Source: Taibaiella helva (GTDB taxonomy: Bacteria; Bacteroidota; Bacteroidia; Chitinophagales; Chitinophagaceae). Taken from it: a stretch of DNA of 64,000 nt. Positions 1 through 64,000 of this stretch are shown here, in pieces. The notes under the pieces were generated by a model. That model worked only from the letters and a program-made list of their open reading frames with translations, was not told the DNA's origin and made no database searches. The stretch lies in NCBI RefSeq assembly GCF_003545695.1, contig NZ_QUZZ01000001.1, forward strand, positions 558,001 to 622,000, given 5' to 3'. The position numbers and the translations under genes are program-made. Positions within the stretch are counted from its first letter, which is position 1, and each line of letters opens with the position of its first letter.

Positions 1-455
1 CCGAAAGCAGCTATTTTTTCGTCTGCCCGGCGGAAAGGCAGGGAGCCGGTGACGTCGGCAATCAGCGTATTGATCCGGTCCAACTGCCCCAGAAGAGGTA
101 GCTCGACGGGGCTGATCAGCTCATAGCTGCCGTTTTCCCGGTAGCCGATGGCCGCATCGCCCAGGCGTTGGCGCAGCAGGGACAGACCTTCTTTCCTGCG
201 GCAGAACAAGGCCACCATTTCGGCCTCGCTGTGATGCTTCAGGTCATCGAGCAGTTCGGTAAAGCTGCCCATACAAGCGAAGCCGGCATTGCGGGTGCTG
301 GCGCCGTAAGGGAAGAGGCTGCGCTCGAGCACCAGCACACGCTTTGCGGGAAAGCGCTCCTTATATTCGATAGCAGTATGTAACCCTACAATACCGGCGC
401 CGATGACAATGGCGTCATAATTCAGGAAAGAAGCTTGTTCCCAGTAGCTGAACAT
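1..455 (-). CDS. FAD-dependent oxidoreductase, DAO (glycine/D-amino-acid oxidase-like) family, 3' part missing
   Basis: Reading the minus strand from the ATG at 455 gives an open frame of about 151 residues that runs off the left edge of the window. Residues 1-12 are followed by a Rossmann dinucleotide-binding motif (YDAIVIGAGIVGLHTA), then an acidic-ended second strand (VLVLERS) and the STRNAGF segment typical of DAO-family flavoenzymes. It should oxidise an amine or amino acid, but the substrate-determining half is not visible. The start lies 21 bases after the stop of the MFS transporter gene, so the two are probably cotranscribed, which suggests the transporter imports this enzyme's substrate or a related compound. 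Family assignment is fairly safe; substrate is unknown. Confidence 0.85.
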   Translation of the reverse strand, partial: MFSYWEQASFLNYDAIVIGAGIVGLHTAIEYKERFPAKRVLVLERSLFPYGASTRNAGFACMGSFTELLDDLKHHSEAEMVALFCRRKEGLSLLRQRLGDAAIGYRENGSYELISPVELPLLGQLDRINTLIADVTGSLPFRRADEKIAAF

Positions 456-476
456 ATAGTAAAGAAAAGATGGCGG

Positions 477-1703
477 TTATTCTTCAAGATAATCCAGGTC
501 CTTGCCGAAGGTTTCCCTGAGGCGGCTAAGTGCAAACAGGGAAATAGCAGTAAGCCCGAACATGACGATGTAACCGGCTGTAATGATATTGCTGCGCTCG
601 ACAAAAAAATCGAAAATGAAAGTAATGGGGATCAGCGAGCCTCTGACAAAATTGGGCACTGTGGTCGTAACGGTAGCCCGCAGGTTGGTGCCGAACTGCT
701 CCGAGGCTATGGTTACAAAGGTGGCCCAGTAGCCCACACCCAATCCCATAATAAAGGCCAGGATGTGGAAGCTGCGCGCATCGATGCCCTTGCTGTTGAG
801 GTACCATACTACAGTGCCCATCGACAACAGGAGGAAGATAAAGATCGCCAGGCGGCGCGAACGGGTCCACTGCGCCAGCAGGCCGGCAAAGATATCGCCT
901 ATGGAAATGCCAATGTAGGAATACATGATGCCTGCACCCGCCGTAAGGGTTTCCGTAGCACCCAGGGCTTTGCCAAACTCCGGCGACTGTGCAATAAGGA
1001 TACCGACAACAAACCATAAAGGTACTCCGATGAGAATGCAATAGAGATATTTGAAAGCCCGCTGGCGGTTGGCAAACAGCATACGGAAGCTGCCCCGGCG
1101 TACCATGCTGCCTTCTACATGCCGGTACATACCCGATTCAAACGTACCTACCCGTAGCAGCAGCAGCACAAAGCCCAGGCCGCCGCCAACGAAATAAGCC
1201 GTGCGCCAGGAAAAATGATGCGCCACAAGGTTGGCAGCCACGGCGCCGAAAAGACCGATCACGGCTACCAGCATAGTACCGTAGCCCCGCTTCTCCTTGC
1301 TCATGGTCTCGGTTACCAGGGTAATGCCCGCGCCCAGCTCACCGGCCAGGCCTATGCCGGCAATAAAGCGGATGGCCGCATAGGTATTGACATCCTGCAC
1401 AAAACCATTGATCACATTGGCTACAGAGTAAAGCAATATGGAGCCGAACAGGACCTTGATACGGCCGAACTTATCGCCGATAATACCCCATAAGATACCG
1501 CCCAGCAGCAGCCCGGCCATCTGCACATTGATCACAAACTCGCCCAGGCGGCGGCTGTCTTCCGGCTTCACGCCGATATCGGAAAGGCTCTGCACCCTTA
1601 CGATAGTGAAGATGAGCAGGTCGTAGATGTCTACGAAATAACCCAGCGCGGCTACCAGCACCAGCAGGACCACATTCCTGCTGCGGGAACGCTCACTTTG
1701 CAT
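477..1703 (-). CDS. MFS transporter (metabolite:proton symporter type)
   Basis: A 408-residue integral membrane protein with about 12 hydrophobic segments. It carries the MFS loop 2-3 signature GDKFGRIKV around residues 77-85 and a matching basic loop after TM8 (WTRSRR). Length and the GIGLAGELGAGITL segment in TM4-5 fit the sugar/metabolite:H+ symporter branch (MHS/SV2-like). It should move a small organic solute across the inner membrane using the proton gradient. It sits directly upstream of the FAD oxidoreductase gene (gap 21 bases) and downstream of a terminator that closes the transketolase gene. The substrate cannot be read from sequence. Confidence 0.85.
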   Translation of the reverse strand: MQSERSRSRNVVLLVLVAALGYFVDIYDLLIFTIVRVQSLSDIGVKPEDSRRLGEFVINVQMAGLLLGGILWGIIGDKFGRIKVLFGSILLYSVANVINGFVQDVNTYAAIRFIAGIGLAGELGAGITLVTETMSKEKRGYGTMLVAVIGLFGAVAANLVAHHFSWRTAYFVGGGLGFVLLLLRVGTFESGMYRHVEGSMVRRGSFRMLFANRQRAFKYLYCILIGVPLWFVVGILIAQSPEFGKALGATETLTAGAGIMYSYIGISIGDIFAGLLAQWTRSRRLAIFIFLLLSMGTVVWYLNSKGIDARSFHILAFIMGLGVGYWATFVTIASEQFGTNLRATVTTTVPNFVRGSLIPITFIFDFFVERSNIITAGYIVMFGLTAISLFALSRLRETFGKDLDYLEE

Positions 1704-1738
1704 AAGCTTGTTGTTTTTGAGGCTGCATGATACAAAAA

Positions 1739-1765
1739 AAACCGTGTAGTTGTGCTACACGGTTT
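1739..1765 (-). terminator. Rho-independent terminator of the transketolase gene
   Basis: Perfect 11-bp stem AAACCGTGTAG/CTACACGGTTT with a 5-base loop. A run of A on the + strand at 1733-1740 becomes the U tract for minus-strand transcription. It lies 19 bases after the stop of the transketolase gene and 36 bases before the MFS start, so it separates the two transcription units. Confidence 0.85.
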
Positions 1766-1783
1766 CCTATAAAGAGGTCTGTC

Positions 1784-2626
1784 TTAATAATCGGTAGTGG
1801 CTCCGGTAAGCTCTACCAGCGCCTGCGCGAGCTGGGCATCGTTGGGCGCTATGCCATGCCATTCGTGTGTGCCTTCCATGAAGGAAACACCGCTGCCCAT
1901 AGCCGTGTGCAGCAGGATACATACCGGCTTGCCTTTGCCGGAAAGGGCTTTGGCTTCTTCCAGGCCTTCCAGCACACGTTCCATATTGTTGCCTTCGGCA
2001 ATATCCAGCACGGTCCAGCCAAAGGCTTCGAACTTGCCGCGAAGATCGCCCAGGCCCATGACCATTTCGGTAGGGCCATCGATCTGCTGACCGTTATAGT
2101 CGATCGTTGCGATCAGGTTATCTACTTTGTGATGAGCGGCAAACATGATGGCTTCCCAGTTCTGGCCTTCCTGCAGCTCGCCGTCGCCGTGCAGGGAGTA
2201 GACCATACGGTCGTCCTTGTTCAGCTTCTTGGCCAGTGCGGCGCCCACAGCTACGCTCATGCCCTGCCCCAGGGAGCCGGAAGCGATGCGTACGCCGGGC
2301 AGATGCTCGTGTGTGGCCGGATGGCCCTGCAGCCTGGAGTTCAGCTGACGGAAAGTAGCCAGCTCTTCGACGCGGAAATAGCCGCTGCGTGCCAGCACAC
2401 TGTACAGCAGGGGAGAGATGTGCCCGTTGGACAGAAAGAACAAGTCTTCACCTATGCCATCCATATTAAAGGCCGGATCGTGCTTCATTACCTTAAAGTA
2501 TAAAGCGGTAAGAAAGTCGCTGCAGCCCAGCGAGCCGCCGGGATGACCGCTCTGCGCTCCATGCACCATTCTTACGATATCGCGGCGCACCTGGGTGGCC
2601 ATCTCTTTCAATTGCTGAAGTTCCAT
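1784..2626 (-). CDS. Transketolase, N-terminal (TPP-binding) subunit of a split enzyme
   Basis: A 280-residue protein matching only the N-terminal third to half of classical transketolase. It holds the GHPGGSLG motif (residues 27-34) and the thiamine diphosphate motif GDGELQEGQNWEA (from 147) ending in the Mg-binding region IDYNG. Transketolase moves two-carbon units between sugar phosphates in the pentose phosphate pathway. Split transketolases are common in Bacteroidota and other bacteria; the C-terminal subunit is normally the next gene, but here a terminator follows and no partner is present in the window. I chose the ATG at 2626 because it begins the conserved MELQQLKEMA and follows a TACTTTTG promoter box at 2651-2658; upstream in-frame starts would overlap that box. 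Confidence 0.92.
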   Translation of the reverse strand: MELQQLKEMATQVRRDIVRMVHGAQSGHPGGSLGCSDFLTALYFKVMKHDPAFNMDGIGEDLFFLSNGHISPLLYSVLARSGYFRVEELATFRQLNSRLQGHPATHEHLPGVRIASGSLGQGMSVAVGAALAKKLNKDDRMVYSLHGDGELQEGQNWEAIMFAAHHKVDNLIATIDYNGQQIDGPTEMVMGLGDLRGKFEAFGWTVLDIAEGNNMERVLEGLEEAKALSGKGKPVCILLHTAMGSGVSFMEGTHEWHGIAPNDAQLAQALVELTGATTDY

Positions 2627-2650
2627 TGAGAATACTTTGAAAATTTTGCG

Positions 2651-2658
2651 CAAAAGTA
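2651..2658 (-). promoter_or_regulatory. Bacteroidota -7 promoter element of the transketolase gene
   Basis: Read on the minus strand the box is TACTTTTG, matching TAnnTTTG. It lies 25 bases upstream of the chosen ATG. The -33 box is not clear. Confidence 0.55.
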
Positions 2659-2740
2659 AGCATTCGGTTTTGAAAATTTTCCCGGCAGGCAAATTAAAAT
2701 AGGCGCTTCCACCAGTGCCGCCGGCTCCGGGAGGAGATAA

Positions 2741-2780
2741 AAAAGCATAAGGCTGCTCACTGAGGCAGCCTTATGCTTTT
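2741..2780. terminator. Bidirectional terminator hairpin
   Basis: A 16-base arm (AAAAGCATAAGGCTGC) pairs with GCAGCCTTATGCTTTT across an 8-base loop, with A/T tracts on both sides. It lies 25 bases beyond the stop of the DUF5606 gene and most likely ends that minus-strand transcript. Confidence 0.85.
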
Positions 2781-2804
2781 TATTGATGCTTTGAAAGAAG
2801 GTAT

Positions 2805-3443
2805 TTAAGCTTCTTCTTCTTTTTTCTTTTTAGGAGCGGCCTTTTTGGCGGGCTTCTCTTCACCGTCTCCTGTAGCCGCCTTCTTCTTGGCAGCCGCTTT
2901 CTTCACAGGCTTTTCCTCGCCGTCTTCTGCAGGGACCGCTTTCTTGGTAGCTGCTTTCTTTTTGGGCTTCGCCTCTTCAACAGCTTCGTCCTGCGTATCA
3001 GCGGCCGGGGCAGCTTCTGCTACCGTAGCTTCTTCTTCGGGCTGTTCCTTCAGGTAATCGAAGTTCAGCAGGTCGTTTGCTTTCAGGATCTCATACCATT
3101 TCAGCACTTTCCTGATATCGCTGGTGTACACACGGCTTTCATCAAAGTCGGGCAGCACCGTCTTGAAATAAGCTTTAGCAGCTTTGTCGTCTTTTTTCTT
3201 GTTCAACGCTGCAATTTCGCTATCCTGTTCCTTGATCTTTTCCATTACTTCGTGCAGGCGCACATTGTCGCCGGTGGTATATATCTCGATGCTTTCCAGC
3301 GGCGTAATGTGGTGAATACGGGCCGATACGAATTTCACGCTCTTGTCGGTGAGGCTGCGTACAATGGCACCGTCGTTCTTGGTGCTCATCAGTTGGTAAA
3401 GACCGCTGAGGCCGGTTACTGCTACAATTTGTCTGTATTCCAT
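2805..3443 (-). CDS. DUF5606 family protein with Lys/Ala/Glu-rich C-terminal tail
   Basis: A 212-residue cytosolic protein. The first 135 or so residues (MEYRQIVAVTGLSGLYQLM onward) match the small Bacteroidota-specific DUF5606 domain, whose function is unknown. The last 80 residues are low complexity: an acidic Ala/Glu stretch followed by blocks such as KKAAAKKKAATG and ending KKKKEEEA, resembling nucleic-acid-binding histone-H1-like tails. The start at 3443 begins the conserved domain and lies downstream of a TACTTTTG box at 3484-3491; the longer frame up to 3572 would cross that promoter. A role with nucleic acid is inference from the tail only. Confidence 0.85.
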   Translation of the reverse strand: MEYRQIVAVTGLSGLYQLMSTKNDGAIVRSLTDKSVKFVSARIHHITPLESIEIYTTGDNVRLHEVMEKIKEQDSEIAALNKKKDDKAAKAYFKTVLPDFDESRVYTSDIRKVLKWYEILKANDLLNFDYLKEQPEEEATVAEAAPAADTQDEAVEEAKPKKKAATKKAVPAEDGEEKPVKKAAAKKKAATGDGEEKPAKKAAPKKKKEEEA

Positions 3444-3483
3444 AGTTATATTAATACCCGGAGGTTCTCGACTTTTAGGGCGG

Positions 3484-3491
3484 CAAAAGTA
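3484..3491 (-). promoter_or_regulatory. Bacteroidota -7 promoter element of the DUF5606 gene
   Basis: On the minus strand the box is TACTTTTG, with a T-rich TTTTTG (-33-like) about 20 bases upstream (3502-3513 region). It lies 40 bases before the chosen start. Confidence 0.6.
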
Positions 3492-3655
3492 AGAAAAAAA
3501 ACATACAAAAACCGAGCGGTAAAATATAAAATTTAATATGAGCGGGCGTGCATATCCCGGTGGCCGTGGCAAAAGATCACCAAAGCATAACCTGCCGACT
3601 GCTTAGAGGTCACACGCTTTAGCAAGCTTTGTAGGTAATCAAAAAAATCAAACCT

Positions 3656-3916
3656 ATGCAAAAGGTAATAGCAGTATCCGTAAACGTCAATGAGCTGGCC
3701 AGCCAGCCCGATAAAGTGATCTCTATGGTTGAGCTCGAGGGGCTCAATGAATTGCTGGCCGAAGGCTGGGAGATCGAAGACTGGTCTTTCCTTACCGATG
3801 ATCCCGTAAATGGCCGTATGCCCATGATCGTAATCCTCAACGATCAATTGCTTCCCGGCGGCGAAGGGTTTTATGAAGAATATGAAGAAGAGGAAATGCC
3901 GGAAGAAGAGGAGTAA
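3656..3916 (+). CDS. Small acidic protein with DUF4177-like GWE segment, function unknown
   Basis: An 86-residue protein without signal peptide or membrane segment. The middle (LNELLAEGWEIEDW, residues 31-44) resembles the strand-loop around the GWE motif of DUF4177-type small domains, and the last 15 residues are almost all Glu and Tyr (EEYEEEEMPEEEE), making a strongly acidic tail. A terminator follows closely. I do not recognise a precise family and assign no function; the in-frame acidic end and following terminator support a real gene. Confidence 0.65.
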   Translation: MQKVIAVSVNVNELASQPDKVISMVELEGLNELLAEGWEIEDWSFLTDDPVNGRMPMIVILNDQLLPGGEGFYEEYEEEEMPEEEE

Positions 3917-3938
3917 TCCGGCAGGGCAGGCTGCAGGC

Positions 3939-3967
3939 AAAGGGGAGAAGATCGTCTTCTCCCCTTT
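3939..3967 (+). terminator. Terminator-like hairpin after the small acidic protein gene
   Basis: A perfect 13-bp stem AAAGGGGAGAAGA/TCTTCTCCCCTTT with a 3-base loop begins 23 bases after the stop. The downstream T tract is short (TTTGTCGTTATT). Confidence 0.75.
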
Positions 3968-4169
3968 GTCGTTATTATCTGCAAAGGTTACCAACCTGCC
4001 CGGAGCCATAGCTGTCTGATGCTAGAGAAAACTTACGACGGGCAGCTATTCCCGGCTACCGGAAAACCGGTAACTATAGCCTCCCGCTAAGAACGGCCTT
4101 GTGCCGCCCGTCTATCAGATTATCGGCTCTACGTATTATAAGCTAATCATAAAGATAAAACTGACGAAC

Positions 4170-5465
4170 ATGAACAAAAGAAACCGATCGACCGGATCTA
4201 TGAGCAAAAAGACGCTTCTGCTGGCTGTGGCCGCACTCTTTATCACATCCTTGTCCGTGGCCGCCGACACCCTGCGGGTATTGTTTATTGGAAATAGCTA
4301 TACCGCGGTCAATAACCTGCCCCAGGTAGTTGCCGACCTGGCTGCTGCAGGTGGCGACCGGCTGATCTATCAGTCGAACACGCCTGGCGGGCAGACTCTT
4401 CAGCAGCATTGCAGCAACAGTACCAGTTTATCGCTCATTGCCCAGGGCGGTTGGGACTATGTAGTGCTCCAGGAGCAAAGCCAGCGGCCATCCTTCTCCG
4501 ACGGGCAGGTAGCCGATGAGGTGTATCCCTATGCCAAAAGGCTGGACAGCCTCATCCATCGCGCCAGTCCTTGTGCCAAAACGGTTTTCTATATGACCTG
4601 GGGCTACAAAAATGGCGATGCCGGTAATTGTCCGGTATGGCCTCCTATATGTACCTACTCAGGAATGGACAGCATGCTGTACCTGAGGTACTCGATCATG
4701 GCGGAGAACTACAATGCCTGGCTCAGCCCCGCCGGTCGCGTAAGGCGCAGGCTGCGCGCGCTTAATCCGTCTATCGAGCTGTACGATGCCGATGGCAGCC
4801 ACCCTTCGGCTGCAGGTACTTTTGCTGCTGCGCTCAGCTTTTACACCGTTCTGTATGGTAAAGACCCGGTAACCAATGCTTATAACTACAGCCTCAGCGC
4901 CGGCGATGCCGCAGCGATCAAAGCGGCCGCAAGCGTTGTGGCTTTTGACAGCCTGGATTACTGGCGCCGGTTTGATCCTGTGCCGAAAGCTGCCTTCACC
5001 GCGACAGTGAGCGGTACAACCGCCAGCTTCAGTAATACGACTACCGGGGCCACGGCCTACAGCTGGACCTTCGGCGACGGCAGCCCTGCATCCGCCTCGG
5101 CCAGTCCGACGCACACCTATGCAGCAACAGGCATATACGAAGTTTGCCTGAAAGCGATCGATGGTTGCGACACCATAAAGCTATGCAAGCAGGTCAATGT
5201 CGGCACGGTAGGCATCGGCGGCCGTCAAACGGTGGGTAACATCGGTCTCTATCCCAACCCGGTCGAGGACAGGGTTTATGTAAAAGGGCTGGAAGCGGCC
5301 TGCGATTTCAGGCTGTACAATAACATCGGCGCTTGCGTGCAGTCGGGCAGGCTGAAGCCGGTACAGGCCTTCCTGAGCCTGAAGGCCCTGCCTGCGGGCG
5401 CCTATTATCTTGAGCTGGCATCTTCCGGTGGGCAGCGGCAGGTATTAAGGCTCAGTAAAAAATAA
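4170..5465 (+). CDS. Secreted SGNH-hydrolase-like protein with PKD domain and T9SS type A sorting domain
   Basis: A 431-residue exported protein. A signal peptide (hydrophobic residues 15-31, cleavage near VAAD) is followed by an SGNH/DUF4886-like domain: block I FIGNSYT at 39-45 and a block V candidate DGSH at 208-211 with Asp and His. A PKD-like beta domain covers about 273-343 (SWTFGDGSP). A type IX sorting domain with YPNPVEDRVYV and LPAGAYYLEL ends the protein. It should act at the cell surface or outside as an esterase or carbohydrate-active hydrolase, substrate unknown. I chose ATG 4170; the ATG at 4200 (MSKKTLLL) is an equally good signal-peptide start. It is followed by a terminator, so it is monocistronic. 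Confidence 0.82.
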   Translation: MNKRNRSTGSMSKKTLLLAVAALFITSLSVAADTLRVLFIGNSYTAVNNLPQVVADLAAAGGDRLIYQSNTPGGQTLQQHCSNSTSLSLIAQGGWDYVVLQEQSQRPSFSDGQVADEVYPYAKRLDSLIHRASPCAKTVFYMTWGYKNGDAGNCPVWPPICTYSGMDSMLYLRYSIMAENYNAWLSPAGRVRRRLRALNPSIELYDADGSHPSAAGTFAAALSFYTVLYGKDPVTNAYNYSLSAGDAAAIKAAASVVAFDSLDYWRRFDPVPKAAFTATVSGTTASFSNTTTGATAYSWTFGDGSPASASASPTHTYAATGIYEVCLKAIDGCDTIKLCKQVNVGTVGIGGRQTVGNIGLYPNPVEDRVYVKGLEAACDFRLYNNIGACVQSGRLKPVQAFLSLKALPAGAYYLELASSGGQRQVLRLSKK

Positions 5466-5500
5466 TATGAGCACCTTATAATATTGGATCGCCTCTATAG

Positions 5501-5543
5501 TCGCCTGTAACACATGCTGTTTTGTTGCAGGCGATGTTTTTTT
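5501..5543 (+). terminator. Rho-independent terminator after the SGNH/PKD gene
   Basis: Stem TCGCCTGTAAC/GTTGCAGGCGA (11 pairs, one G-U), 12-base loop, then a run of seven T. It lies 36 bases after the stop codon and isolates the ribosomal cluster from the gene before it. Confidence 0.85.
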
Positions 5544-5659
5544 ACGGTATCTGCCGTTCACAGGCCGCACGAACGTGCTTGCCGGGAGCTTTTAGGCTCC
5601 GAAAGGAAAAAACGGAAGAAAAAAGTGCAGAAAAAGAAGTATTATATCTGGATTCTATG

Positions 5660-5667
5660 TATCTTTG
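5660..5667 (+). promoter_or_regulatory. Upstream -7 element of the S10 operon (P1)
   Basis: TATCTTTG followed by CGG, matching the Bacteroidota TAnnTTTG box, 108 bases before rpsJ. It would give a leader of about 100 bases. A second box at 5732 is better placed, so this may be a tandem promoter. Confidence 0.55.
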
Positions 5668-5709
5668 CGGCCCGATTGGAAAGTCCCGGGGAGAAAATTT
5701 AAAATATTT

Positions 5710-5739
5710 TTGGTATTTTAAAAAGAATCTCTACCTTTG
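5710..5739 (+). promoter_or_regulatory. Main promoter of the S10 ribosomal protein operon (P2)
   Basis: A -33 TTTTTGG region around 5708-5714 and a -7 box TACCTTTG at 5732-5739 with about 19 bases between them, the classic Bacteroidota layout. Transcription would start near 5746, about 29 bases before rpsJ. A purine-rich AAGGAAG sits 15 bases before the ATG, one of the few Shine-Dalgarno-like stretches in this window. Confidence 0.8.
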
Positions 5740-5774
5740 CAGTCCCAAAAATTTTAACAAGGAAGTTTTTTGAT

Positions 5775-6080
5775 ATGTCACAGCGTATTCGCATTAAGCT
5801 AAAGTCTTACGACCACAATCTCGTGGATAAGTCCGCAGAGAAGATCGTAAAGACCGTTCGTAATACAGGCGCCGTAGTTACCGGTCCTATTCCCTTACCT
5901 ACGGATAAGAAAATTTTTACGGTTCTGCGTTCCCCGCACGTAAATAAAAAAGCACGTGAACAGTTCCAATTGTGTACGCACAAGCGATTGCTGGACATTT
6001 ATACTTCTTCCAGCCGTACCGTGGATGCCTTGTCCAAACTGGACCTTCCCAGCGGCGTAGAAGTAGAGATCAAAGCCTAA
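5775..6080 (+). CDS. rpsJ: 30S ribosomal protein S10
   Basis: 101 residues, full length for S10 ([20 protein letters not shown]...). It contains the [10 protein letters not shown] loop and the C-terminal [10 protein letters not shown] strand. S10 sits in the head of the small subunit and also partners NusB in antitermination. It is the first gene of the cluster here; in most Bacteroidota rpsL-rpsG-fusA lie just upstream, but those genes are absent from this window. A 228-base spacer separates it from rplC. Confidence 0.98.
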
Positions 6081-6308
6081 CAGTCTTCTCCCTGTATAAA
6101 CAGAGAAAAAGCGAAAGCATAGTTCTTTAAAGCAATAGGAATAACAGCTAATCCCGCGGGTTCGTATCCCGGTCTCAAAGGCCAGATACAGCAGCAACCA
6201 ACGGGCGCTTGGCTGGGAAGCAGGCACAGTTCTGGCTTTCCGTTAGCATTAAATAATAACAACAGTCCCGGTTCAATCCCTTATAGCCGGTGCTGAAAAC
6301 AAAATATT
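6081..6308 (+). other. Long rpsJ-rplC spacer
   Basis: A 228-base non-coding spacer, long for an S10 operon. I see no terminator with a U tract and no clear TAnnTTTG promoter, so rplC is probably still read from the rpsJ promoter. Around 6155-6172 there is a small GC hairpin (CGGG TTCGTAT CCCG) that looks like a tRNA T-arm but lacks the rest of a tRNA. Confidence 0.5.
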
Positions 6309-6935
6309 ATGAAAGGTATTATTGGCAAAAAAATCGGCATGACCTCCGTGTTCGAATCTAATGGAAAGCAGGTGTCCTGCACCATTATCGAGGCCGGACC
6401 TTGCGTTGTAACGCAAAAGAAAACAGTCGAAACCGACGGGTACGAAGCCTTGCAGATCGCCTTTGGCGAGCGTAAAGAAAAAAATACGCCCAAAGCCCTG
6501 CTCAATCACTTCGCGAAAGCAGAATCAGCTCCCAAAGCTGTCGTAAAAGAAATCCGCAACAGTTCCATTAATAAACAAGTTGGTGAAAGCATTACCGTAG
6601 ACATCTTCTCCGAAGGTGAAAAGGTGAACGTGATCGGTACCTCAAAAGGTAAAGGTTTCCAGGGCGTGGTAAAGCGTCACGGATTCGGCGGTGTGGGTGA
6701 AGCTTCTCACGGTCAGCACGACCGTCAGCGCGCTCCCGGTTCTATCGGTGGTTCTTCTTATCCCAGCCGTGTATTCAAAGGTATGCGTATGGCCGGCCGT
6801 ATGGGTGGCGATCGCGTAAAAGTGAAAGCGCTGAAAGTACTGAAAGTATATCCCGAGCAGAACTACATCCTGGTAAGCGGCTCCGTTCCCGGTCACAACG
6901 GTTCTATCGTTCTGATCCAAAACAACGTAGGTTAA
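6309..6935 (+). CDS. rplC: 50S ribosomal protein L3
   Basis: 208 residues, starting [15 protein letters not shown] and holding the conserved internal loop [15 protein letters not shown] that reaches toward the peptidyl transferase centre. The Gln in the [17 protein letters not shown] region, the usual N5-glutamine methylation site in L3, is visible. Second gene of the cluster; 53 bases separate it from rplD. Confidence 0.98.
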
Positions 6936-6988
6936 TCCCGCGGATAGTAAACAATATTTCCATTAGCATCAGCTAAAATTTATAAGAA

Positions 6989-7627
6989 ATGCAAATCGAA
7001 GTTTTAAATAGCAAAGGTGAAAATACCGGACGTAGCGTAGAATTACCGGAGGATATTTTCAATATCGAACCCAACGATCACGTCATTTACCTTGCTGTAA
7101 AGCAATACCTGGCGGCTCAACGTTTGGGTACCCACAAAACCAAAACCCGTGGCGAGGTGAAAGGTGCTTCCCGCAAGCTGCACCGCCAGAAAGGTACCGG
7201 TGGCTCCCGTAAAGGTAATATCCGCAACCCGCTGTATAAAGGTGGTGGTACCATCAACGGACCCATCCCGCACCGCTACGATTTCAAGCTGAACCGTAAA
7301 GTGAAAGACCTCGCCAAGATGTCTGCGCTCACTTACAAAGCCCGCGAGAAGAACATTGTGGTCGTGGAAGACATCAAGATCGAAAAGCCCAGCACCAAAG
7401 CGTTCCTGCAGGTGGTGAACGGCCTCAAGATCGGCGGCAAAAAACTGCTCCTGGTGAATGTAGACTACGATCAGAACCTGTACCTGAGCAGCCGCAATGT
7501 ACCCCGCGTAAAAAGCAGCGTGCTGAGCGATATCAATACTTACGACATCGTACACGCCAACACCATCCTGTTGACAGAAAGCGCTGCCAAGGTATTTACT
7601 GAAGAAGTAGTGGAAGTAGCGGAATAA
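6989..7627 (+). CDS. rplD: 50S ribosomal protein L4
   Basis: 212 residues, full length for L4. The basic extended loop (THKTKTRGEVKGASRKLHRQ, residues about 49-68, then KGTGGSRKGNIR) lines the nascent-chain exit tunnel. The C-terminal globular part ends AAKVFTEEVVEVAE. No extra domains. Spacer to rplW is 73 bases and contains a GCGCATGCG palindrome. Confidence 0.98.
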   Translation: MQIEVLNSKGENTGRSVELPEDIFNIEPNDHVIYLAVKQYLAAQRLGTHKTKTRGEVKGASRKLHRQKGTGGSRKGNIRNPLYKGGGTINGPIPHRYDFKLNRKVKDLAKMSALTYKAREKNIVVVEDIKIEKPSTKAFLQVVNGLKIGGKKLLLVNVDYDQNLYLSSRNVPRVKSSVLSDINTYDIVHANTILLTESAAKVFTEEVVEVAE

Positions 7628-7700
7628 GCAAACCGGTTCGGTACTCAACTCATAAAAACATGGATCCGGCGCATGCGGCGGACCAACAAATAAAATAAAG

Positions 7701-7997
7701 ATGAAAATTTCAGAAGTATTGGTTCGCCCTAAAGTTACTGAAAAGGTAAACGGCCAGATGGAAAAGCAAAACCGTTACACCTTCGTAGTCGACAAGCGTT
7801 CTAACAAATTGGAAATTAAAGCTGCCGTAGAAGAGTTCTATAACGTAAAGGTTACTGACGTAAACACGATCGTTATGCCTGCCAAAAGCAAGAGCCGCTT
7901 CACCAAAGCCGGTTTCATTTCCGGCCGCAAAGCTTCTTTCAAGAAAGCGATCGTAACCCTGGCCGAAGGCGAGAACATCGATCTGTTTGCCTTCTAA
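7701..7997 (+). CDS. rplW: 50S ribosomal protein L23
   Basis: 98 residues beginning MKISEVLVRPKVTEK. The central VDKRSNKLEIKAAVEEFYNVKV segment is the family core. L23 sits at the exit of the ribosomal tunnel and docks trigger factor and SRP. The 98-base spacer after it carries a small hairpin (GGTGGC/GCCACC, 8018-8036) without a U tract. Confidence 0.97.
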   Translation: MKISEVLVRPKVTEKVNGQMEKQNRYTFVVDKRSNKLEIKAAVEEFYNVKVTDVNTIVMPAKSKSRFTKAGFISGRKASFKKAIVTLAEGENIDLFAF

Positions 7998-8095
7998 GAA
8001 CGCAGCAGCTTAAGTATGGTGGCGGATAGTGCCACCGCTAACAACAAAACTATAAATACCGCCGGTGCAAGACCGCGGACAAATTAACAAAAGAA

Positions 8096-8947
8096 ATGGC
8101 TTTACGTAAATACAAACCGACTACGGCCGGTACACGTTGGAGAATAGGCAACGCCTTTGCAGAAATCACTACCGATACCCCCGAGAAAAGCCTGCTGGCG
8201 CCCAAGAAAAGCACAGCCGGACGTAACGTTCAGGGTCGTCGTGTTATGCGCTACATGGGTGGCGGTCATAAAAAACAATATCGTATCATCGATTTCAAGC
8301 GCGATAAGAAGGACATTCCTGCTACCGTGAAAACCATCGAATACGATCCGAACCGTACCGCGTTTATCGCTCTGCTGGCTTATGCCGATGGTGAAAAACG
8401 TTACATCATCGCTCCCCAGGGTCTCGAAGTAGGCGCCAAAGTGGTGAGCGGCGACAATGCAGCACCTGAAGTAGGTAATGCACTGCTGCTGAAAAATATG
8501 CCCCTCGGTACCGTGATCCACAATATTGAGCTGCAGCCCGGTAAAGGTGGTGCTATGGCCCGTTCTGCAGGTACTTATGCCCAGCTGAACGCTAAAGAAG
8601 AAAAGTACGCTGTACTGAAAATGCCCAGCGGTGAATTGCGTAAAGTACTGAGCACTTGTATTGCTACCGTAGGTATCGTATCCAACAGCGACCACGCCCT
8701 GGAATCTGCAGGTAAAGCCGGTCGTAACCGTTGGAAAGGTCAGCGTCCCCGCGTACGTGGTGTGGCTATGAACCCCGTAGATCACCCGATGGGTGGTGGT
8801 GAAGGTAAATCTTCCGGTGGTCACCCCCGCAGCCGTACTGGTAAATACGCCAAAGGTGAAAAAACACGCAGCCTGACCAAAGGTTCCAATAAGCTGATCA
8901 TTCAGCGCCGCGACGGTAAGAAGCTGTCCGGTAAAGCTAAAAAATAA
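8096..8947 (+). CDS. rplB: 50S ribosomal protein L2
   Basis: 283 residues, starting [16 protein letters not shown]. It contains the RNA-binding core ([14 protein letters not shown]) and the highly conserved C-terminal region [16 protein letters not shown] with the histidine linked to peptidyl transferase function, followed by a basic tail. Full length for the family. The following spacer holds GC hairpins described separately. Confidence 0.98.
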
Positions 8948-8950
8948 TCA

Positions 8951-9031
8951 ATCCTGGGCAGAGACGCCATGCCTGGCGTCTCACCCCTTGAAATAAAAAG
9001 GTAAAGACGCGATGCGTCTCAACAATAACAG
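8951..9031. repeat. Pair of GACGC-type palindromes in the rplB-rpsS spacer
   Basis: GAGACGCCA TGCC TGGCGTCTC (near 8960-8981) and AGACGC GAT GCGTCT (near 9005-9019) are two short perfect hairpins sharing the GAGACGC/GCGTCTC arm. Such GACGC palindromes occur as dispersed repeats in many genomes. They lack a U tract and sit within the operon, so they are not obvious terminators. Confidence 0.7.
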
Positions 9032-9084
9032 ATAAAATGGGTTCCGGCCCGGCCGGGATCAAATCATCAAAAACACCAAATTAA

Positions 9085-9357
9085 ATGGGTCGTTCAATTA
9101 AAAAAGGTCCTTACGTAGACCATAACCTGGAAGAGAAAATAACCAAGATGAACGCTGAAGGCGGTCGTAAATCGGTAGTGAAAACCTGGAGCCGTCGTTC
9201 CACTATCATTCCCGAATTCGTAGGACACACTTTCGCTGTACACAATGGTAACAAGTTCATCCCCGTGTATGTAACAGAGTACATGGTAGGCCACAAGCTG
9301 GGTGAGTTTGCTCCTACCCGTAACTTCAGGGGTCACGGCGGCGACAAGAAAAAATAA
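9085..9357 (+). CDS. rpsS: 30S ribosomal protein S19
   Basis: 90 residues, [19 protein letters not shown] onward, with the conserved [21 protein letters not shown] core and the [11 protein letters not shown] segment. S19 binds the head of the 30S next to S13. Full length. A 143-base AT-rich spacer follows before rplV. Confidence 0.98.
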
Positions 9358-9500
9358 GCTGATGTATGATTAGCTGATGTGAGATTGGCTAATGAGGAGA
9401 TCAGCGCTTAAGTAAAGAAACATTTGATTCATCGGCGACAGCCGGCTATCAATACAAAAGTAATTATCCGATTAGCATAGCTAATTATCAAATTAATAAA
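9358..9500 (+). repeat. AT-rich spacer with inverted words (rpsS-rplV)
   Basis: The spacer repeats the word (G)ATTAGCTGATG / GATTGGCTAATG near its start and contains ATTAGC-ATA-GCTAAT, a 6-bp dyad, at about 9471-9485. It looks like the other dyad-rich spacers of this cluster. No U tract and no promoter box is evident. Confidence 0.5.
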
Positions 9501-9848
9501 ATGGAAGCAACAGCCCGTTTACGCAATTATCCTACTTCCCCGCGCAAGATGCGTCTTTTGGCAGACCTGATCCGTGGCCTGGATGTAGAAAAAGCTTTGA
9601 ATATTCTGAAGTTCAACACCAAGCATCCTTCAGTGCCCCTGGAGAAATTGCTGCTGAGCGCTATCGACAACTGGAAGCAAAAGAATGAAGGTGCAGACGT
9701 GGCTTCAGCCAACCTGATCGTAAAGACCATCTACGTGGATGGCGGCCGTATGCTGAAGCGTATGCTGCCTGCTCCCCAGGGTCGTGCTTACCGCGTACGC
9801 AAGCGCAGCAATCACGTAACGATCATCGTAGACAGCAAAGCGAACTAA
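9501..9848 (+). CDS. rplV: 50S ribosomal protein L22
   Basis: 115 residues with the family start [22 protein letters not shown] and the C-terminal beta hairpin region [22 protein letters not shown] that reaches into the exit tunnel. Full length. It is followed by a 139-base dyad-rich spacer before rpsC. Confidence 0.98.
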
Positions 9849-9853
9849 TTTTA

Positions 9854-9973
9854 AATTTTGGATTTTGAATGTGAATTGGTTTAGTTCCATTACTTTTTCC
9901 AAATCAAATAATTCACAATATTAATTAAGGGTTGGATTTTGTTGAAAACATTCAAAATCTGAAATCCAAAATT
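9854..9973 (+). repeat. Nested inverted repeat in the rplV-rpsC spacer
   Basis: Left arm AATTTTGGATTTTGAAT (9854-9870) pairs with ATTCAAAAT...CCAAAATT (9950-9973) with a 7-base bulge on the right arm. Inside it GTGAATT (9871-9877) pairs with AATTCAC (about 9910-9916). Together they could fold the spacer into a stem-loop of about 120 bases between two cotranscribed ribosomal genes. Confidence 0.65.
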
Positions 9974-9987
9974 CATAATCAAAGAAC

Positions 9988-10800
9988 ATGGGTCAAAAAG
10001 CAAATCCGATAGGTAACCGTTTGGGAATTATCCGTGGTTGGGATTCTATGTGGTTCAGCAATCCGAAAGATTTCGGCGGTAAAGTGGTAGAAGATCACAA
10101 AATCCGTACGTATCTGAACGCACGTATCAATAAAGGCGGCGTAGCCCGCATCGTTATCGAGCGTACACTGGGTAAACTGATCATCACCATCCACACCTCC
10201 AAGCCCGGTATCATTATCGGTAAAGGCGGTCAGGAAGTAGACAGGATCAAAGAAGAGCTGAAGAAGCTGACCGGCAACAACGATGTCCAGATCAACATCA
10301 TGGAAATCCGTCGTCCCGAGCTGGACGCACAGATCGTAGGTGAATCGATTGCCCGCCAGATCGAAGGCCGCGTAAGCTACAAGCGTGCCATCAAAATGGC
10401 TATCTCTACCGCTATGCGTATGGGTGCTGAAGGTATCAAGATCAAGGCCGGCGGCCGCTTGGGTGGTGCTGAAATTGCCCGTAGCGAAGAGATCAAGCAA
10501 GGCCGTACGCCGCTGCACACCTTCCGTATGGATATCGATTACGCTTCTGTTTATGCAATGACGGTATACGGTAAGATCGGCCTGAAAGTGTGGATCTGTA
10601 AAGGCGAAGTGCTGGGCAAACGCGATCTGAACCCCAACCTGACCAGCGGTGCAACCGACCGTCGTGGCAACCAGGGTGGTGAAGAGCGTCGCGACAGGGG
10701 TGGCGACCGTGATCGTCGTGGCGGTGGTGACCGTCGCGGTGGTGGTGGTGACCGTCGTGGTGGCGGCGACCGTCGCAACAGCGGTCCAAGGAAAGATTAA
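9988..10800 (+). CDS. rpsC: 30S ribosomal protein S3 with Arg/Gly-rich C-terminal extension
   Basis: 270 residues. Residues 1-215 are standard S3: [13 protein letters not shown], the KH domain with GKGGQEVD (around residues 73-80), and the ICKGEVLG strand. After about residue 224 there is an added tail of some 45 residues made of RGG/DRRGGG repeats, reflected in tandem GGTGGTGACCGTCG-like DNA repeats. S3 lines the mRNA entry channel and has helicase activity; an RGG tail would add nonspecific RNA affinity (inference). Confidence 0.97.
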
Positions 10801-10920
10801 TTGTCGCTGTATTCCGCGCCGGCGGACTACCCGGATCTTCTGATCAGAAGCCCCGGTAAGGAAGACAACGGCTTAATATACATCATACAACAAAATACTT
10901 GATACTTAAAAATATCAGCA

Positions 10921-11340
10921 ATGTTACAACCAAAAAGAGTAAAGCATCGTAAGCAGCATAAAGGACGTATCAGGGGTAATGCTGAGCGTGGTGCTACCAT
11001 TTCCTTCGGTTCTTTCGGTCTGAAAGCCCTGGAGCCGGTATGGATCACCAACCGCCAGATTGAAGCTGCCCGTCAGGCTATGACCCGTCACATGAAGCGT
11101 GAAGGTAACGTCTGGATCCGTATTTTCCCCGACAAGCCGATTACTGCAAAGCCTGCAGAGGTGCGTATGGGTAAAGGTAAGGGTAGCCTGGAGTACTGGG
11201 CAGCTGTAGTGAAGCCCGGCCGCATTATGTTCGAGGCCGATGGCGTTCCCGAGCAGGTAGCCCGCGAAGCTTTTGAGCTGGCAGCACAGAAACTGCCGAT
11301 CAAGACCAAGTTCGTGGTTCGTCCCGACTATGCAGGCTAA
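10921..11340 (+). CDS. rplP: 50S ribosomal protein L16
   Basis: 139 residues, [19 protein letters not shown] onward, with the conserved [18 protein letters not shown] and [12 protein letters not shown] segments. L16 organises the A-site tRNA region of the large subunit. Full length. Spacer to rpmC is 87 bases and contains the small palindrome CTAATTATGAATTAG. Confidence 0.98.
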
Positions 11341-11427
11341 TCTTAAGGAAGCGTACTAATTATGAATTAGGGTAGCGGGTAAGAACGCTCAATACCCAAT
11401 ACTCAAATCTCAATACAATATTTAACA

Positions 11428-11640
11428 ATGGCAAAGTCAAAAGCAGCGAAAGTTGAAGATTATCGCTCTATGAGCGATGAAGCGCTTAACGACAAAATTG
11501 GCGAAGAGAGCCTGCGTCTGAAGAAAACAAAATTCAGCCATGCAGTTAATCCCATCGAAAACCCGATGATTATCCGCAGCATTCGCCGTACGATTGCAAC
11601 GTTGAAAACCGAGCAGCGTAAAAGACAATTAGCATCTTAA
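11428..11640 (+). CDS. rpmC: 50S ribosomal protein L29
   Basis: 70 residues, two-helix hairpin protein. The second helix [22 protein letters not shown] is the L29 signature. It sits at the tunnel exit next to L23 and contributes to the SRP docking site. The next gene rpsQ starts only 22 bases later. Confidence 0.95.
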
Positions 11641-11662
11641 TTCATATTCAACCTCTTTCATA

Positions 11663-11926
11663 ATGTCAGCAGTAGAAAGGAAAACCAGGAAGAGCCGTAT
11701 CGGGCTTGTTACCAGCGACAAGATGGATAAAACCATTACCGTTGCGGTAGAACGTAAAGTAAAGCATCCCTTTTACGGTAAGTTCCTTAAAAAAACCACC
11801 AAGTTCCACGCGCACGACGAGACCAACCAGTGTGGCATCGGCGATACCGTAAGGATCATGGAAACCCGCCCCATGAGCCGCACTAAGCGCTGGAGGCTGG
11901 TAGAAATCATTGAAAAAGCTAAATAA
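11663..11926 (+). CDS. rpsQ: 30S ribosomal protein S17
   Basis: 87 residues with the OB-fold motifs [23 protein letters not shown] and [23 protein letters not shown]. It binds helices of 16S rRNA in the body. Full length and typical. A 140-base spacer leads to rplN. Confidence 0.98.
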
Positions 11927-12066
11927 GCGATACGATCTCTGTTCCGCAAGGGAATACAGATTGGCAAAGCATAGCCTCTTTTCAAGTCTTTGAGATGCCC
12001 GGATGGAAGATCGGCGCATCGTAAAACCTAAAAATTGAAATTAGCTCACAGCTAAACAAAATAACA

Positions 12067-12435
12067 ATGATACAGCAGGAATCAAGGCTCAACGTAGCTG
12101 ATAACAGCGGCGCTAAAGAAGTACTCTGCATCCGCGTGCTGGGCAATAGCGGCCAGGTATATGCAGGTATTGGCGACAAGATCGTGGTTACAGTAAAAGA
12201 TTCTATCCCCGCCGGTGGTGTGAAGAAAGGAACTGTAAGCAAAGCCGTTATTGTTCGTACCAAAAACAAATTACGTCGTAAGGACGGTTCTTATATCAGC
12301 TTTGACGACAACGCAGTGGTGTTGTTGAACAACTCTGATGATCCCCGTGGTACGCGTATCTTCGGGCCCGTAGCCCGCGAACTGCGTGATAAAGGATACA
12401 TGAAAATTGTTTCTCTGGCGCCAGAAGTATTATAA
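12067..12435 (+). CDS. rplN: 50S ribosomal protein L14
   Basis: 122 residues, [20 protein letters not shown] onward, with [18 protein letters not shown] and [26 protein letters not shown]14 forms an intersubunit bridge and is the target of RsfS. Full length. A promoter box lies just after its stop. Confidence 0.98.
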
Positions 12436-12449
12436 TTAAAATATTTTCG

Positions 12450-12457
12450 TACCTTTG
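12450..12457 (+). promoter_or_regulatory. Internal -7 promoter element before rplX
   Basis: TACCTTTG followed by CCG, identical to the box in front of rpsJ, in an AT-rich spacer (AATTAAAATATTTTCG upstream). Transcription would start about 30 bases before rplX. It suggests that the rplX-rplE-rpsN-rpsH segment can be transcribed separately. Confidence 0.65.
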
Positions 12458-12495
12458 CCGCCCGTTGATAAAATAGCGGCTCAAGATCTATAGAA

Positions 12496-12834
12496 ATGAG
12501 TACTAGATTCAAACCTAAGTTCAGCATCAAAAAAGGCGACCAGGTAGTGGTTATTGCCGGTAACGACAAAAACCGTACTACGCCCCGCCAGGTGCTGGCT
12601 GTATATCCGCAGGATGCACGCATCCTGGTGGAAGGTGTTAATATCGTTACCAAACACCTGAAGCCTAATGCTAAGAATCCTCAGGGCGGCATCGTAAAAG
12701 AAGAAGCCACGATCCACATCTCCAATGTGCAGCTGTGGGATGCAAAAGCGAAAGCTCCCGTACGTGTTCGTCGCGAACGCAAAGACGGTAAAGCGATTCG
12801 TATATCTAAAAAAACCGGTCAAGAAATTAAATAA
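12496..12834 (+). CDS. rplX: 50S ribosomal protein L24
   Basis: 112 residues with a KOW motif: [20 protein letters not shown] near the N-terminus and [19 protein letters not shown]24 is an assembly initiator of the large subunit. Its TAA stop overlaps the ATG of rplE by one base (TAATG), implying translational coupling. Confidence 0.97.
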
Positions 12835-13409
12835 TGAGCACTGTAAATTACCAACCGCGTCTTCAAACGAAATACAAAGACGAAGTAGTGGCTGCCCTGA
12901 TGAAGAAGTTCGGCTACTCTACTGTGATGCAGGTTCCCCGTCTGGTAAAGATCTGTCTGAACCAGGGCGTGAAAGGATCTGTGTCGGACAAGAAACTGGT
13001 GGACGATGCTGTGAAGGAAATGACCATGATTGCCGGTCAGAAAGCAGTACCCACACTGTCCAAGAAAGATATCTCCAACTTCAAGCTGCGTAAGAATATG
13101 CCTATCGGCGCCCGTGTAACTTTGCGCGGTGCTACCATGTTTGAATTCCTGGACCGTCTGGTATCGGTGTCTCTGCCCCGTGTACGCGACTTCAAAGGTA
13201 TCAACGAGAAAGCTTTCGACGGCTATGGTAACTATACCTTCGGCGTTACCGAGCAGATCATCTACCCCGAGATCGACATCGATAAGGTGAGCCGTATCAG
13301 CGGTATGGATATCACTTTCGTTACTACTGCCCGTACCAACGAAGAGGCCTACGAGCTGCTGAAAGAGCTGGGTATGCCCTTTAAAAATATCAAAAAAGAC
13401 AACAACTAA
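12834..13409 (+). CDS. rplE: 50S ribosomal protein L5
   Basis: 191 residues, with [19 protein letters not shown], the [32 protein letters not shown] signature and [18 protein letters not shown]5 binds 5S rRNA with L18 in the central protuberance. It overlaps the rplX stop by one base and is 5 bases before rpsN, so these three genes form the tightest part of the cluster. Confidence 0.98.
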
Positions 13410-13414
13410 TCGAT

Positions 13415-13684
13415 ATGTCAAGAACCTCAATTATAGCACGCCAGCGTAAGCGTGAGAAGATGGTTGCCAAGTTTGCTGAAAAGCGCGCCGCTTTGAAAGC
13501 AGCAGGAGATTACGAAGCCCTGGACAAACTGCCCAAGAACGCTTCTCCTGTACGCCTGAAAAACCGTTGCCAGCTTACCGGCCGTCCTAAAGGTTACATG
13601 CGTCAGTTCGCTCTGGGTCGTGTTATCTTCCGCGATATGGCCCTGGAAGGCAAGCTGCCCGGTGTAAAGAAAGCTTCCTGGTAA
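13415..13684 (+). CDS. rpsN: 30S ribosomal protein S14, zinc-independent (long) type
   Basis: 89 residues, the longer S14 form without the CxxC...CxxC zinc ribbon; only one Cys is present ([14 protein letters not shown]). The C-terminus [11 protein letters not shown] is typical. It binds the 30S head. It starts 5 bases after rplE. Confidence 0.97.
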
Positions 13685-13776
13685 GCCGCATTATCCTAAA
13701 GGACTTGAAACATTAGATGAAAAGACCCCAGGGTAACTATCATCAATTATCAAACAAATAAAAACACAGAGTAAAA

Positions 13777-14175
13777 ATGGTAACTGATCCTATTGCAGAT
13801 TTCCTTACCCGCGTTCGTAATGCCCAGATGGCACGCCACCGTATCGTTGAGATCCCCGCTTCCAATCTGAAAAAACGCATTACGGAAATCCTGTACGATA
13901 AAGGTTATATCCTGAAGTACAAATTTGAAGACGACAGCAAGCAAGGTATCATCAAGATCGCTTTGAAATACAATGCTGAAACGAAGGAGCCTGCAATCCG
14001 TTCCCTGGAGCGTGTTAGCCGTCCCGGTCTGCGCCAGTACGCCAAGCCTGCAGAGATTCGCAGGGTGAAGAGCGGCCTGGGTATCGCCATCGTTTCAACC
14101 TCCAAAGGTGTTATGACCGATAAAGAAGCCCGCGCCCAGAATGTAGGCGGAGAGGTGCTTTGCCAGATCTGGTAA
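13777..14175 (+). CDS. rpsH: 30S ribosomal protein S8
   Basis: 132 residues, [21 protein letters not shown] to GGEVLCQIW, with the conserved [13 protein letters not shown] segment. S8 binds the central domain of 16S rRNA and in enterobacteria represses the spc operon. Here it is the last gene before a strong terminator and a gene on the opposite strand, whereas rplF normally follows directly. Confidence 0.98.
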
Positions 14176-14190
14176 GATATATTTAGGTGA

Positions 14191-14237
14191 ACAAAGGAGC
14201 AAACTATGCGATATGCGTGGTTTGCTCCTTTGTTTTG
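14191..14237 (+). terminator. Strong Rho-independent terminator after rpsH
   Basis: A perfect 14-bp stem ACAAAGGAGCAAAC (14191-14204) / GTTTGCTCCTTTGT (14220-14233) with a 15-base loop, followed by TTTT. It lies 15 bases beyond the rpsH stop and should end the first half of the ribosomal cluster. It may also serve the convergent lipoprotein gene. Confidence 0.9.
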
Positions 14238-14257
14238 TGCAGAAGCGCCGCTCAGGG

Positions 14258-15079
14258 TTATTGCGCGCAGCAGCTGCCCATAGTGAACAGGCTGTTCACC
14301 TCCTGTTGATTTACAGCCTTATCCAGGATCATTACATCGTCCAGGTCGCCATTATAGCCTAAACCCAGGAACAAGGCGCCGATGTCTTGTGCTGAAGCCG
14401 GTGACGGTGAGCCTGCTGAACCGCAATTGTAATTCCCGCTGCTGCTGCCCTGTAGTATACCGTCGCTGTACAGAGCCATCTGGGTACCATTACTGTTATA
14501 GGTAGCGACCACATGATGCCAATGGTTGAGTTTGGCTGCGACGGTTACGTTGCAGCTGTCAAATGGTTCGGATACTGAGCTGGTCCTTCCGAAAATTGTC
14601 CGCTTGCAGTAATTCAACGATACGGACCATTGCCCGTAGAAAGGGCAGTTCCAGACAGAATCGCGGCTGATGAGCGCCTCATAATCGGGACCGCCTCTGA
14701 AAGTGTCGGTAGCCCGATACCAGAGCGATATCGAAAACGCATTGAGATTATCCAGAAAAACCGGGTTGGGGCGCACCAGGTACGAATTACCCACCATGAA
14801 ATTGGAGAAGGCATAAGCACAGTCAGGATTGCCGTCGCGGTCGGTAGCCGGCAGGGCCGAGCCGGAATTCAGCAGGTGATGGTTGTTGCCCGATATATCG
14901 TTCAACGAACCGTCTGCAAACGGATAAAATGCAATCACATGGTTGGCTAGGCCGGCGGGGATGCAGCCGATGTTGCCGGTTGCTTTGTCTTTCTTACAGG
15001 AGAAAAAGAGTATAGTGATCACGATGCCTGCAAAAATGCAGGAGGTTAGGACAACAGACCGGGTCCGGTTGTTTTTCAT
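14258..15079 (-). CDS. LamG/concanavalin-A-like domain lipoprotein inserted in the ribosomal protein cluster
   Basis: A 273-residue lipoprotein. Residues 1-28 form a lipoprotein signal peptide ending in FFSC with KKDK following the lipidated Cys, typical for Bacteroidota. From about residue 45 there is a LamG-like jelly-roll domain: YPFADGSLNDISGNNHHL, FSISLWYRA, NHWHHVVATYNSNGTQMALYSDG and GYNGDLDDVMILDKAV are its hallmark strands. It probably binds carbohydrate or protein at the outer membrane. It lies on the strand opposite to all ribosomal genes between rpsH and rplF, where contiguous ribosomal genes are the rule. The protein ends in three Cys-containing residues (GSCCAQ). Confidence 0.88.
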   Translation of the reverse strand: MKNNRTRSVVLTSCIFAGIVITILFFSCKKDKATGNIGCIPAGLANHVIAFYPFADGSLNDISGNNHHLLNSGSALPATDRDGNPDCAYAFSNFMVGNSYLVRPNPVFLDNLNAFSISLWYRATDTFRGGPDYEALISRDSVWNCPFYGQWSVSLNYCKRTIFGRTSSVSEPFDSCNVTVAAKLNHWHHVVATYNSNGTQMALYSDGILQGSSSGNYNCGSAGSPSPASAQDIGALFLGLGYNGDLDDVMILDKAVNQQEVNSLFTMGSCCAQ

Positions 15080-15448
15080 AGGTAGGATAATTTGGGAGGC
15101 GTTCAGGAAAATAGTTTATACATGCTAAGAGCGTAGGCAGACATTGGGCCACCCGCTTTGGTTGGGTAATTAGACAGGCCCTGGGCTTACCAGAAGAGGC
15201 CCGCTTTTATACCGGTACCAGGCCTTGTATTGTATTTTTAGCCCTGGCCATCCGGCAAATTATTTAAAAAATGATCCGGAAGTATTTTTTTAAAGAAAAT
15301 ACTATACCTTTGCACTCCCAATTTTATGGGGCAGGTTTTGGGCAATCTAAGCCCACCCTATACAGCGCTGAAAGACCAGGACCTGTTATTCAAAGGAAAT
15401 TGCCTCAGGGCAGGTTCCGTTTTTACATTTTTAAATTCATACGTTAAA
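15080..15448 (+). other. Intergenic region and leader upstream of rplF
   Basis: This 369-base stretch holds the divergent start region of the lipoprotein gene and the rplF promoter at 15305-15312, followed by an untranslated leader of about 130 bases. The leader contains a hairpin at 15395-15418 (GGAA..GCC TCAG GGC..TTCC) and a GGGC/GCCC hairpin near 15339-15353. A long structured leader before a ribosomal gene is compatible with autoregulation, but I recognise no known motif. Confidence 0.5.
15305..15312 (+). promoter_or_regulatory. Promoter -7 element driving rplF-rplR-rpsE-rpmD-rplO-secY
   Basis: TACCTTTG followed by CAC, identical to the rpsJ P2 and rplX boxes, in an AT-rich context (ATTTTTTTAAAGAAAATAC upstream). 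It restarts transcription after the terminator and reversed lipoprotein gene. The predicted start near 15319 gives a leader of about 130 bases. Confidence 0.75.
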
Positions 15449-16003
15449 ATGTCACGTGTAGGAAAAGCGCCAATCACATTGGCCGACAAAGTAACCGTTA
15501 CCGTTAGCGCTGCCAACGAAGTAACCGTAAAAGGCCCCAAGGGCGAACTGAAACAAGTAGTAGACCGCGATCTGAAAGTGGAAGTGGCCGATGGTAAAGT
15601 GACCATTACCCGTCCTACCGACCAGATCCGCCACCGTGCCCTGCACGGCCTTACCCGCGCCCTGCTCGCCAATATGGTGGAAGGTGTGACCAACGGTTAC
15701 ACCAAGACCCTGGAGTTGGTAGGTGTGGGTTATCGTGCCGCAGTTGCCGGACAGCAGCTGGACATGTCCCTGGGTTACTCCCACAACATTATCCTGAATC
15801 TTCCCCCCGAGGTGAAAGCAACCGCTACCATGGAAAAAGGTCAGCCTCCCCGCGTTGTGCTCGAATCTATCGACAAGCAGCTGGTAGGCCAGGTAGCCGC
15901 TAAGATCCGCAGCCTGCGCAAGCCCGAGCCTTACAAAGGAAAAGGTGTGCGTTTTGCTGGTGAGATCGTTCGCCGTAAAGCTGGTAAAACTGCCGGTAAA
16001 TAA
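15449..16003 (+). CDS. rplF: 50S ribosomal protein L6
   Basis: 184 residues, MSRVGKAPITLADKVTVTV to RRKAGKTAGK, full length with the two L6 repeats and the signature PEPYKGKGVRFAGEIVRRK. I chose ATG 15449 because it begins the conserved sequence; the frame is open back to 15326 but that stretch is the 5' leader downstream of the promoter. L6 lies near the factor-binding stalk. First gene of the second half of the split cluster. Confidence 0.97.
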   Translation: MSRVGKAPITLADKVTVTVSAANEVTVKGPKGELKQVVDRDLKVEVADGKVTITRPTDQIRHRALHGLTRALLANMVEGVTNGYTKTLELVGVGYRAAVAGQQLDMSLGYSHNIILNLPPEVKATATMEKGQPPRVVLESIDKQLVGQVAAKIRSLRKPEPYKGKGVRFAGEIVRRKAGKTAGK

Positions 16004-16011
16004 TACGGAAA

Positions 16012-16053
16012 GCAAAAAGTCAATATCCGGGAAGGCACATTTTGACTTTTGGC
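16012..16053 (+). repeat. Inverted repeat in the rplF-rplR spacer
   Basis: GCAAAAAGTCAA (16012-16023) pairs with TTGACTTTTGGC (16042-16053), 11 of 12 positions, and is followed by a T-rich stretch. It resembles a weak terminator or attenuator. The word AAAAAGTCA recurs in the rpmD-rplO spacer. Confidence 0.6.
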
Positions 16054-16187
16054 TTTTGATTTTTGAATTTATACGTAACCTTCGGAAGCCGTCTATGACC
16101 GTTGCCGGGTGACAGGGCCTCAGATCAAAAGGGATCGGTCCGCTGCCCATCACAACACAAAGGCGAGCCCGTACAAATAGAGACACA

Positions 16188-16550
16188 ATGTCAAAAACAG
16201 CAAAAACAGTAATACGCCGCCAGAAGCTGCGCTGGCGTATCCGGAAAAATGTTAAGGGCACAGCTCAGGCGCCGCGCTTATCCGTTTTCCGCAGTAACAA
16301 AGATATTTATGCTCAGCTGATCGACGACGCTACCGGCCTTACCCTGGCTTCAGCCAACTCCCGTCAGAAGGACATCGCTGCCCAATCCGGCACCAAGTCC
16401 GAAAAAGCAGCGTTCGTAGGTAAGGCTATCGCCCAGAAAGCGAAAGACCTGGGTATCGAAGCCTGCGTGTTTGATCGTGGCGGTTACCTGTACCATGGCC
16501 GTGTGAAATCACTGGCTGATGGCGCTCGTGAAGGTGGATTGAAATTCTAA
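16188..16550 (+). CDS. rplR: 50S ribosomal protein L18
   Basis: 120 residues with the conserved [18 protein letters not shown] and [27 protein letters not shown]. It binds 5S rRNA next to L5. The start at 16188 is preceded by an A-rich stretch (AGAGACACA) rather than a Shine-Dalgarno. The 184-base spacer before it carries an inverted repeat. Confidence 0.97.
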
Positions 16551-16627
16551 TCCACGTAAGCAAAAAATATTTTTTAAAAATTTTACGGGCCAGGTAAGCC
16601 GAAACCCGTAGAGCATATTCAAAAAAA

Positions 16628-17143
16628 ATGACGCAATCCAATAACCGGATCAAATCCGGAGAATTAGAATTAACAGACAAAGTGGTTGCCATCAACCGCG
16701 TGGTGAAAACCACCAAAGGCGGCCGTGCGTTCAGCTTTTCTGCCCTGGTAGTAGTAGGCAACGGTAATGGTGTGGTAGGTCAGGGACTGGGTAAAGCTAA
16801 AGAAGTAAAAGAAGCGATTGCCAAGGGTATCGACGACGCTAAGAAAAACCTGATCAAGGTTCCCGTAATGAACGGTACCGTTCCCCACGATCAGTTTACC
16901 AAAGCAGGCGCTGCCAAAGTATTGATCAAGCCTGCAGCCCATGGTACCGGTGTACTGGCCGGTGGCAGCATGCGCGCTGTACTGGAAGCTGCCGGTTATA
17001 CCGACGTTCTGGCCAAATCCCTGGGTTCTGCTAACCCGCACAACGTGGTTAAAGCCACCGTTAAAGCCCTGGGCGAAATGCGCGAGCCGATCGAAGTAGC
17101 CAGGAAGCGCAACATTGGCCTGAAAAAAGTATTCAACGGTTAA
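16628..17143 (+). CDS. rpsE: 30S ribosomal protein S5
   Basis: 171 residues with the S5 double-stranded RNA-binding core ([22 protein letters not shown]), [17 protein letters not shown] and the C-terminal [17 protein letters not shown]5 shapes decoding accuracy. Full length. Spacer of 54 bases to rpmD. Confidence 0.98.
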
Positions 17144-17197
17144 TTCCCGGGATGCTTCAGTAATTTCCCATTTCTCATTTTTCAAAATTTTAGTACA

Positions 17198-17380
17198 ATG
17201 GCTAAGATCAAAATAACTCAGGTAAAAAGCGGTATCGATCGTCCGGAGCGCCAGAAACGTACCCTGCGCGCGCTGGGTCTGCGCAAAATGAACGCTACCG
17301 TGGAAGTGGAAGCTACCGACCAGATCAAAGGTATGGTAACCAAAGTGCTCCACCTGGTAAAGGTTGAAGACGTAAAGTAA
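17198..17380 (+). CDS. rpmD: 50S ribosomal protein L30
   Basis: 60 residues, KIKITQVKSGIDRPERQKRTLRALGLRKMN to HLVKVEDVK, the short bacterial L30. It starts 54 bases after rpsE. The following 134-base spacer to rplO carries nested hairpins. Confidence 0.96.
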   Translation: MAKIKITQVKSGIDRPERQKRTLRALGLRKMNATVEVEATDQIKGMVTKVLHLVKVEDVK

Positions 17381-17388
17381 ATATCCAG

Positions 17389-17466
17389 GTAAAAAGTCAG
17401 AATTAAAAAGTCAAAAGCGTCATAGACGCTTGCCGATTTTTAATTTTAGTTTTGCTTTTTCATTTT
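17389..17466 (+). repeat. Nested hairpins in the rpmD-rplO spacer
   Basis: Outer arms AATTAAAAA (17401-17409) and TTTTTAATT (17437-17445) enclose a perfect inner hairpin AAGCGTC ATA GACGCTT (17415-17431). A T-rich run follows. The structure is terminator-like although the operon continues, so partial termination or processing is possible. Confidence 0.65.
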
Positions 17467-17514
17467 TTAAAACGCGAGCGGGAGATACCCGCGTAAGTTC
17501 AAAAACAAAATACA

Positions 17515-17961
17515 ATGCAACTACACAATTTAAAGCCGGCCGAAGGTGCAACTCATCATCAGAAACGCGTAGGCCGCGGTGAAGGTAGCGGTCACGGTGT
17601 TACCGCAGGTAAAGGTAACAAGGGTCAGCAATCCCGTACCGGTTATCAATCCAAAAAAGGTCACGAAGGTGGTCAGATGCCTATCCAGCGCCGTATGCCT
17701 AAACGTGGTTTCAAAAACAGGAACCGTGTTGAGTATAAAGCTTTCAACCTGGGTCAGATCGATTACCTGATGGAAAAATACAGCCTGCAGGAATTCTCCC
17801 TGGATGCCCTGTACATCAATGGCCTGATCAACCGCACCGACCTGGTGAAAGTGCTGGGTACCGGTGAGCTCAAATCAAAAGTAACCGTCAAAGTGAACGC
17901 GATCAGCGAAAAAGCGAAAAGTGCTGTAGAAACTGCCGGTGGTACTGTTGAGCTGATCTAG
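17515..17961 (+). CDS. rplO: 50S ribosomal protein L15
   Basis: 148 residues, MQLHNLKPAEGATHHQKRVGRGEGSGHG start with the Gly-rich RNA-binding N-terminus, and the C-terminal KVTVKVNAISEKAKSAVETAGGTVELI. It binds 23S rRNA in late assembly. Full length. A large palindrome separates it from secY. Confidence 0.97.
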   Translation: MQLHNLKPAEGATHHQKRVGRGEGSGHGVTAGKGNKGQQSRTGYQSKKGHEGGQMPIQRRMPKRGFKNRNRVEYKAFNLGQIDYLMEKYSLQEFSLDALYINGLINRTDLVKVLGTGELKSKVTVKVNAISEKAKSAVETAGGTVELI

Positions 17962-17985
17962 GTCATTAACAGGTACTTAGTTATT

Positions 17986-18064
17986 ACAAAAGACGCTTTT
18001 TAACCAAGAGTTGCTTTAATAAATGATTATCTTTATTAAAGATTTGGTAAAACGCGTCTTTTGT
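17986..18064 (+). repeat. 79-base near-perfect palindrome between rplO and secY
   Basis: Left arm 17986-18007 (ACAAAAGACGC then TTTTTAACCAA) pairs with right arm 18044-18064 (TTGGTAAAA then CGCGTCTTTTGT), with one small mismatch or bulge. Inside, CTTTAATAAA (18014-18023) pairs with TTTATTAAAG (18032-18041) around a TGATTAT loop. The whole element can fold into one long hairpin just before secY, and its right arm covers a possible TTG start at 18061. It could be an attenuator or a small miniature insertion. Confidence 0.75.
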
Positions 18065-18102
18065 CGTTTATTCGCAACCTATTTAAAAATATTACCGTTT
18101 TT

Positions 18103-19434
18103 GTGAAGAAACTTATTGAAACCCTCAAGAACATCTGGAGCATCGAAGAGCTTCGTAAGCGTATCCTGTTTACGCTGGGCCTGATCCTCGTTTATCGCGT
18201 CGGTAGCTATATCGTGCTTCCCGGGATCAACCCGCTTGTATTGGGGCAAAGCCAAAGCCAGGAAGGCCTGCTGGGCCTGATCAATATGTTCGCAGGCGGC
18301 GCCTTCGGGAACGCCTCTATCTTTGCCCTGGGTGTAATGCCTTACATCTCGGCATCCATCTTCATGCAATTGGCGGGTATCGTCATCCCCCAGTTTGCCA
18401 AGATGCAGAAAGAAGAAAGCGGCCGTAACAAAATGAACCAGTACACGCGGTTCCTGACCGTGCTCGTAACCGTTTTTCAGGCTTCGGCCTATATCGCTTA
18501 CCTGCGTACGCAAACTAACGGTGCTATCGTTAACGACGGTCTCCTGTTCTATGTCTCTACGATCGTTGTCCTCACCGCAGGCACCCTGTTTGTAATGTAC
18601 CTGGGCGAGAAGATCACGGATAAAGGTATCGGTAATGGTACTTCCATGATCATCATGGTGGGTATCCTGGCCCGTCTGCCGCACTCCCTCGTGGAAGAAT
18701 TCACCTCTAAGCAGCAAACAGACAAGCTGCTTTTCTTCCTGGTGGAGCTGGCCGTATTTGTTGCTGTGATCATCGGGCTGGTGCTGCTGACACAAGGCGT
18801 ACGCCGTATCCCGCTCAACTATGCCCGCCGTATTGTGGGTACCAATGCTGCCAAAGAGATCGGCGGCGCGCGTAACTTTATTCCCCTGAAAGTGAACTCT
18901 GCCGGTGTAATGCCCATTATCTTTGCCCAGGCCCTGATGTTCATCCCCGCAATGGTTGCCGGTTTTGCTACCGGTGAAGACAGCGGCGGCAACAATTTCA
19001 TGCGTTCTCTTTCCGACCACACTTCCCTGTGGTATAACGTGATCTACGCCGTGCTGGTGATCGCATTCACCTATTTCTACACCGCATTGATCTTTAACCC
19101 CACGGAAATGGCAGAGAACTTGAAGCGCAACAACAGCTTTATTCCCGGCATTAAGCCTGGTCAGCCGACAGCCGATTACATCGGTGCTATCATGGATCGC
19201 ATCACCTTACCCGGTGCGGTGTTCCTGGCAGCTGCCGGTATCCTGCCCGGTATTGCCGCCCTTTGCGGTGTTACCAGCGGTTTCGCCAGCTTCTTCGGGG
19301 GGACTTCCATGCTGATCGGTGTAGGGGTTATCCTGGATACCCTGCAGCAGATCGAAAGCCATTTGCTGATGCGCCATTACGATGGTCTGATGAAGACCGG
19401 CCGTATTTCCGGACGCCAGCCTGTAGCGATCTAA
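18103..19434 (+). CDS. secY: Preprotein translocase subunit SecY
   Basis: 443 residues from GTG 18103, an integral membrane protein with about 10 transmembrane segments that forms the Sec channel. Recognisable parts are IWSIEELRKRILFTLGLILVYRVGSYI at the first helix, the plug region MFAGGAFGNASIFALGVMPYISASIFMQL, and the cytosolic loops GVRRIPLNYARR and GIRPGQPT-like GIKPGQPTADYI. I prefer GTG 18103 (KKLIETLKN) because the only upstream option, TTG 18061, lies in the arm of a hairpin; a 457-residue product from TTG is possible. It is the last gene of the cluster; a strong terminator follows. Confidence 0.95.
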   Translation: MKKLIETLKNIWSIEELRKRILFTLGLILVYRVGSYIVLPGINPLVLGQSQSQEGLLGLINMFAGGAFGNASIFALGVMPYISASIFMQLAGIVIPQFAKMQKEESGRNKMNQYTRFLTVLVTVFQASAYIAYLRTQTNGAIVNDGLLFYVSTIVVLTAGTLFVMYLGEKITDKGIGNGTSMIIMVGILARLPHSLVEEFTSKQQTDKLLFFLVELAVFVAVIIGLVLLTQGVRRIPLNYARRIVGTNAAKEIGGARNFIPLKVNSAGVMPIIFAQALMFIPAMVAGFATGEDSGGNNFMRSLSDHTSLWYNVIYAVLVIAFTYFYTALIFNPTEMAENLKRNNSFIPGIKPGQPTADYIGAIMDRITLPGAVFLAAAGILPGIAALCGVTSGFASFFGGTSMLIGVGVILDTLQQIESHLLMRHYDGLMKTGRISGRQPVAI

Positions 19435-19455
19435 ATAATAGTTTAATATATTTGA

Positions 19456-19484
19456 AAAGCGCCTCAACAACGAGGCGCTTTTTT
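19456..19484 (+). terminator. Rho-independent terminator closing the ribosomal/secY cluster
   Basis: Stem AAAGCGCCTC (19456-19465) / GAGGCGCTTT (19472-19481), 6-base loop, followed by further T. It is 21 bases after the secY stop. infA, rpmJ and the alpha operon, which often follow secY, are not here. Confidence 0.92.
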
Positions 19485-19489
19485 CATTT

Positions 19490-19497
19490 ATATTTGT
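19490..19497 (+). promoter_or_regulatory. -7 promoter element of the mlaE gene
   Basis: TATATTTG lies only 5 bases before the ATG at 19503. If used, transcription would begin at or within the first codons, implying a leaderless message from 19503 or a start at the next ATG (19512). Confidence 0.5.
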
Positions 19498-19502
19498 ACC
19501 CT

Positions 19503-20255
19503 ATGCTCAAGATGATAAGCTTATTTTTTGAACACCTGGGCCGCTATACCCTTATGCTGAAAGGCATGTTCAGCAAGCCCGAGAACGGCAAGGTCTATTG
19601 GAAGGAGTTTATGCATCAGTGTATCGATATCGGATTCCGTTCACTGCCCATCGTGATCATCATCTCGGTATTCCTGGGTGCGGTAATGACCGTACAGACA
19701 GCCTATCAGCTCATCAGCCCTATTATCCCCAAATATGTTATGGCCCAGGTAGTGCGTGATTCCGTGATCCTGGAGCTGTCGCCAACGATTATCTGTATTG
19801 TGCTCGCAGGTGTGGTCGGATCCAAGATCGCATCCGAGCTGGGTAATATGCGGGTAAGCGAGCAGATCGATGCGCTGGAGATCATGGGCATCAATACCAA
19901 ATCCTACCTGGTCATGCCCAAGCTCGTCTCTGCCCTGATCATGATCCCCTGCCTTATCGTGATCGCCATCTCCCTGAGCCTTGCCGGCGGCTTTGCCACC
20001 GGTTTGCTGACCGGCATTATGTCGAGCGAGCAATATACCTATGGCCTGGTCGAAGGGTTTAAAGCATTCGGCATACTGGTGGCCATGGTCAAAGCCTTCA
20101 CCTTTGCCTTTATCATTGCTTCTGTGCCGGCTTACTATGGCTACAATGTAGAGGGCGGCGCACTGGAGATCGGCCGGTCTTCTACCACCTCTGTAGTAGT
20201 AAGCTGTATTATGATCCTTTTTGCCGATTATGTGATCACAATGCTGATGCTGTAA
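19503..20255 (+). CDS. mlaE: MlaE/YrbE-type ABC transporter permease
   Basis: 250 residues with five or so membrane segments. Family motifs include GIGFRSLPIVIIISVFLGA-like DIGFRSLPIVII, MTVQTAYQL, VVGSKIASELGNMRVSEQIDALEIMGI (residues about 103-129) and the C-terminal YNVEGGALEIGRSSTTSVV. MlaE permeases move phospholipid between inner and outer membranes with an MlaF ATPase and MlaD; neither is next to it here. The frame extends upstream to 19263 but that part lies inside secY and across the terminator. ATG 19512 is an alternative start. A GNAT gene follows after 3 bases. Confidence 0.9.
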   Translation: MLKMISLFFEHLGRYTLMLKGMFSKPENGKVYWKEFMHQCIDIGFRSLPIVIIISVFLGAVMTVQTAYQLISPIIPKYVMAQVVRDSVILELSPTIICIVLAGVVGSKIASELGNMRVSEQIDALEIMGINTKSYLVMPKLVSALIMIPCLIVIAISLSLAGGFATGLLTGIMSSEQYTYGLVEGFKAFGILVAMVKAFTFAFIIASVPAYYGYNVEGGALEIGRSSTTSVVVSCIMILFADYVITMLML

Positions 20256-20258
20256 CAA

Positions 20259-20795
20259 ATGTCTTCACCTTATCTTTTTACCTCCGAGCGCCTGGGCTTC
20301 CGTACCTGGACCGACGCCGATCTGCCTGCTATGGCCGCCATCAACAGCGACGCCGCAGTGATGCGGTACTTCCCCGCACTGCAAAGCGAAGCGGAAACGG
20401 CTGTAGCGTTGCAACGCTTCCGTAATATGTACGTCGAAAAGGGATATTGTTTTTATGCTGTGGATACGCTTGCCGGGCAACAGTTCATTGGCTTTATCGG
20501 CCTGTCCTGGATTACGTACGATGCGCCTTTTACTCCCTGCGCAGAGATGGGCTGGCGGCTCTCACCCCATGCCTGGGGCAAAGGCTATGCTACCGAAGGC
20601 GCGAAACGCTGCCAGGATCATGCTTTCCACACCTTAGCGTTGGATCGTGTGGTAGCGGTTGCACCTTTGGTCAATGCACCTTCCATTCATGTCATGGAAA
20701 AATGTGGAATGAAGCCGCTCCTTGAATTCAGCCATCCTCTATTAGCCGCGCATCCCCGTTTGCAGCCTTGTGTCTGCTATGAGGCAAGGCAGTAG
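20259..20795 (+). CDS. GNAT family N-acetyltransferase (RimJ/RimL-like)
   Basis: 178 residues. The N-terminus (LFTSERLGFRTWTDADLPAM) and the acetyl-CoA loop region GWRLSPHAWGKGYATEGAKRC (residues about 92-112) are characteristic of the RimJ/RimL branch, with the final ALDRVVAVAPLVNAPSIHVMEKCGM strand-helix. It should transfer an acetyl group from acetyl-CoA to an amine, target unknown. It starts 3 bases after the mlaE stop, so it is translationally coupled; a functional link to lipid transport is not evident. Confidence 0.9.
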   Translation: MSSPYLFTSERLGFRTWTDADLPAMAAINSDAAVMRYFPALQSEAETAVALQRFRNMYVEKGYCFYAVDTLAGQQFIGFIGLSWITYDAPFTPCAEMGWRLSPHAWGKGYATEGAKRCQDHAFHTLALDRVVAVAPLVNAPSIHVMEKCGMKPLLEFSHPLLAAHPRLQPCVCYEARQ

Positions 20796-20806
20796 CTGCC
20801 TGAAAA

Positions 20807-20838
20807 AGGCCGCCCTCTAAAAGCAAGGCGGCCTGTAA
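20807..20838. terminator. Terminator hairpin between convergent genes
   Basis: AGGCCGCC (20807-20814) pairs with GGCGGCCT (20827-20834) across a 12-base loop, with GAAAAA on the left and GTAAAAAAAG on the right. The A run on the left becomes a U tract for the minus-strand gene that ends at 20865; the + strand GNAT gene ends just before. Confidence 0.75.
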
Positions 20839-20864
20839 AAAAAGTTTTCAGGTATTTGTTGCAG

Positions 20865-23180
20865 CTATTGCTTTACCAGCTTAAATTGATCCACCTGTCC
20901 GTTCCTTTGTGCGATGAGCACAAAGTACACCGCGGGCTTAAGTGCCGCAATGTTAATGCGGAAGGTATCGTGCGCCAGCTGCCGGCCATCCAGCGACATT
21001 ACCGTTCTGCCCAGCACATCCGTCAGCTTAACCACATCCAGGTTGGCTTCCTGTACATTTTTGAGGTAAATAAAGTGGTCGGAGGGATTGGGATAGATAG
21101 CCGGCTTTTCCTTTCCTGTTTCCAGTCCTGCCGATAGTCCTGCTGCCTTTTTCTCCTGCAGGGGAGGGGTATGCGCCGTACCCCCATGCCGGTTGAGGTA
21201 ATCGTTATAGGCCGTAAAATCCTCGTTCTTTTCATAAGGAATGCTGCCTTGTGGATAAGCTGTAGAAGCCGGACGCATAGCAAGGCCCACCGGGCCGCCG
21301 GGAGGCACCTCGAAATCACCGCAGCAATACCTGCTGAGGTTGATCTGCATGGAGATGGTTTTGATCGTGCTGTTGTCGCTGAACTTACCCAGGTTGTCCT
21401 GGCGCAGGTACACAGTATAGGTACCATCCGCGGGCGCCGTAAAGGTACGGCTCTGACCATAGGTATGCGGCTGCCAGCTGGCATCGGGGTTCTGTATATG
21501 CCAGGTATAAACGGTGGTATTGTCTCCGCCAAGCACTTTAAACGTATAGGTCTTTACCCTTCTCCGGGTTGCGGGAATGGTATTGGTACACTGTCCTGCG
21601 TCCGTTGTGCACAGCAGGTCCACATAGATCTCGGCGACGTTGCTGGGTTCCCAGCGGCCCTTCACCGTGTTCTTCACCGAAGCTTCATCAGCCAGCAGGT
21701 ACGATGCACCCGCCGTCGGGTTGTGGCCGCTCAGATAACGATCGCTGTTTTCCGGCATCGGTACCGCCAGCAACCCGGGCGCCGCCATAAAGCCGAACCC
21801 GTTATAATATTGCCTGAGCCGCGGTATGGCATCGTCCATCCAGAAGGCCCGGCAGGGCTCATGGATCTTCATGGCAAACCATTTGGTATCGTCCCAGCCC
21901 CAGGTACCCCACTGGGGATTGGAGCCACAGCCTCCCGAAGCAACGCCGGGATTGGGATAGTTACCGGGGCCGAAGTCGAAATAAGTATTAAAAGGCTGGT
22001 AAGGGGTAGCCGTATTGTATACCGGGTTGACGCCGCTGGTATTGCCCTGCGCGGAAACAACACACTGATCGATCACGGCAGGAAAAGCTTCGCTGGCGCA
22101 GGGTGAATTCACCAGGTAATTTACCGGCGCATTGGTGCAGTCAAAATCGCCGCAGACCTGCGGATTAGATATCTCACGGATACGTAAGGCCCTGCTGTCG
22201 TAATCAAACATAAACGTATTGGTGCCGGGATACTTCAGGGCTCTGAAATTTTCCTGGGTCAGCAGCACGAAAGTACTCTTCGATTGGGCGTAAGCCCTGA
22301 TCTTCGCCAGCGTAGCGGCTGTATTGGCGTAATTGGGCTGGTCGGGGCGCCCCCAGTTGTTCAGCTGTCCCATATGGATAGAAGTATAGCCGAGATCGAT
22401 GAAAAGCTTGGCCTGGTAATAAAACCACATGCGGGCTTCGATACGGGTAATGTCGGGGCAGTCGGAAAGGCCGGATCCGAAGATGTTGTTCCTGATCCTT
22501 GTCAGGTGGAAAAAAAGATTGGTCTTCGGGTTGCCCAATGCATCCAGGTAATAACTGCTTTCAAATCCGGGCTCGGTTTTGTAAGCAGTAATGATCTCTG
22601 CAGGGATCGGTACCTGGTCCACGCCAGCGTCTATATTTTCAAAAATGGTACCCTGGATCACCGGGCGCTTCAGGCCGTTGCAATCATAAGCGGCATTAAT
22701 GTCGATCACGATCTGTTTCATGCTCTGGTAAAAAAGGGTGCCGGGCTTCATCAAGCCGTATTTTCCCCAGGTGTTGGCAGCTCTCAGAATAATGGAAGCT
22801 TTAAGATCGATCATGCTTCTGATAATGCTGCAATATTTATCGGGGCAATAATTGCCGAAGCAGCGATCATAAGGCGGTGTACAATTAACGGGCGTCGTGC
22901 CCGGAGGGATCGCATTGTCGTCATAGGGTGTGCCGTCCACGCCGATCCAGCCCCAGCACTTGTCGGGCATGATCCAGGCAGAAAGCCCCTCGGCATTGAA
23001 GCTGCGCGCGATCTGTTTGGGAATACCCGCGCACCAGGGATCTTCGATGGAAGCGTTAACGCCGGCGGGGCAAAAAGTTTTCACGATCCCGCTAGAGATC
23101 AGGCAGGGAGATACGCTTTGTCCGGGCGCCTGCAGATTAAAAAGCAGGACCAGGAAGGCAAGCAGGTAGTGTTTTTTCAT
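20865..23180 (-). CDS. Large secreted protein with T9SS type A sorting domain, function unknown
   Basis: 771 residues. A signal peptide (KKHYLLAFLVLLFNLQAPGQS) is followed by a Cys- and aromatic-rich region of about 450 residues with motifs such as DKCWGWIGVDGTPYDD and YTSIHMGQLNNWGRPDQPNY, where the run DLGYTSIHMGQ resembles a TIM-barrel strand of glycoside-hydrolase-type proteins. A beta-sandwich region follows (VYTWHIQNPDASW, DGTYTVYLRQDN), then a type A sorting domain with IYPNPSDHFIYL and a C-terminal LKPAVYFVLIAQ. It is exported by the type IX system. I cannot name the enzyme family. Start 23180 gives the signal peptide; the open frame up to 23252 is not needed. Confidence 0.85.
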   Translation of the reverse strand: MKKHYLLAFLVLLFNLQAPGQSVSPCLISSGIVKTFCPAGVNASIEDPWCAGIPKQIARSFNAEGLSAWIMPDKCWGWIGVDGTPYDDNAIPPGTTPVNCTPPYDRCFGNYCPDKYCSIIRSMIDLKASIILRAANTWGKYGLMKPGTLFYQSMKQIVIDINAAYDCNGLKRPVIQGTIFENIDAGVDQVPIPAEIITAYKTEPGFESSYYLDALGNPKTNLFFHLTRIRNNIFGSGLSDCPDITRIEARMWFYYQAKLFIDLGYTSIHMGQLNNWGRPDQPNYANTAATLAKIRAYAQSKSTFVLLTQENFRALKYPGTNTFMFDYDSRALRIREISNPQVCGDFDCTNAPVNYLVNSPCASEAFPAVIDQCVVSAQGNTSGVNPVYNTATPYQPFNTYFDFGPGNYPNPGVASGGCGSNPQWGTWGWDDTKWFAMKIHEPCRAFWMDDAIPRLRQYYNGFGFMAAPGLLAVPMPENSDRYLSGHNPTAGASYLLADEASVKNTVKGRWEPSNVAEIYVDLLCTTDAGQCTNTIPATRRRVKTYTFKVLGGDNTTVYTWHIQNPDASWQPHTYGQSRTFTAPADGTYTVYLRQDNLGKFSDNSTIKTISMQINLSRYCCGDFEVPPGGPVGLAMRPASTAYPQGSIPYEKNEDFTAYNDYLNRHGGTAHTPPLQEKKAAGLSAGLETGKEKPAIYPNPSDHFIYLKNVQEANLDVVKLTDVLGRTVMSLDGRQLAHDTFRINIAALKPAVYFVLIAQRNGQVDQFKLVKQ

Positions 23181-23374
23181 GAGGATGTTATTGTTTGGAT
23201 TTGTTGCAGGAAAATACTGATGAGCGGATGCTACAGGGGCCGCATTAAGCAATTACCTGCCATTAAAATTAGGCATAAGCAGCCGGTTCGCAGTCATGTT
23301 TTTTACAAATGGGTTTCTCCGTTGTATCCATGTGCGCCAATACGGGACGGACGGGCGCTTTGGAATGGATCGCT

Positions 23375-25813
23375 TTACTGCGGATCGACATCCGTAATGA
23401 TCTGCAGCGCAGAGTTGCCCCGCTTCTGCAAAACCATATTGATGGCTACAGCGATCCGCTCTTTAGCCTGTCGCAGGAATTGATTGTCCCTGGGGAGCTT
23501 CAGCCATATCTCCTGCAGGTAATAATTGCGTACCCTCGGCACCAGCGCCGGCGCCGGTCCCTGGATATGGATACCTTCGATCTGCTGCAGCTCCGCAGCC
23601 AATGCTGTAGCAGCCTGGGCGCTGCGTTCTTCATCGCGATGCCGGCAGGTGAGCTTGATCATACGGCTGTAAGGCGGATAGCCGAATTGCTGACGGGAGG
23701 CCGATTCCGTTTGGTAGAAAGCGCGGAAATCGTGTTCTTTCACCCATTGCAGCACAGGATGCTTCAGGTCATAGCTCTGGATGATCACCTGGCCCTCGCC
23801 GTCGAGCCTTCCCGCGCGCCCGCTTACCTGCTCCATCAGCTGGAAGCCTCGTTCGTTGACCCGGAAATCGGGATAGCTGAGCAAGCTGTCGGCACTGAGA
23901 ATGCCTACCAGGCCTACGTTTTCAAAGTCCAGTCCCTTAACGATCATCTGGGTCCCTACCAGGATATCTATACGCCCGCGCGTGAAGTCTTCGATCAGCT
24001 GCGACATTTTGTTCTTGCCCTTCACGCTGTCCCAGTCCATGCGCGCTGTCTTTACCTTGGGAAAAATACGTTGCAGCTCTTCTTCGATCTTTTCCGTGCC
24101 GAAACTCCTGGCCACGATCTTCATATGACCGCATTGCGGGCAATGCCTGAACGGCGGCGATTTGGTGCCGCAGTAATGACAGTGCAGCTTATCGGTGGAT
24201 TTATGGTAGGTGAGCGACACGTCGCAGTTCTTACAGTGCGCCACCCAGCCACAGGAGCCGCAGATCAGGAAGGGCGCATAGCCGCGTTTGTTCTGGAAGA
24301 GGATTACCTGCTTGCCGGCCGATAGGGTAGCTGTGATCCTTTCCAGCAGATCGGTGGTCAGCAGGGGAGATAAAGCTGCCTGTATGTTCTTGGCCGAAAC
24401 GATCTCGATATCAGGCATGGAAATGCCGCGATAGCGCTGCCTGAGCTGCACATAGGTATACTTGCCCTGCTGGGCATTGGCCGTGCTTTCCAGCGAAGGC
24501 GTAGCCGAGCCAAGCAGCACTTTGGCCTTATGCAGGCCGGCAAGGTACACTGCGGCATCGCGCGCATGAAAACGCGGCGCCGGATCATATTGCTTGTAAG
24601 AAGGGTCATGCTCTTCGTCGACAATAATATAGCCCAGCTCGCGGAAAGGCAGCCACAGTACCGAGCGGGGCCCGACAACGGCCCTGAACTTACCCTCCTT
24701 TACCTTGTTCCAGATCTCAACCCGTTCATTGTTGGTAAAGCGGGAGTGGTACACCCCCAGCTCATCGCCGAAATAGGCCCGCAGCCGGTTTACCACCTGT
24801 GTGGTGAGCGCGATTTCCGGCAGCAGGAACAAGGCCTGCTTGCCCTGCGCCAACGCTTCCCTGATGAGCTGCACATAGATCAGGGTCTTGCCGCTGCCGG
24901 TAACGCCGTGCAGTAAGGCTACATTATGCTGCTCCCAGCCCTTTTGCACCTGCTCCAGTGCGGTCTGCTGCTCCGTGCTGAGCTGGAACGCAATCGGGCT
25001 TTTTTGTTCCAGAAGGCCTACACGATCGACCGGTATATACTCCGCCCGCAGGATGCCCTTGTCGATAAGGCTGTTCAGCTGCGCGGCAGTGGCGCTGGCC
25101 TTTTTCAGCAGCGCAGGTACTGCAACAGCAGCTTCCTGCTGTCTCAGTTGGAAAAAGGTCATCAGCAGCGCCAGCTGTTTGGGCGCTTTCTCCAGGTCGC
25201 GGAAAAGGAGGTTCAGCGGCGCTTCTGCTTCATACAGGCTTTCCAGGAATACATAGCGCTCCACCTTGGCTTTATAGCGCTCCTCCAGTATTTCCGCTAC
25301 GGTAGCCACTTCCCGCTCCAGCAGCTCATTAATGGCCTTCGCGGTATTTTTTCCTTCCAGCAGCTGGCGCACTTCGCCAATGGTCAGCTGCTTGCGGATA
25401 TGCAGTGCTTCCGCAAGAATGAAAGCGGCATCGCTCAGATTGAGCGGTGGCGTTGCGAAAGTCTCGTTCCACAGCAGCAAAGATTCGCTCATGAGCTTGA
25501 GATGCGCCGGCAGCGCAGCGTTCATCACCTCGCCGATGCCACAAAGGTAATATTGCGCCACCCATTGCCAGAAGTGCAGCTGCAGCGGATAGACCACCGG
25601 GTCTTCGTCGATCACATTGCGTATCGGTTTTACTGTATAGCTCTCCGGGCGGAAATCATGCGTTTGCAGCACAACGCCGGAGTAGATCTTATTGCGGCCC
25701 AGGCTTACCTCCACGCGCATACCGGGCACAAGCCTGTCCTGCCATTGCAGGGGAATGCCATAAGTAAGTGTACGGGGAAGATTAAGCGGTAATATTACGT
25801 CGGCGAACTGCAA
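23375..25813 (-). CDS. priA: Primosomal protein N', replication restart helicase PriA
   Basis: 812 residues, full length. The N-terminal 3'-DNA-binding domain (DVILPLNLPRTLTYGIP) is followed by a helicase core with Walker A GVTGSGKT (about residue 305), the DEEH box (VDEEHDPSYKQ), GSATPSLES motif III, and a zinc-binding segment with eight cysteines (CGSCGWVAHCKNC...CHYCG...CPQCG). The end FLRQAKERIAVAINMVLQKRG is also typical. PriA reloads DnaB at stalled forks. It is transcribed in the same direction as the T9SS gene downstream, with 194 bases between. Confidence 0.97.
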   Translation of the reverse strand: MQFADVILPLNLPRTLTYGIPLQWQDRLVPGMRVEVSLGRNKIYSGVVLQTHDFRPESYTVKPIRNVIDEDPVVYPLQLHFWQWVAQYYLCGIGEVMNAALPAHLKLMSESLLLWNETFATPPLNLSDAAFILAEALHIRKQLTIGEVRQLLEGKNTAKAINELLEREVATVAEILEERYKAKVERYVFLESLYEAEAPLNLLFRDLEKAPKQLALLMTFFQLRQQEAAVAVPALLKKASATAAQLNSLIDKGILRAEYIPVDRVGLLEQKSPIAFQLSTEQQTALEQVQKGWEQHNVALLHGVTGSGKTLIYVQLIREALAQGKQALFLLPEIALTTQVVNRLRAYFGDELGVYHSRFTNNERVEIWNKVKEGKFRAVVGPRSVLWLPFRELGYIIVDEEHDPSYKQYDPAPRFHARDAAVYLAGLHKAKVLLGSATPSLESTANAQQGKYTYVQLRQRYRGISMPDIEIVSAKNIQAALSPLLTTDLLERITATLSAGKQVILFQNKRGYAPFLICGSCGWVAHCKNCDVSLTYHKSTDKLHCHYCGTKSPPFRHCPQCGHMKIVARSFGTEKIEEELQRIFPKVKTARMDWDSVKGKNKMSQLIEDFTRGRIDILVGTQMIVKGLDFENVGLVGILSADSLLSYPDFRVNERGFQLMEQVSGRAGRLDGEGQVIIQSYDLKHPVLQWVKEHDFRAFYQTESASRQQFGYPPYSRMIKLTCRHRDEERSAQAATALAAELQQIEGIHIQGPAPALVPRVRNYYLQEIWLKLPRDNQFLRQAKERIAVAINMVLQKRGNSALQIITDVDPQ

Positions 25814-25906
25814 GACGGGGTATTTTATTTAGCCTTGCAAGTTAAGCATAAAACGGATCGGTCACCTATATGCTTCTTGCAGCAGGATGGCAGGTGATAG
25901 CAAAGC

Positions 25907-25938
25907 AAAAAAGCAAACCCCTGGAGGTTTGCTTTTTT
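25907..25938 (-). terminator. Terminator of the rpmB-rpmG-DUF4295 operon
   Basis: AAAAAAGCAAACC (25907-25919) pairs with GGTTTGCTTTTTT (25926-25938) across a 6-base loop. For minus-strand transcription it ends in a U run. It lies 29 bases beyond the DUF4295 stop. Confidence 0.88.
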
Positions 25939-25966
25939 ATGATTACCCGAATCGATGTGGTAAAAA

Positions 25967-26137
25967 TTATTTCGCGTCGAAGAAATCTTTCACTTTGTCT
26001 TTGTGAATGATCGCCTCTTTGAAAGAATAAGCGCCTGTTTTGGGGCTGCGAACGGTTTTGATCACCTTCGTATAGTTCTTCGCCTCCAGGTTCGCTTTCG
26101 GGTCCTTCTTGATCGCGGTTTTCGCTGCTTTAGCCAT
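25967..26137 (-). CDS. DUF4295 family small basic protein (ribosome-associated, bL38-like)
   Basis: 56 residues read from ATG 26137: MAKAAKTAIKKDPKANLEAK then NYTKVIKTVRSPKTGAYSFK and EAIIHKDKVKDFFDAK. It is highly basic, and is the conserved companion of rpmG in Bacteroidota known as DUF4295. From memory, this family was assigned as a new ribosomal protein (bL38) in the Flavobacterium johnsoniae ribosome structure; I cannot check that here. It is the third gene of a minus-strand rpmB-rpmG-DUF4295 operon, 93 bases after rpmG. Confidence 0.9.
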   Translation of the reverse strand: MAKAAKTAIKKDPKANLEAKNYTKVIKTVRSPKTGAYSFKEAIIHKDKVKDFFDAK

Positions 26138-26162
26138 GATATTTTTTTTGAAAAATTAGCAA

Positions 26163-26207
26163 ATGTGCAAATCAGCAAATTATACAAATCACTCCGAATT
26201 TGCACAT
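26163..26207 (-). repeat. Inverted repeat in the rpmG-DUF4295 spacer
   Basis: ATGTGCAAAT (26163-26172) pairs perfectly with ATTTGCACAT (26198-26207); the spacer also repeats CAAATCAGCAAATTATACAAATC. It resembles the dyad-rich spacers of the S10-spc cluster. Confidence 0.6.
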
Positions 26208-26230
26208 CTGCCTATCTGCCTATTGTTCAA

Positions 26231-26413
26231 TTACTTGATTTCTTTATGAACGGTTACTTTCTTAAGAATAGGATTGTATTTTTTCAATTCAATACGCTCC
26301 GGAGTATTCTTTTTATTCTTTTGTGTGACGTAACGGCTCGTGCCGGGCATTCCGCTGGTCTTATGCTCGGTACATTCCAAAATCACCTGAACGCGGTTTC
26401 CTTTTTTAGCCAT
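26231..26413 (-). CDS. rpmG: 50S ribosomal protein L33, zinc-free type
   Basis: 60 residues, [21 protein letters not shown]... with [22 protein letters not shown]. The paired CxxC motifs of zinc-binding L33 are absent (only one Cys). It lies 35 bases after rpmB on the same strand. Confidence 0.97.
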
Positions 26414-26448
26414 CTTGGGTAATTATTGAGAATAATATAAAATGAAAA

Positions 26449-26685
26449 TTAGATTGCAACACCTTGCTCGCGCAGTTCGGAAACTACGGTGAACAGGCCT
26501 CTTTTATTAATGGTGCGAATAGCGTCGGAAGACACTTTCATTGTGATCCAGCGGTCTTCTTCAACCAGGAAGAAACGCTTGGTCTGTAAATTGGGTAAAA
26601 AACGGCGTTTTGCCTTCTTGTTAGAGAAGCAAACCTTGTGACCTGTAATTGGTTTCTTGCCGGTTACCTGACAAACACGAGCCAT
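26449..26685 (-). CDS. rpmB: 50S ribosomal protein L28
   Basis: 78 residues, MARVCQVTGKKPITGHKVCFS... with KRRFLPNLQTKRFFLVEEDRW and IRTINKRGLFTVV. It lacks the CxxC pairs of zinc-type L28. First gene of the operon with rpmG and DUF4295. Confidence 0.97.
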   Translation of the reverse strand: MARVCQVTGKKPITGHKVCFSNKKAKRRFLPNLQTKRFFLVEEDRWITMKVSSDAIRTINKRGLFTVVSELREQGVAI

Positions 26686-26796
26686 GACTTAAATTTTTTT
26701 GGACTGCAAAGGTGCGGATTATTTTGGAAACGGCAAAAATATTCTAAAAATATTTTTTTCGTTGGCTGCCCCGGCCCGCTGTTGCCAAAGCGGCTG

Positions 26797-26804
26797 CAAA
26801 GATA
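26797..26804 (-). promoter_or_regulatory. -7 promoter element of the rpmB operon
   Basis: On the minus strand TATCTTTG followed by CAG, a full match to the Bacteroidota box, 112 bases before rpmB. A T-rich GTTTTTTTATATTT lies upstream at -33. A second, weaker box (CACCTTTG) is 21 bases from the start codon. Confidence 0.55.
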
Positions 26805-26929
26805 CGCTTTCTTTCCCTGAAATATAAAAAAACAAGCTATGCGCTTTTTCCCCGGTCATCACCACAATTCCGTAGTTCTACGCCGCTTAATTCCGTATTT
26901 CTTCTTCCCGGATGGCCCGGGCCGGAGAC

Positions 26930-26937
26930 TAACTTTG
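26930..26937 (+). promoter_or_regulatory. -7 promoter element of the crystallin-like gene
   Basis: TAACTTTG in a GC-rich context, 85 bases before the ATG at 27022. No clear -33 box. Confidence 0.4.
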
Positions 26938-27021
26938 TTGCCGACAAATGGAGTCCGGAGACCATCAAAAACGGGGCGAAACCGAAAAGCCATACGAGTA
27001 GGAGCCTAAACAACACATACT

Positions 27022-27348
27022 ATGGAATTTATTACCGCAGCCATCGATTTAAAAGAAGCAGGTGTTGCCAGCGCCGGGCACATTCATCTTCCCGAAGTAG
27101 TGATTTATTACGATAAGGATTTCAAGGGATCTGAATATCGTACAAACCTTAATGTTTTGTTTGTTGGTGGAGTGTGGAATGACCAGATATCTTCAATCGT
27201 CGTGGTGTCGGGGCAGTGGCAGTTTTACCTCCACCGTGACTTTGTGGAGCCGCTGGGGCCGGTGCTGGGACCGGGGTATTACCCCTGGGTCGAAGCTGTT
27301 GGCATACGCAATGACCAGGTTTCTTCATTCCGCTGTGTCGGCTATTAA
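27022..27348 (+). CDS. Beta/gamma-crystallin domain protein with two Ca2+-binding motifs
   Basis: 108 residues, without a visible signal peptide. After a 25-residue lead, two Greek-key halves can be aligned: VVIYYDKDFKGSEYRTN...NDQISSIVVVSGQ and WQFYLHRDFVEPLGPVLGPGYYPW...NDQVSSFR. Each half ends in the N/D-N/D-x-x-S/T-S calcium signature (NDQISS about residues 54-59, NDQVSS about 98-103), so both Ca2+ sites look intact. Microbial beta/gamma-crystallins bind calcium and are often stress-related; the role here is unknown. It is the only + gene in this stretch and is followed by a long hairpin. Confidence 0.85.
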   Translation: MEFITAAIDLKEAGVASAGHIHLPEVVIYYDKDFKGSEYRTNLNVLFVGGVWNDQISSIVVVSGQWQFYLHRDFVEPLGPVLGPGYYPWVEAVGIRNDQVSSFRCVGY

Positions 27349-27360
27349 CCCAGCCAATGA

Positions 27361-27413
27361 CCGGAACAGCAGAAGGGATTGTTCTCATTGAACAATCCCT
27401 TCTGCTGTTCCGG
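27361..27413. terminator. Perfect 24-bp hairpin between convergent genes
   Basis: CCGGAACAGCAGAAGGGATT+GTTC pairs without mismatch to its complement at 27390-27413 across the loop TCATT. There is no U tract. It lies 12 bases after the crystallin stop and 3 bases before the bshB1 stop, so it probably works as a bidirectional terminator or 3'-end stabiliser. Confidence 0.7.
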
Positions 27414-27416
27414 AGA

Positions 27417-28148
27417 TCATACCAGGTCGGGGTAGATCAGCTGGTCCAGGTCGCTGACGCCCAGGCGGGATTCGACCATAAAGCCTTCTCCGTACTGAAC
27501 ACCGATGCGGTGCCCCAGCTGGCTGGCCCGGTTACGGATCTTATCCAGGAAGCCGGGGTTGGAAATATAGGTTTCAGGCTCGCCCGAATTGTCATTGAAA
27601 AACTGGGTCTTAAAGCAGCTGATCGCTTCCATTTTCTGTTCGAAGCTGCTGGAGATATCGACGATCAGGTCCGGCTCGAAGAAGCGGTCCTGGATATAAT
27701 GGAATACTTTTTTAGGGCGCCAGGGGCTTTGCGGCTCGCCTTCCCATTCCGTTTCGATCTTACGCAGCCCGCTGAAAAAGCAGGCGTCGGCGATCAGCCT
27801 GCCGGCACGGCCGTGGTCGGGGTGCCGGTCAGCCAGCGCATTGGCCAGCACAAGGTCGGGCTGGAAACGGCGCAGGATGCGGATGATCTTCAGCTGGTGC
27901 TCTTTATTGTTCTGAAAAAAACCGTCGGCCATCTGCAGGTTGGTCCTCATCGAAAGGCCCAGCACCCCGGCCGAGGCCTGTGCTTCTTCATAGCGGCTCT
28001 GGACCGTACCTCTCGAGCCCAGCTCGCCTTCGGTAAGGTCGAGCACCCCGGCCTTTTGTCCTTTCCGGATATGATTGATCAGTGTACCGGTACAACCCAG
28101 CTCTACATCGTCGGGGTGGGCGCCTATGGCGAGTATGTGAAGTTTCAT
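27417..28148 (-). CDS. bshB1: Bacillithiol biosynthesis deacetylase BshB1
   Basis: 243 residues of the LmbE/PIG-L deacetylase family. The zinc motif AHPDDVE is at residues 10-16 and the second His motif RHPDHGRAG at about 108-116; GELGSRGT near residue 42 is characteristic of BshB1. It removes the acetyl group from GlcNAc-malate to give GlcN-malate, the second step of bacillithiol synthesis in the cytosol. The bshA and bshC genes are not in this window. It is monocistronic or the end of a unit starting with the DUF4294 gene, 98 bases upstream. Confidence 0.93.
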   Translation of the reverse strand: MKLHILAIGAHPDDVELGCTGTLINHIRKGQKAGVLDLTEGELGSRGTVQSRYEEAQASAGVLGLSMRTNLQMADGFFQNNKEHQLKIIRILRRFQPDLVLANALADRHPDHGRAGRLIADACFFSGLRKIETEWEGEPQSPWRPKKVFHYIQDRFFEPDLIVDISSSFEQKMEAISCFKTQFFNDNSGEPETYISNPGFLDKIRNRASQLGHRIGVQYGEGFMVESRLGVSDLDQLIYPDLV

Positions 28149-28246
28149 GCGCTTGACAAATGCTCCGCGGCTTCTTTTATGGACGGAGATGGGCGCAAAA
28201 TTAAGGGCTTAAGCGGAATAAATGCCGGAAAGAGAAAGGGAGCATA

Positions 28247-28888
28247 TCATGGCCTGTTGGCCAGCCGTTTCTGCTGCTGCATGTATTGATACTGGTAATA
28301 GTTTTTGGATTCTATTTCCTGCACGATCATTTCAATATCCTTATCCTTGCCGTATGGATCATACTGTGCCTTCAGATCATTGTCGAAAAAGAAGGCCGCC
28401 GTCTGGTAAATACGGGCATTCAGGCCGCCCTTAATCTCCTTGATCACGCTGTAGCAGTCCCTGCCGGTTTGCCGGTTGATCAGCTTGACCAGAATCTTTC
28501 CCTGGGTCATAGAGAGGTTTTTGAGCTCATCTTTAAAACGGCTGTTCATTTCTTTTTCCACCTGCTTCAGGTACTGCTTACGGTCTCTTTTTTTGGTCCT
28601 GATCGCAACCTCTTTATCCACCTTATTCAGCACAAAAGCTGCGGTAACGGCATAGGGGTATACTTTGTATACATTGTACCGTAGCCGCCGGAGCTCGTCG
28701 CGGCGCTTGGGATCGGTATAGGGGCCGGTAATCTCGACCTCATCGATAAAGAGCATGGGATAAACCTCGCTCCCGACCTGTATGCCGCCGAGCAAAATCG
28801 TATCGTTGACGCCCTTCTGGGCGCCTGATCTGATCGCAGGCAGGAGTACCGCAACCAGGAAAAAACAGGCCTTCAACAATCTGCTCAT
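28247..28888 (-). CDS. DUF4294 family exported protein
   Basis: 213 residues with a signal peptide (LLKACFFLVAVLLPAIRSGAQ). The mature part has the family segments YPMLFIDEVEI, YNVYKVYPYAVTAAFVLN and YQTAAFFFDNDLKAQYDPYGKD. DUF4294 proteins are widespread in Bacteroidota, exported, and of unknown function. The C-terminus is rich in Tyr and Gln (YYQYQYMQQQ). It precedes bshB1 on the same strand. Confidence 0.85.
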   Translation of the reverse strand: MSRLLKACFFLVAVLLPAIRSGAQKGVNDTILLGGIQVGSEVYPMLFIDEVEITGPYTDPKRRDELRRLRYNVYKVYPYAVTAAFVLNKVDKEVAIRTKKRDRKQYLKQVEKEMNSRFKDELKNLSMTQGKILVKLINRQTGRDCYSVIKEIKGGLNARIYQTAAFFFDNDLKAQYDPYGKDKDIEMIVQEIESKNYYQYQYMQQQKRLANRP

Positions 28889-29049
28889 ATAGCCGGGACA
28901 ATCAAAATATAAAGTTCTGATTAATTTATGAAACGGAAAAATTTTGGATCGGGATGAAGGCCCGGAGTTTAACCGTTCAAAGATTAGCGGTAAATTATTT
29001 CCGGTTCTGCTGAAAAAATAGTTTTTTTAGCGTCAAATTCCGAAGCATA

Positions 29050-29700
29050 ATGGTTTATAATTTAAGCGTGCAGCATTCTCTGTTGTCGCAGTGGATGAGC
29101 GAGATCCGAGACCACGAGATACAGAAGGACCGGATGCGGTTTCGCCGCAATATGGAGCGCATAGGCGAAGTGGCTGCTTATGAGCTGAGCCGCAGGCTTC
29201 CCTTTACCGAACGGCTGGTACAAACGCCCATGGGTGAGTCGATGGTGAATGTGATGGACGGGCAGCCGGTGCTGACAACCATTTTAAGGGCAGGTGTACC
29301 GCTGTACCAGGGTTTGCTGAATTATTTTGACCAGGCGGACTCCGCATTCATTGCTGCCTATCGCAAGCATCACAGGGATGGAAGCTTCGAGATTGAGCAG
29401 CATTATATTACCTGCCCATCCCTGGAGGGGCGTGTGCTGATTATCGCCGATCCGATGCTGGCTACCGGCGCCTCGCTTATCCTGGCCCTGGAAACGCTGA
29501 TGGGTTATGGCAAGCCAGCCCATGTTCATATCGTTACAGCTATTGCCTGCTCCGAAGGTATTGAAAATGTGCTGCGCCGTTTTCCAGAGGTCGATATATG
29601 GGCAGGAGATATTGACGACGAACTGACGGCCAAAGGGTATATTGTGCCCGGGCTGGGCGATGCCGGCGACCTGGCTTTCGGCAGCAAGCAGCAGGGATAA
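29050..29700 (+). CDS. upp: Uracil phosphoribosyltransferase
   Basis: 216 residues. The PRPP loop IADPMLATGASLI (about residues 136-148) and the uracil-binding C-terminus YIVPGLGDAGDLAFG are diagnostic, as is TTILRAGVPLYQGLL. It converts uracil and PRPP to UMP in pyrimidine salvage. Monocistronic: the gene before is divergent and about 195 bases follow before the next gene. Confidence 0.96.
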   Translation: MVYNLSVQHSLLSQWMSEIRDHEIQKDRMRFRRNMERIGEVAAYELSRRLPFTERLVQTPMGESMVNVMDGQPVLTTILRAGVPLYQGLLNYFDQADSAFIAAYRKHHRDGSFEIEQHYITCPSLEGRVLIIADPMLATGASLILALETLMGYGKPAHVHIVTAIACSEGIENVLRRFPEVDIWAGDIDDELTAKGYIVPGLGDAGDLAFGSKQQG

Positions 29701-29894
29701 TGCTGAAATACATGAGGATGTGGGCCCGAAAGTCGTAGTTGCAAAGCACTGTGTTTTCCGCTATTTTCGTATAGTAAAGGGGCGCAAATACCCAACACAA
29801 AATTTTTTTTCGCTGTCTATTGTATAATATCTTCCTTTGTGCTATTTTGTGCACAATTGATAAGAAAAATTGGTAATCCCGATAAATAAAAATC

Positions 29895-30938
29895 ATGAAG
29901 AAAGTATTACTAAGCGCGTTGGCTCTGGCAGGTATTTCTTTGGGTGTAGGGGCTCAGGATGTGCACTTTACCCAATACTTTACGTCACCGCTGACTTTGA
30001 ATCCTGCGCAAACAGGGCTTACCCAAAATGACTGGCGCGCATCGGCAAACTTTCGGACTCAGTGGTATACGGTATCTGATAACCCTTACATGAGCGGAAC
30101 GGTTGCCTTTGATATCCCTACGCTGAGGGGTAAGCTGCCAGAGGGCGATGCCCTGGGTATCGGTGTGCTGGGTTTGTACGACAGGTCCGGCAGCGGAGGA
30201 TTACAGAATACCACAGTCGGATTATCTGTTGCCTACCATAAAGCCTTTGGTATAGACAAGCAGCATACTTTGTCATTGGGCGTACAGGGTTACCTCGTTC
30301 AAAAAAGCATCCAGTTCGATAAGCTCATCTTTGGCGATCAGTTCGATCCCAATATGCCGGAAGGTTACCTGAAGGGGACTTCCGCTGAAAGCTTCGGTAA
30401 TGCCGATCTTACTTATCCCGACTTCAATGCCGGTATCATGTATTCAGGTCGTGTAGCGGAAAAAGCGACGCTGTATGGTGGTTTTGCCTATTATCACTTT
30501 ACCCGCCCCGAAGAGAAGTTTCTCCAGAGCGGCAGCGCAGTAAAGATCAATTCCCGTTATTCTGCCCACCTTGGCGGTTCTTTTGAAATGAATGAGAATA
30601 CGGTGATGTACCTCAGCGCTATGTACCAGAAGCAAGGGCCGGCCTCCGAATTCCTGCTGGGTGGCGCAGTTGGTTTTGTAATGAACCCCGGTCACGACGA
30701 GTTTACCCGCAATACCGTATTCTACCTGGGTGGCTGGTATCGCTACGGTGACGCGATCGCTCCCTATATCGGGTTCGAATGGTCCCGTATGAAGATCGGC
30801 TTCAGCTATGACGTAACCTTGTCCAGCGCACAGAATATGAACGGTGGCCAGGGTGCCTATGAAGTTTCCGTGATCTACAACGGTATCATCAACAAAATTA
30901 CCCGCAAAAAATACAACTTCGCCTGTCCTAAGTTCTAA
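29895..30938 (+). CDS. PorP/SprF family type IX secretion membrane protein
   Basis: 347 residues. A signal peptide (KKVLLSALALAGISLGVGAQ) is followed by the PorP/SprF start DVHFTQYFTSPLTLNPAQTGL and alternating beta strands (YGGFAYYHFTRPEEKFL, SAHLGGSFEMNENTVMYLSAMYQKQG), consistent with an outer-membrane beta barrel. Such proteins work with type IX secretion, often next to a large cell-surface adhesin with a type B sorting domain; no adhesin is adjacent here. The final Cys-Pro-Lys-Phe end is typical of the family. Confidence 0.9.
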   Translation: MKKVLLSALALAGISLGVGAQDVHFTQYFTSPLTLNPAQTGLTQNDWRASANFRTQWYTVSDNPYMSGTVAFDIPTLRGKLPEGDALGIGVLGLYDRSGSGGLQNTTVGLSVAYHKAFGIDKQHTLSLGVQGYLVQKSIQFDKLIFGDQFDPNMPEGYLKGTSAESFGNADLTYPDFNAGIMYSGRVAEKATLYGGFAYYHFTRPEEKFLQSGSAVKINSRYSAHLGGSFEMNENTVMYLSAMYQKQGPASEFLLGGAVGFVMNPGHDEFTRNTVFYLGGWYRYGDAIAPYIGFEWSRMKIGFSYDVTLSSAQNMNGGQGAYEVSVIYNGIINKITRKKYNFACPKF

Positions 30939-30957
30939 GACAGCAAAAAATACAGAG

Positions 30958-30989
30958 AGAGGGTTGCTTATGGGCAACCCTCTTTTTTT
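30958..30989 (+). terminator. Rho-independent terminator after the PorP/SprF gene
   Basis: AGAGGGTTGC (30958-30967) pairs with GCAACCCTCT (30974-30983), 6-base loop, followed by seven T. It is 20 bases after the stop. Confidence 0.92.
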
Positions 30990-31550
30990 GTATAAACATG
31001 GTCCAGACAAGCAGCATCCGGCTGCAGAAAGGCCGGGCTGTAGCGGCGATAGTATGATGCATCAGCCGGGCCGGGGCACAAGAGCAGGTTTCAAAGGATC
31101 AATCAGCGGAGCAAGCGGAAAAGTTGGGAATACAATTAAGTATGGTCCTGACAAAATCCGGAGCACCGATTCATGTCTCAGAGGATGGAACGCTTTATAC
31201 TTATCGGTGAGCTTGTAGCGCATCTGCTCGGGTCAGGCCGGTCGGGACATACAATGGCCCTGACAGTAGGCTGAATCCGTCTCTTTCTTAGCAACCCTGG
31301 TTTTGCTCCTACGGAGCAATTTATGTTTGTTCCTTGCTGGCGCTACAAACGTTAGGCTCCGTAGGAGCCCTATAACGCGCGGATAGCTATAGGAATCATC
31401 TCCCCGATCCTGTGGACCGGGAAGGGGTGTGTACAGCAGTGCGGGCCCGACTGTGCTATCTTATCATTTCGTAATGGAAGTTCCCATAACCTCATCCGTA
31501 CACTTACTGTCCCCCAGATCTTCCGCTTGACCCGGTAATATTTTAAAAAG
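30990..31550. other. Gene-free region of about 560 bases
   Basis: I see no convincing gene here; short open frames lack family features. The stretch at 31296-31372 is a dispersed-repeat-like element (separate entry). The rest is ordinary intergenic sequence. Confidence 0.6.
31296..31372. repeat. Dispersed-type inverted repeat with CTCCTACGGAG arms
   Basis: GCTCCTACGGAGC near 31305-31317 and GGCTCCGTAGGAGCC near 31354-31368 are two self-palindromic arms that also pair with each other, separated by GCTACAAACGTTAG-type sequence. This arrangement is typical of intergenic dispersed repeats seen in Bacteroidota genomes. Only one copy is present in the window. Confidence 0.6.
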
Positions 31551-31578
31551 AAAAGCGCCCCGCATGCGGGGCGCTTTT
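31551..31578. terminator. 28-base perfectly palindromic terminator
   Basis: AAAAGCGCCCC GCATGC GGGGCGCTTTT is palindromic over its full length and flanked by A and T runs. It lies 24 bases beyond the stop of the minus-strand T9SS gene. Confidence 0.88.
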
Positions 31579-31601
31579 TATGTTTTCATCCGGAAGATGA
31601 A

Positions 31602-32486
31602 TTACTTCCTGTTGAATTTGCTTACGAAGCGTTTGCCTTCAGCAGAAACTTCTACCATGTACAGACCAGAGTTCAGGTTAGATACGTTGATAGAGAATTT
31701 GTGATCTCCTGCTTTAACTTTACCCAGGTCCTGAGTCTTAACAGTGCGACCAGCGATATCAGTGATCCGTACAACAGCGTTAGCAGCTTTGTCCAGGTTG
31801 AAATCAAAGTTCAGGTTATCCATAACAGGGTTGGGGTAAACGTTCAGGGCAACTTTAGAATCGCCACCGAATTCGATGATACCTACGCCACCGCTGCATT
31901 TGTCTGCAGCACCGGAACCGAATTTAACGTTGTCAACATTGTCCCTGTTGTTGCCGGTAAAGGCAGCATACAGCTGGTCAGCGGTAGTAGCAGCATTGAG
32001 TGCAGCACCGTCAAAACCAGGATCGTTGAAGTAACCGAAATCTACGTCATAACCATAGATAAGGGCATAAGTACATACCTTGGAATCAGCGGGGTAAGCA
32101 ACGGTTTTAGCTCCGGAAGTGAAGTTAAACACCTGACCCTGGCCAACATTCCAGTACAGGGTATCTTTTGCGCCAGGAGCAATGCTCAGAGCAGGAGTAC
32201 CCAGAGAGAGCAGGTTCTTAGTATTGGAGCCGGTAGGGGCAATACCCATAGCAGTCAGATCCATAATGATGGTAAGAGTATCAGTAGTAGTGATGGCATC
32301 TGTACCATTGTTTGAAATCTCAATTTGATACTTCATGGTATCAGTGCCGGCAACAAAGTTGTTGAAAGTCTGATTGTCCATGGGGTTCAGCAACCGTACT
32401 CCTAAGTCGATAGCTTTAGACGTTTGTGCCATTACTCCAGTAGTAGCTGCTGCGATCAAACCCAGCGTCAAGTAGATACGTTTCAT
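31602..32486 (-). CDS. Secreted protein with T9SS type A sorting domain
   Basis: 294 residues. Signal peptide MKRIYLTLGLIAAATTGVMAQ, then a beta-rich region of about 190 residues (YQIEISNNGTDAITTTDTLT, ALSIAPGAKDTLYWNVG) resembling an Ig-like fold, then a type A sorting domain (NVYPNPVMDNLNFDFN ... SGLYMVEVSAEGKRFVSKFNRK). The mature protein is small and acidic. Exported to the surface by the type IX system; function unknown. A TACATTTG promoter at 32527-32534 and a perfect terminator bracket it as a single-gene unit, possibly highly expressed. Confidence 0.88.
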   Translation of the reverse strand: MKRIYLTLGLIAAATTGVMAQTSKAIDLGVRLLNPMDNQTFNNFVAGTDTMKYQIEISNNGTDAITTTDTLTIIMDLTAMGIAPTGSNTKNLLSLGTPALSIAPGAKDTLYWNVGQGQVFNFTSGAKTVAYPADSKVCTYALIYGYDVDFGYFNDPGFDGAALNAATTADQLYAAFTGNNRDNVDNVKFGSGAADKCSGGVGIIEFGGDSKVALNVYPNPVMDNLNFDFNLDKAANAVVRITDIAGRTVKTQDLGKVKAGDHKFSINVSNLNSGLYMVEVSAEGKRFVSKFNRK

Positions 32487-32526
32487 AGTTCTTCTTTTTT
32501 TGTTTATAAAAATTTAATTTAGGCTT

Positions 32527-32534
32527 CAAATGTA
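32527..32534 (-). promoter_or_regulatory. -7 promoter element of the 31602-32486 gene
   Basis: On the minus strand TACATTTG, a full match to TAnnTTTG, with a GTTGG at about -33. It gives a leader of roughly 35 bases. Confidence 0.65.
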
Positions 32535-32565
32535 GGAAAGATTTTGGATAATTTCCAACACCGCG

Positions 32566-33195
32566 CTAATTTTTGTTTTCAGTATTAACATATGTTTCAA
32601 CGGGTAATCTTTTGGCTATTGAACGGGCAAGCGTCAGCTCATCCGTATACTCCAATTCGCCCCCGAAAGATACACCCCGCGCGATACCTGTGATCCGTAC
32701 AGGGAAGTCGCGCAGCTGCCTGCTGATATAATAGACGGTGGTATCACCCTCGATTGTTGGGTTCAATGCCATTATAATCTCTTCAATGCCGCCCTGGTCA
32801 AGCCTTCCGATAAGGTTGGACAGCTGCAGCTGATCGGGGCCGATGCCGTCCAGTGGCGAAAGCAATCCGCCCAGCACATGATACAGGCCGTTAAACTGTC
32901 TCGTGCTTTCAATGGAGATCACATCCCTTATATTCTCAACTACACACACAATAGTGCGGTTGCGCAAGGGATCGCTGCAGATGCCGCATGGCCCATTGTC
33001 CGATATATTGTTGCATTGCGGGCAAAAGCAGATATCCGAGCGCATGCGGCTGATCGTATCGCTGAACCGGCTTACACTGTCCTTATCTTCCTTAAGCAGG
33101 TGGAGCACCATTCTTAACGCCGTTTTCCGGCCAATGCCCGGCAGCCGGGAAAACGCGTCGACAGCATCTTCTATCAGTCTGGAGGAGAATATCAT
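32566..33195 (-). CDS. recR: Recombination mediator protein RecR
   Basis: 209 residues. Helix-hairpin-helix SRLPGIGRKTALRMVLHLL (residues 16-34), four-Cys zinc finger CPQCNNISDNGPCGIC, and a Toprim domain (VVENIRDVISIE) followed by the Walker-like C-terminus. RecR loads RecA with RecO and RecF at gapped DNA. The start at 33195 (MIFSSRLIED) fits the family; 21 upstream in-frame residues are unlikely to be used. Confidence 0.96.
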   Translation of the reverse strand: MIFSSRLIEDAVDAFSRLPGIGRKTALRMVLHLLKEDKDSVSRFSDTISRMRSDICFCPQCNNISDNGPCGICSDPLRNRTIVCVVENIRDVISIESTRQFNGLYHVLGGLLSPLDGIGPDQLQLSNLIGRLDQGGIEEIIMALNPTIEGDTTVYYISRQLRDFPVRITGIARGVSFGGELEYTDELTLARSIAKRLPVETYVNTENKN

Positions 33196-33353
33196 ATTGT
33201 ACAAAAACACCCGGAGGGCCTTTCCTGCAAAGATAACGAAACCTGTTGCAAAAGGCATAAACGGCTTAGTGGAGCATCTTTAAAGTAATCCTCGTAATTT
33301 GGCAGCCTGATCATTAAGTATAATTCAATAAACAGGTCGACATTTTGAAAGAG

Positions 33354-35279
33354 GTGAATCGGAAATCCGGGCGAAGCCGGAAACATTACGGCATACGGGC
33401 GATGATATTTTTGCTGATGCTGGCTTGCTCGGCCCCGGGCTTCGCGCAACCCGAAGCGGAGAAGCCTGCCCGTATTTTATTTCTCCTGGACGCTTCAAGC
33501 AGCATGCTGGGCGATTGGAATGCCCCTGAAAATCGTTTCCATGCCGCTTCCCGGCTCATCAGCTCAATTGTAGACAGTATTCACAAGGTTAATCCCGATG
33601 TCGCTTTTGCGGTAAGGGCATTCGGCAGCCAGTACCCGGCGCAGGACAAAAATTGCTACGATACCCGCCTGGAAGTACCTTTCGGGCTCAACAACGAGGG
33701 ACAGATAAAGACGCGGCTCAGGTACCTGGTGCCGAGAGGTTATTCGCCTATCGCCTGGTCGCTGAAAGAAACAGCTGAGAATGACTTTATTGAAAGCAAT
33801 GCCTATGCTTACAGCATTATCCTCATTACCGATGGCGGAGAAAGCTGCGGCGGCGATATCTGTGCTACAGTAGCCAGCCTGCTGGCCAAAAAGATCAGCT
33901 TCAAGCCTTACATCCTGAGCCTGGTGGATTATGAGCCGCTGCGGGAACAATACGCCTGCCTGGGCAAATACCTTATTGTTGCCAAAGAGAAGGATATTGT
34001 TCCTGCTATCAATACCATTATCAACGACAACAGGAAAATACTCACGATCAGAACCAGCGGGCTGAAACAAACCAATGTCGTTGCAAATGCTCCCAAGGGA
34101 GCGCCGGTGCGCCGGTCGGTACCGGTGATAACCCATACCGCGCCTGAACCTGTAAAGCCTGTAGCGGCGACGCCTGTTCCGGAAGAAGAACCGGTGAGAG
34201 CCCCGGAGCCTGCTGTTACCCGCCCTGCACCTGTGACTATAAACCGGATCTACCAAAGGACAAAACCCAGCCGCCAGGGCTTGCTGTTCACACTGCCCGG
34301 GGAAGAACGGATGGTAAAGGTGCCGCCCCTGAAGATGACTATCCGTATTGAAGAAGATGGCCCTGTGCCGCCCCGTGCTGTCGTGCCGGTAGCCCGTACA
34401 GGAACGGCAACGCGTCCTGCACCCGCCGCAGCAAAGCCACCTGCTGCTGCGAAAAAACCTGTGAAGCCTGCAGGTAACGATATACAGTCTGTACCCCGGA
34501 AAGAAGAACAGTTGGAATATGTGGTGAAGACAGAAGATGCAAAGGAAAGCACCCTGCAGATCTATTTTACCAACGGGCAGGGAAAGAACTATCTTACCGA
34601 ACCCCGTATGGTGATCAGGGACAGCAAAACGGGAAAGGAAGTCAGGAATGTATACCGCAATGTGACGAACGGAGAGCCCGATCCTATCAAGCTGGAGCCG
34701 GGTACCTATGATATCAGCATGCCCGGATCGGGAAGTAAAGCAAACGGTGTTTTGATCGAGGCGGGCAAAAACAAGAAGTACTATATGCGGGTGGGATCAG
34801 GATCCCTTTCTTTCTTTTATCCCACCGCACCCGATCGCCCGGTAAAAGAGTTTCAGGCCCGTGTCAGCAAGCGTTTCAAGAACGGACCGGTAGTCAACCA
34901 GAACTGTGATGAGGAATTGCCTTACGATCCCGATAACTACCATGTCGAGATCACGACCATGCCGCCTATGATGCTGAATATGGACCTGGAGTTTAATGTG
35001 AACAAGCGTATACCCATCAAGGAGCAAGGCACCGTGCAAATCACCAACAAGACCAGTGTGGGCAAGATCCAGTTCTGGTACCAGATGGGCGATCAGACCT
35101 ACGTGCCCTTTTATGAGATGATGATCTCGGGTAGGGTGGATATGCAGAAGCTGAGCCTTCAGCCGGGCAATTACCAGGTCCGTTATTACAAGGGGCCTGT
35201 AGATCCGCTGTCCAAGGCCGAGCTGAAGCTTTTCAGCATCAAAAGCAATGTCACTACGAAACTCGAATTAGAACTTTAA
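33354..35279 (+). CDS. Exported von Willebrand factor A domain protein with Pro-rich linker
   Basis: About 641 residues. A signal peptide (AMIFLLMLACSAPGFAQ) precedes a VWA domain starting ARILFLLDASSSMLGDW, whose DxSxS metal-ion-dependent adhesion site is intact, with the later ILITDGGESCGG strand. A Pro/Val-rich linker follows (about residues 240-380, repeated PVxxP and PAPAAAKPPAAAKK), then a beta-rich C-terminal part (YFTNGQGKNYLTE, LEPGTYDISMPGSG, LQPGNYQVRYYKG). It should bind a ligand or partner in the periplasm or at the surface. The start is uncertain: GTG 33354 gives a well-charged signal peptide, TTG 33345 and ATG 33402 are alternatives. A histidine kinase gene follows after 6 bases. 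Confidence 0.82.
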   Translation: MNRKSGRSRKHYGIRAMIFLLMLACSAPGFAQPEAEKPARILFLLDASSSMLGDWNAPENRFHAASRLISSIVDSIHKVNPDVAFAVRAFGSQYPAQDKNCYDTRLEVPFGLNNEGQIKTRLRYLVPRGYSPIAWSLKETAENDFIESNAYAYSIILITDGGESCGGDICATVASLLAKKISFKPYILSLVDYEPLREQYACLGKYLIVAKEKDIVPAINTIINDNRKILTIRTSGLKQTNVVANAPKGAPVRRSVPVITHTAPEPVKPVAATPVPEEEPVRAPEPAVTRPAPVTINRIYQRTKPSRQGLLFTLPGEERMVKVPPLKMTIRIEEDGPVPPRAVVPVARTGTATRPAPAAAKPPAAAKKPVKPAGNDIQSVPRKEEQLEYVVKTEDAKESTLQIYFTNGQGKNYLTEPRMVIRDSKTGKEVRNVYRNVTNGEPDPIKLEPGTYDISMPGSGSKANGVLIEAGKNKKYYMRVGSGSLSFFYPTAPDRPVKEFQARVSKRFKNGPVVNQNCDEELPYDPDNYHVEITTMPPMMLNMDLEFNVNKRIPIKEQGTVQITNKTSVGKIQFWYQMGDQTYVPFYEMMISGRVDMQKLSLQPGNYQVRYYKGPVDPLSKAELKLFSIKSNVTTKLELEL

Positions 35280-35285
35280 GAACCT

Positions 35286-36254
35286 ATGCGGCTGATCTCT
35301 TTCCTCTATTTCCTGCTGCTGGTCTACATTATAGCCGCCATTGTTTTCTGGGGACTCAGTCTCAACCGGCAAAGCGCCCTGATCGTGAGCAATGAGATTG
35401 ATGCGCTGCATACCCATATCGACAGCGTGTCGCGGCCGCAGGCCTACCAGAAAGCAGTAAAGGCCATCAGGGAAAGGGAAAATACCCGGAAGCGGCAATA
35501 CCTGGGAGAAGGAGCTACTTTCCTGGCCATTATCCTGATCGGCGCCGGCGTGGTATACTCTTCGATACGCAGCAATCACCTGCTGTCCCGGCAGCAATCC
35601 AATTTCATTCTTTCCGTAACCCACGAGCTTAAATCGCCGATCGCTGCAGTGAAGCTGAACCTGCAAACCATGGCCCGGCGCAAGCTCGATGAAAATACCC
35701 AGGAGCAGCTGATCAGCAGAAGCATACAGGAAGCTAACCGGCTCGACGACCTGTGCAATAACCTGCTGCTGGCTTCGCAGATCGAAAGCCGGCACTTCCG
35801 CCCGGCCGAAGAGCGTATCAGCCTTACCGGCGTTGCTGCCGAATGTGTGCAGGCTTATGAACATCGGGGGCGCAACCATTACATTGTCAATCTTGAAGAG
35901 GACTGCTTCATACAAGGCGATCGCCTGCTGTGGAAGCTGGCCATCAACAACCTGCTGGAAAATGCGGTCAAGTACTCGCCTGCAGAAAGCACCATCACAT
36001 TGGAGCTGGTGCGGCAGGATGAGGATTATATCCTGAGCGTGGCCGACCAGGGCTGTGGTATCAGCGACGAGGAAAAGCGAAAGGTCTTCCGCAAATTTTA
36101 TCGTGTAGGCAACGAAAACTCCCGCAAAACAAAAGGTACAGGCCTGGGCCTGTACCTCACTTCAAAGATCATTCAGCAATACAAAGGAGCCATCCTGGTA
36201 AGGGATAACGAGCCTGTGGGTACGGTATTCGAGATTACGATACCCCGTGCTTAA
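35286..36254 (+). CDS. Membrane sensor histidine kinase
   Basis: 322 residues. Two membrane segments (about residues 4-24 and 75-92) flank a 50-residue periplasmic loop. The HisKA H-box is SVTHELKSPIAAVK with His at about residue 113; HATPase motifs follow: NNLLENAVKY (N box), DQGCGIS (G1), FRKFYRVGNENSRKTKGTGLGLYL (F and G2). It should autophosphorylate and pass phosphate to a response regulator, but no regulator is adjacent. The 6-base spacing after the VWA gene implies coexpression, so the VWA protein may be its periplasmic input. Its TAA stop overlaps the stop of the convergent mutase gene. Confidence 0.93.
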   Translation: MRLISFLYFLLLVYIIAAIVFWGLSLNRQSALIVSNEIDALHTHIDSVSRPQAYQKAVKAIRERENTRKRQYLGEGATFLAIILIGAGVVYSSIRSNHLLSRQQSNFILSVTHELKSPIAAVKLNLQTMARRKLDENTQEQLISRSIQEANRLDDLCNNLLLASQIESRHFRPAEERISLTGVAAECVQAYEHRGRNHYIVNLEEDCFIQGDRLLWKLAINNLLENAVKYSPAESTITLELVRQDEDYILSVADQGCGISDEEKRKVFRKFYRVGNENSRKTKGTGLGLYLTSKIIQQYKGAILVRDNEPVGTVFEITIPRA

Positions 36255-36268
36255 AGCACGGTCTTTTT
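36245..36268. terminator. Compact hairpin spanning two overlapping stop codons
   Basis: CCGTGCT (36245-36251) pairs with AGCACGG (36255-36261) around a TAA loop, followed by TCTTTTT. The TTAA at 36251-36254 provides the stop of both the kinase (TAA 36252-36254) and the mutase on the other strand (36251-36253). The U tract suits + strand termination. Confidence 0.7.
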
Positions 36269-37648
36269 CACCTGCTCAAGTATATCCAGCGCTTCTTCGC
36301 GGCTGTTGCCTTCTGCATAAATACGCAGCACAGGCTCGGTACCCGAGGCCCGCAGCATTACCCAGCCACCATTGCTGAGGTGGTACTTGATACCATCAAT
36401 GGTCTCCACACGATCGATACCATAAGGGCCGAATGCTTTGTACACACCGTCGGCCGCTTCCTTCACGATCCTTTGCTTCTGCTCTTCCAGCAGGTGCAGG
36501 TCATTCCGCTCGTACGCAAAGCGACCGGTTACCGCATATACTTCTTCGCAGAGCTCTTTCAGCGTTTTGCCGGTCTCCATCATGTATTCGTAAATGATGA
36601 GGCCGTCGTATATGCCGTCGCGCTCGGGTATATGCCCCTTGATCGCGATACCACCGCTTTCCTCGCCACCCAGCAGCACATCGCCTTCGATCATTTTTTC
36701 GCTGATGTATTTGAAGCCTATCGGCGTTACCTCTACCTCGAGGCCATAGGCGGCGCACATCTTTTTCACACGGTCGGTAACAGAGAACGCGATCACAACT
36801 TTGCCGCCGAGCCCCTTGTATTGATGCAGGTACTGGATCAGCAGCAGGATAATGTGATGAGCATCGACAAAATGGCCGTCTTCATCGTAAAGGCCTATGC
36901 GGTCGGCGTCGCCATCGGTGGCCAGGCCAACCTTCAGCTCCGGGGTGCGGGCCAGGGTGTCCGACAGCTCGCCCAGATTCTTATGGATCGGTTCAGGAGG
37001 TGTACCTTTAAAGGACGGGTTATAATCGCAATGCAGCAGCACGGCTGAGGGCAGTGTACGACGGATCACATGTTGCCCGGCGCCATACATCGCGTCATAA
37101 GCCAGTTTGTAAGGGGCGTTATCCAGCTTTCCGAAATCGAACTTGGTATGCAGGTAGTCGAGGTACATCTGCTCCAGGTCTACATACTGCAGCATGCCTT
37201 TGCTTTCCCATTCGGCCAGGGATGTTTGCGGAACCGTAACTGTATCGGGAATCAAGGCTTCTACAGCAGCAATGTCTTTAGGGCTGGTAGGGCCGCCGTG
37301 CGGGCCTTTCAGCTTATAACCATTATAGTCGGGAGGGTTGTGCGAAGCGGTGATCACCACGCCTTGCTGCGCGCTCAGGGCCTTAACGCCGAAGGAAACC
37401 ATAGGGGTGCTGACAAAACCTTTTGCCAGCGATACTTTGATACCATTGGCACACAGCACGCCAGCCGCAGTGGCTGCAAAAAGCTCACCGCCAAAACGGC
37501 AATCGTGCCCGATCACCACACGGGATTCCTTGCCTGATTGGTTGAGCCAAGCGGCAAGGCCCTGCGATACTCTCGCTACATTGTACACTGTAAAGTCTTT
37601 GGCTATGATTGCCCGCCAGCCGTCGGTACCGAATTTAATTACGTCCAT
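36251..37648 (-). CDS. Phosphoglucomutase/phosphomannomutase family phosphohexomutase
   Basis: 465 residues of the alpha-D-phosphohexomutase family. The N-terminal FGTDGWRAIIA, the phosphoserine loop VITASHNPPDYNGYK (about residues 96-110), the metal-binding DGDADRIGLYD and the sugar-binding GGEESGG are all present, and the C-terminal RASGTEPVLRIYAE phosphate-binding loop is intact. It interconverts hexose 1- and 6-phosphates for cell-wall and glycan precursors; the exact sugar (glucose, mannose or glucosamine) is not decided by sequence alone. Confidence 0.93.
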   Translation of the reverse strand: MDVIKFGTDGWRAIIAKDFTVYNVARVSQGLAAWLNQSGKESRVVIGHDCRFGGELFAATAAGVLCANGIKVSLAKGFVSTPMVSFGVKALSAQQGVVITASHNPPDYNGYKLKGPHGGPTSPKDIAAVEALIPDTVTVPQTSLAEWESKGMLQYVDLEQMYLDYLHTKFDFGKLDNAPYKLAYDAMYGAGQHVIRRTLPSAVLLHCDYNPSFKGTPPEPIHKNLGELSDTLARTPELKVGLATDGDADRIGLYDEDGHFVDAHHIILLLIQYLHQYKGLGGKVVIAFSVTDRVKKMCAAYGLEVEVTPIGFKYISEKMIEGDVLLGGEESGGIAIKGHIPERDGIYDGLIIYEYMMETGKTLKELCEEVYAVTGRFAYERNDLHLLEEQKQRIVKEAADGVYKAFGPYGIDRVETIDGIKYHLSNGGWVMLRASGTEPVLRIYAEGNSREEALDILEQVKKTVL

Positions 37649-37799
37649 GGTCGTATTGTATAAAAGCGTTGAACTGTTTTCGGAAAGAAGAATGCTGCAA
37701 AGAAAAGGAAAAAACAGAGATGGGATGATGTCCGCATAGGGAAGCTGTCAGTCCGTAACGTTAAAAGAACATGGAAAAGCGTATAGCGGAAGACAAAAA

Positions 37800-37822
37800 A
37801 AGTCCGGCTGCGGGCCGGACTT
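37800..37822 (-). terminator. Terminator of the cold-shock gene
   Basis: AAGTCCGGC (37800-37808) pairs with GCCGGACTT (37814-37822) across a 5-base loop, with a run of A on the + strand at 37793-37801 that becomes U for minus-strand transcription. It lies 34 bases beyond the CspA-like stop. Confidence 0.82.
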
Positions 37823-37855
37823 AGCATAGCTTAAGGTTGGTATCTATATACTCGA

Positions 37856-38062
37856 CTATCGTACAACTACGACATTGACTGCATTCATACCTTTACGACC
37901 TTGCTGTAATTCGAATTCAACCTGGTCGTTTTCCTTAATTTCATCAATAACACCCGTAGCATGAACGAAGACGTCTTCTTTGCTGGCAGCGCTTTTAATA
38001 AAACCAAAGCCTTTTTCTGAGTTGAAGAACTTTACTGTTCCCTGGAATTTTTCTTTTTCCAC
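37856..38062 (-). CDS. Cold-shock domain protein (CspA family)
   Basis: 68 residues forming a single cold-shock OB-fold. RNP1 is KGFGFIK (about residues 17-23) and RNP2 is DVFVHATG. It starts with a short basic lead MEKEKFQGTVKFFNSE. It binds single-stranded nucleic acid as an RNA chaperone. A TATCTTTG promoter at 38095-38102 gives a leader of about 25 bases, short compared with enteric cspA. Confidence 0.96.
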   Translation of the reverse strand: MEKEKFQGTVKFFNSEKGFGFIKSAASKEDVFVHATGVIDEIKENDQVEFELQQGRKGMNAVNVVVVR

Positions 38063-38094
38063 TGTAAAAAAATTTAATGAATAAATATGGATAT

Positions 38095-38121
38095 CAAAGA
38101 TATAGATTTATCATCCAAAAA
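38095..38121 (-). promoter_or_regulatory. Promoter of the cold-shock gene
   Basis: On the minus strand the -7 box TATCTTTG (38095-38102) with a TTTTTGG -33-like box at about 38115-38121. The predicted start leaves a leader of about 25 bases. Confidence 0.65.
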
Positions 38122-38316
38122 GCGCAGCCTTTTTGTAAAAAATTATGCGAATTTAACTTTCTGATAATTAGGGAAATTACAGCTTAAAAACCAGGTTTTT
38201 GCCTGATAAAATACCTGCATTCGGGAAATAGCACCCGGCGATTGGCCATGGTCCATAACCGGTTTTCGGCGCCAACGGTTGGTGTGCGGGCTTATAATAA
38301 GCTTATAAATAAAAGT

Positions 38317-39594
38317 TTATGTCTTTCTCGGTTTCTTTTTTGCAGCCGGGAACAGTACATTATTCAGGATAAGGCGGTAGCCCGGCGAGGTGGGATGCAG
38401 CGAAAGGTCGGTATGCGGATCATCGATCATATGCTGGTAATCCTCAGGATCGTGGCCACCATAGAAAGTGAAAGTGCCTTTGCCGTATTCGCCATGGATA
38501 TAGCGTGCTTCGTTCTCCGGTTTATAGTCGCCCATGATCAGCACATTGCTTTTCAGCACTTCTTTATGGAAGGCGGTCGTTTGACCCATAAAACCTTTTA
38601 TAGTCGTGGTATGGTTCTGGCAAAGCATTGTGGGCACGGGATCAAACTTGGCGGAAAAGGTGAATAGAGTGAAATAGTCGGAAGCGGGGTTGACCCTGCG
38701 GGTGCCTGGCAGCGGTGGACCATTGTCGATGTCGGAATATTCGTAGTCCATAACATTGGTGTTGAGCCGAAAATCTTTAAAGGCAAAGCAGGCGCCGTAA
38801 TTCAGCTTCTGCTGGGCCTGCGGATCGGCGGGGTCGCCATCGAAAGGCACGTCGCAGATATCGACGCCTTCCGCTGCCAGCGCAATATCGTAACTATCGG
38901 TAGCGCTGCACATGGCAAACAGGTAGCCGCCGCCGGCAACGAATCCCTGTATCTTTTTGGCAACGGCCAGCTTGAGCTGCGATACCTTGCGGAAGCCGTG
39001 CCTGGCGGCCATAGCTTCCTGCATTTTTACATCTTCTTCATACCACTTGGCACCACGGTACTGCGACCAGAATTTACCATACTGTCCTGTAAAGTCCTCG
39101 TGGTGCAGGTGCAGCCAGTCATATTCGTGAAGCTTGTCGGCCAGCAGCTCATCATCATAGACCTTATCGTAGGGGATCTCGGCATATTCCAGCGCCATCG
39201 TCACCGCGTCGTCCCAGGGAAGCTTGCTTTTGGGTGTATACACGGCTACTTTGGGCGCCTTTTCCAGCTTGATGACATCACCATTGAAATCGGGATCGGC
39301 GATCTTTTGCAGGATGCCGTCGTATTGGGCATCGGCCATAACGGTATAATCCACACCGCGCAGCTTGCAGGCCCGCTCCAGCTCTGCGTTCCGGTCCATA
39401 GCAAAAGCCCCGCCATCATAGTTCAGCAGCCAGTCTACAGGCATGCCTGCTTTAAGCGCCAGGAAGGCAATACCATAGGCCTTAAGGTGATTGCCCTGGT
39501 TGTCGGCGCTCATGGGGATATAAAGCTTACCGGCCCTTGAGGGAGCGAGCGCGGTAATCGTGAACAGCAGGAGGGTCAGCATTTTCTTCAGCAT
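38317..39594 (-). CDS. Exported protein of the family often labelled asparagine synthetase B (function unknown)
   Basis: 425 residues with a signal peptide (MLKKMLTLLLFTITALAPSRAG). The mature start LYIPMSADNQGNHLKAYGIAFLALKAG and VDWLLNYDGGAFA are typical of a Bacteroidota family that databases often call asparagine synthetase B. It has no glutamine amidotransferase Cys at position 2 and no PP-loop SGGxDS motif, so it is not an asparagine synthetase. Other parts (FVAGGGYLFAMCSATDSYDIALAAEGVDI, FTFYGGHDPEDY) resemble the class I amidotransferase-like/ThuA-type fold, which I offer only as a guess. ATG 39594 is preferred over a TTG at 39609. Confidence 0.78.
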   Translation of the reverse strand: MLKKMLTLLLFTITALAPSRAGKLYIPMSADNQGNHLKAYGIAFLALKAGMPVDWLLNYDGGAFAMDRNAELERACKLRGVDYTVMADAQYDGILQKIADPDFNGDVIKLEKAPKVAVYTPKSKLPWDDAVTMALEYAEIPYDKVYDDELLADKLHEYDWLHLHHEDFTGQYGKFWSQYRGAKWYEEDVKMQEAMAARHGFRKVSQLKLAVAKKIQGFVAGGGYLFAMCSATDSYDIALAAEGVDICDVPFDGDPADPQAQQKLNYGACFAFKDFRLNTNVMDYEYSDIDNGPPLPGTRRVNPASDYFTLFTFSAKFDPVPTMLCQNHTTTIKGFMGQTTAFHKEVLKSNVLIMGDYKPENEARYIHGEYGKGTFTFYGGHDPEDYQHMIDDPHTDLSLHPTSPGYRLILNNVLFPAAKKKPRKT

Positions 39595-39693
39595 ACTGCA
39601 AGTTAGCAATTGCCCCGCAAAATTTTTGTTGCCGGCCTGTTATGCGCCGAGTATAATATTATGCGGGTCTTTATCCTTATTTTTGCCCCATTC

Positions 39694-41322
39694 ATGAAAC
39701 AAACCGTCGTCAAGCAGCTGCTGATCGCCCTGGGCGCAGCAATACTCTTTATCCCTTTCCTGGGACATGTTCACCTTTTCGACTGGGACGAGGTGAATTT
39801 CGCTGAATGTGCAAGAGAAATGCTGGTGAGCAGGAATTACATGCGGGTGCAGATAGATTTCCAGCCTTTCTGGGAAAAGCCGCCCCTGTTCATCTGGATG
39901 CAGGCGATCTGCATGCACCTGTTCGGCATCAACGAGTTCGCGGCCCGCTTTCCCAATGCGGTCGTGGGTATCATTACGCTGTGCACCTTGTTTCATGTCG
40001 GCAGGAAAGTGATCAGCGAAAGAATGGCCTGGTGGTGGGTTGCTATTTATGCGACCAGCTGGCTGCCTGCTTTTTACTTTAAAACCGCAATCATCGATCC
40101 TACTTTCAATCTCTTTATCTTCCTTTCTTTCTACCAGGTGTACCTGATGCGCTATGGCCGGCGCAGCATGCTGCATGCCCTGCTGGGGGGCATTTTCATG
40201 GGGCTGGCTATTATGACTAAAGGCCCTGTGGCGGTACTGGTTCCTGTATTGAGTCTCGGCATCTATATCCTGCTCAACAAAGGCTTGTGGGGCTACAAAT
40301 GGTATTCCTTCCTGGTGTTGGCCCTTACCTGCTTTGTTACCGCCTTCCTGTGGTTTGGTGTGGATATGATCCAGAACGGATTGTGGTTTACCCGCGAATT
40401 CCTGAAATACCAGGTGCGCCTGTTCCTTACCGAAGACGCGGGGCATGGCGGACCTATTTACTACCATGTTGTCGTGCTGCTGATCGGCTGCTTCCCCGCT
40501 TCGGCGCTCCTGTTCCAGTCGGGAAAGCGCTCGGCGGCTACTGTGGTGCGTAAGGAGGAAAAAGATTTCATCCGCTGGATGTGGATCATGTTCTGGGTGG
40601 TGCTGGTGCTGTTCTCCATCGTGCAGTCCAAGATCGTGCACTATTCTTCGCTTTGTTATTTCCCGCTTACCTTCCTGGCAGCGGTGCAGCTGAGCCGGCT
40701 CGACGAGAAGAAGATCAATATGAAAAAGATCGTTACCGGTTTCCTGGCGGGGATCGGCATCCTCATTGCTATTGCCATTACCCTGATGCCGGTGGTAGGG
40801 ATCAATAAAGAGAAGCTGGTGCCCCTGTTCGACGATCCCTTTGCTGTGGCCAACCTGCAGGCCGCTGTTCCCTGGAGCTATGCCGAATGTCTTTATGGTC
40901 TGGTCTACCTGGCCGGCATCATAGCCGCGCTTGTGCTGGCCCGTCGTTCTTTTCAGAAGGGCATGGTGCTCCTCCTCGGGCTTCAGCTGCTCATTATACA
41001 AGTCACTATGATCCATTTCGTGCCTAAGATCGAGGCCTACTCGCAAAAGGCTGCTGTGGATTATTACAAGGGCTTTGCCGGCAAGGATGTTTACCTCCAG
41101 ACACTGGACTTTGCCAGCTATGGCTATCTCTTTTATTCGGCCAAGCAACCCTCAACCAATCCTGAATACTATAAGGACAAAAGAGGCTGGATGCTGAACG
41201 GGCAGGTAGATAAGCCCTGTTATTTTATCAGTAAGATCACTTCGCAGGAAGAATATGACAAGCATCCCAACCTGATCCGGATCGGGGAACGCAACGGCTA
41301 TGTTTTTTATAAAAGAAAATGA
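39694..41322 (+). CDS. GT39-like (PMT/ArnT-type) membrane glycosyltransferase
   Basis: 542 residues with about 11 membrane segments. The first periplasmic loop carries the acidic catalytic motif FDWDEVNFAECAREML (about residues 28-43) followed by the ligand region FWEKPPLFIWMQA, both characteristic of the dolichyl-phosphate-mannose-protein mannosyltransferase/ArnT clan (GT-C fold). It transfers a sugar from a lipid-linked donor to protein or lipid at the periplasmic face; donor and acceptor unknown. I chose ATG 39694 (MKQTVVKQLLIALG); ATG 39661 and TTG 39610 are further upstream in frame. It is divergent from the preceding gene, with about 100 bases shared. Confidence 0.88.
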   Translation: MKQTVVKQLLIALGAAILFIPFLGHVHLFDWDEVNFAECAREMLVSRNYMRVQIDFQPFWEKPPLFIWMQAICMHLFGINEFAARFPNAVVGIITLCTLFHVGRKVISERMAWWWVAIYATSWLPAFYFKTAIIDPTFNLFIFLSFYQVYLMRYGRRSMLHALLGGIFMGLAIMTKGPVAVLVPVLSLGIYILLNKGLWGYKWYSFLVLALTCFVTAFLWFGVDMIQNGLWFTREFLKYQVRLFLTEDAGHGGPIYYHVVVLLIGCFPASALLFQSGKRSAATVVRKEEKDFIRWMWIMFWVVLVLFSIVQSKIVHYSSLCYFPLTFLAAVQLSRLDEKKINMKKIVTGFLAGIGILIAIAITLMPVVGINKEKLVPLFDDPFAVANLQAAVPWSYAECLYGLVYLAGIIAALVLARRSFQKGMVLLLGLQLLIIQVTMIHFVPKIEAYSQKAAVDYYKGFAGKDVYLQTLDFASYGYLFYSAKQPSTNPEYYKDKRGWMLNGQVDKPCYFISKITSQEEYDKHPNLIRIGERNGYVFYKRK

Positions 41323-41438
41323 TAGCGCTATTCCTGTGTGCTCGTTAACCACCCATAAATGTCATTTTTTATTACCTAAATTTTGGTATTTTGCACCACC
41401 CAAAAACAGTTCTTTCATTTTTTATTAATCTTCCTTAA

Positions 41439-43541
41439 ATGAAGCGTTTATTATTCTTGCTTTCCTTTCTGATCATCGGAATGCCTTTGTTTGCCCAGAA
41501 GTCGGTGGATGAAGTGGTGAAATGGACCTATGACATTAAAAAGACCGGAGACAGTACTTTCGATGTTGTGGTAACAGCAAAAATAATAGACGGCTGGCAT
41601 ATCTATACGGCCACGCCGGGCGGCGAAGGTACCGAGGTGCCTACCAAGGTCGAGTTCAGTAAGAACCCCAGCATCCGCTTTGCCGGTAAGCTTAAGGTCG
41701 ATGGCAAGCCCATTAACGAAGAGATCAAAGAGCTGGGCTATTCTATCCAGTATTACGAAAAGAAAGTAGTTTATACACAGAAGATCGTAGCCTTGGCCAA
41801 TACCACGCTGAACGGCAAGGTCTCTTTCATGACCTGTAAGGATTTTTGCCTGCCGCCCGCGGTTAAAAAATTCCAGCTGAAGGTTGAAGGCCTGGCCACG
41901 ACAGCCGCGGAAACGCAGGATACATCTGCTATCGCGGCAACTGATACCCCGGTACAGGATAACAAAGAAACGGTAGCAGCAGCTTCCGGTAAAGACACAG
42001 CTGCCGTTACTGCTCATAAGGACGGCGGAACACAAAGCGGCGCCGCTGCGGGTGGTGAGCTGTCCTTGTGGGCGATATTCCTTACCGGCCTGGGTGCAGG
42101 CTTCGCGGCTTTTGTTACGCCTTGTATCTATGCCATGTTGCCCATTACCGTCAGCTTCTTTACCAAGCGCAGCAAGAACCGGGCTACAGGCATCCGCAAT
42201 GCATTAATTTATTCCCTCTCTATCATTGGCATCTTCTCTCTTATCGGCGTGCTCATCAGCCTCTTCTTTAAGGAGAATACGATGTACCTTATCTCAACCA
42301 GCATCTGGTTCAATTTCTTTGTATTCGCGGTGTTCGTGGTGTTTGGTATCTCTTTGCTGGGCGCTTTCGAAATTACCCTGCCGGCCTCCTGGAGCACGAA
42401 GCTTGATAGCAAAGCCAACTCCAACAGCTTCGGCGGTATCTTCTTTATGGCGCTGGTGCTGGTTGTCGTCTCCTTCAGCTGTACTTCCGCCTTTATCAGC
42501 TGGCTGATTGTTCAGATTGTACAGGCCCATAACCGCATCGGCGGCCTGGTCGGCTTCATGGGCTTCGGTATGGCCATCGCGCTGCCTTTTGCTATTTTCG
42601 CTTTCTTCCCCGGCCTGCTCAACAATATTGCCAAGTCGGGCGGATGGCTCAACAGCGTAAAGGTGACAATGGGCTTTATCGAGCTGGCCATGGCGATGAA
42701 GTTCTTATCCAATATCGACCTGCAGTACCACTGGCATCTGCTTGATTTTGAAGTCTATCTCAGCATATGGATTGTCTTGTCGGCTTTGCTGGGCATGTAC
42801 CTGCTGGGCAAGCTGAAGTTTTCGCACGACGATGACCTGCCGAAGAATATGTTCGGGCAACCGTACCTAACTGTGACGCGTTTGTTCTTTGCCATAGCGG
42901 CCCTGGCCTTTACCGTTTACATGATCCCTGGTCTTTGGGGCGCTCCTTTGTCGGGGATCAGCGGCTGGTTACCGGAACGCAAAACACTTGAGTTTAACCT
43001 TCATGACAATATCATCAGCCTGAAGCGCGGACAAGTGTCGGTCAGCAGCAAGGGCGCCTCTGAGGTCGCTCCTGTTAAATACACCGAGAACCTGAAATCA
43101 GAACTGCCGGGTGTAGATGCCTTCTTTGACTATGAAGAAGCCCTGGCCGCTTCTAAGAAGACTGGTAAGCCCATACTGCTCGACTTTACCGGGCATAGCT
43201 GCGTCAACTGCCGCAAAATGGAACGTGCCGTATTGTCCAAGCCCGAGGTGCTGCGCGGGCTGAGCGAAGACTTTATTGTCGCCAGCCTGTATTGCGACGA
43301 TAAATCATCGCTGCCGGAGAATGAAGTGTACAAATCGGCTAAAGATGGCAATATGATCACCACGCTGGGCGACCGGAATGTGGACCTGGAGGTGAATACC
43401 TATGGCGAAGTGGGACAGCCGATCTACATTTTTGTAGACAGCGAAGGAAAAGTACTGAAGAAGGCCGGAGGCTATGTTCCCGATGTACAGCGTTTCCTGG
43501 ACATCATGAAAGAAGTGAAAACAGCTTATAAGAAAAAATAA
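41439..43541 (+). CDS. dsbD: Thiol:disulfide interchange protein DsbD
   Basis: 700 residues in three parts. After a signal peptide (residues 1-20), the periplasmic alpha domain carries Cys133 and Cys137 in FMTCKDFCLPP. An eight-segment membrane domain (about 205-505) holds the redox cysteines in TPCIYAMLP (Cys229) and FSCTSAFI (Cys348). The C-terminal thioredoxin-like domain has CVNC at 588-591 (TGHSCVNCRKME). It passes electrons from cytosolic thioredoxin to periplasmic thiol proteins and cytochrome c maturation. All six expected cysteines are present. A linker of Ala/Thr/Asp (about 151-205) joins the first two domains. A TATTTTGCAC box 50 bases upstream is an imperfect promoter candidate. 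Confidence 0.94.
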   Translation: MKRLLFLLSFLIIGMPLFAQKSVDEVVKWTYDIKKTGDSTFDVVVTAKIIDGWHIYTATPGGEGTEVPTKVEFSKNPSIRFAGKLKVDGKPINEEIKELGYSIQYYEKKVVYTQKIVALANTTLNGKVSFMTCKDFCLPPAVKKFQLKVEGLATTAAETQDTSAIAATDTPVQDNKETVAAASGKDTAAVTAHKDGGTQSGAAAGGELSLWAIFLTGLGAGFAAFVTPCIYAMLPITVSFFTKRSKNRATGIRNALIYSLSIIGIFSLIGVLISLFFKENTMYLISTSIWFNFFVFAVFVVFGISLLGAFEITLPASWSTKLDSKANSNSFGGIFFMALVLVVVSFSCTSAFISWLIVQIVQAHNRIGGLVGFMGFGMAIALPFAIFAFFPGLLNNIAKSGGWLNSVKVTMGFIELAMAMKFLSNIDLQYHWHLLDFEVYLSIWIVLSALLGMYLLGKLKFSHDDDLPKNMFGQPYLTVTRLFFAIAALAFTVYMIPGLWGAPLSGISGWLPERKTLEFNLHDNIISLKRGQVSVSSKGASEVAPVKYTENLKSELPGVDAFFDYEEALAASKKTGKPILLDFTGHSCVNCRKMERAVLSKPEVLRGLSEDFIVASLYCDDKSSLPENEVYKSAKDGNMITTLGDRNVDLEVNTYGEVGQPIYIFVDSEGKVLKKAGGYVPDVQRFLDIMKEVKTAYKKK

Positions 43542-43576
43542 GCCTGCAGACTGCTGCCTGGTTAGTCTATAATAAT

Positions 43577-43607
43577 AAAAGTGCGGCTCTTATGAGCCGC
43601 ACTTTTT
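43577..43607. terminator. Terminator between dsbD and a convergent gene
   Basis: AAAAGTGCGGCTC (43577-43589) pairs with GAGCCGCACTTTT across TTAT, flanked by A and T runs on both sides. It can serve dsbD (stop 43541) and the minus-strand membrane protein (stop 43653). Confidence 0.9.
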
Positions 43608-43652
43608 AATTTAATGGTCATCAGGCATTGTTGCTGCGCAGAAGCGCCCGGT

Positions 43653-44147
43653 TTATTTAAGATGTTTGAGCTGGGTAGCATAGAGCACCAGGAAGATCAC
43701 CGGAAATATATAGCCGATCATGGCCAGGATACCGCCGCCGGCTGCACCCATCACTATCATGGCCACTGGCGCCACAACCTGGCCCAAGAGGTAGAGGAAG
43801 AAGCCCGTACGCTTCAGCTTCCTCATTTGAAGGGCGCCCAAAAAGCAAAGCGCCATGCTTGCCAGCATAATGATCAATATCGGCAGCTTCAGCTCGCATT
43901 GCTTTACCATGGCTTCGGACATGGAGCTCATCATGCTCGCCATCGGGTTGTCGCCGTCTTCTGTCAGCTTAGCCATCATCTCCACCGATTTGCAAACGGC
44001 AAAGTAATTGTATATGGACGAGAGCAGCCCAATGGCGCAACCGATAAAAGTCAGGATCGTCAGAATATTGAGCATATCCGGCAATTTCTTGGTCTGCGCC
44101 TGGCTGTCGGCATTGAAGCTGTCGTGGAATTGATTGAAATCAGTCAT
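43653..44147 (-). CDS. Membrane protein with four hydrophobic segments, function unknown
   Basis: 164 residues. Hydrophobic stretches at about 26-46, 90-108, 118-135 and 140-158 suggest four transmembrane helices, with a Met-rich loop (GDNPMASMMSSMSEAMVKQ) between the first and second. The N-terminus is polar (MTDFNQFHDSFNADSQAQTK). I do not recognise a family. ATG 44147 is chosen; the frame is open to 44225 but the upstream stretch is AT-rich with a promoter-like character. It is convergent with dsbD. Confidence 0.7.
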   Translation of the reverse strand: MTDFNQFHDSFNADSQAQTKKLPDMLNILTILTFIGCAIGLLSSIYNYFAVCKSVEMMAKLTEDGDNPMASMMSSMSEAMVKQCELKLPILIIMLASMALCFLGALQMRKLKRTGFFLYLLGQVVAPVAMIVMGAAGGGILAMIGYIFPVIFLVLYATQLKHLK

Positions 44148-44346
44148 GTTGATCTTTGTTTTAGAGAGGCTAAAATTATAGTTATTTTGGAAAACTCTTT
44201 CTTTGTCTTGTAGAAAATTGCGCAATATGCCTCTTCTCCAATAATTAATATGCGCTGCCGGCGTTATAAAAGGGGAATTTCGGAAATTTCAAGTAAATTA
44301 CATTAATTTTTAACCGGCATTACCGTAAAGCATTCTGGGCTCAATA

Positions 44347-47300
44347 ATGAATTACAGGCTGAAATATATCGTTAGCCTCCTGCTGTTCCTGGGGGCAGGG
44401 TTGACGACCTTTGCACAGACCAACCTGGAAGTGTTTGGTCAGAACCGCGTTCAGTTCCGCAGATTCGATTGGAAATTTTACGATGCTGCACACTTTAAGA
44501 TCTACCATTACGACCGCGCCGGCCGTGAGCTTGCCCGCTATGTCGCCGAACAGGCCGAACAGGATGTAAGCGCTATAGAACGAAGGCTGGGAGGGCTTTT
44601 TCCCGAAAGGCTCAATATTATTGTCTATAATTCCTACGATGAGTATCAGCAAAGCAATGTAGGCCTTAATGGTGAGCTGCAGCTGCAGAACGACAATCCT
44701 GCAGGTACCGTCAACCTGGTAGGAGACAAGCTGGTGATCTATTTTACGGGCAGGCATGCCGACCTGAAGCGCCAGTTGCGCCAGGGTATGGCCCAGGTGG
44801 TGATGGAGCGGCTTATGTTTGGCGAGAACTTCAGGGAAATGGTTCGTAATGCAGTGCTGCTGAATCTTCCCTCCTGGGTCACCGCAGGTTATGTCGATTA
44901 TGTCGTGGATGGCTGGACTACCAACGACGATAACGACTGGAAGAATATCCTGATGACGGGAGAAAAGATCCACTTTGACGAGATCGGCGACCGTAATCCC
45001 AGGCTGGCCGGAAAGGCTTTCTGGAAGTACATTGCCGTCAAGCACGGAGAGAACAATGTCAAGAACCTGCTGTACCTTACCCAGCTGAAAAGCAGTCTCA
45101 ATAAGGCGCTCAAGCTTACGATCAACCAGAAGCTGAAGATAACCTACGATTCCCTGGTGAGCTATTACAAAGGCCGGTATGGCTTTGAAGAGCAGATATT
45201 CGAGCCGGTGGATACTTCGCATATGCTTACACGTATTCCCGTACCCGATGATGAAGGGCGCGTCCGGGATATCGCCGTTTCGCCCAGGGGCGGTGATGTG
45301 GCTTATGTGAAGTGGCGCTTCGGAGAATACCAGGTCGTGCTTGAAAAAACAAAAATGGTGGATGGCGTCGCTAAAAGGGAAAGCTCCGTGATCCTTTCCG
45401 GTGGCGTGAAGAATTATCGTGAGAACGATGATCCCGATTATCCGCTGGTGGCCTGGAACAATACGGGCTTTAAGCTGGGGATCATCTCCAAGATCAAGAA
45501 CCGGCTGCGTATTCGTGTATATAATTCCATCAAAGGCAAAATTGAAGATTTCAGGGTGCCCGTCTCGCGGTTCGATCGCATTACCGGCTTCACCTTTATG
45601 GAAGATGACGATATGCTGATCCTCTCGGCAATCAGGAAAGGACAAAGCGATCTCTTTGAATACCGGCTGAAAGGCGGCCGTATGAACCAGCTTACCGACG
45701 ATACCTGGGACGATCTCGCACCGGTATTCGTCAGCGGGGGCTCGCGCAAAGGCATTGTTTTCCTGAGCAACCGGCCCGAGCCGTACCTCAACCTGAAGCC
45801 TTTGCCCAATGAGCTGCCGGCAGGTCCCATGAACGCTTTCTTCTACAATTCGACCACCAAAAGCTATGACCTGCTGCAGCTGAGCCGTAGTGTAAAGGGA
45901 GAAGTGATGCAGGCCATTCCCTATGGCAGCGACCACTTCGCTTTTCTTTCCGACCAGAACGGCGTGCGCAACCGCTTTGTGGTCATGTTTGCCCGTAATG
46001 CAAAGAACCAGGATTCGGCCTATGCCGTACCCACGACTAATTTCAGCCGCAGTATCCTCTACCAGCAATACAATCCTGCCAGCGGAAAGATCGCAGATGT
46101 CATCCAGCAGCAGAAACAATACGAGGTCTTTTTTCATAAGATCGAATTACCGGCTCCCGATGGTACTGCAACGCCCCGGAAGCTGCTGCCTCTGGTATTT
46201 GTAGATGGCATCGTCAACAATAAGACTGCAACGGTAACCAGCACTCCCGTAAACTTTATGGATAAGTCGGAGCTGGAAAAGAAGGAAGATGATTTTTCAG
46301 TTCCCACCGGCGATCAGCTGCAGAGTGAGTTCAGCCGCAGAAGCAAGATCGATCCCGAGGATTCAGCCAGGGTCGAGCCGGGCGCCGAATCGAATACGCT
46401 GGCCGAAATGCTGGCGCTGAATAAGCCGGCCGATTCTACAGCGATACCCGGTATCACCCATACCGATACAAGCACCGATACGGCCCAGCCCAGGATCACT
46501 TCCGCTTCAGGAGCCACCGATGGCGCGTTGAATAAGCGGATCGTCTATGTCGACAGCACTTTCATCGACCTCCGCTCACAACCTTACCGCCGGTCTTTCA
46601 CGCTGGACTTCTTCAGCATACGGGCCGATAACAGCATTATCTTTAACCGCTACCAGTCCTACGACAATACCCTTGGCCAGTTTTCCAACACGCCGATCTC
46701 CGGTATGCTTACGGCCAGCCTTATCGATAAGCTGGAAGACTACAGGTTCACGGGCAGTTTGCGTATCCCGGTCAACTTCTCGGGCCTGACCTACTTCATG
46801 CAATTTGAGAATTTCCGGCGCAGGGTAGACTGGGGGCTTATTTTCTATCGCCAGGAAACCAAGAACAACTATAACTTTTCGGTCGACCCCACCCAACCTA
46901 TCGTTTTTACTGAGCCGGGTAAGAACATCACCACGCTGGTACAGGGAAGCGTCAGCTATCCCCTCGATAAAGTGAAAAGCTTCCGGCTGCATATGGGCGG
47001 CAGGGAAGACAAAATGGTGATTAAGGCCAAAGACCCGGTAGGATTGGCTTTGCCCAATACCAAGCAATATTGGGTCATGAGCCGCGCCGAATTTGTCTAC
47101 GACGATACGCGCAATCCTACTTTGAATATATGGAATGGTCTGCGGTACAAGCTTTTCGCCGAATATATGTACCGGCTCTACTCCAACAATACGTATACCA
47201 CGGACGTCGATACCAGCGCCTCCACCAAAAAGGGCGGCTTCTACAACCTGGGCTTCGATTTCCGCTATTACCATAAGATCTATAAGAACTTCATCTTTGC

Positions 47301-47847
47301 TATCCGCGCGGCCGGCGCGCACTCGGGCGGAAACCAGAAGATCGTCTACTATATGGGTGGCGTCGATAATGATGTCAATCCTAAATTCAACAATGCGCTG
47401 CAGCCATCCGGGAAGAATGATTATGCTTTCCAGGCCCTGGCCAATAACCTGCGCGGCTACACCCAGAATTCCAGGAACGGGAATACCTATGCGTTGCTGA
47501 ATGCCGAGCTGCGGTTCCCGGTATTTGGTACCCTGATGCGTCGTCCTATACAGTCTTCGATACTGAAGCATCTCCAGGTGGTTGGCTTCGTCGATGTGGG
47601 CTCGGCCTGGGAAGGTCTGCTCCCCACCTCTACAAACATGGACCGCTATTATCATGTCAGCTGGCCGCCCGCTCCTACAAGCCCCATTGTTTCGGTATCG
47701 GTGCCCAACTACACCGATAACGGTATTGCTATCGGCTACGGCGCAGGCGTGAGAACCATGCTGTTTGGATATTTTGCTCGTTTTGATGCCGCCTGGAACA
47801 TCCGTAACGATTTTCAATGGTATATTTCTTTGGGTACCGACTTCTGA
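44347..47847 (+). CDS. Exported TolB-like propeller protein with degenerate peptidase-MA domain and C-terminal barrel-like region
   Basis: 1166 residues. Signal peptide (YIVSLLLFLGAGLTTFAQ); then a domain of about 200 residues that resembles gluzincin peptidase-MA in layout (FYDAAHFKIYHYDR, LNIIVYNSYDEYQ, LPSWVTAGYVDYV), but the HExxH position reads QGMAQ (about residues 146-150) and the usual WLxEG glutamate is replaced in WVTAG (177-181). A TolB/PD40-type propeller follows (about 300-560; DIAVSPRGGDVAYVKW, GRMNQLTDDTWDDLAPVF). After a Thr/Asp-rich linker, the last 400 residues have alternating beta strands and end in FQWYISLGTDF, like an outer-membrane barrel. Probably a non-catalytic surface or outer-membrane protein. 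Confidence 0.8.
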   Translation: MNYRLKYIVSLLLFLGAGLTTFAQTNLEVFGQNRVQFRRFDWKFYDAAHFKIYHYDRAGRELARYVAEQAEQDVSAIERRLGGLFPERLNIIVYNSYDEYQQSNVGLNGELQLQNDNPAGTVNLVGDKLVIYFTGRHADLKRQLRQGMAQVVMERLMFGENFREMVRNAVLLNLPSWVTAGYVDYVVDGWTTNDDNDWKNILMTGEKIHFDEIGDRNPRLAGKAFWKYIAVKHGENNVKNLLYLTQLKSSLNKALKLTINQKLKITYDSLVSYYKGRYGFEEQIFEPVDTSHMLTRIPVPDDEGRVRDIAVSPRGGDVAYVKWRFGEYQVVLEKTKMVDGVAKRESSVILSGGVKNYRENDDPDYPLVAWNNTGFKLGIISKIKNRLRIRVYNSIKGKIEDFRVPVSRFDRITGFTFMEDDDMLILSAIRKGQSDLFEYRLKGGRMNQLTDDTWDDLAPVFVSGGSRKGIVFLSNRPEPYLNLKPLPNELPAGPMNAFFYNSTTKSYDLLQLSRSVKGEVMQAIPYGSDHFAFLSDQNGVRNRFVVMFARNAKNQDSAYAVPTTNFSRSILYQQYNPASGKIADVIQQQKQYEVFFHKIELPAPDGTATPRKLLPLVFVDGIVNNKTATVTSTPVNFMDKSELEKKEDDFSVPTGDQLQSEFSRRSKIDPEDSARVEPGAESNTLAEMLALNKPADSTAIPGITHTDTSTDTAQPRITSASGATDGALNKRIVYVDSTFIDLRSQPYRRSFTLDFFSIRADNSIIFNRYQSYDNTLGQFSNTPISGMLTASLIDKLEDYRFTGSLRIPVNFSGLTYFMQFENFRRRVDWGLIFYRQETKNNYNFSVDPTQPIVFTEPGKNITTLVQGSVSYPLDKVKSFRLHMGGREDKMVIKAKDPVGLALPNTKQYWVMSRAEFVYDDTRNPTLNIWNGLRYKLFAEYMYRLYSNNTYTTDVDTSASTKKGGFYNLGFDFRYYHKIYKNFIFAIRAAGAHSGGNQKIVYYMGGVDNDVNPKFNNALQPSGKNDYAFQALANNLRGYTQNSRNGNTYALLNAELRFPVFGTLMRRPIQSSILKHLQVVGFVDVGSAWEGLLPTSTNMDRYYHVSWPPAPTSPIVSVSVPNYTDNGIAIGYGAGVRTMLFGYFARFDAAWNIRNDFQWYISLGTDF

Positions 47848-47891
47848 TCCTTGTTTAATAGCTTCTCGGGAAGCCCACCTGCCGGGGTTCT

Positions 47892-47912
47892 CAGGCAAAA
47901 GCCTGGTTTTTG
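47892..47912 (+). terminator. Weak terminator after the TolB-like gene
   Basis: A short CAGGC AAAA GCCTG hairpin followed by GTTTTTG, 44 bases after the stop. The stem is only 5 bp. Confidence 0.5.
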
Positions 47913-48007
47913 AGTTATAGATACGCGATTGAGTTAATTTGTGTTAATTTCGCATGTATTTCGGTGTTGTTTTTCTGTTACCCAACTTTTTTTACAGAGA
48001 AAGCGTC

Positions 48008-48015
48008 TACTTTTG
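48008..48015 (+). promoter_or_regulatory. -7 promoter element of the short T9SS gene
   Basis: TACTTTTG, a full match to TAnnTTTG, 19 bases before the ATG at 48034, giving a leader of about a dozen bases. Confidence 0.6.
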
Positions 48016-48033
48016 TATCGTTAACTCAAGAAG

Positions 48034-48426
48034 ATGAAGAAACATATTTACCTGGTGCTTGTGCTCATTGCCCTACTGCCGCTGGCCGCTAAGGCGCAGA
48101 CGATCAATGTAGGTGCTATGCCCGGCAGTGTACCGGCGCCGGCTGCCAGAAAGGAATTGCTGATCCCGAATGCCTTTAGTCCCAATAACGACGGACAAAA
48201 TGATTTTTTTAAAGTATGTAATATTACCAATGAAAAGCTGATCGACTTCAAGGTATTCAACCGCTGGGGCACGATCCTTTTCCGTACCACCGATCCCAAG
48301 CAAGGATGGGACGGCACCAATAAGGGGCAGATGCAGCCGCTGGGTGTATATGGCTATGTGATCCGTATCGGTTATCCCGATGGTTATGTGGAGACCTATA
48401 AAGGTACCGTGACCCTGATCCGCTAA
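48034..48426 (+). CDS. Stand-alone T9SS type B (gliding-motility CTD) sorting domain protein
   Basis: 130 residues made of a signal peptide (KKHIYLVLVLIALLPLAAKAQ), a linker of about 20 residues, and one gliding-motility-associated C-terminal domain: IPNAFSPNNDGQNDFFKVCNI, LIDFKVFNRWGTILFRT, GWDGTNKGQMQPLGVYGYVIRI and YKGTVTLIR. Type B domains normally sit at the end of large adhesins and target them through the type IX system to the surface. Here there is no passenger. It has its own promoter and terminator. Its role could be regulatory, competitive or structural at the cell surface (inference). Confidence 0.9.
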   Translation: MKKHIYLVLVLIALLPLAAKAQTINVGAMPGSVPAPAARKELLIPNAFSPNNDGQNDFFKVCNITNEKLIDFKVFNRWGTILFRTTDPKQGWDGTNKGQMQPLGVYGYVIRIGYPDGYVETYKGTVTLIR

Positions 48427-48450
48427 GAAATTTATAGAACCGATATTTTG

Positions 48451-48476
48451 AAAACCGCGCCAGGCGCGGTTTTTTT
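48451..48476 (+). terminator. Terminator after the short T9SS gene
   Basis: AAAACCGCGCC and GGCGCGGTTTTTT form an almost loopless palindrome with a U tract, 24 bases after the stop. Confidence 0.88.
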
Positions 48477-48538
48477 ATTGCTCCATATCTTTTTTTATTT
48501 GTCTGTAAAAAATGGCATGGATTTTCCGTTTATACGAC

Positions 48539-48546
48539 TATTTTTG
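48539..48546 (+). promoter_or_regulatory. -7 promoter element of the pyrophosphatase gene
   Basis: TATTTTTG, a match to TAnnTTTG, 29 bases before the ATG at 48575. It lies downstream of the other in-frame ATG at 48512, which argues against that start. Confidence 0.6.
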
Positions 48547-48574
48547 TTTCAACTCTAAAAACTTAATACTAAGC

Positions 48575-51343
48575 ATGGACTCACTTTTTTACTTGGTGCC
48601 CTGTTTCGGGATAGTAGCATTGCTGTTTACACTGATACAAAGCGGCTGGGTAGGCCGGCAATCAGCAGGTAATGATCGGATGAAAGAGATCAGCAAATAC
48701 ATCGCCGATGGTGCGATGGCTTTTCTTAAGGCAGAGTATAAGATCCTCACTTATTTCGTGATCCTTGCGGCGATCCTTCTGGGGATTATGGGTTCCAGCA
48801 ATGCCAATTCGCACTGGAGTATTGCCCTGGCCTTCGTGCTGGGCGCTTTTATGAGCGCCCTGGCCGGTTTCATTGGTATGCGTATCGCTACAAAGGCCAA
48901 TGTACGTACTGCCGAGGCCGCCCGTACCAGCCTGAGTAAGGCCCTTAAAGTCTCTTTCACCGGCGGCAGTGTTATGGGTATGGGCGTCGCTGGTCTTGCT
49001 GTATTGGGCCTGGGTGGTCTCTTTATCATTTTGAAAATGATCTTTGCTCCGGAAGCAGGTGTGGACTCCCTTGAAATGGAGCGTACCATAGAAGTGCTTA
49101 CCGGTTTCAGCCTTGGCGCAGAAAGCATCGCGCTCTTTGCCCGTGTAGGCGGCGGTATCTATACGAAGGCCGCCGACGTAGGCGCCGACCTGGTGGGCAA
49201 AGTGGAAGCTGGTATCCCGGAAGATGATCCGCGCAATCCGGCCACCATTGCCGATAACGTAGGCGACAACGTAGGCGACGTAGCCGGTATGGGCGCCGAT
49301 CTCTTCGGCAGCTACGTAGCTACCGTGCTGGCCACTATGGTGCTGGGCAGGGAAACAATAAGCGGGGCCGGTGACCGGTTCCACGGATTGGCGCCCATTC
49401 TGCTGCCGATGCTGATCGCAGGCGTCGGTATCATCCTGTCGATTATCGGTACTTTTTTTGTACGCATCAGCGAAGGCGCCGGTTTAAGCACGGCAAAGGT
49501 GCAGCGCGCGCTGAACATGGGTAACTACGGAGCCATTGTGCTGACCGCTATTGCCGCCTTCCTCCTGGTTAATGGCCTTATGCCCGATACAATGACCCTT
49601 CGCGGGCATGAATTCAACAAGATGGATATCTTCGGCGCCATCATTGTCGGCCTGGTTGTCGGTACCCTGATGAGTGTCATTACCGAATACTTTACCGCAA
49701 TGGGCAAGCGCCCGGTGCTCAGCATTATCCGCCAGTCGGCCACGGGCCATGCCACCAATATTATCGGGGGCCTCAGCGTGGGTATGGAAAGTACCCTGCT
49801 GCCTATCCTGGTGCTGGCCGGCGGTATCTACGGCTCTTACGCTTTTGCAGGTCTGTATGGTGTGGCCATTGCCGCAGCCGGCATGATGGCAACTACTGCC
49901 ATGCAGCTGGCAATCGATGCCTTTGGTCCTATTGCCGACAATGCCGGTGGTATTGCCGAAATGAGCGAGCTTCCCGGCGATGTACGTGAGAAGACCGATA
50001 TCCTTGATGCTGTAGGCAACACCACGGCAGCCACAGGTAAGGGCTTCGCTATTGCCTCTGCAGCGCTTACCGCCCTGGCTTTGTTTGCGGCCTTTGTCGG
50101 CATTTCGAAGATCGATGGCATCGATATTTACAGGGCAGATGTGCTGGCCGGCCTGTTTGTTGGTGGCATGATCCCCTTTATCTTTTCTTCCCTGGCCATT
50201 AAGGCCGTGGGACAGGCAGCCATGTCCATGGTGGAAGAAGTGCGCCGCCAGTTCCGCGAGATACCCGGTATCATGGAAGGTACGGGCAAGCCTCAGTACG
50301 AAAAATGTGTGGCCATCTCTACCGATGCTTCCATTAAGAAAATGATGCTGCCCGGTGCGATCGCCATCCTGTCTCCGCTCATCATCGGTTTCCTGCTGGG
50401 ACCCGAAGTGCTGGGCGGTTTCCTGGCAGGCGCTACTGTCAGCGGTGTGCTGATGGGCATGTTCCAGAACAATGCCGGCGGCGCCTGGGACAATGCCAAA
50501 AAATCTTTTGAAAAAGGTGTTCAGATCAACGGCGAGACCTACTATAAGAAATCGGAGCCGCATAAAGCTTCTGTAACAGGAGATACTGTAGGTGATCCTT
50601 TCAAAGATACTTCCGGGCCTTCCATGAACATCCTCATCAAGCTGATGAGCATCGTGAGCCTGGTGATCGCGCCTACCTTGTCGCATATCTATGCCGGTAA
50701 GATACAGGAGCAGCGTACCGCCAGCATAGCACGCATGCAGCTGGCCGCTTCCGGTACGGAAGTAGCGCCCGGTACTACCGTAAATGTGCAGCAGGAGACT
50801 GTAGCGCAGACACCCGATGCCACAGTGAAGACCGAGCGCAGCGGCAAGCTGGTCGACAATGAATTTGTGGCTGACCTGGGCAGCATTACTGTGCTGAAGC
50901 TGCAGAACAATACCGAGCTGCAGGTAGGCGAGCAAAGCGTAGAACGGAAGCTGGTCGATTTTATTCAAACCGGTACCATAGATGAGGCCAACAAAAGCGC
51001 CAACTGGATATCCTTCGACCGCTTGCAATTCGAAACAGGCAAAGCCACGCTGAAACCCTCTTCGGAGGAGCAGCTGAACAATATCGTCGCTATCCTGAAA
51101 GCGTATCCCCAGGTAGGCCTTAAGATCGGCGGCTATACCGACAATACCGGCGATGCAGCAGCAAACCTGAAGCTGAGCCAGGAAAGGGCGGAGCACGTAA
51201 AAAGCCGCCTTGTCGCGCTGGGCATCGATGCTTCTCGCCTGGAAGCCGATGGCTACGGACAAGAGTTCCCCGTAGGGGACAACAACACCGAGCTGGGAAG
51301 GGCTATGAACAGGAGGATCGATGTAAAAGTTTCTAAAAAATAA
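48575..51343 (+). CDS. hppA: Membrane-bound ion-translocating pyrophosphatase fused to a C-terminal OmpA domain
   Basis: 922 residues. Residues 1 to about 710 are a membrane pyrophosphatase with about 16 helices. The substrate motif [20 protein letters not shown] (about 200-219) followed by [20 protein letters not shown] is intact, as is the second acidic motif [16 protein letters not shown]. The [13 protein letters not shown] segment has Ala rather than Lys after NTT, the hallmark of the K+-dependent class. These enzymes hydrolyse pyrophosphate and pump H+ and/or Na+ outward. After a linker (about 710-805) comes an OmpA/MotB-like peptidoglycan-binding domain (about 805-922; [40 protein letters not shown]). 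Known M-PPase C-termini face outside, so the domain would be periplasmic. Confidence 0.93.
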
Positions 51344-51410
51344 GCCCCCTCTTCATCATTTGCAGTGTAGGTAATCAAATGTTATTTTTAAGCATTATCT
51401 TCATTAGCAA

Positions 51411-52451
51411 ATGAAATTCAGTAACAGGCTTAAATACATACTGTTTTCGGTGGTGTACTGGCTTCTGGCCTGCCACTGCTATATCATACTGCGTTTTATA
51501 GGGATCGATGGCGATGCAGCCGGAAAGATAAACTACGGGGAGATTTTTTTCCTCGCTACTTTCGACAGCATTGTCATCGGTTTTCTTTTTGGTATTTTCA
51601 CCTCTTCTTCCTTAAGCCTGAGACTCAAGCGGAGAGCCTTTTTCAGTACGGTGCTTATCAATACGGTGCTCTATGTCTGTTTCTTCGGTGCAGTGATCTT
51701 CGGCTCAAGCCTTGTCGGTAACACCCTGGCGTTTGCTGTTCAGTACAGCCTTTCAAGCGCCAGCCTGGTCACTTTATTTTACCTGTCGGTATGCAGTCTT
51801 TTATACCATTTTATCCTGCAGATGAACAAGAAGTTCGGGCCGGGTGTGCTGTTTGAATATATTATCGGGAAGTATTTTAGCCCGAAGGAAGAAAAGCGGG
51901 TGTTCATGTTCCTCGATCTTACCGCATCCACTACCATAGCGGAATCGCTGGATACCCTGCTGTACAGCCAGTTCCTTCAATCCTGCTACATAGAGCTGAC
52001 GGAGCCGATCAGCACTTATTCGGCGCATGTATACCAGTTCGTAGGCGATGAGGTGGTGGTGACCTGGAAGGTAAATAAAGACTTTGACTACGGGCAATGC
52101 GTTAATTTTTACTTTGCCTTTGCCAATGCGCTGTTGGGCAAAAAAGAATACTTCATGAAGACCTTTGGGGTGCAGCCTGTCTTCAAAGCGGGCATCCACT
52201 CCGGCACCGTAGTCGCCGCCGAAGTAGGCGAGCTGAAGACGGAGATCGCCTATCATGGCGACGTGGTCAATACCGCTTCCCGCATACAGGGCTTGTGCAA
52301 TCAGCACAGCCAGCAATTGCTCATTTCTGAGAGCATCTTCAATCCTATTGCCGGGAACAAAAAATTTACGCTGGGCCTTATCGGCGATGTGCAGCTGAAA
52401 GGCAAATTCCAATCGCTGAAAGTGTATAGCGTTCAGCTAAAAAGTGTGTAG
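51411..52451 (+). CDS. Class III adenylate/guanylate cyclase with membrane N-terminus
   Basis: 346 residues. Four hydrophobic segments in the first 150 residues form a membrane anchor. The catalytic domain starts about residue 163: metal-binding aspartates in FLDLTAST (Asp about 169) and VGDEVVVTW (Asp about 213), and the transition-state region HGDVVNTASRIQ with the Asn and Arg. It makes a cyclic nucleotide, cAMP or cGMP not decided, at the cytosolic face. It follows the pyrophosphatase by 67 bases on the same strand without an evident terminator, so the two may be cotranscribed. Confidence 0.9.
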   Translation: MKFSNRLKYILFSVVYWLLACHCYIILRFIGIDGDAAGKINYGEIFFLATFDSIVIGFLFGIFTSSSLSLRLKRRAFFSTVLINTVLYVCFFGAVIFGSSLVGNTLAFAVQYSLSSASLVTLFYLSVCSLLYHFILQMNKKFGPGVLFEYIIGKYFSPKEEKRVFMFLDLTASTTIAESLDTLLYSQFLQSCYIELTEPISTYSAHVYQFVGDEVVVTWKVNKDFDYGQCVNFYFAFANALLGKKEYFMKTFGVQPVFKAGIHSGTVVAAEVGELKTEIAYHGDVVNTASRIQGLCNQHSQQLLISESIFNPIAGNKKFTLGLIGDVQLKGKFQSLKVYSVQLKSV

Positions 52452-52513
52452 AGCCCGATTGCCACAGCACGATTCCTGAAGCATATTCCCCGGTGAAAGA
52501 AGCCGTAGCGACC

Positions 52514-53275
52514 TCAGGCCTTTACATCCAGCTCTTTTACCTGCTCTTTGTAAGCCGCCGGTATCAGGAAGGCGCGCAGAAAACGGTGAAGACCCAGTGT
52601 CCGGCTACCCCGGTACAGGTGCAGCGCCAGGTCGACCAGGGCAGATGATCTTAGCGGAAGCAGACTGAGGGGAACGGGCGATACCAGGCGTACCTGCACT
52701 TGCTGCAAAAGGTAGTAGCGCAGCGGCCCCAGGTGCTTGCGGTATTGCCGGTACAGGTCGGCCGTATACTTGCTGTATTGCAGGTCGGCCGCCAGCTGCT
52801 GCTGGTAGGCTATACACCAGCTGTCATAATCCGCAGGCAGGTCTTTGATCCCCATCAGTTCGCCTACCCGGAGAAAGACGGCAGTCAGCTCTTCACGCTC
52901 TGCCAGGGTCATCGGTCGCTGCAGCAGCTCAAAAGAAGCGATGGAGTAGTGGATCAGCAGGAAGAGCACATCGCGGTAAGCCCAATCGGGAATGGCGCTG
53001 CCCCGGCTTTGCTCCACACCGGTATGGATCTGGCGGATGCGGGTGATGGCCGCATGGGCCTCGGCCTCGCCGGCGAAGATGATCTGGCGGGCATAAGCCA
53101 CGGTAGAGAACAGCCGGCCTATAGGATCGGCGGGAAGCTTTCCGGTAAAGTAAAGCCAGTCCACCGCTTTGTTCAAGGCAAATTCTGCAGCAGCGCCGGC
53201 AAAGATGAACAGCACCGTATCCGATTGGCCCCATACCTCCCGTACGATCGAACTCTGCGGCACAAAATACTTCAT
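52514..53275 (-). CDS. Oxygenase MpaB-like (DUF2236) family protein
   Basis: 253 residues. The N-terminal VWGQSDTVLFIFAGAAAEFALNKAVDWL, the DPIGRLFSTVAYARQIIFAGEAEA stretch and RIRQIHTGVEQ match the DUF2236/MpaB family, whose best-known members (MpaB', latex-clearing protein) are heme-b oxygenases. The conserved His of RxIHxxV is present (about residue 84). A soluble or membrane-associated oxygenase role is inferred. It overlaps the upstream membrane protein gene by 4 bases (ATGA), so the two are translationally coupled. Confidence 0.8.
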   Translation of the reverse strand: MKYFVPQSSIVREVWGQSDTVLFIFAGAAAEFALNKAVDWLYFTGKLPADPIGRLFSTVAYARQIIFAGEAEAHAAITRIRQIHTGVEQSRGSAIPDWAYRDVLFLLIHYSIASFELLQRPMTLAEREELTAVFLRVGELMGIKDLPADYDSWCIAYQQQLAADLQYSKYTADLYRQYRKHLGPLRYYLLQQVQVRLVSPVPLSLLPLRSSALVDLALHLYRGSRTLGLHRFLRAFLIPAAYKEQVKELDVKA

Positions 53276-53772
53276 GAGCGTACCGTTTTAGACAGAACAG
53301 ATGAATGGCGGCTGCGGTTGAGCAGCCTGATCTTATAATAGCAGACCAGCAAGGGGACCAGCCCCAGTACCCCGAAAGAACAATCGATCAGCTGCCAGAA
53401 GAAGGGAATATGCCTGATGCGCCCGGCGATGAAAGCAAGAGGGAAAATCATCAGGCAGGCGATGCAACCAAACTGTACCACCCATACATTCCGCACCGGA
53501 TCGATCAGCGGGCCGATAAAAGCGGTGGCGATCACAATATGAGCAAAGGCCAGCCAGTCGTAGCCATAGGCTATGGCCGGGAAAGCTTTGTTGGTGGCGC
53601 TGATGGCCTGGTAGTTTGTTTCGAGCCAGCGGTACAAGGCGTTATCATACGGTCCGAAGGAAAGCAGCCATTGAAGTCCCGGCTCCACTACGAATGCCGT
53701 AAAGCCGCTCAGCAAAAGCCCTGTCATAAACAGCAGGAGCCAGAAGCGTATCGACCTGATCTGTGTTTTCAT
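53272..53772 (-). CDS. Small membrane protein coupled to the MpaB-like gene
   Basis: 166 residues with about four transmembrane segments (about 10-30, 72-90, 95-115, 124-142) and a short basic C-terminus (RLLNRSRHSSVLSKTVRS). Motifs such as YGYDWLAFAHIVIATAFIGPLIDPVRN and IPFFWQLIDCSFG are seen in a Bacteroidota membrane protein group found beside MpaB-like genes; I do not know a function. It is the first gene of a two-gene operon (4-base overlap with the next). ATG 53772 is preferred to GTG 53793. Confidence 0.75.
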   Translation of the reverse strand: MKTQIRSIRFWLLLFMTGLLLSGFTAFVVEPGLQWLLSFGPYDNALYRWLETNYQAISATNKAFPAIAYGYDWLAFAHIVIATAFIGPLIDPVRNVWVVQFGCIACLMIFPLAFIAGRIRHIPFFWQLIDCSFGVLGLVPLLVCYYKIRLLNRSRHSSVLSKTVRS

Positions 53773-53885
53773 GGTTTCTGTTTTAAAAAGCACTTTTAAT
53801 TACAAAGTAAATTCCTTTTCAGCACACCGCCAAAAAAAACGCAGCGAAGGGGAAGTACAGGCCACTTTTATTTGAATGGCCCTTT

Positions 53886-53893
53886 TATCTTTG
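53886..53893 (+). promoter_or_regulatory. -7 promoter element of the glycosyltransferase gene
   Basis: TATCTTTG followed by CAC, a full match, 18 bases before the ATG at 53912. It lies downstream of the other in-frame ATG at 53876, which therefore cannot be the main start. Confidence 0.65.
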
Positions 53894-53911
53894 CACAGCG
53901 ATTCCTTTTTC

Positions 53912-54916
53912 ATGAAATTACTCCTCATCCGTTTTTCTTCCATAGGCGATATCGTGCTGACCACACCGGTGCTGCGTTGCCTGAAACGTCAATACCCCCA
54001 GGCCGAGATCCACTTCCTGGTCAAGCAGCAGTTTAAACCTGTGATTGCAGCCAACCCTTATATCGATGTGATCCATACGCTGGACCAGGACCTTGGTGAA
54101 ACAGTGGCCGCGCTGAAGCAGATTCGCTTCGACCATATCATCGACCTGCACCGCAACCTGAGGACCATGCGCGTTAAAAAAGCGCTGGGAGCGCCTTCGC
54201 TTACCTTCGAAAAGCTGAACTTCCGGAAATGGCTTTATGTCAATTTCAAATGGAAGGTGATGCCCGACAAGAGCATCGTGGACCGTTACTTTGAAGGTAT
54301 GAAGCCGCTGAAGCTGAAGAACGACGGAGAAGGGCTGGACTATTTCATCCCCGAGAACCTGCGTACCCGCCAGGACGATATTCCTATGGGCCATTGGGCC
54401 GGCTTCGTCGGCTGCGTGATCGGTGGTTCTTATTTTACCAAGAAGCTTCCTGCAGACCGCTGGAAAGAATTCGTGGCGCAATGCCCTTATCCCATCATCC
54501 TGCTGGGTGGTCCCGAGGACCGCGATGCAGGCAACGAGATCGTGGCTGCCGACCCGGCGAAGGTGTATAATGCCTGCGGTAAATTCAACCTCAACGAGTC
54601 GGCCGACCTGGTGAAGCGCGCGAAGGTAGTGGTGAGCAATGACACCGGCCTGATGCATATCGCTGCTGCCTTTAAGAAGCCGATCGTATCGCTGTGGGGA
54701 AACACGACGCCGGAAATGGGCATGTTCCCTTATTATGGCTTCAATAATTTAAACCAAAACGTATCGCAATTGTCTGTAATCATGGAAGTAAAGGACCTGG
54801 GCTGCCGGCCCTGCAGCAAGATCGGCTATCATAAATGTCCCCGGAAGCATTTCCGTTGCATGAATGATATTTCCGTGACCGCTATTGCTGAGCAGGTACA
54901 ACGATTGTGGAAATAA
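53912..54916 (+). CDS. Glycosyltransferase family 9 (ADP-heptose:LPS heptosyltransferase-like)
   Basis: 334 residues. GT9 signatures: RFSSIGDIVLTTPVLRCLKRQYP at the start, VGCVIGGSYFTKKLPADRWKEFV in the second Rossmann half and the nucleotide-binding NDTGLMHIAAAFKKPIVSLWG. It transfers a heptose-like sugar to the LPS core on the cytosolic side. The C-terminal part has several cysteines (GCRPCSKIGYHKCPRKHFRCM) that may bind a metal. The start is fixed by the promoter at 53886. Confidence 0.92.
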   Translation: MKLLLIRFSSIGDIVLTTPVLRCLKRQYPQAEIHFLVKQQFKPVIAANPYIDVIHTLDQDLGETVAALKQIRFDHIIDLHRNLRTMRVKKALGAPSLTFEKLNFRKWLYVNFKWKVMPDKSIVDRYFEGMKPLKLKNDGEGLDYFIPENLRTRQDDIPMGHWAGFVGCVIGGSYFTKKLPADRWKEFVAQCPYPIILLGGPEDRDAGNEIVAADPAKVYNACGKFNLNESADLVKRAKVVVSNDTGLMHIAAAFKKPIVSLWGNTTPEMGMFPYYGFNNLNQNVSQLSVIMEVKDLGCRPCSKIGYHKCPRKHFRCMNDISVTAIAEQVQRLWK

Positions 54917-54959
54917 AGTCCGTTCCTTTTTGTTCATCAATTCTAAAATAAAGACTACT

Positions 54960-55400
54960 ATGCGTTATCTCCTTTCCTGTATTGCTTTATCGCTCCTGGT
55001 GTGGTGCTCCTGCTCCTCCATGAAAAAGCAGTCCCAATCAGGCGCCAAAAACAGCGATCCGCTTGCCGGCACCAGCTGGACGCTCAGCGCTATATCGGGT
55101 TTTGAAGCTGAAAAGACACCCAAGCCGGTCACCATTTCGTTCCAGGATAGCCTTCGTTTCAGCGGCAACGGCGGTTGCAACGGCTACGGCGGGGCCTATA
55201 CCCTGGAAGGCAGCAGCCTTAAGCTGGGGCGGGTGCTCTCGACCAAAATGGCCTGTATGCCGGGTATGAAGACGGAAAACAAGCTGTTTGAGCTGTACAC
55301 GCAGGTGGATCATTACCGGGTTTCGGGCGATAAACTGAGCCTGATGCAGGGTGAAAAAGTGCTGGCAGAATTCGGTCGCAGCAAAAAAGATCAAAAATAA
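54960..55400 (+). CDS. META domain (HslJ-like) lipoprotein
   Basis: 146 residues. A lipoprotein-like signal peptide (YLLSCIALSLLVWCSCSS) is followed by a META domain: LAGTSWTLSAISG, NGGCNGYGGAYTLEGSSLKLGRVLSTKMACM and ENKLFELYTQVDHYRVSGDKLSLMQG, the conserved Cys-rich HslJ core. META proteins are exported and linked to stress or metal responses. It starts 43 bases after the GT9 stop and may share its transcript. Confidence 0.9.
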   Translation: MRYLLSCIALSLLVWCSCSSMKKQSQSGAKNSDPLAGTSWTLSAISGFEAEKTPKPVTISFQDSLRFSGNGGCNGYGGAYTLEGSSLKLGRVLSTKMACMPGMKTENKLFELYTQVDHYRVSGDKLSLMQGEKVLAEFGRSKKDQK

Positions 55401-55424
55401 TTTTGCTATAAATTAAAATTCCGG

Positions 55425-55432
55425 TAATTTTG
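55425..55432 (+). promoter_or_regulatory. -7 promoter element of the rplU-rpmA operon
   Basis: TAATTTTG followed by CGC, a match to TAnnTTTG, 17 bases before the rplU ATG at 55450. Confidence 0.6.
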
Positions 55433-55449
55433 CGCAAAATTTTTGGAGC

Positions 55450-55752
55450 ATGTTTGCAGTTGTAACAATAGCAGGACAGCAGTTCAGAGTTCAGGCGAAC
55501 GATGAGCTTTTCGTACACCGCCTCGCAGGTAATGCAGGGGAGAGCGTGGAATTTTCTGATGTGCTGATGACCAGCGATGGCGGCAATGTTGCCGTAGGCA
55601 GCGCTGTGAAAGCCGTAGTAAAGGCAGAGATCATCGATCACCTGAAAGGCGATAAAGTGCTTATCTTTAAAAAGAAGCGCCGCAAAGGATATCAGAAGCT
55701 GAATGGTCACCGCCAGGCGCTGACCAAAATCAGGATCCAGGCAATCGCGTAA
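55450..55752 (+). CDS. rplU: 50S ribosomal protein L21
   Basis: 100 residues, MFAVVTIAGQQFRVQANDELFVHRL to IRIQAIA, full length with KVLIFKKKRRKGYQKLNGHRQALTKI. It binds 23S rRNA. It leads the usual rplU-rpmA pair, with 75 bases between. Confidence 0.97.
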   Translation: MFAVVTIAGQQFRVQANDELFVHRLAGNAGESVEFSDVLMTSDGGNVAVGSAVKAVVKAEIIDHLKGDKVLIFKKKRRKGYQKLNGHRQALTKIRIQAIA

Positions 55753-55827
55753 TGTTCGCATAACGATTTCTTGGATAAATCAAATTATTATTTAACTTTG
55801 TAGTTACTACAACTTAATAAAAAAGTA

Positions 55828-56094
55828 ATGGCACATAAAAAAGGTGAAGGCAGCGTAAGGAACGGTCGCGATTCACGTAGCAGAAGGCTGGGTGTTAAAA
55901 TTTTCGGTGGCCAGCCTGCTATCTCCGGAAATATCATTCTGCGTCAGAAGGGTACAGTATATCATCCTGGTGCAAATGTTGGAATTGGTAAAGATTTTAC
56001 TATATTCGCACTGAAAGACGGTATCGTTGAATTCAGAAAAACACGCAGTAAGACTTTAGTTTCCATAAACGAAGTAAGCGCCGCTGAAGCCTAA
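55828..56094 (+). CDS. rpmA: 50S ribosomal protein L27
   Basis: 88 residues, [22 protein letters not shown] with the basic N-terminus reaching the peptidyl transferase centre, and [30 protein letters not shown]. No extra N-terminal cleavage extension is present. Confidence 0.97.
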
Positions 56095-56162
56095 CCCCCT
56101 TCCCGCGGTTTTGCCATAAATAAAAGAGCTTTTTTATTTTCTAACCCATAAATTCGATAAGT

Positions 56163-56438
56163 ATGGCAACTGCAAAGAAAGCTGCTCCGAAGAAAGCAGC
56201 CGCAAAAAAAGCCGCTCCAGCTAAGAAAGCTGCTGCAAAGAAAGCTGCTCCGAAGAAAGCAGCCGCTAAGAAAGCCGCTCCCAAAAAAGCTGCTGCTAAG
56301 AAAGCTGCTCCTAAAAAAGCCGCCGCTAAGAAAGCTGCTCCTAAAAAAGCCGCTCCGAAGAAAGCTGCTGCTAAAAAAGCTGCTCCTAAAGCTGCTAAAA
56401 AGCCAACCCCTACTAAGGTTGCTGCTAAGAAAAAGTAA
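56163..56438 (+). CDS. Histone-H1/AlgP-like Lys/Ala repeat protein
   Basis: 91 residues built almost entirely of KKAAPKKAAAKKAAP-type repeats, so nearly half the residues are Lys. The DNA is a tandem array of GCTAAGAAAGCTGCTCC-like units. Proteins of this type (AlgP/Hc1-like) bind DNA or RNA through charge. It lies 68 bases after rpmA, apparently on the same transcript, with a terminator after it. The DUF5606 protein in this window has a similar tail. Confidence 0.85.
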   Translation: MATAKKAAPKKAAAKKAAPAKKAAAKKAAPKKAAAKKAAPKKAAAKKAAPKKAAAKKAAPKKAAPKKAAAKKAAPKAAKKPTPTKVAAKKK

Positions 56439-56461
56439 TGCTAAATTTCTTAATGAAATAG

Positions 56462-56489
56462 TCCCGGTAGTTCACTACCGGGATTTTTT
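56462..56489 (+). terminator. Terminator after the Lys/Ala repeat gene
   Basis: TCCCGGTAG (56462-56470) pairs with CTACCGGGA (56475-56483) around TTCA, followed by TTTTTT. It is 23 bases after the stop. Confidence 0.93.
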
Positions 56490-56504
56490 ATGGGTCAAAA
56501 ACAA

Positions 56505-56512
56505 TAATTTTG
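56505..56512 (+). promoter_or_regulatory. -7 promoter element of the paralogue pair
   Basis: TAATTTTG, a match to TAnnTTTG, overlapping a possible TTG start at 56510. This argues that translation begins further downstream (TTG 56549). Confidence 0.5.
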
Positions 56513-56548
56513 ACCTGTTCCTGTTTTATTCCCGAAAACCATTCTCTC

Positions 56549-57298
56549 TTGCTGCTTCGCTATTGTATCCTGCTGCTTATCCTGTTCGGCGCATTACCCG
56601 CCGTAGCCCAGTCGCTCGACGGCATTGTGGCCGACAATGAGGGCGACGCTCTTCCGGCAGTTATCGTTGTCAATAAGACGAAGAACCTTTCTACCATGAC
56701 CGATGCTGATGGCAAATACAGCCTCAGGGCCGATAAGGGGGACGATCTTGAGTTTACCTATGTGGGCTATTACCCGGTTACTTTTCAAATGCCCGAAGGC
56801 GTCGATGTCTTTCGCCGGGTTATGCTGAAGAAAAAGCTGTTTACCCTGGAAGAAGTGGAGATACGGCCCGACTGGACACCCTATCAGCTCGATTCTATTG
56901 CACGCGCCAAACGCTATGCCCTGGACCTTTCCCGCAAAAGGGCCAGCAGCACGGTGATGGGCTCTATATTCAGCCCGGCGTCGGCGCTGGCCGAGCAGTT
57001 CAACAAAAAGAGCAAGCAGCGTACCCGCTTCCAGGAGAATTTCAGGAAATGGGAAAGTCAGAAGTTTGTAGACACACGATACACGCCGGAAGAAGTGGAA
57101 ACGCTTACCGGGCTTAGCGGCGACACCCTCGCTGCCTTTATGAATGCTTATCCTATGCCTTACGATTATGCCCGGTCGGCTACAGATCTCGAGGTCAAGA
57201 TGTGGATCAAATACAATTATAGGGAATGGATAAAGAAGCCCATAGTGCTGCCCAAACCGATACCAAAAGAAACTGCTGATACGTTAAAGAAACCATGA
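56549..57298 (+). CDS. Exported paralogue A with carboxypeptidase-regulatory-like domain
   Basis: About 249 residues from TTG 56549: signal peptide (LLRYCILLLILFGALPAVAQ), then a CarboxypepD_reg-like beta domain (LDGIVADNEGDALPAVIVVNKTKN, YSLRADKGDDLEFTYVGY), an Arg/Lys-rich region and a conserved C-terminal block DTRYTPEEVETLTGLSGDTL and AAFMNAYPMPYDYARSATDL. The frame runs back to TTG 56510 but a promoter box overlaps that codon. The next gene is a paralogue with a 4-base overlap (ATGA). Bacteroidota envelope proteins of unknown function. Confidence 0.78.
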   Translation: MLLRYCILLLILFGALPAVAQSLDGIVADNEGDALPAVIVVNKTKNLSTMTDADGKYSLRADKGDDLEFTYVGYYPVTFQMPEGVDVFRRVMLKKKLFTLEEVEIRPDWTPYQLDSIARAKRYALDLSRKRASSTVMGSIFSPASALAEQFNKKSKQRTRFQENFRKWESQKFVDTRYTPEEVETLTGLSGDTLAAFMNAYPMPYDYARSATDLEVKMWIKYNYREWIKKPIVLPKPIPKETADTLKKP

Positions 57299-58038
57299 GG
57301 TTTCTTTTTCTTTTTTTATGGCTTCCCGGAGCTGTCGGCCTTCGGGCGCAGCAGCTGTATGGTGTGGTCGTAGATGCGGCTACGGGAACGCCTTTGCCCG
57401 CTGTGGGCATAGACAATGACCGCAGCGGCGAGCATATCCTGTCTTCGGAAAAAGGAACCTATTCGATAGCCGTAAAGAGCGGGGACAGGGTGCGCTTCAA
57501 GCTGCTCGGGTACACCGTCAGGGAATTTCTTGTCGGCTCCGGGGAGGCGGAACAATACCAGCGCATTCCGCTTGAAAAATACCTGCAGCACATCGATACG
57601 GTGGTGGTGCGCCCCGGCCTCAGCGACTACCAGCGGGACTCCTTGGAATATCGCAGGCTATTTGGAAAAAAAGTGGCGCAGGAACGGGTACGGTTTGGTT
57701 TGAACAAGCGTGGTCCGCCCGGCGGCTTTGGCCTGGTCTTTAACAACCCCATATCTGCGCCTTACCAGCGCTTCGCACGCAAATACAAAAGATTGCGCGC
57801 TTTTCAGAGACGGTTTAAAGCGCAGGAAAAGCAATCCTTTATCGATACCCGTTATACCCCGGATGAAGTACACGCCCTTACCGGTCTTACCGGAGATACC
57901 CTCGCTGCTTTCATGAATACTTATCCTATGCCTTACGATTATGCCCGGACGGCATCCGACCTGGAGATCAGTATGTGGATAAGGTCCAATTACCGTCAGT
58001 GGTCAGGCCGTGAAGCGGTTAAGTCCCGGGGGGAATAA
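57295..58038 (+). CDS. Exported paralogue B with carboxypeptidase-regulatory-like domain
   Basis: 247 residues. Signal peptide (RFLFLFLWLPGAVGLRAQ), CarboxypepD_reg-like domain (LYGVVVDAATGTPLPAVGIDN), and the block DTRYTPDEVHALTGLTGDTL, AAFMNTYPMPYDYARTASDL shared with paralogue A almost word for word. The middle (GPPGGFGLVFNNPISAPYQRFARKYKRL) is unique. The 4-base ATGA overlap shows tight coupling, so the two probably work together. Tandem duplication is the likely origin; function unknown. Confidence 0.82.
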   Translation: MRFLFLFLWLPGAVGLRAQQLYGVVVDAATGTPLPAVGIDNDRSGEHILSSEKGTYSIAVKSGDRVRFKLLGYTVREFLVGSGEAEQYQRIPLEKYLQHIDTVVVRPGLSDYQRDSLEYRRLFGKKVAQERVRFGLNKRGPPGGFGLVFNNPISAPYQRFARKYKRLRAFQRRFKAQEKQSFIDTRYTPDEVHALTGLTGDTLAAFMNTYPMPYDYARTASDLEISMWIRSNYRQWSGREAVKSRGE

Positions 58039-58067
58039 AAAGGCCTCGCAGGAGATCCTGCAAGGCC
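58038..58067 (-). terminator. Terminator hairpin between convergent genes
   Basis: GGCCTCGCAGG AGAT CCTGCAAGGCC forms a stem with one mismatch; a run of A on its left gives a U tract for the minus-strand gene ending at 58092. Confidence 0.7.
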
Positions 58068-58091
58068 GGCTGGTTGTGCCTGGTTAATCGA

Positions 58092-60002
58092 CTATCGGGC
58101 TATGACAAGCTTCTCGGTCTTGATCAGCATGCCTTTAGTATCGGTAATGCGCAGCAGGTAGATGCCCGCAGGCAGATTGCTCAGCTGCACCGTGGTCGCC
58201 TGGCGTTCTTCACGGGTCAGTTTCCCTTCAATACCGGTAATGCTTATACCTGTTTTGAACGGCGCACGGATATTCAGCACATCAGTTGCAGGGTTGGGAT
58301 ACACCTGCACCTGGCGGGCCATCAGCTCCGTTTCGTCCAGGCTGAGGTTGACTACCGAAAAGACCTCGGAAGTATCCTTGCAACCTTCTGTATTGGTTAC
58401 CGCTACTTTATAGTCACCGTTGGCCGTTACGGTATAAGTGCTGTTGGTGGCACCGGTAATAGCGGCATTGTTCCGTATCCACTGGTAAGTAGCGTAAGGC
58501 AAGGTGGTCGATAGGGTATTGCTTGTACGCTGGATCACGGCGGGAGCTACATTGGTGATAGAGAGGTCTTCGCCATTGTCGCTGCCGGTAAGCGCAGGAT
58601 TACTGCTGATCACGCGGATACGGTAGCCCGTGCCGCTCGGCGTATTGGCAGGCAAAGTAGCATTGATGGTGCCGCTGGCTGTACCCGTAAGCGTCCCTAT
58701 GGCTACAGGACTGCTGAAGTTGCCGGTGGCATCGCTGAGCTGCGCTGTAAACACATTGCCGCTGTTGATCGTTCCGGTTACCGTAAAGGGTACGGCGATT
58801 GCCGGGTTCTGGCAGAAATTGCCTGGCGTCAGCGCATTGGTCTTAATGTTATCGGGACCGGTAAGGCGGGCGACAAAGTTGCGGTTGGTGCCGTTGTAGC
58901 TGGTCAACTCGCCCGCGATAATGATCTTTTCATTGGGCTGTATGGCGAAGACCAGCACGGTTTGGTCGCAGCCGATACCTACGTTGAAAGTTGCATCGAG
59001 TGTGCCGTCGCTGTTGAGGCGTGCAATGCGGTTAATGCTCGTGCCGTTGTAGGTCACAAACTGGCCGCCCAGCAATACTTTACCATCGCTCTGGAGCTTC
59101 ACTGCATGTGCAAAAGGCTGGGGACCGCTGAGCGCCGTACCTACATTGAAAGTGGCATCTGTGGTGCCATCGCTGTTGAGACGGGTAATGCCGGCGCGGG
59201 GAACACCGTTGGCATTGGAGAAAAAGCCCGCGACGATCATTTTGCCATCGGGTTGCAAGGCAATGGAGTTCACAGTACCGTCGAAGCCGCTGGCTACACC
59301 AAAGGTCGCATCCAATGTGCCGTCGGCATTAAGGCGCACGAGGCGGGCCGGTACAGCCAGTCCCTTATAAGTCCAGAAGGAGCCGCCCACCAGGATCTTG
59401 CCGTCGGGCTGGATAGTAAAGCAGGTCACGGCGCGGTTGAAGCCGGTTCCGGTATTAAAGGTAGCATCGCGCGTACCGTCGCTGTTCAGGCGCAGGATAT
59501 TGTTGTTGGTGCTGCCGTTGAAAGCGTCGAATTCACCGCCGACCAGTATTTTGCCATCATTTTGCAGGGCCACGGCGTTTACAGAAGAGTAGTCGGTGGT
59601 AATGCCGGTACCCAGGTTGGTCTTGAAAGTGGCATCCACCGATCCGTCGCTGTTAAGCCGGGCAATACGGCCGGGAATGGGAAGATTGTTGAATTCGGTA
59701 AATCCGCCGCCGACCACCACTTTACCATCGCTTTGCAGCGCCATAGCAGGTACATAGCTATTGAAGCCGTTGCCGGTAAGGGAGAAGGAAGCATCGATAG
59801 TGCCGTCGGTATTCAACCGGGCGACATGCTTGGAAAAGCCTCCGCCGACGAGTATTTTCCCGTCGGGTTGCAGCGCCAGGGAATTGGCGCCATTGTAATC
59901 GAGCGCCGGACCGGGATTGAAAGTGGCGTCGAGCGTACCTTGCTGCGCCTGCAATGCCGCGCTGCCCGAAAGCAGCAAGGCAAGTGTAAGTATCTTCTTC
60001 AT
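58092..60002 (-). CDS. Delta-60 repeat propeller protein with T9SS type A sorting domain
   Basis: 636 residues. Signal peptide (KKILTLALLLSGSAALQAQ), then seven or so delta-60 repeats, each with LNSDGTxDATF and VNAVALQxDGKILVGGxF (about residues 22-385), forming a beta-propeller. An Ig-like region follows (about 390-550; FTAQLSDATGNFSSPVAIG) and a type A sorting domain with VYPNPATDVLNI and LPAGIYLLRITD. Exported by T9SS and probably surface-bound; ligand unknown. The repetitive DNA of the propeller region is visible as near-copies every 150-180 bases. Confidence 0.92.
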   Translation of the reverse strand: MKKILTLALLLSGSAALQAQQGTLDATFNPGPALDYNGANSLALQPDGKILVGGGFSKHVARLNTDGTIDASFSLTGNGFNSYVPAMALQSDGKVVVGGGFTEFNNLPIPGRIARLNSDGSVDATFKTNLGTGITTDYSSVNAVALQNDGKILVGGEFDAFNGSTNNNILRLNSDGTRDATFNTGTGFNRAVTCFTIQPDGKILVGGSFWTYKGLAVPARLVRLNADGTLDATFGVASGFDGTVNSIALQPDGKMIVAGFFSNANGVPRAGITRLNSDGTTDATFNVGTALSGPQPFAHAVKLQSDGKVLLGGQFVTYNGTSINRIARLNSDGTLDATFNVGIGCDQTVLVFAIQPNEKIIIAGELTSYNGTNRNFVARLTGPDNIKTNALTPGNFCQNPAIAVPFTVTGTINSGNVFTAQLSDATGNFSSPVAIGTLTGTASGTINATLPANTPSGTGYRIRVISSNPALTGSDNGEDLSITNVAPAVIQRTSNTLSTTLPYATYQWIRNNAAITGATNSTYTVTANGDYKVAVTNTEGCKDTSEVFSVVNLSLDETELMARQVQVYPNPATDVLNIRAPFKTGISITGIEGKLTREERQATTVQLSNLPAGIYLLRITDTKGMLIKTEKLVIAR

Positions 60003-60346
60003 AGAAGCGTTTTATTGGTTTTAAGGTGAAAAATGAACGCCACAGGAATGTTGTATTGGTTCAGGAAGGTGTACCGGGCGGTACCCAACCGGGCTTGTTG
60101 TGCATTGGTCTTAAAGGGCGGCATTCCCCAGGGATTCAGCTTGTTTTTAGTTGTTAAGAAATCGGCGAACATTTTTATTTTGATTATCTTGATACGCAAA
60201 GCCAGGACCAAACCCGGATACCGTGATACCCGGACGCTGCTCCAGTCTTTCCTTACAAATTAAGGAACCCTGTTGCAGAAAATCTTTTCGGATTTTACTG
60301 ATATTTTTTATTTAACTACAATTCCCGCTGTACAGCATTGAGTAAA
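60003..60346. other. Divergent intergenic region
   Basis: 344 bases between the divergent delta-60-repeat gene and the histidine kinase gene. I see no convincing gene and no full TAnnTTTG box on either strand; the right end is AT-rich (GATATTTTTTATTTAAC), a likely kinase promoter zone. Confidence 0.5.
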
Positions 60347-62296
60347 GTGTTTTTCAATCGCTTTCGCTACCGCTTGCTTTTTGGAGCAGCGCTGCTGACC
60401 GGTAGCCTGCTGCTGCCTGCTGGCCGGGGCCGGGCACAGGAGCAGCTGCATCTTTCCCATGCTACCTTTTCCCGGACGGATACGCTTGAAGTACGGGCTC
60501 TTATCCGCAAGGGAATTGTGCTGTTGTCGCGCAATACCGATAGTGCGATCGCCTGCTTCGAAGCCGCCGAAACACTGAGCCGGAATACCGGCTTCGACGA
60601 CGGCATCGGCTATGCCCTGGCTTTCCTGGGCGCGGCAGTTACGGACAAAGGCGATTTCAGCAAAGGCCTTGCTCTTTACCGGGAAGCCATGCCTTACTGC
60701 CGGCGGGCCCGCTTCATCGGTAATGCCCTGCCCAGCCTCTATATCAATATGGGCGGCAGCTTTTTCCAGGTGGGTAACTATGAACGTGCCTATGAATACT
60801 ATTACCAGGCACTGAAGTACCTGCAGCAGTACATGCCGTCTAACGATAATATCGCGGCGGTGTACAACAACCTGGCGACAGTGCAGGAAGAGCTGGGACA
60901 GCACCGGCAGGCCCTGGACTATGCCTTGAAGGCTGAAGCCTTTGCCCGTAAAAAGAATGCAGCGGTGCTGGTCGGCAGCGCCCTGGTCAATAAAGGCACG
61001 GCATATGATAAGCTGCTCCTTTCCGACAGCGCGATGCTGGCCTTCCGCGAAGCGTTGCAGCTGAGCCGGAAAGAAGGTGTTGTCGATATCCAGCAGGCCT
61101 GCCTGACCAGTATCGGAGACCTTCTGCTGAAGGCCGGCCGCAACCGGGAGGCTGTTGCCCACTACAGGGAAGCTATGCAGCTGAGCACCACCACCAGCCC
61201 GATACATGCCTTTATCACCCCGGGCTATTCGCTGGGTCTGGCCTTGTTCCGGCTGGGAGAATACCGTGAGGCGGAGCAAATATTGCTGGCTGCTTTGGCC
61301 CGGGCAGAGGAAACAAGGCTTACGGGCAATATGAAAGATGGGCGCGCCACGCTGGCAGCGCTATACGAGGCGACAGGCCGGTATCGTGAGGCGCTGGAGC
61401 AGCACCGGCTGTATGATCAGCTGAAAGACAGCCAGACCAATACGGAGAAAGTGCGCGCCATTAATGAAGTGGAAGCACGGTACCAAACTATACAGAAGGA
61501 TAAGGCGCTGCTGGAAAAAGAATGGACTATCGCAGAGCAAAAACGGAAGCTGGAACACAAGAATATGCTCATCGGCACTGTCGTCGGCGGCACGCTGATC
61601 CTGCTGGCCGTGGTGATAGGGGTCTGGCGCAGCCGCCGCAGGATCGCAATGAGAGACCGTCGGATAGAACAGCTGAAAGCCATGATGACCGGGGAAGAAA
61701 AGGAACGGGTACGCCTTTCCAGGGAATTGCACGATGGTATCGGTGGTATGCTTACTGGGATCAAGATGAACCTGAAGACCTGGCAAAAGCTGCATGAGCA
61801 TGAAGTTACCGGTAACGGCCTGGGCGATGTTATGGAGATGCTGCAGGATATGGGCCGGGAGATCCATAAAACAGCACATAACCTGATGCCCGACATCCTG
61901 CTGAAGCACCACCTGAGGGAAGCGTTGCAGCTCTATTGCGAACAGCTGGATACCGGCGGCCGGCCGGCAATCGATCTGCAGCTTTACGGCGATCTCGACA
62001 GCCTGGATAAATCGCTGGAGCTGCCGGTATACCGGATGATACAGGAGCTGCTGCAGAATATTCTCAAGCATGCGCAGGCTACGCTGGTGGCCATCCAGGT
62101 ACGGCGCGAGGGTAATGTGCTCAGCATACTGGTAGAGGATAATGGCAGCGGTTTCAGGCCGCAGGACAAAAAAGGAGGCCTGGGATTGATGAATATAGAA
62201 GCACGGGTGCAGGCATTGAACGGCTATTTTTCTATAGAGCCGGCCGCAAAGGGCACCACTGCCTTTATAGAGCTTGACCTGGATAAAATAAACTGA
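60347..62296 (+). CDS. Sensor histidine kinase with TPR repeats (NarL/HisKA_3 type)
   Basis: About 649 residues. A signal-like hydrophobic N-terminus (RLLFGAALLTGSLLLPAGRGRAQ) is followed by periplasmic tetratricopeptide repeats (about 50-390; ALAFLGAAVTDKGDFSKGL, AAVYNNLATVQEELGQHRQA). One membrane segment (about 405-425) leads to the kinase: HisKA_3 box LSRELHDGIGGMLTGIKMNL (His about 462) and HATPase with DNGSGFRPQDKKGGLGLMN. It would signal through the response regulator that starts 7 bases later. The start is either GTG 60347 or TTG 60338; no ATG precedes the signal segment. Confidence 0.88.
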   Translation: MFFNRFRYRLLFGAALLTGSLLLPAGRGRAQEQLHLSHATFSRTDTLEVRALIRKGIVLLSRNTDSAIACFEAAETLSRNTGFDDGIGYALAFLGAAVTDKGDFSKGLALYREAMPYCRRARFIGNALPSLYINMGGSFFQVGNYERAYEYYYQALKYLQQYMPSNDNIAAVYNNLATVQEELGQHRQALDYALKAEAFARKKNAAVLVGSALVNKGTAYDKLLLSDSAMLAFREALQLSRKEGVVDIQQACLTSIGDLLLKAGRNREAVAHYREAMQLSTTTSPIHAFITPGYSLGLALFRLGEYREAEQILLAALARAEETRLTGNMKDGRATLAALYEATGRYREALEQHRLYDQLKDSQTNTEKVRAINEVEARYQTIQKDKALLEKEWTIAEQKRKLEHKNMLIGTVVGGTLILLAVVIGVWRSRRRIAMRDRRIEQLKAMMTGEEKERVRLSRELHDGIGGMLTGIKMNLKTWQKLHEHEVTGNGLGDVMEMLQDMGREIHKTAHNLMPDILLKHHLREALQLYCEQLDTGGRPAIDLQLYGDLDSLDKSLELPVYRMIQELLQNILKHAQATLVAIQVRREGNVLSILVEDNGSGFRPQDKKGGLGLMNIEARVQALNGYFSIEPAAKGTTAFIELDLDKIN

Positions 62297-62303
62297 AGAA
62301 GGC

Positions 62304-62942
62304 ATGAACATTCGTATAGCAATAGCAGACGATCATCCGATGATCATTGGCGGACTGAAGAACATGTTGTCTGTGTACCCGCATATAACCCTGGCCGGGG
62401 CCTATGTGAATGGCGCCGATCTGCTGAAAGGCCTGGAAAAAATGGAGCCGGAGGTGCTGCTGCTCGACATACAGCTGCCCGATAAGACTGGCGACCTGCT
62501 GGCGCCGGTAATTCTGAAACGCCATCCTGGCGTACGTATCCTGGCGCTCACCAATCTCAACAGCGCCCTGTATGTACACAATATGCTGCGCATGGGGGTG
62601 CTCGGCTATGTGCTGAAAAATACCGATCCGGAGATTGTGATCAGGGCTGTAGAGACCGTATACGAAGGCAGGGAATTTATCGATCCGGCTTTAATGGATA
62701 GCCTGGACCAGTTTAAGCAAAGAATGAAAAGAGAAGCAGCGCTGAAGCCTACGCTTACGCTAAGGGAAAAAGAGATTCTGCGGATGACCGTCAATGGCGA
62801 TACCATACAGGAGATATCGGAAAAGCTGTTCATCGGCTTGCGTACCGTCGAATATTACCGCTCTAATCTTTTCCTGAAGCTGGATGTAAAGAACATGGCA
62901 GGCCTGATACGGAAGGCGCTGCTGCTGGGACTTTCGGAGTAG
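62304..62942 (+). CDS. Response regulator, NarL/FixJ family
   Basis: 212 residues. Receiver domain with the acidic pair ADD (residues 8-10), phospho-acceptor Asp55 in LLLDIQLPD, and Thr/Lys in LALTN and VLKNTD. A LuxR-type helix-turn-helix follows (about 148-208; LTLREKEILRMTVNGDTIQEI, RTVEYYRSNLFLKL). It pairs with the TPR histidine kinase 7 bases upstream. Target genes unknown. Confidence 0.95.
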   Translation: MNIRIAIADDHPMIIGGLKNMLSVYPHITLAGAYVNGADLLKGLEKMEPEVLLLDIQLPDKTGDLLAPVILKRHPGVRILALTNLNSALYVHNMLRMGVLGYVLKNTDPEIVIRAVETVYEGREFIDPALMDSLDQFKQRMKREAALKPTLTLREKEILRMTVNGDTIQEISEKLFIGLRTVEYYRSNLFLKLDVKNMAGLIRKALLLGLSE

Positions 62943-63008
62943 CGTTCTTTATTTCCCACCGCGATGCGGCGGGGCAGCGAAGGAAGTGTATCAGGCTGTT
63001 CACAAAGT

Positions 63009-63735
63009 CACAACGGCTCAACGTTGGGAAATAAAGTGAGTGGAGATCCTTCATTCCACATGCTGCGCAAGCTGCATTCAGGATGACATTGAGCGTTTAC
63101 AGATGAAGCAGCGCCGCAGTAAAACACCCCATTGTCATACTGAGGTCTGCGGAGCAACCGAAGTATCTCTTTTAGCTGCTCACAACGGCTCAACGTTTTT
63201 CAAGGACCAGGGAAATAAAGTGAGTGGAGATCCTTCATTCCGCATGCTGCGCAAGCTACATTCAGGATGACATTGAGCGTTTACAGATGAAGCAGCGCCG
63301 CAGTAAAACACCCCATTGTCATACTGAGGTCTGCGGAGCAACCGAAGTATCTCTTTTAGCTGCTCACAACGGCTCAACGTTTTTCAAGGACCAGGGAAAT
63401 AAAGCGGGCGGAGATCCTTCATTCTACATGCTGCGCAAGCTACATTCAGGATGACATTGAGCGTTTACAGATGAAGCAGCGCCGCGGTATAAACATACCA
63501 TTGTCATACTGAGGTCTGCGGAGCAACCGAAGTATCTCTTTTAGCTGCTCACAACGGCTCAACGTTTTTCAAGGACCAGGGAAATAAAGCGGGCGGAGAT
63601 ACTTCATTCCACATGCTGCGCAAGCTGCATTCAGGATGACATTGAGCGTTTACAGATGAAGCGCCGCAGTATAAACATCCCATTGTCATACTGAGGTCTC
63701 CGAAGGAACCGAAGTATACCTTTAGTTATTCACAA
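63009..63735. repeat. Four tandem copies of a repeat of about 184 bp
   Basis: Units begin CACAACGGCTCAACG at 63009, 63181, 63365 and 63550; the first unit is 172 bases because it lacks the 12-base TTTCAAGGACCAG-type insert, the others 184-185. Each unit holds GGAGATCCTTCATTC...CATTCAGGATGACATTGAG and CATTGTCATACTGAGGTCTG...GAAGTATCTC. These words resemble dispersed intergenic repeats of Bacteroidota. The copies differ at only a few positions, so the array expanded recently. The last copy is degenerate at its end. Confidence 0.9.
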
Positions 63736-63929
63736 AATCGTAAAGTTTTCACATTGTGCCTCTGCGCCTTCGTGAGAAAGAAATACGCCATCAATAAGTG
63801 CTTGCAAAGAAATGAAAGATATAACAGCAATACCAGCGTCTTCGCGCTGTTGCGAGAAACAATTTATGTTTATCAATAGCGCTCGCAGCGCTGAGAGAGA
63901 AAAGATTATACAATACCGATGTGAAAAAG

Positions 63930-63957
63930 AAGCGCCGCCCAAAGTAGGGCGGCGCTT
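63930..63957 (-). terminator. Terminator of a gene entering from the right edge
   Basis: AAGCGCCGCCC (63930-63940) pairs with GGGCGGCGCTT (63947-63957) across AAAGTA; the GAAAAAG to its left supplies a U tract for minus-strand transcription. It lies 24 bases beyond the stop of the partial frame at 63981. Confidence 0.85.
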
Positions 63958-63980
63958 TATGATCCGGGAGATAAAACCAC

Positions 63981-64000
63981 TTATTCCAGCTCAATCACCA
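63981..64000 (-). CDS. 3' end of a gene continuing beyond the window
   Basis: The minus strand reads ...VIELE followed by TAA, with the frame open to the window edge. Only six codons are visible, so nothing can be said of its function. The terminator 24 bases beyond the stop supports a real gene end. Confidence 0.4.

Follow-up and report, generated by a model that had tools for sequence, protein, structure and literature searches.

Structure and surroundings of the fused gene

The window, by which we mean the whole stretch of 64,000 nucleotides analysed, contains on its plus strand a single stop-free frame of 922 residues (48575..51343, with the stop codon within these coordinates), as seen from its translation. 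The first part of the protein matches the Pfam family H_PPase (PF03030) over residues 13-698, with 894.8 bits against a cut-off of 29.7 and over the full profile (1-645 of 645). The tail matches the family OmpA (PF00691) over residues 819-913, with 69.9 bits against a cut-off of 27.2 (profile 2-98 of 98). The gene, its parts and the one feature marked upstream are as follows.

48575..51343, plus strand: fused gene, membrane pyrophosphatase plus OmpA domain, 922 aa (translation, Pfam, start comparison)
48611..50668, plus strand: H_PPase domain, residues 13-698, with the K+-dependent pattern and E183 (5.43), G245 (6.53) and A249 (6.57) (Pfam, V. radiata alignment, PMC6882861 numbering)
50573..50680, plus strand: TM16 and the conserved stretch that precedes it, residues 667-702; the helix probably ends in the periplasm (alignment, PMC6882861 numbering)
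50681..50851, plus strand: variable linker, residues 703-759 (mean entropy 2.36)
50852..51004, plus strand: "beta element", residues 760-810, which travels with the OmpA domain; the name is a label without a structure behind it (sequence comparison, entropy)
51005..51331, plus strand: OmpA domain of the peptidoglycan-binding type, residues 811-919 (Pfam 819-913), with D856 and R871 (Pfam, structure-sequence alignment, conservation)
48450..48474, plus strand: terminator-like stem 3' of the upstream gene (consensus scan only)

A preliminary description of this DNA had proposed one uninterrupted frame encoding a full membrane pyrophosphatase (M-PPase), a linker and a complete OmpA domain. This is confirmed by the translation, by the Pfam matches, including that of PF00691 to the C-terminal part, and by the recurrence of the fusion in 116 of 119 pattern matches described below. 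The pump, including its last helix (TM16), stops near residue 702. About 50 conserved residues (760-810) stand before the OmpA domain and move together with it as one cassette. Solved M-PPases align with the pump part (for example, 4av3 with residues 3-706), and solved OmpA domains align with the tail. The frame stays open back to an upstream ATG at 48512, an alternative start; the ATG at 48575 is the start that agrees with the script-picked starts in most relatives.

The consensus scan of the region found no promoter-like site and seven terminator-like sites against 3.0 expected, several of them within the fused gene. The gene may have a transcript of its own. The fused pump is the only M-PPase match found in its genome, which also has two matches to PF00719, the family of soluble pyrophosphatases; the organism therefore probably has a further pyrophosphatase besides the pump. 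A gene that by eye resembles adenylate/guanylate cyclases (window 51411-52451, plus strand) begins 67 bases downstream of the fused gene. In Taibaiella koreensis (L064), too, the fused gene has this cyclase-like gene behind it, and none was found in the stretch examined from T. chishuiensis (L072).

Catalytic residues and probable ion type of the pump

The usual picture of an M-PPase is a dimer in which each 16-helix subunit is self-complete. Residues of the fused pump were numbered by the scheme of PMC6882861, transferred through an alignment with the Vigna radiata enzyme, in which N12.53 was not placed. This gives A485 as 12.46, G488 as 12.49, E183 as 5.43, G245 as 6.53, A249 as 6.57 and K689 as 16.50, and the same alignment and numbering supplied the roles of the invariant residues. 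The catalytic Asp/Lys/Glu set and K16.50 are present in the fused pump, and the residues invariant in 14 fused proteins include K198, D201, D205, E216, D217, D227, D231, D235, D242, D448, D455, D639, K642, D670, D674, K677, D678 and K689.

Ala at 12.46 together with Gly at 12.49 is the rule for the K+-dependent type, as formulated in PMC10897367. The K+-dependent H+-PPase of Flavobacterium johnsoniae has these two residues and Glu at 5.43 (Table 1 of PMC6882861). The fused pump has the same three, with A485, G488 and the semi-conserved Glu at 5.43 and none at 6.53 or 6.57, and differs from that enzyme in carrying the cassette. The assignment to the K+-dependent type in the preliminary description is therefore supported by the residues, with the catalytic residues in place in the alignment. 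The residues of the fused pump fit the K+-dependent, H+-pumping F. johnsoniae type, and on this pattern the pumped ion is probably H+. The best NCBIfam model for the fused protein is the equivalog named "sodium-translocating pyrophosphatase" (residues 4-720); the pumped ion is not settled by this name. Four unfused relatives (L041-L044) from family f5, which may be the Flavobacterium group, have Cys-rich tails in place of the cassette.

Predicted topology of the C-terminal tail

Below the cytoplasmic active site, TM16 of M-PPases contributes residues 16.38 and 16.39 to the funnel, and its residues 16.46 and 16.50 are at the gate in mid-membrane, according to the residue assignments of PMC6882861. 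Because the residues follow one another from funnel to gate, TM16 would run outward, the chain would continue in that direction and, by analogy with the solved M-PPases, the C-terminal tail should lie in the periplasm. The preliminary description had taken the C-terminus of M-PPases to be periplasmic, and this residue order supports it. A hydropathy scan of the fused protein returned 13 segments, some of them merged helices, and so yields no topology.

Across an alignment of 111 sequences, from which the distant fusion L034 was excluded, the mean entropy is 0.41 bits for the pump, 2.36 for the linker (703-759), 1.78 for residues 760-810 and 0.95 for the OmpA domain; of all parts of the fused protein, the linker shows the least conservation. 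Its dN/dS ranges from 0.045 to 0.66 in the seven pairs where it was computable. The spacing of N16.46 and the GG in the OmpA motif ranges between 127 and 166 residues among the fusions, with 221 in L034. Being variable both in sequence and in length, the linker should be slack. Fully extended, its 57 residues would span about 200 Å by simple arithmetic, compared with a distance of about 100 Å between membrane and wall as given in PMC9093738, so the linker is long enough to reach the wall. A charged stretch follows TM16 (residues 703-722) and is present too in the unfused relatives L177, L178 and L184.

The OmpA domain and its putative binding pair

Nearest to the OmpA part among solved sequences are 5wtp and 5wtl, chains of the OmpA family, followed by YiaD, PA0833 and Omp38. 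In the alignment with the Omp38 chain 3td3, presumably the A. baumannii protein, D856 and R871 fall opposite an Asp and an Arg. Their spacing of 15 is that of Asp271/Arg286 of A. baumannii OmpA, a pair reported to bind diaminopimelate in the account of PMC12108004. The two residues are invariant in all 14 fused proteins chosen from full-length matches and by reading tails. They are also found in 111 of the 111 aligned sequences, a figure that is partly circular, as the search pattern required the Asp and the filter required both residues and would have hidden the degenerate cases G713 and G770.

These two genomes, both of family f10, have a shortened and degenerate cassette (L237 and L238) in which the binding motif is changed or missing; these domains are perhaps being lost. 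One pump of family f4 (G630) keeps the Asp/Arg pair in changed surroundings. The dN/dS of the OmpA part lies between 0.035 and 0.21 in all nine chosen pairs, and the ratios are rough as dS exceeds 1 in six of them; they indicate that the OmpA part is under constraint in most pairs compared. From the aligned Asp/Arg pair, we infer that the OmpA domain would bind peptidoglycan.

Distribution of the fusion in Bacteroidota

A DNA pattern for the junction was trialled on known loci and then run on the genome collection, where it returned at least 119 stretches, a lower bound because the pattern allows one range of linker lengths and demands exact motifs. Both motifs lie within one open frame in 116 of the 119; the other three (Oxalobacteraceae, Anaerovibrio and Herminiimonas) are chance matches. 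By their record titles, the fusions, at least 116, all come from Bacteroidota, 78 of them from Chryseobacterium, and the genera concerned include Kaistella, Capnocytophaga, Ferruginibacter and Taibaiella besides Chryseobacterium and others. All 40 members of an alignment picked from fused proteins (A2) score for both Pfam families. That the fusion is an artefact of assembly or annotation, or a read-through of two genes, is hardly conceivable: nothing was found in its favour, the frame has no internal stop, and the fusion recurs in 116 of the 119 matches from many records, including some with complete-chromosome titles (L111 and L176). This recurrence of the fused frame across records led us to set the artefact aside.

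The frequency of the fusion differs among the families sampled. Family f4, which holds Chryseobacterium, was represented by 120 genomes, 64 of them with an M-PPase, and a hand count gave 51 fused pumps, 12 unfused ones and one ended by the contig. A hand count for the 89 M-PPase-bearing genomes among 101 from family f10 gave 52 intact fusions, two degenerate cassettes, 33 unfused pumps and two left unclassified. At least 9 fused genes were found among 195 Chitinophagaceae genomes, and at least 14 among 395 genomes of the phylum sample, for which only the longer frames were fetched. Conservation, which the preliminary description had raised for the Chitinophagales, is thus low in the Chitinophagaceae searched (at least 9 of 195 genomes) and high in the family of Chryseobacterium (51 of 64 M-PPase-bearing genomes).

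One of the four genomes from the window's own genus (G484) has no OmpA domain on its pump, which is 91% identical to the fused one over residues 1-733, and no OmpA remnant was found in the 1.9 kb examined behind the unfused gene. Since the domain is absent from close relatives and degenerate in two genomes, the OmpA cassette is accessory and dispensable.

Other additions occur after TM16. Many Bacteroidota M-PPases have Cys-rich stretches there (for example, MMxACxxAGCTxEEC), with or without an OmpA domain (L178-L182, L185, L188 and L041-L044). A small VNGKEQ-like C-terminal module occupies the same site in several Chitinophagaceae M-PPases (L011, L012, L018, L183, L191, L193 and L195), and no Pfam family was found for it in the three that were scanned (L011, L018 and L193).

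Origins of the cassette

The pump tree was built from 95 rows, after dropping copies of loci, identical domains, incomplete junctions and all but every ninth Chryseobacterium/Kaistella pattern row; for its AU test, 10 further long or distant rows were removed. The label fused or unfused changes at least 12 or 13 times on the pump trees. On the 95-row tree there are 13 changes, at least eight of them forced by well supported branches. Single clades were rejected both for all fused pumps (51 of 85 rows, p 8.7e-5) and for the Weeksellaceae/f4 pumps (20 rows, p 1e-5). The latter (among L003-L009 and L058-L176) lie within a larger clade that also contains Chitinophagaceae, where they do not group together; this suggests that the fused gene has been transferred between families; contamination of single records is also possible.

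For the cassette tree, chains shorter than 860 residues were dropped, as were copies and cassettes that were covered already, and of the Chryseobacterium/Kaistella rows only every twelfth was kept; another 17 distant rows were removed for its AU test. The cassettes of 46 M-PPases, 10 DUF937 proteins and a P-type ATPase form one strongly supported clade, within which those of the M-PPases are not one group; the P-type ATPase is on a long branch, at a position that is uncertain in detail. The AU test rejected one common origin for all M-PPase cassettes (46 rows together vs 13, p 8e-5). For the 41 M-PPase cassettes outside families f10 and f19, a group named after the tree had been seen, a single origin was not rejected (p 0.23).

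The DUF937 proteins of this clade, here called DUF937-TM-OmpA proteins, have about 400-480 aa, with DUF937 found by Pfam in all seven scanned and one hydrophobic segment seen by eye. They share with the fused pumps the 160-residue cassette, up to 59% identical (e.g. L205, L201 and L054; 52% over 162 residues for L205), and differ in having DUF937 and one predicted TM helix and no pump. The cassettes of the pumps were probably captured from such proteins, a direction that we infer from these comparisons. No paper with both DUF937 and OmpA, from which their function could be learned, was found in the open-access literature. Such proteins were noted at L054 (in the same genome as the fused gene), L201, L203-L208, L210, L212, L215 and L217, seven of them by Pfam and the others by eye.

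A separate OmpA fusion was found in a distant member of Bacteroidota (L034, genome G231). Its pyrophosphatase has Glu at 6.53 (GASS and DLFES motifs), a pattern found in Na+-pumping and some other M-PPase types. Its tail combines a BON-type part with OmpA and shares 46% identity with a BON-OmpA protein over 242 residues. Among the matches listed from 99 genomes of its order, only that from its own genome extends over its whole length. Together with the rejected single origin of the cassettes, this separate fusion points to at least three captures of a wall-binding domain within the phylum.

A related cassette is also attached to a different type of pump. A tblastn search of plasmids found WP_195838300.1 on the Methylocystis rosea plasmid NZ_CP044329.1 (L197:3391-6540, plus strand), annotated as a heavy-metal P-type ATPase, with the cassette at its C-terminal end (Pfam OmpA at 946-1039; 39% identical over 200 aa to that of the fused pump). 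Both proteins are thus ion pumps with related cassettes at the C-end, whereas the ATPase is ATP-driven and has an extra hydrophobic segment before the cassette. No further plasmid P-type ATPase with the cassette was annotated as such among the best 15 of 390 records.

Comparison with known systems

The preliminary description knew of no characterized enzyme with this architecture, and as a claim of novelty this needs correction. A 2024 review (PMC11210485) describes an OmpA-like C-terminal domain in the 810-aa M-PPase of Paucibacter sp. KCTC 42545 (A0A0U2VTE8), an enzyme which is itself uncharacterized, and in those of relatives. Its account calls the enzyme K+-insensitive, by prediction, describes a domain of 110 residues with limited resemblance to OmpA whose role is still to be clarified, and tabulates five records, betaproteobacterial or unplaced (PMC11210485). 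In both this enzyme and the fused pump, a single chain holds an M-PPase and, after it, an OmpA-like domain; compared with the review's description of it rather than with its sequence, the fused pump differs in its K+-dependent pattern, its place in Bacteroidota and its full OmpA domain with the binding pair. No other report of the architecture was found in the open-access literature. The architecture is therefore not unprecedented, and what is new is its spread across Bacteroidota, the at least three captures, the probable source in DUF937-TM-OmpA proteins and the similar cassette on a P-type ATPase; the Paucibacter case would be a fourth capture.

The MotB/PomB stators are likewise ion-conducting complexes of the inner membrane tied to the wall by an OmpA-like domain, as they are described in PMC9093738. 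However, their domain is on a separate subunit with a plug helix, and ion influx drives torque, whereas here the domain is on the same multi-helix chain as a primary pump rather than on a chain with a single TM helix. No MotB-like plug segment was identified in the tail by eye.

Possible role of the OmpA domain

Given a periplasmic tail, the Asp/Arg pair and the reach of the linker, tethering to the wall is the best reading of the fusion. A K+-dependent, probably H+-pumping pyrophosphatase of the F. johnsoniae type would sit in the inner membrane, and from the periplasmic end of TM16 a slack linker of about 57 residues would lead to the 160-residue cassette of beta element and OmpA domain. The OmpA domain would hold the diaminopimelate stems of peptidoglycan and thereby tether the pump dimer to the wall, which could limit the diffusion of the pump or fix its place. 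The source of the cassette would be inner-membrane DUF937-TM-OmpA proteins, whose TM helix is replaced by the last helix of the pump. We consider this explanation, taken as a whole, reasonably likely. It has to accommodate the unfused close relatives (one of four genomes in the same genus, 12 of 64 in f4 and 33 of 89 in f10) and the unrelated tails at the same place on other M-PPases of the phylum, which suggest that additions after TM16 may simply be tolerated.

The preliminary description had offered, besides tethering, a pump that responds to the wall in the manner of MotB, where load on the OmpA domain would act through TM16 and modulate pumping as the plug and periplasmic domain of MotB do. 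TM16 is part of the coupling funnel and the ion gate as laid out in PMC6882861, so load on its end could matter, and a charged stretch (703-722) follows it. However, no part varies more than the linker (entropy 2.36, dN/dS up to 0.66), the range from 127 to 166 residues (221 in L034) between N16.46 and GG suggests that it is slack, and the charged stretch is also found in unfused L177, L178 and L184 and so is not specific to the OmpA form. Thus, of the two functions proposed, tethering is retained, with the binding itself predicted from the Asp/Arg pair, and responsiveness is not; the latter is possible, found no support in this analysis and, in our judgement, is improbable. The pump might also serve only as an abundant foothold in the inner membrane for a tie to the wall, with its pumping independent of the cassette, which would do the same job as on DUF937-TM-OmpA proteins. 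This agrees with the related cassettes on these proteins and on the P-type ATPase, the host seeming interchangeable given a helix that ends in the periplasm, but the open-access literature yielded no paper on both DUF937 and OmpA from which the role of the proteins compared could be taken. We regard such a brace as unlikely.

A neutral origin, in which additions to the C-tail are tolerated and the pump gains nothing from the OmpA domain, would explain why many different tails (Cys-rich, VNGKEQ-type and short ones) occur at the same site, why the label changes at least 12 or 13 times on the pump trees and why the cassette is degenerate in two genomes. The low dN/dS of the OmpA part, the retention of the fusion in 51 of 64 f4 and 52 of 89 f10 pumps and the at least three captures argue against it, and there seems little chance that it is correct. 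Beyond the tethering of this one pump, we suggest only tentatively, as a rather doubtful generalization, that a transferable wall-anchoring cassette has been grafted repeatedly onto primary pumps of the inner membrane, both pyrophosphatases and a P-type ATPase, and holds them at fixed positions of the peptidoglycan. If this were true, immobilization of pumps would be a selected and unrecognized trait of bacterial energetics.

That one phylum acquired the domain at least three times, and that 51 of the 64 sampled f4 pumps retain it, suggests that the place of a pump, or its tie, can matter. The DUF937-TM-OmpA proteins form an unstudied family, located in the inner membrane by prediction, which is the likely source of the cassette. 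Close natural pairs of pumps with and without the domain, such as those of the same genus with 91% identity, make pump placement testable.
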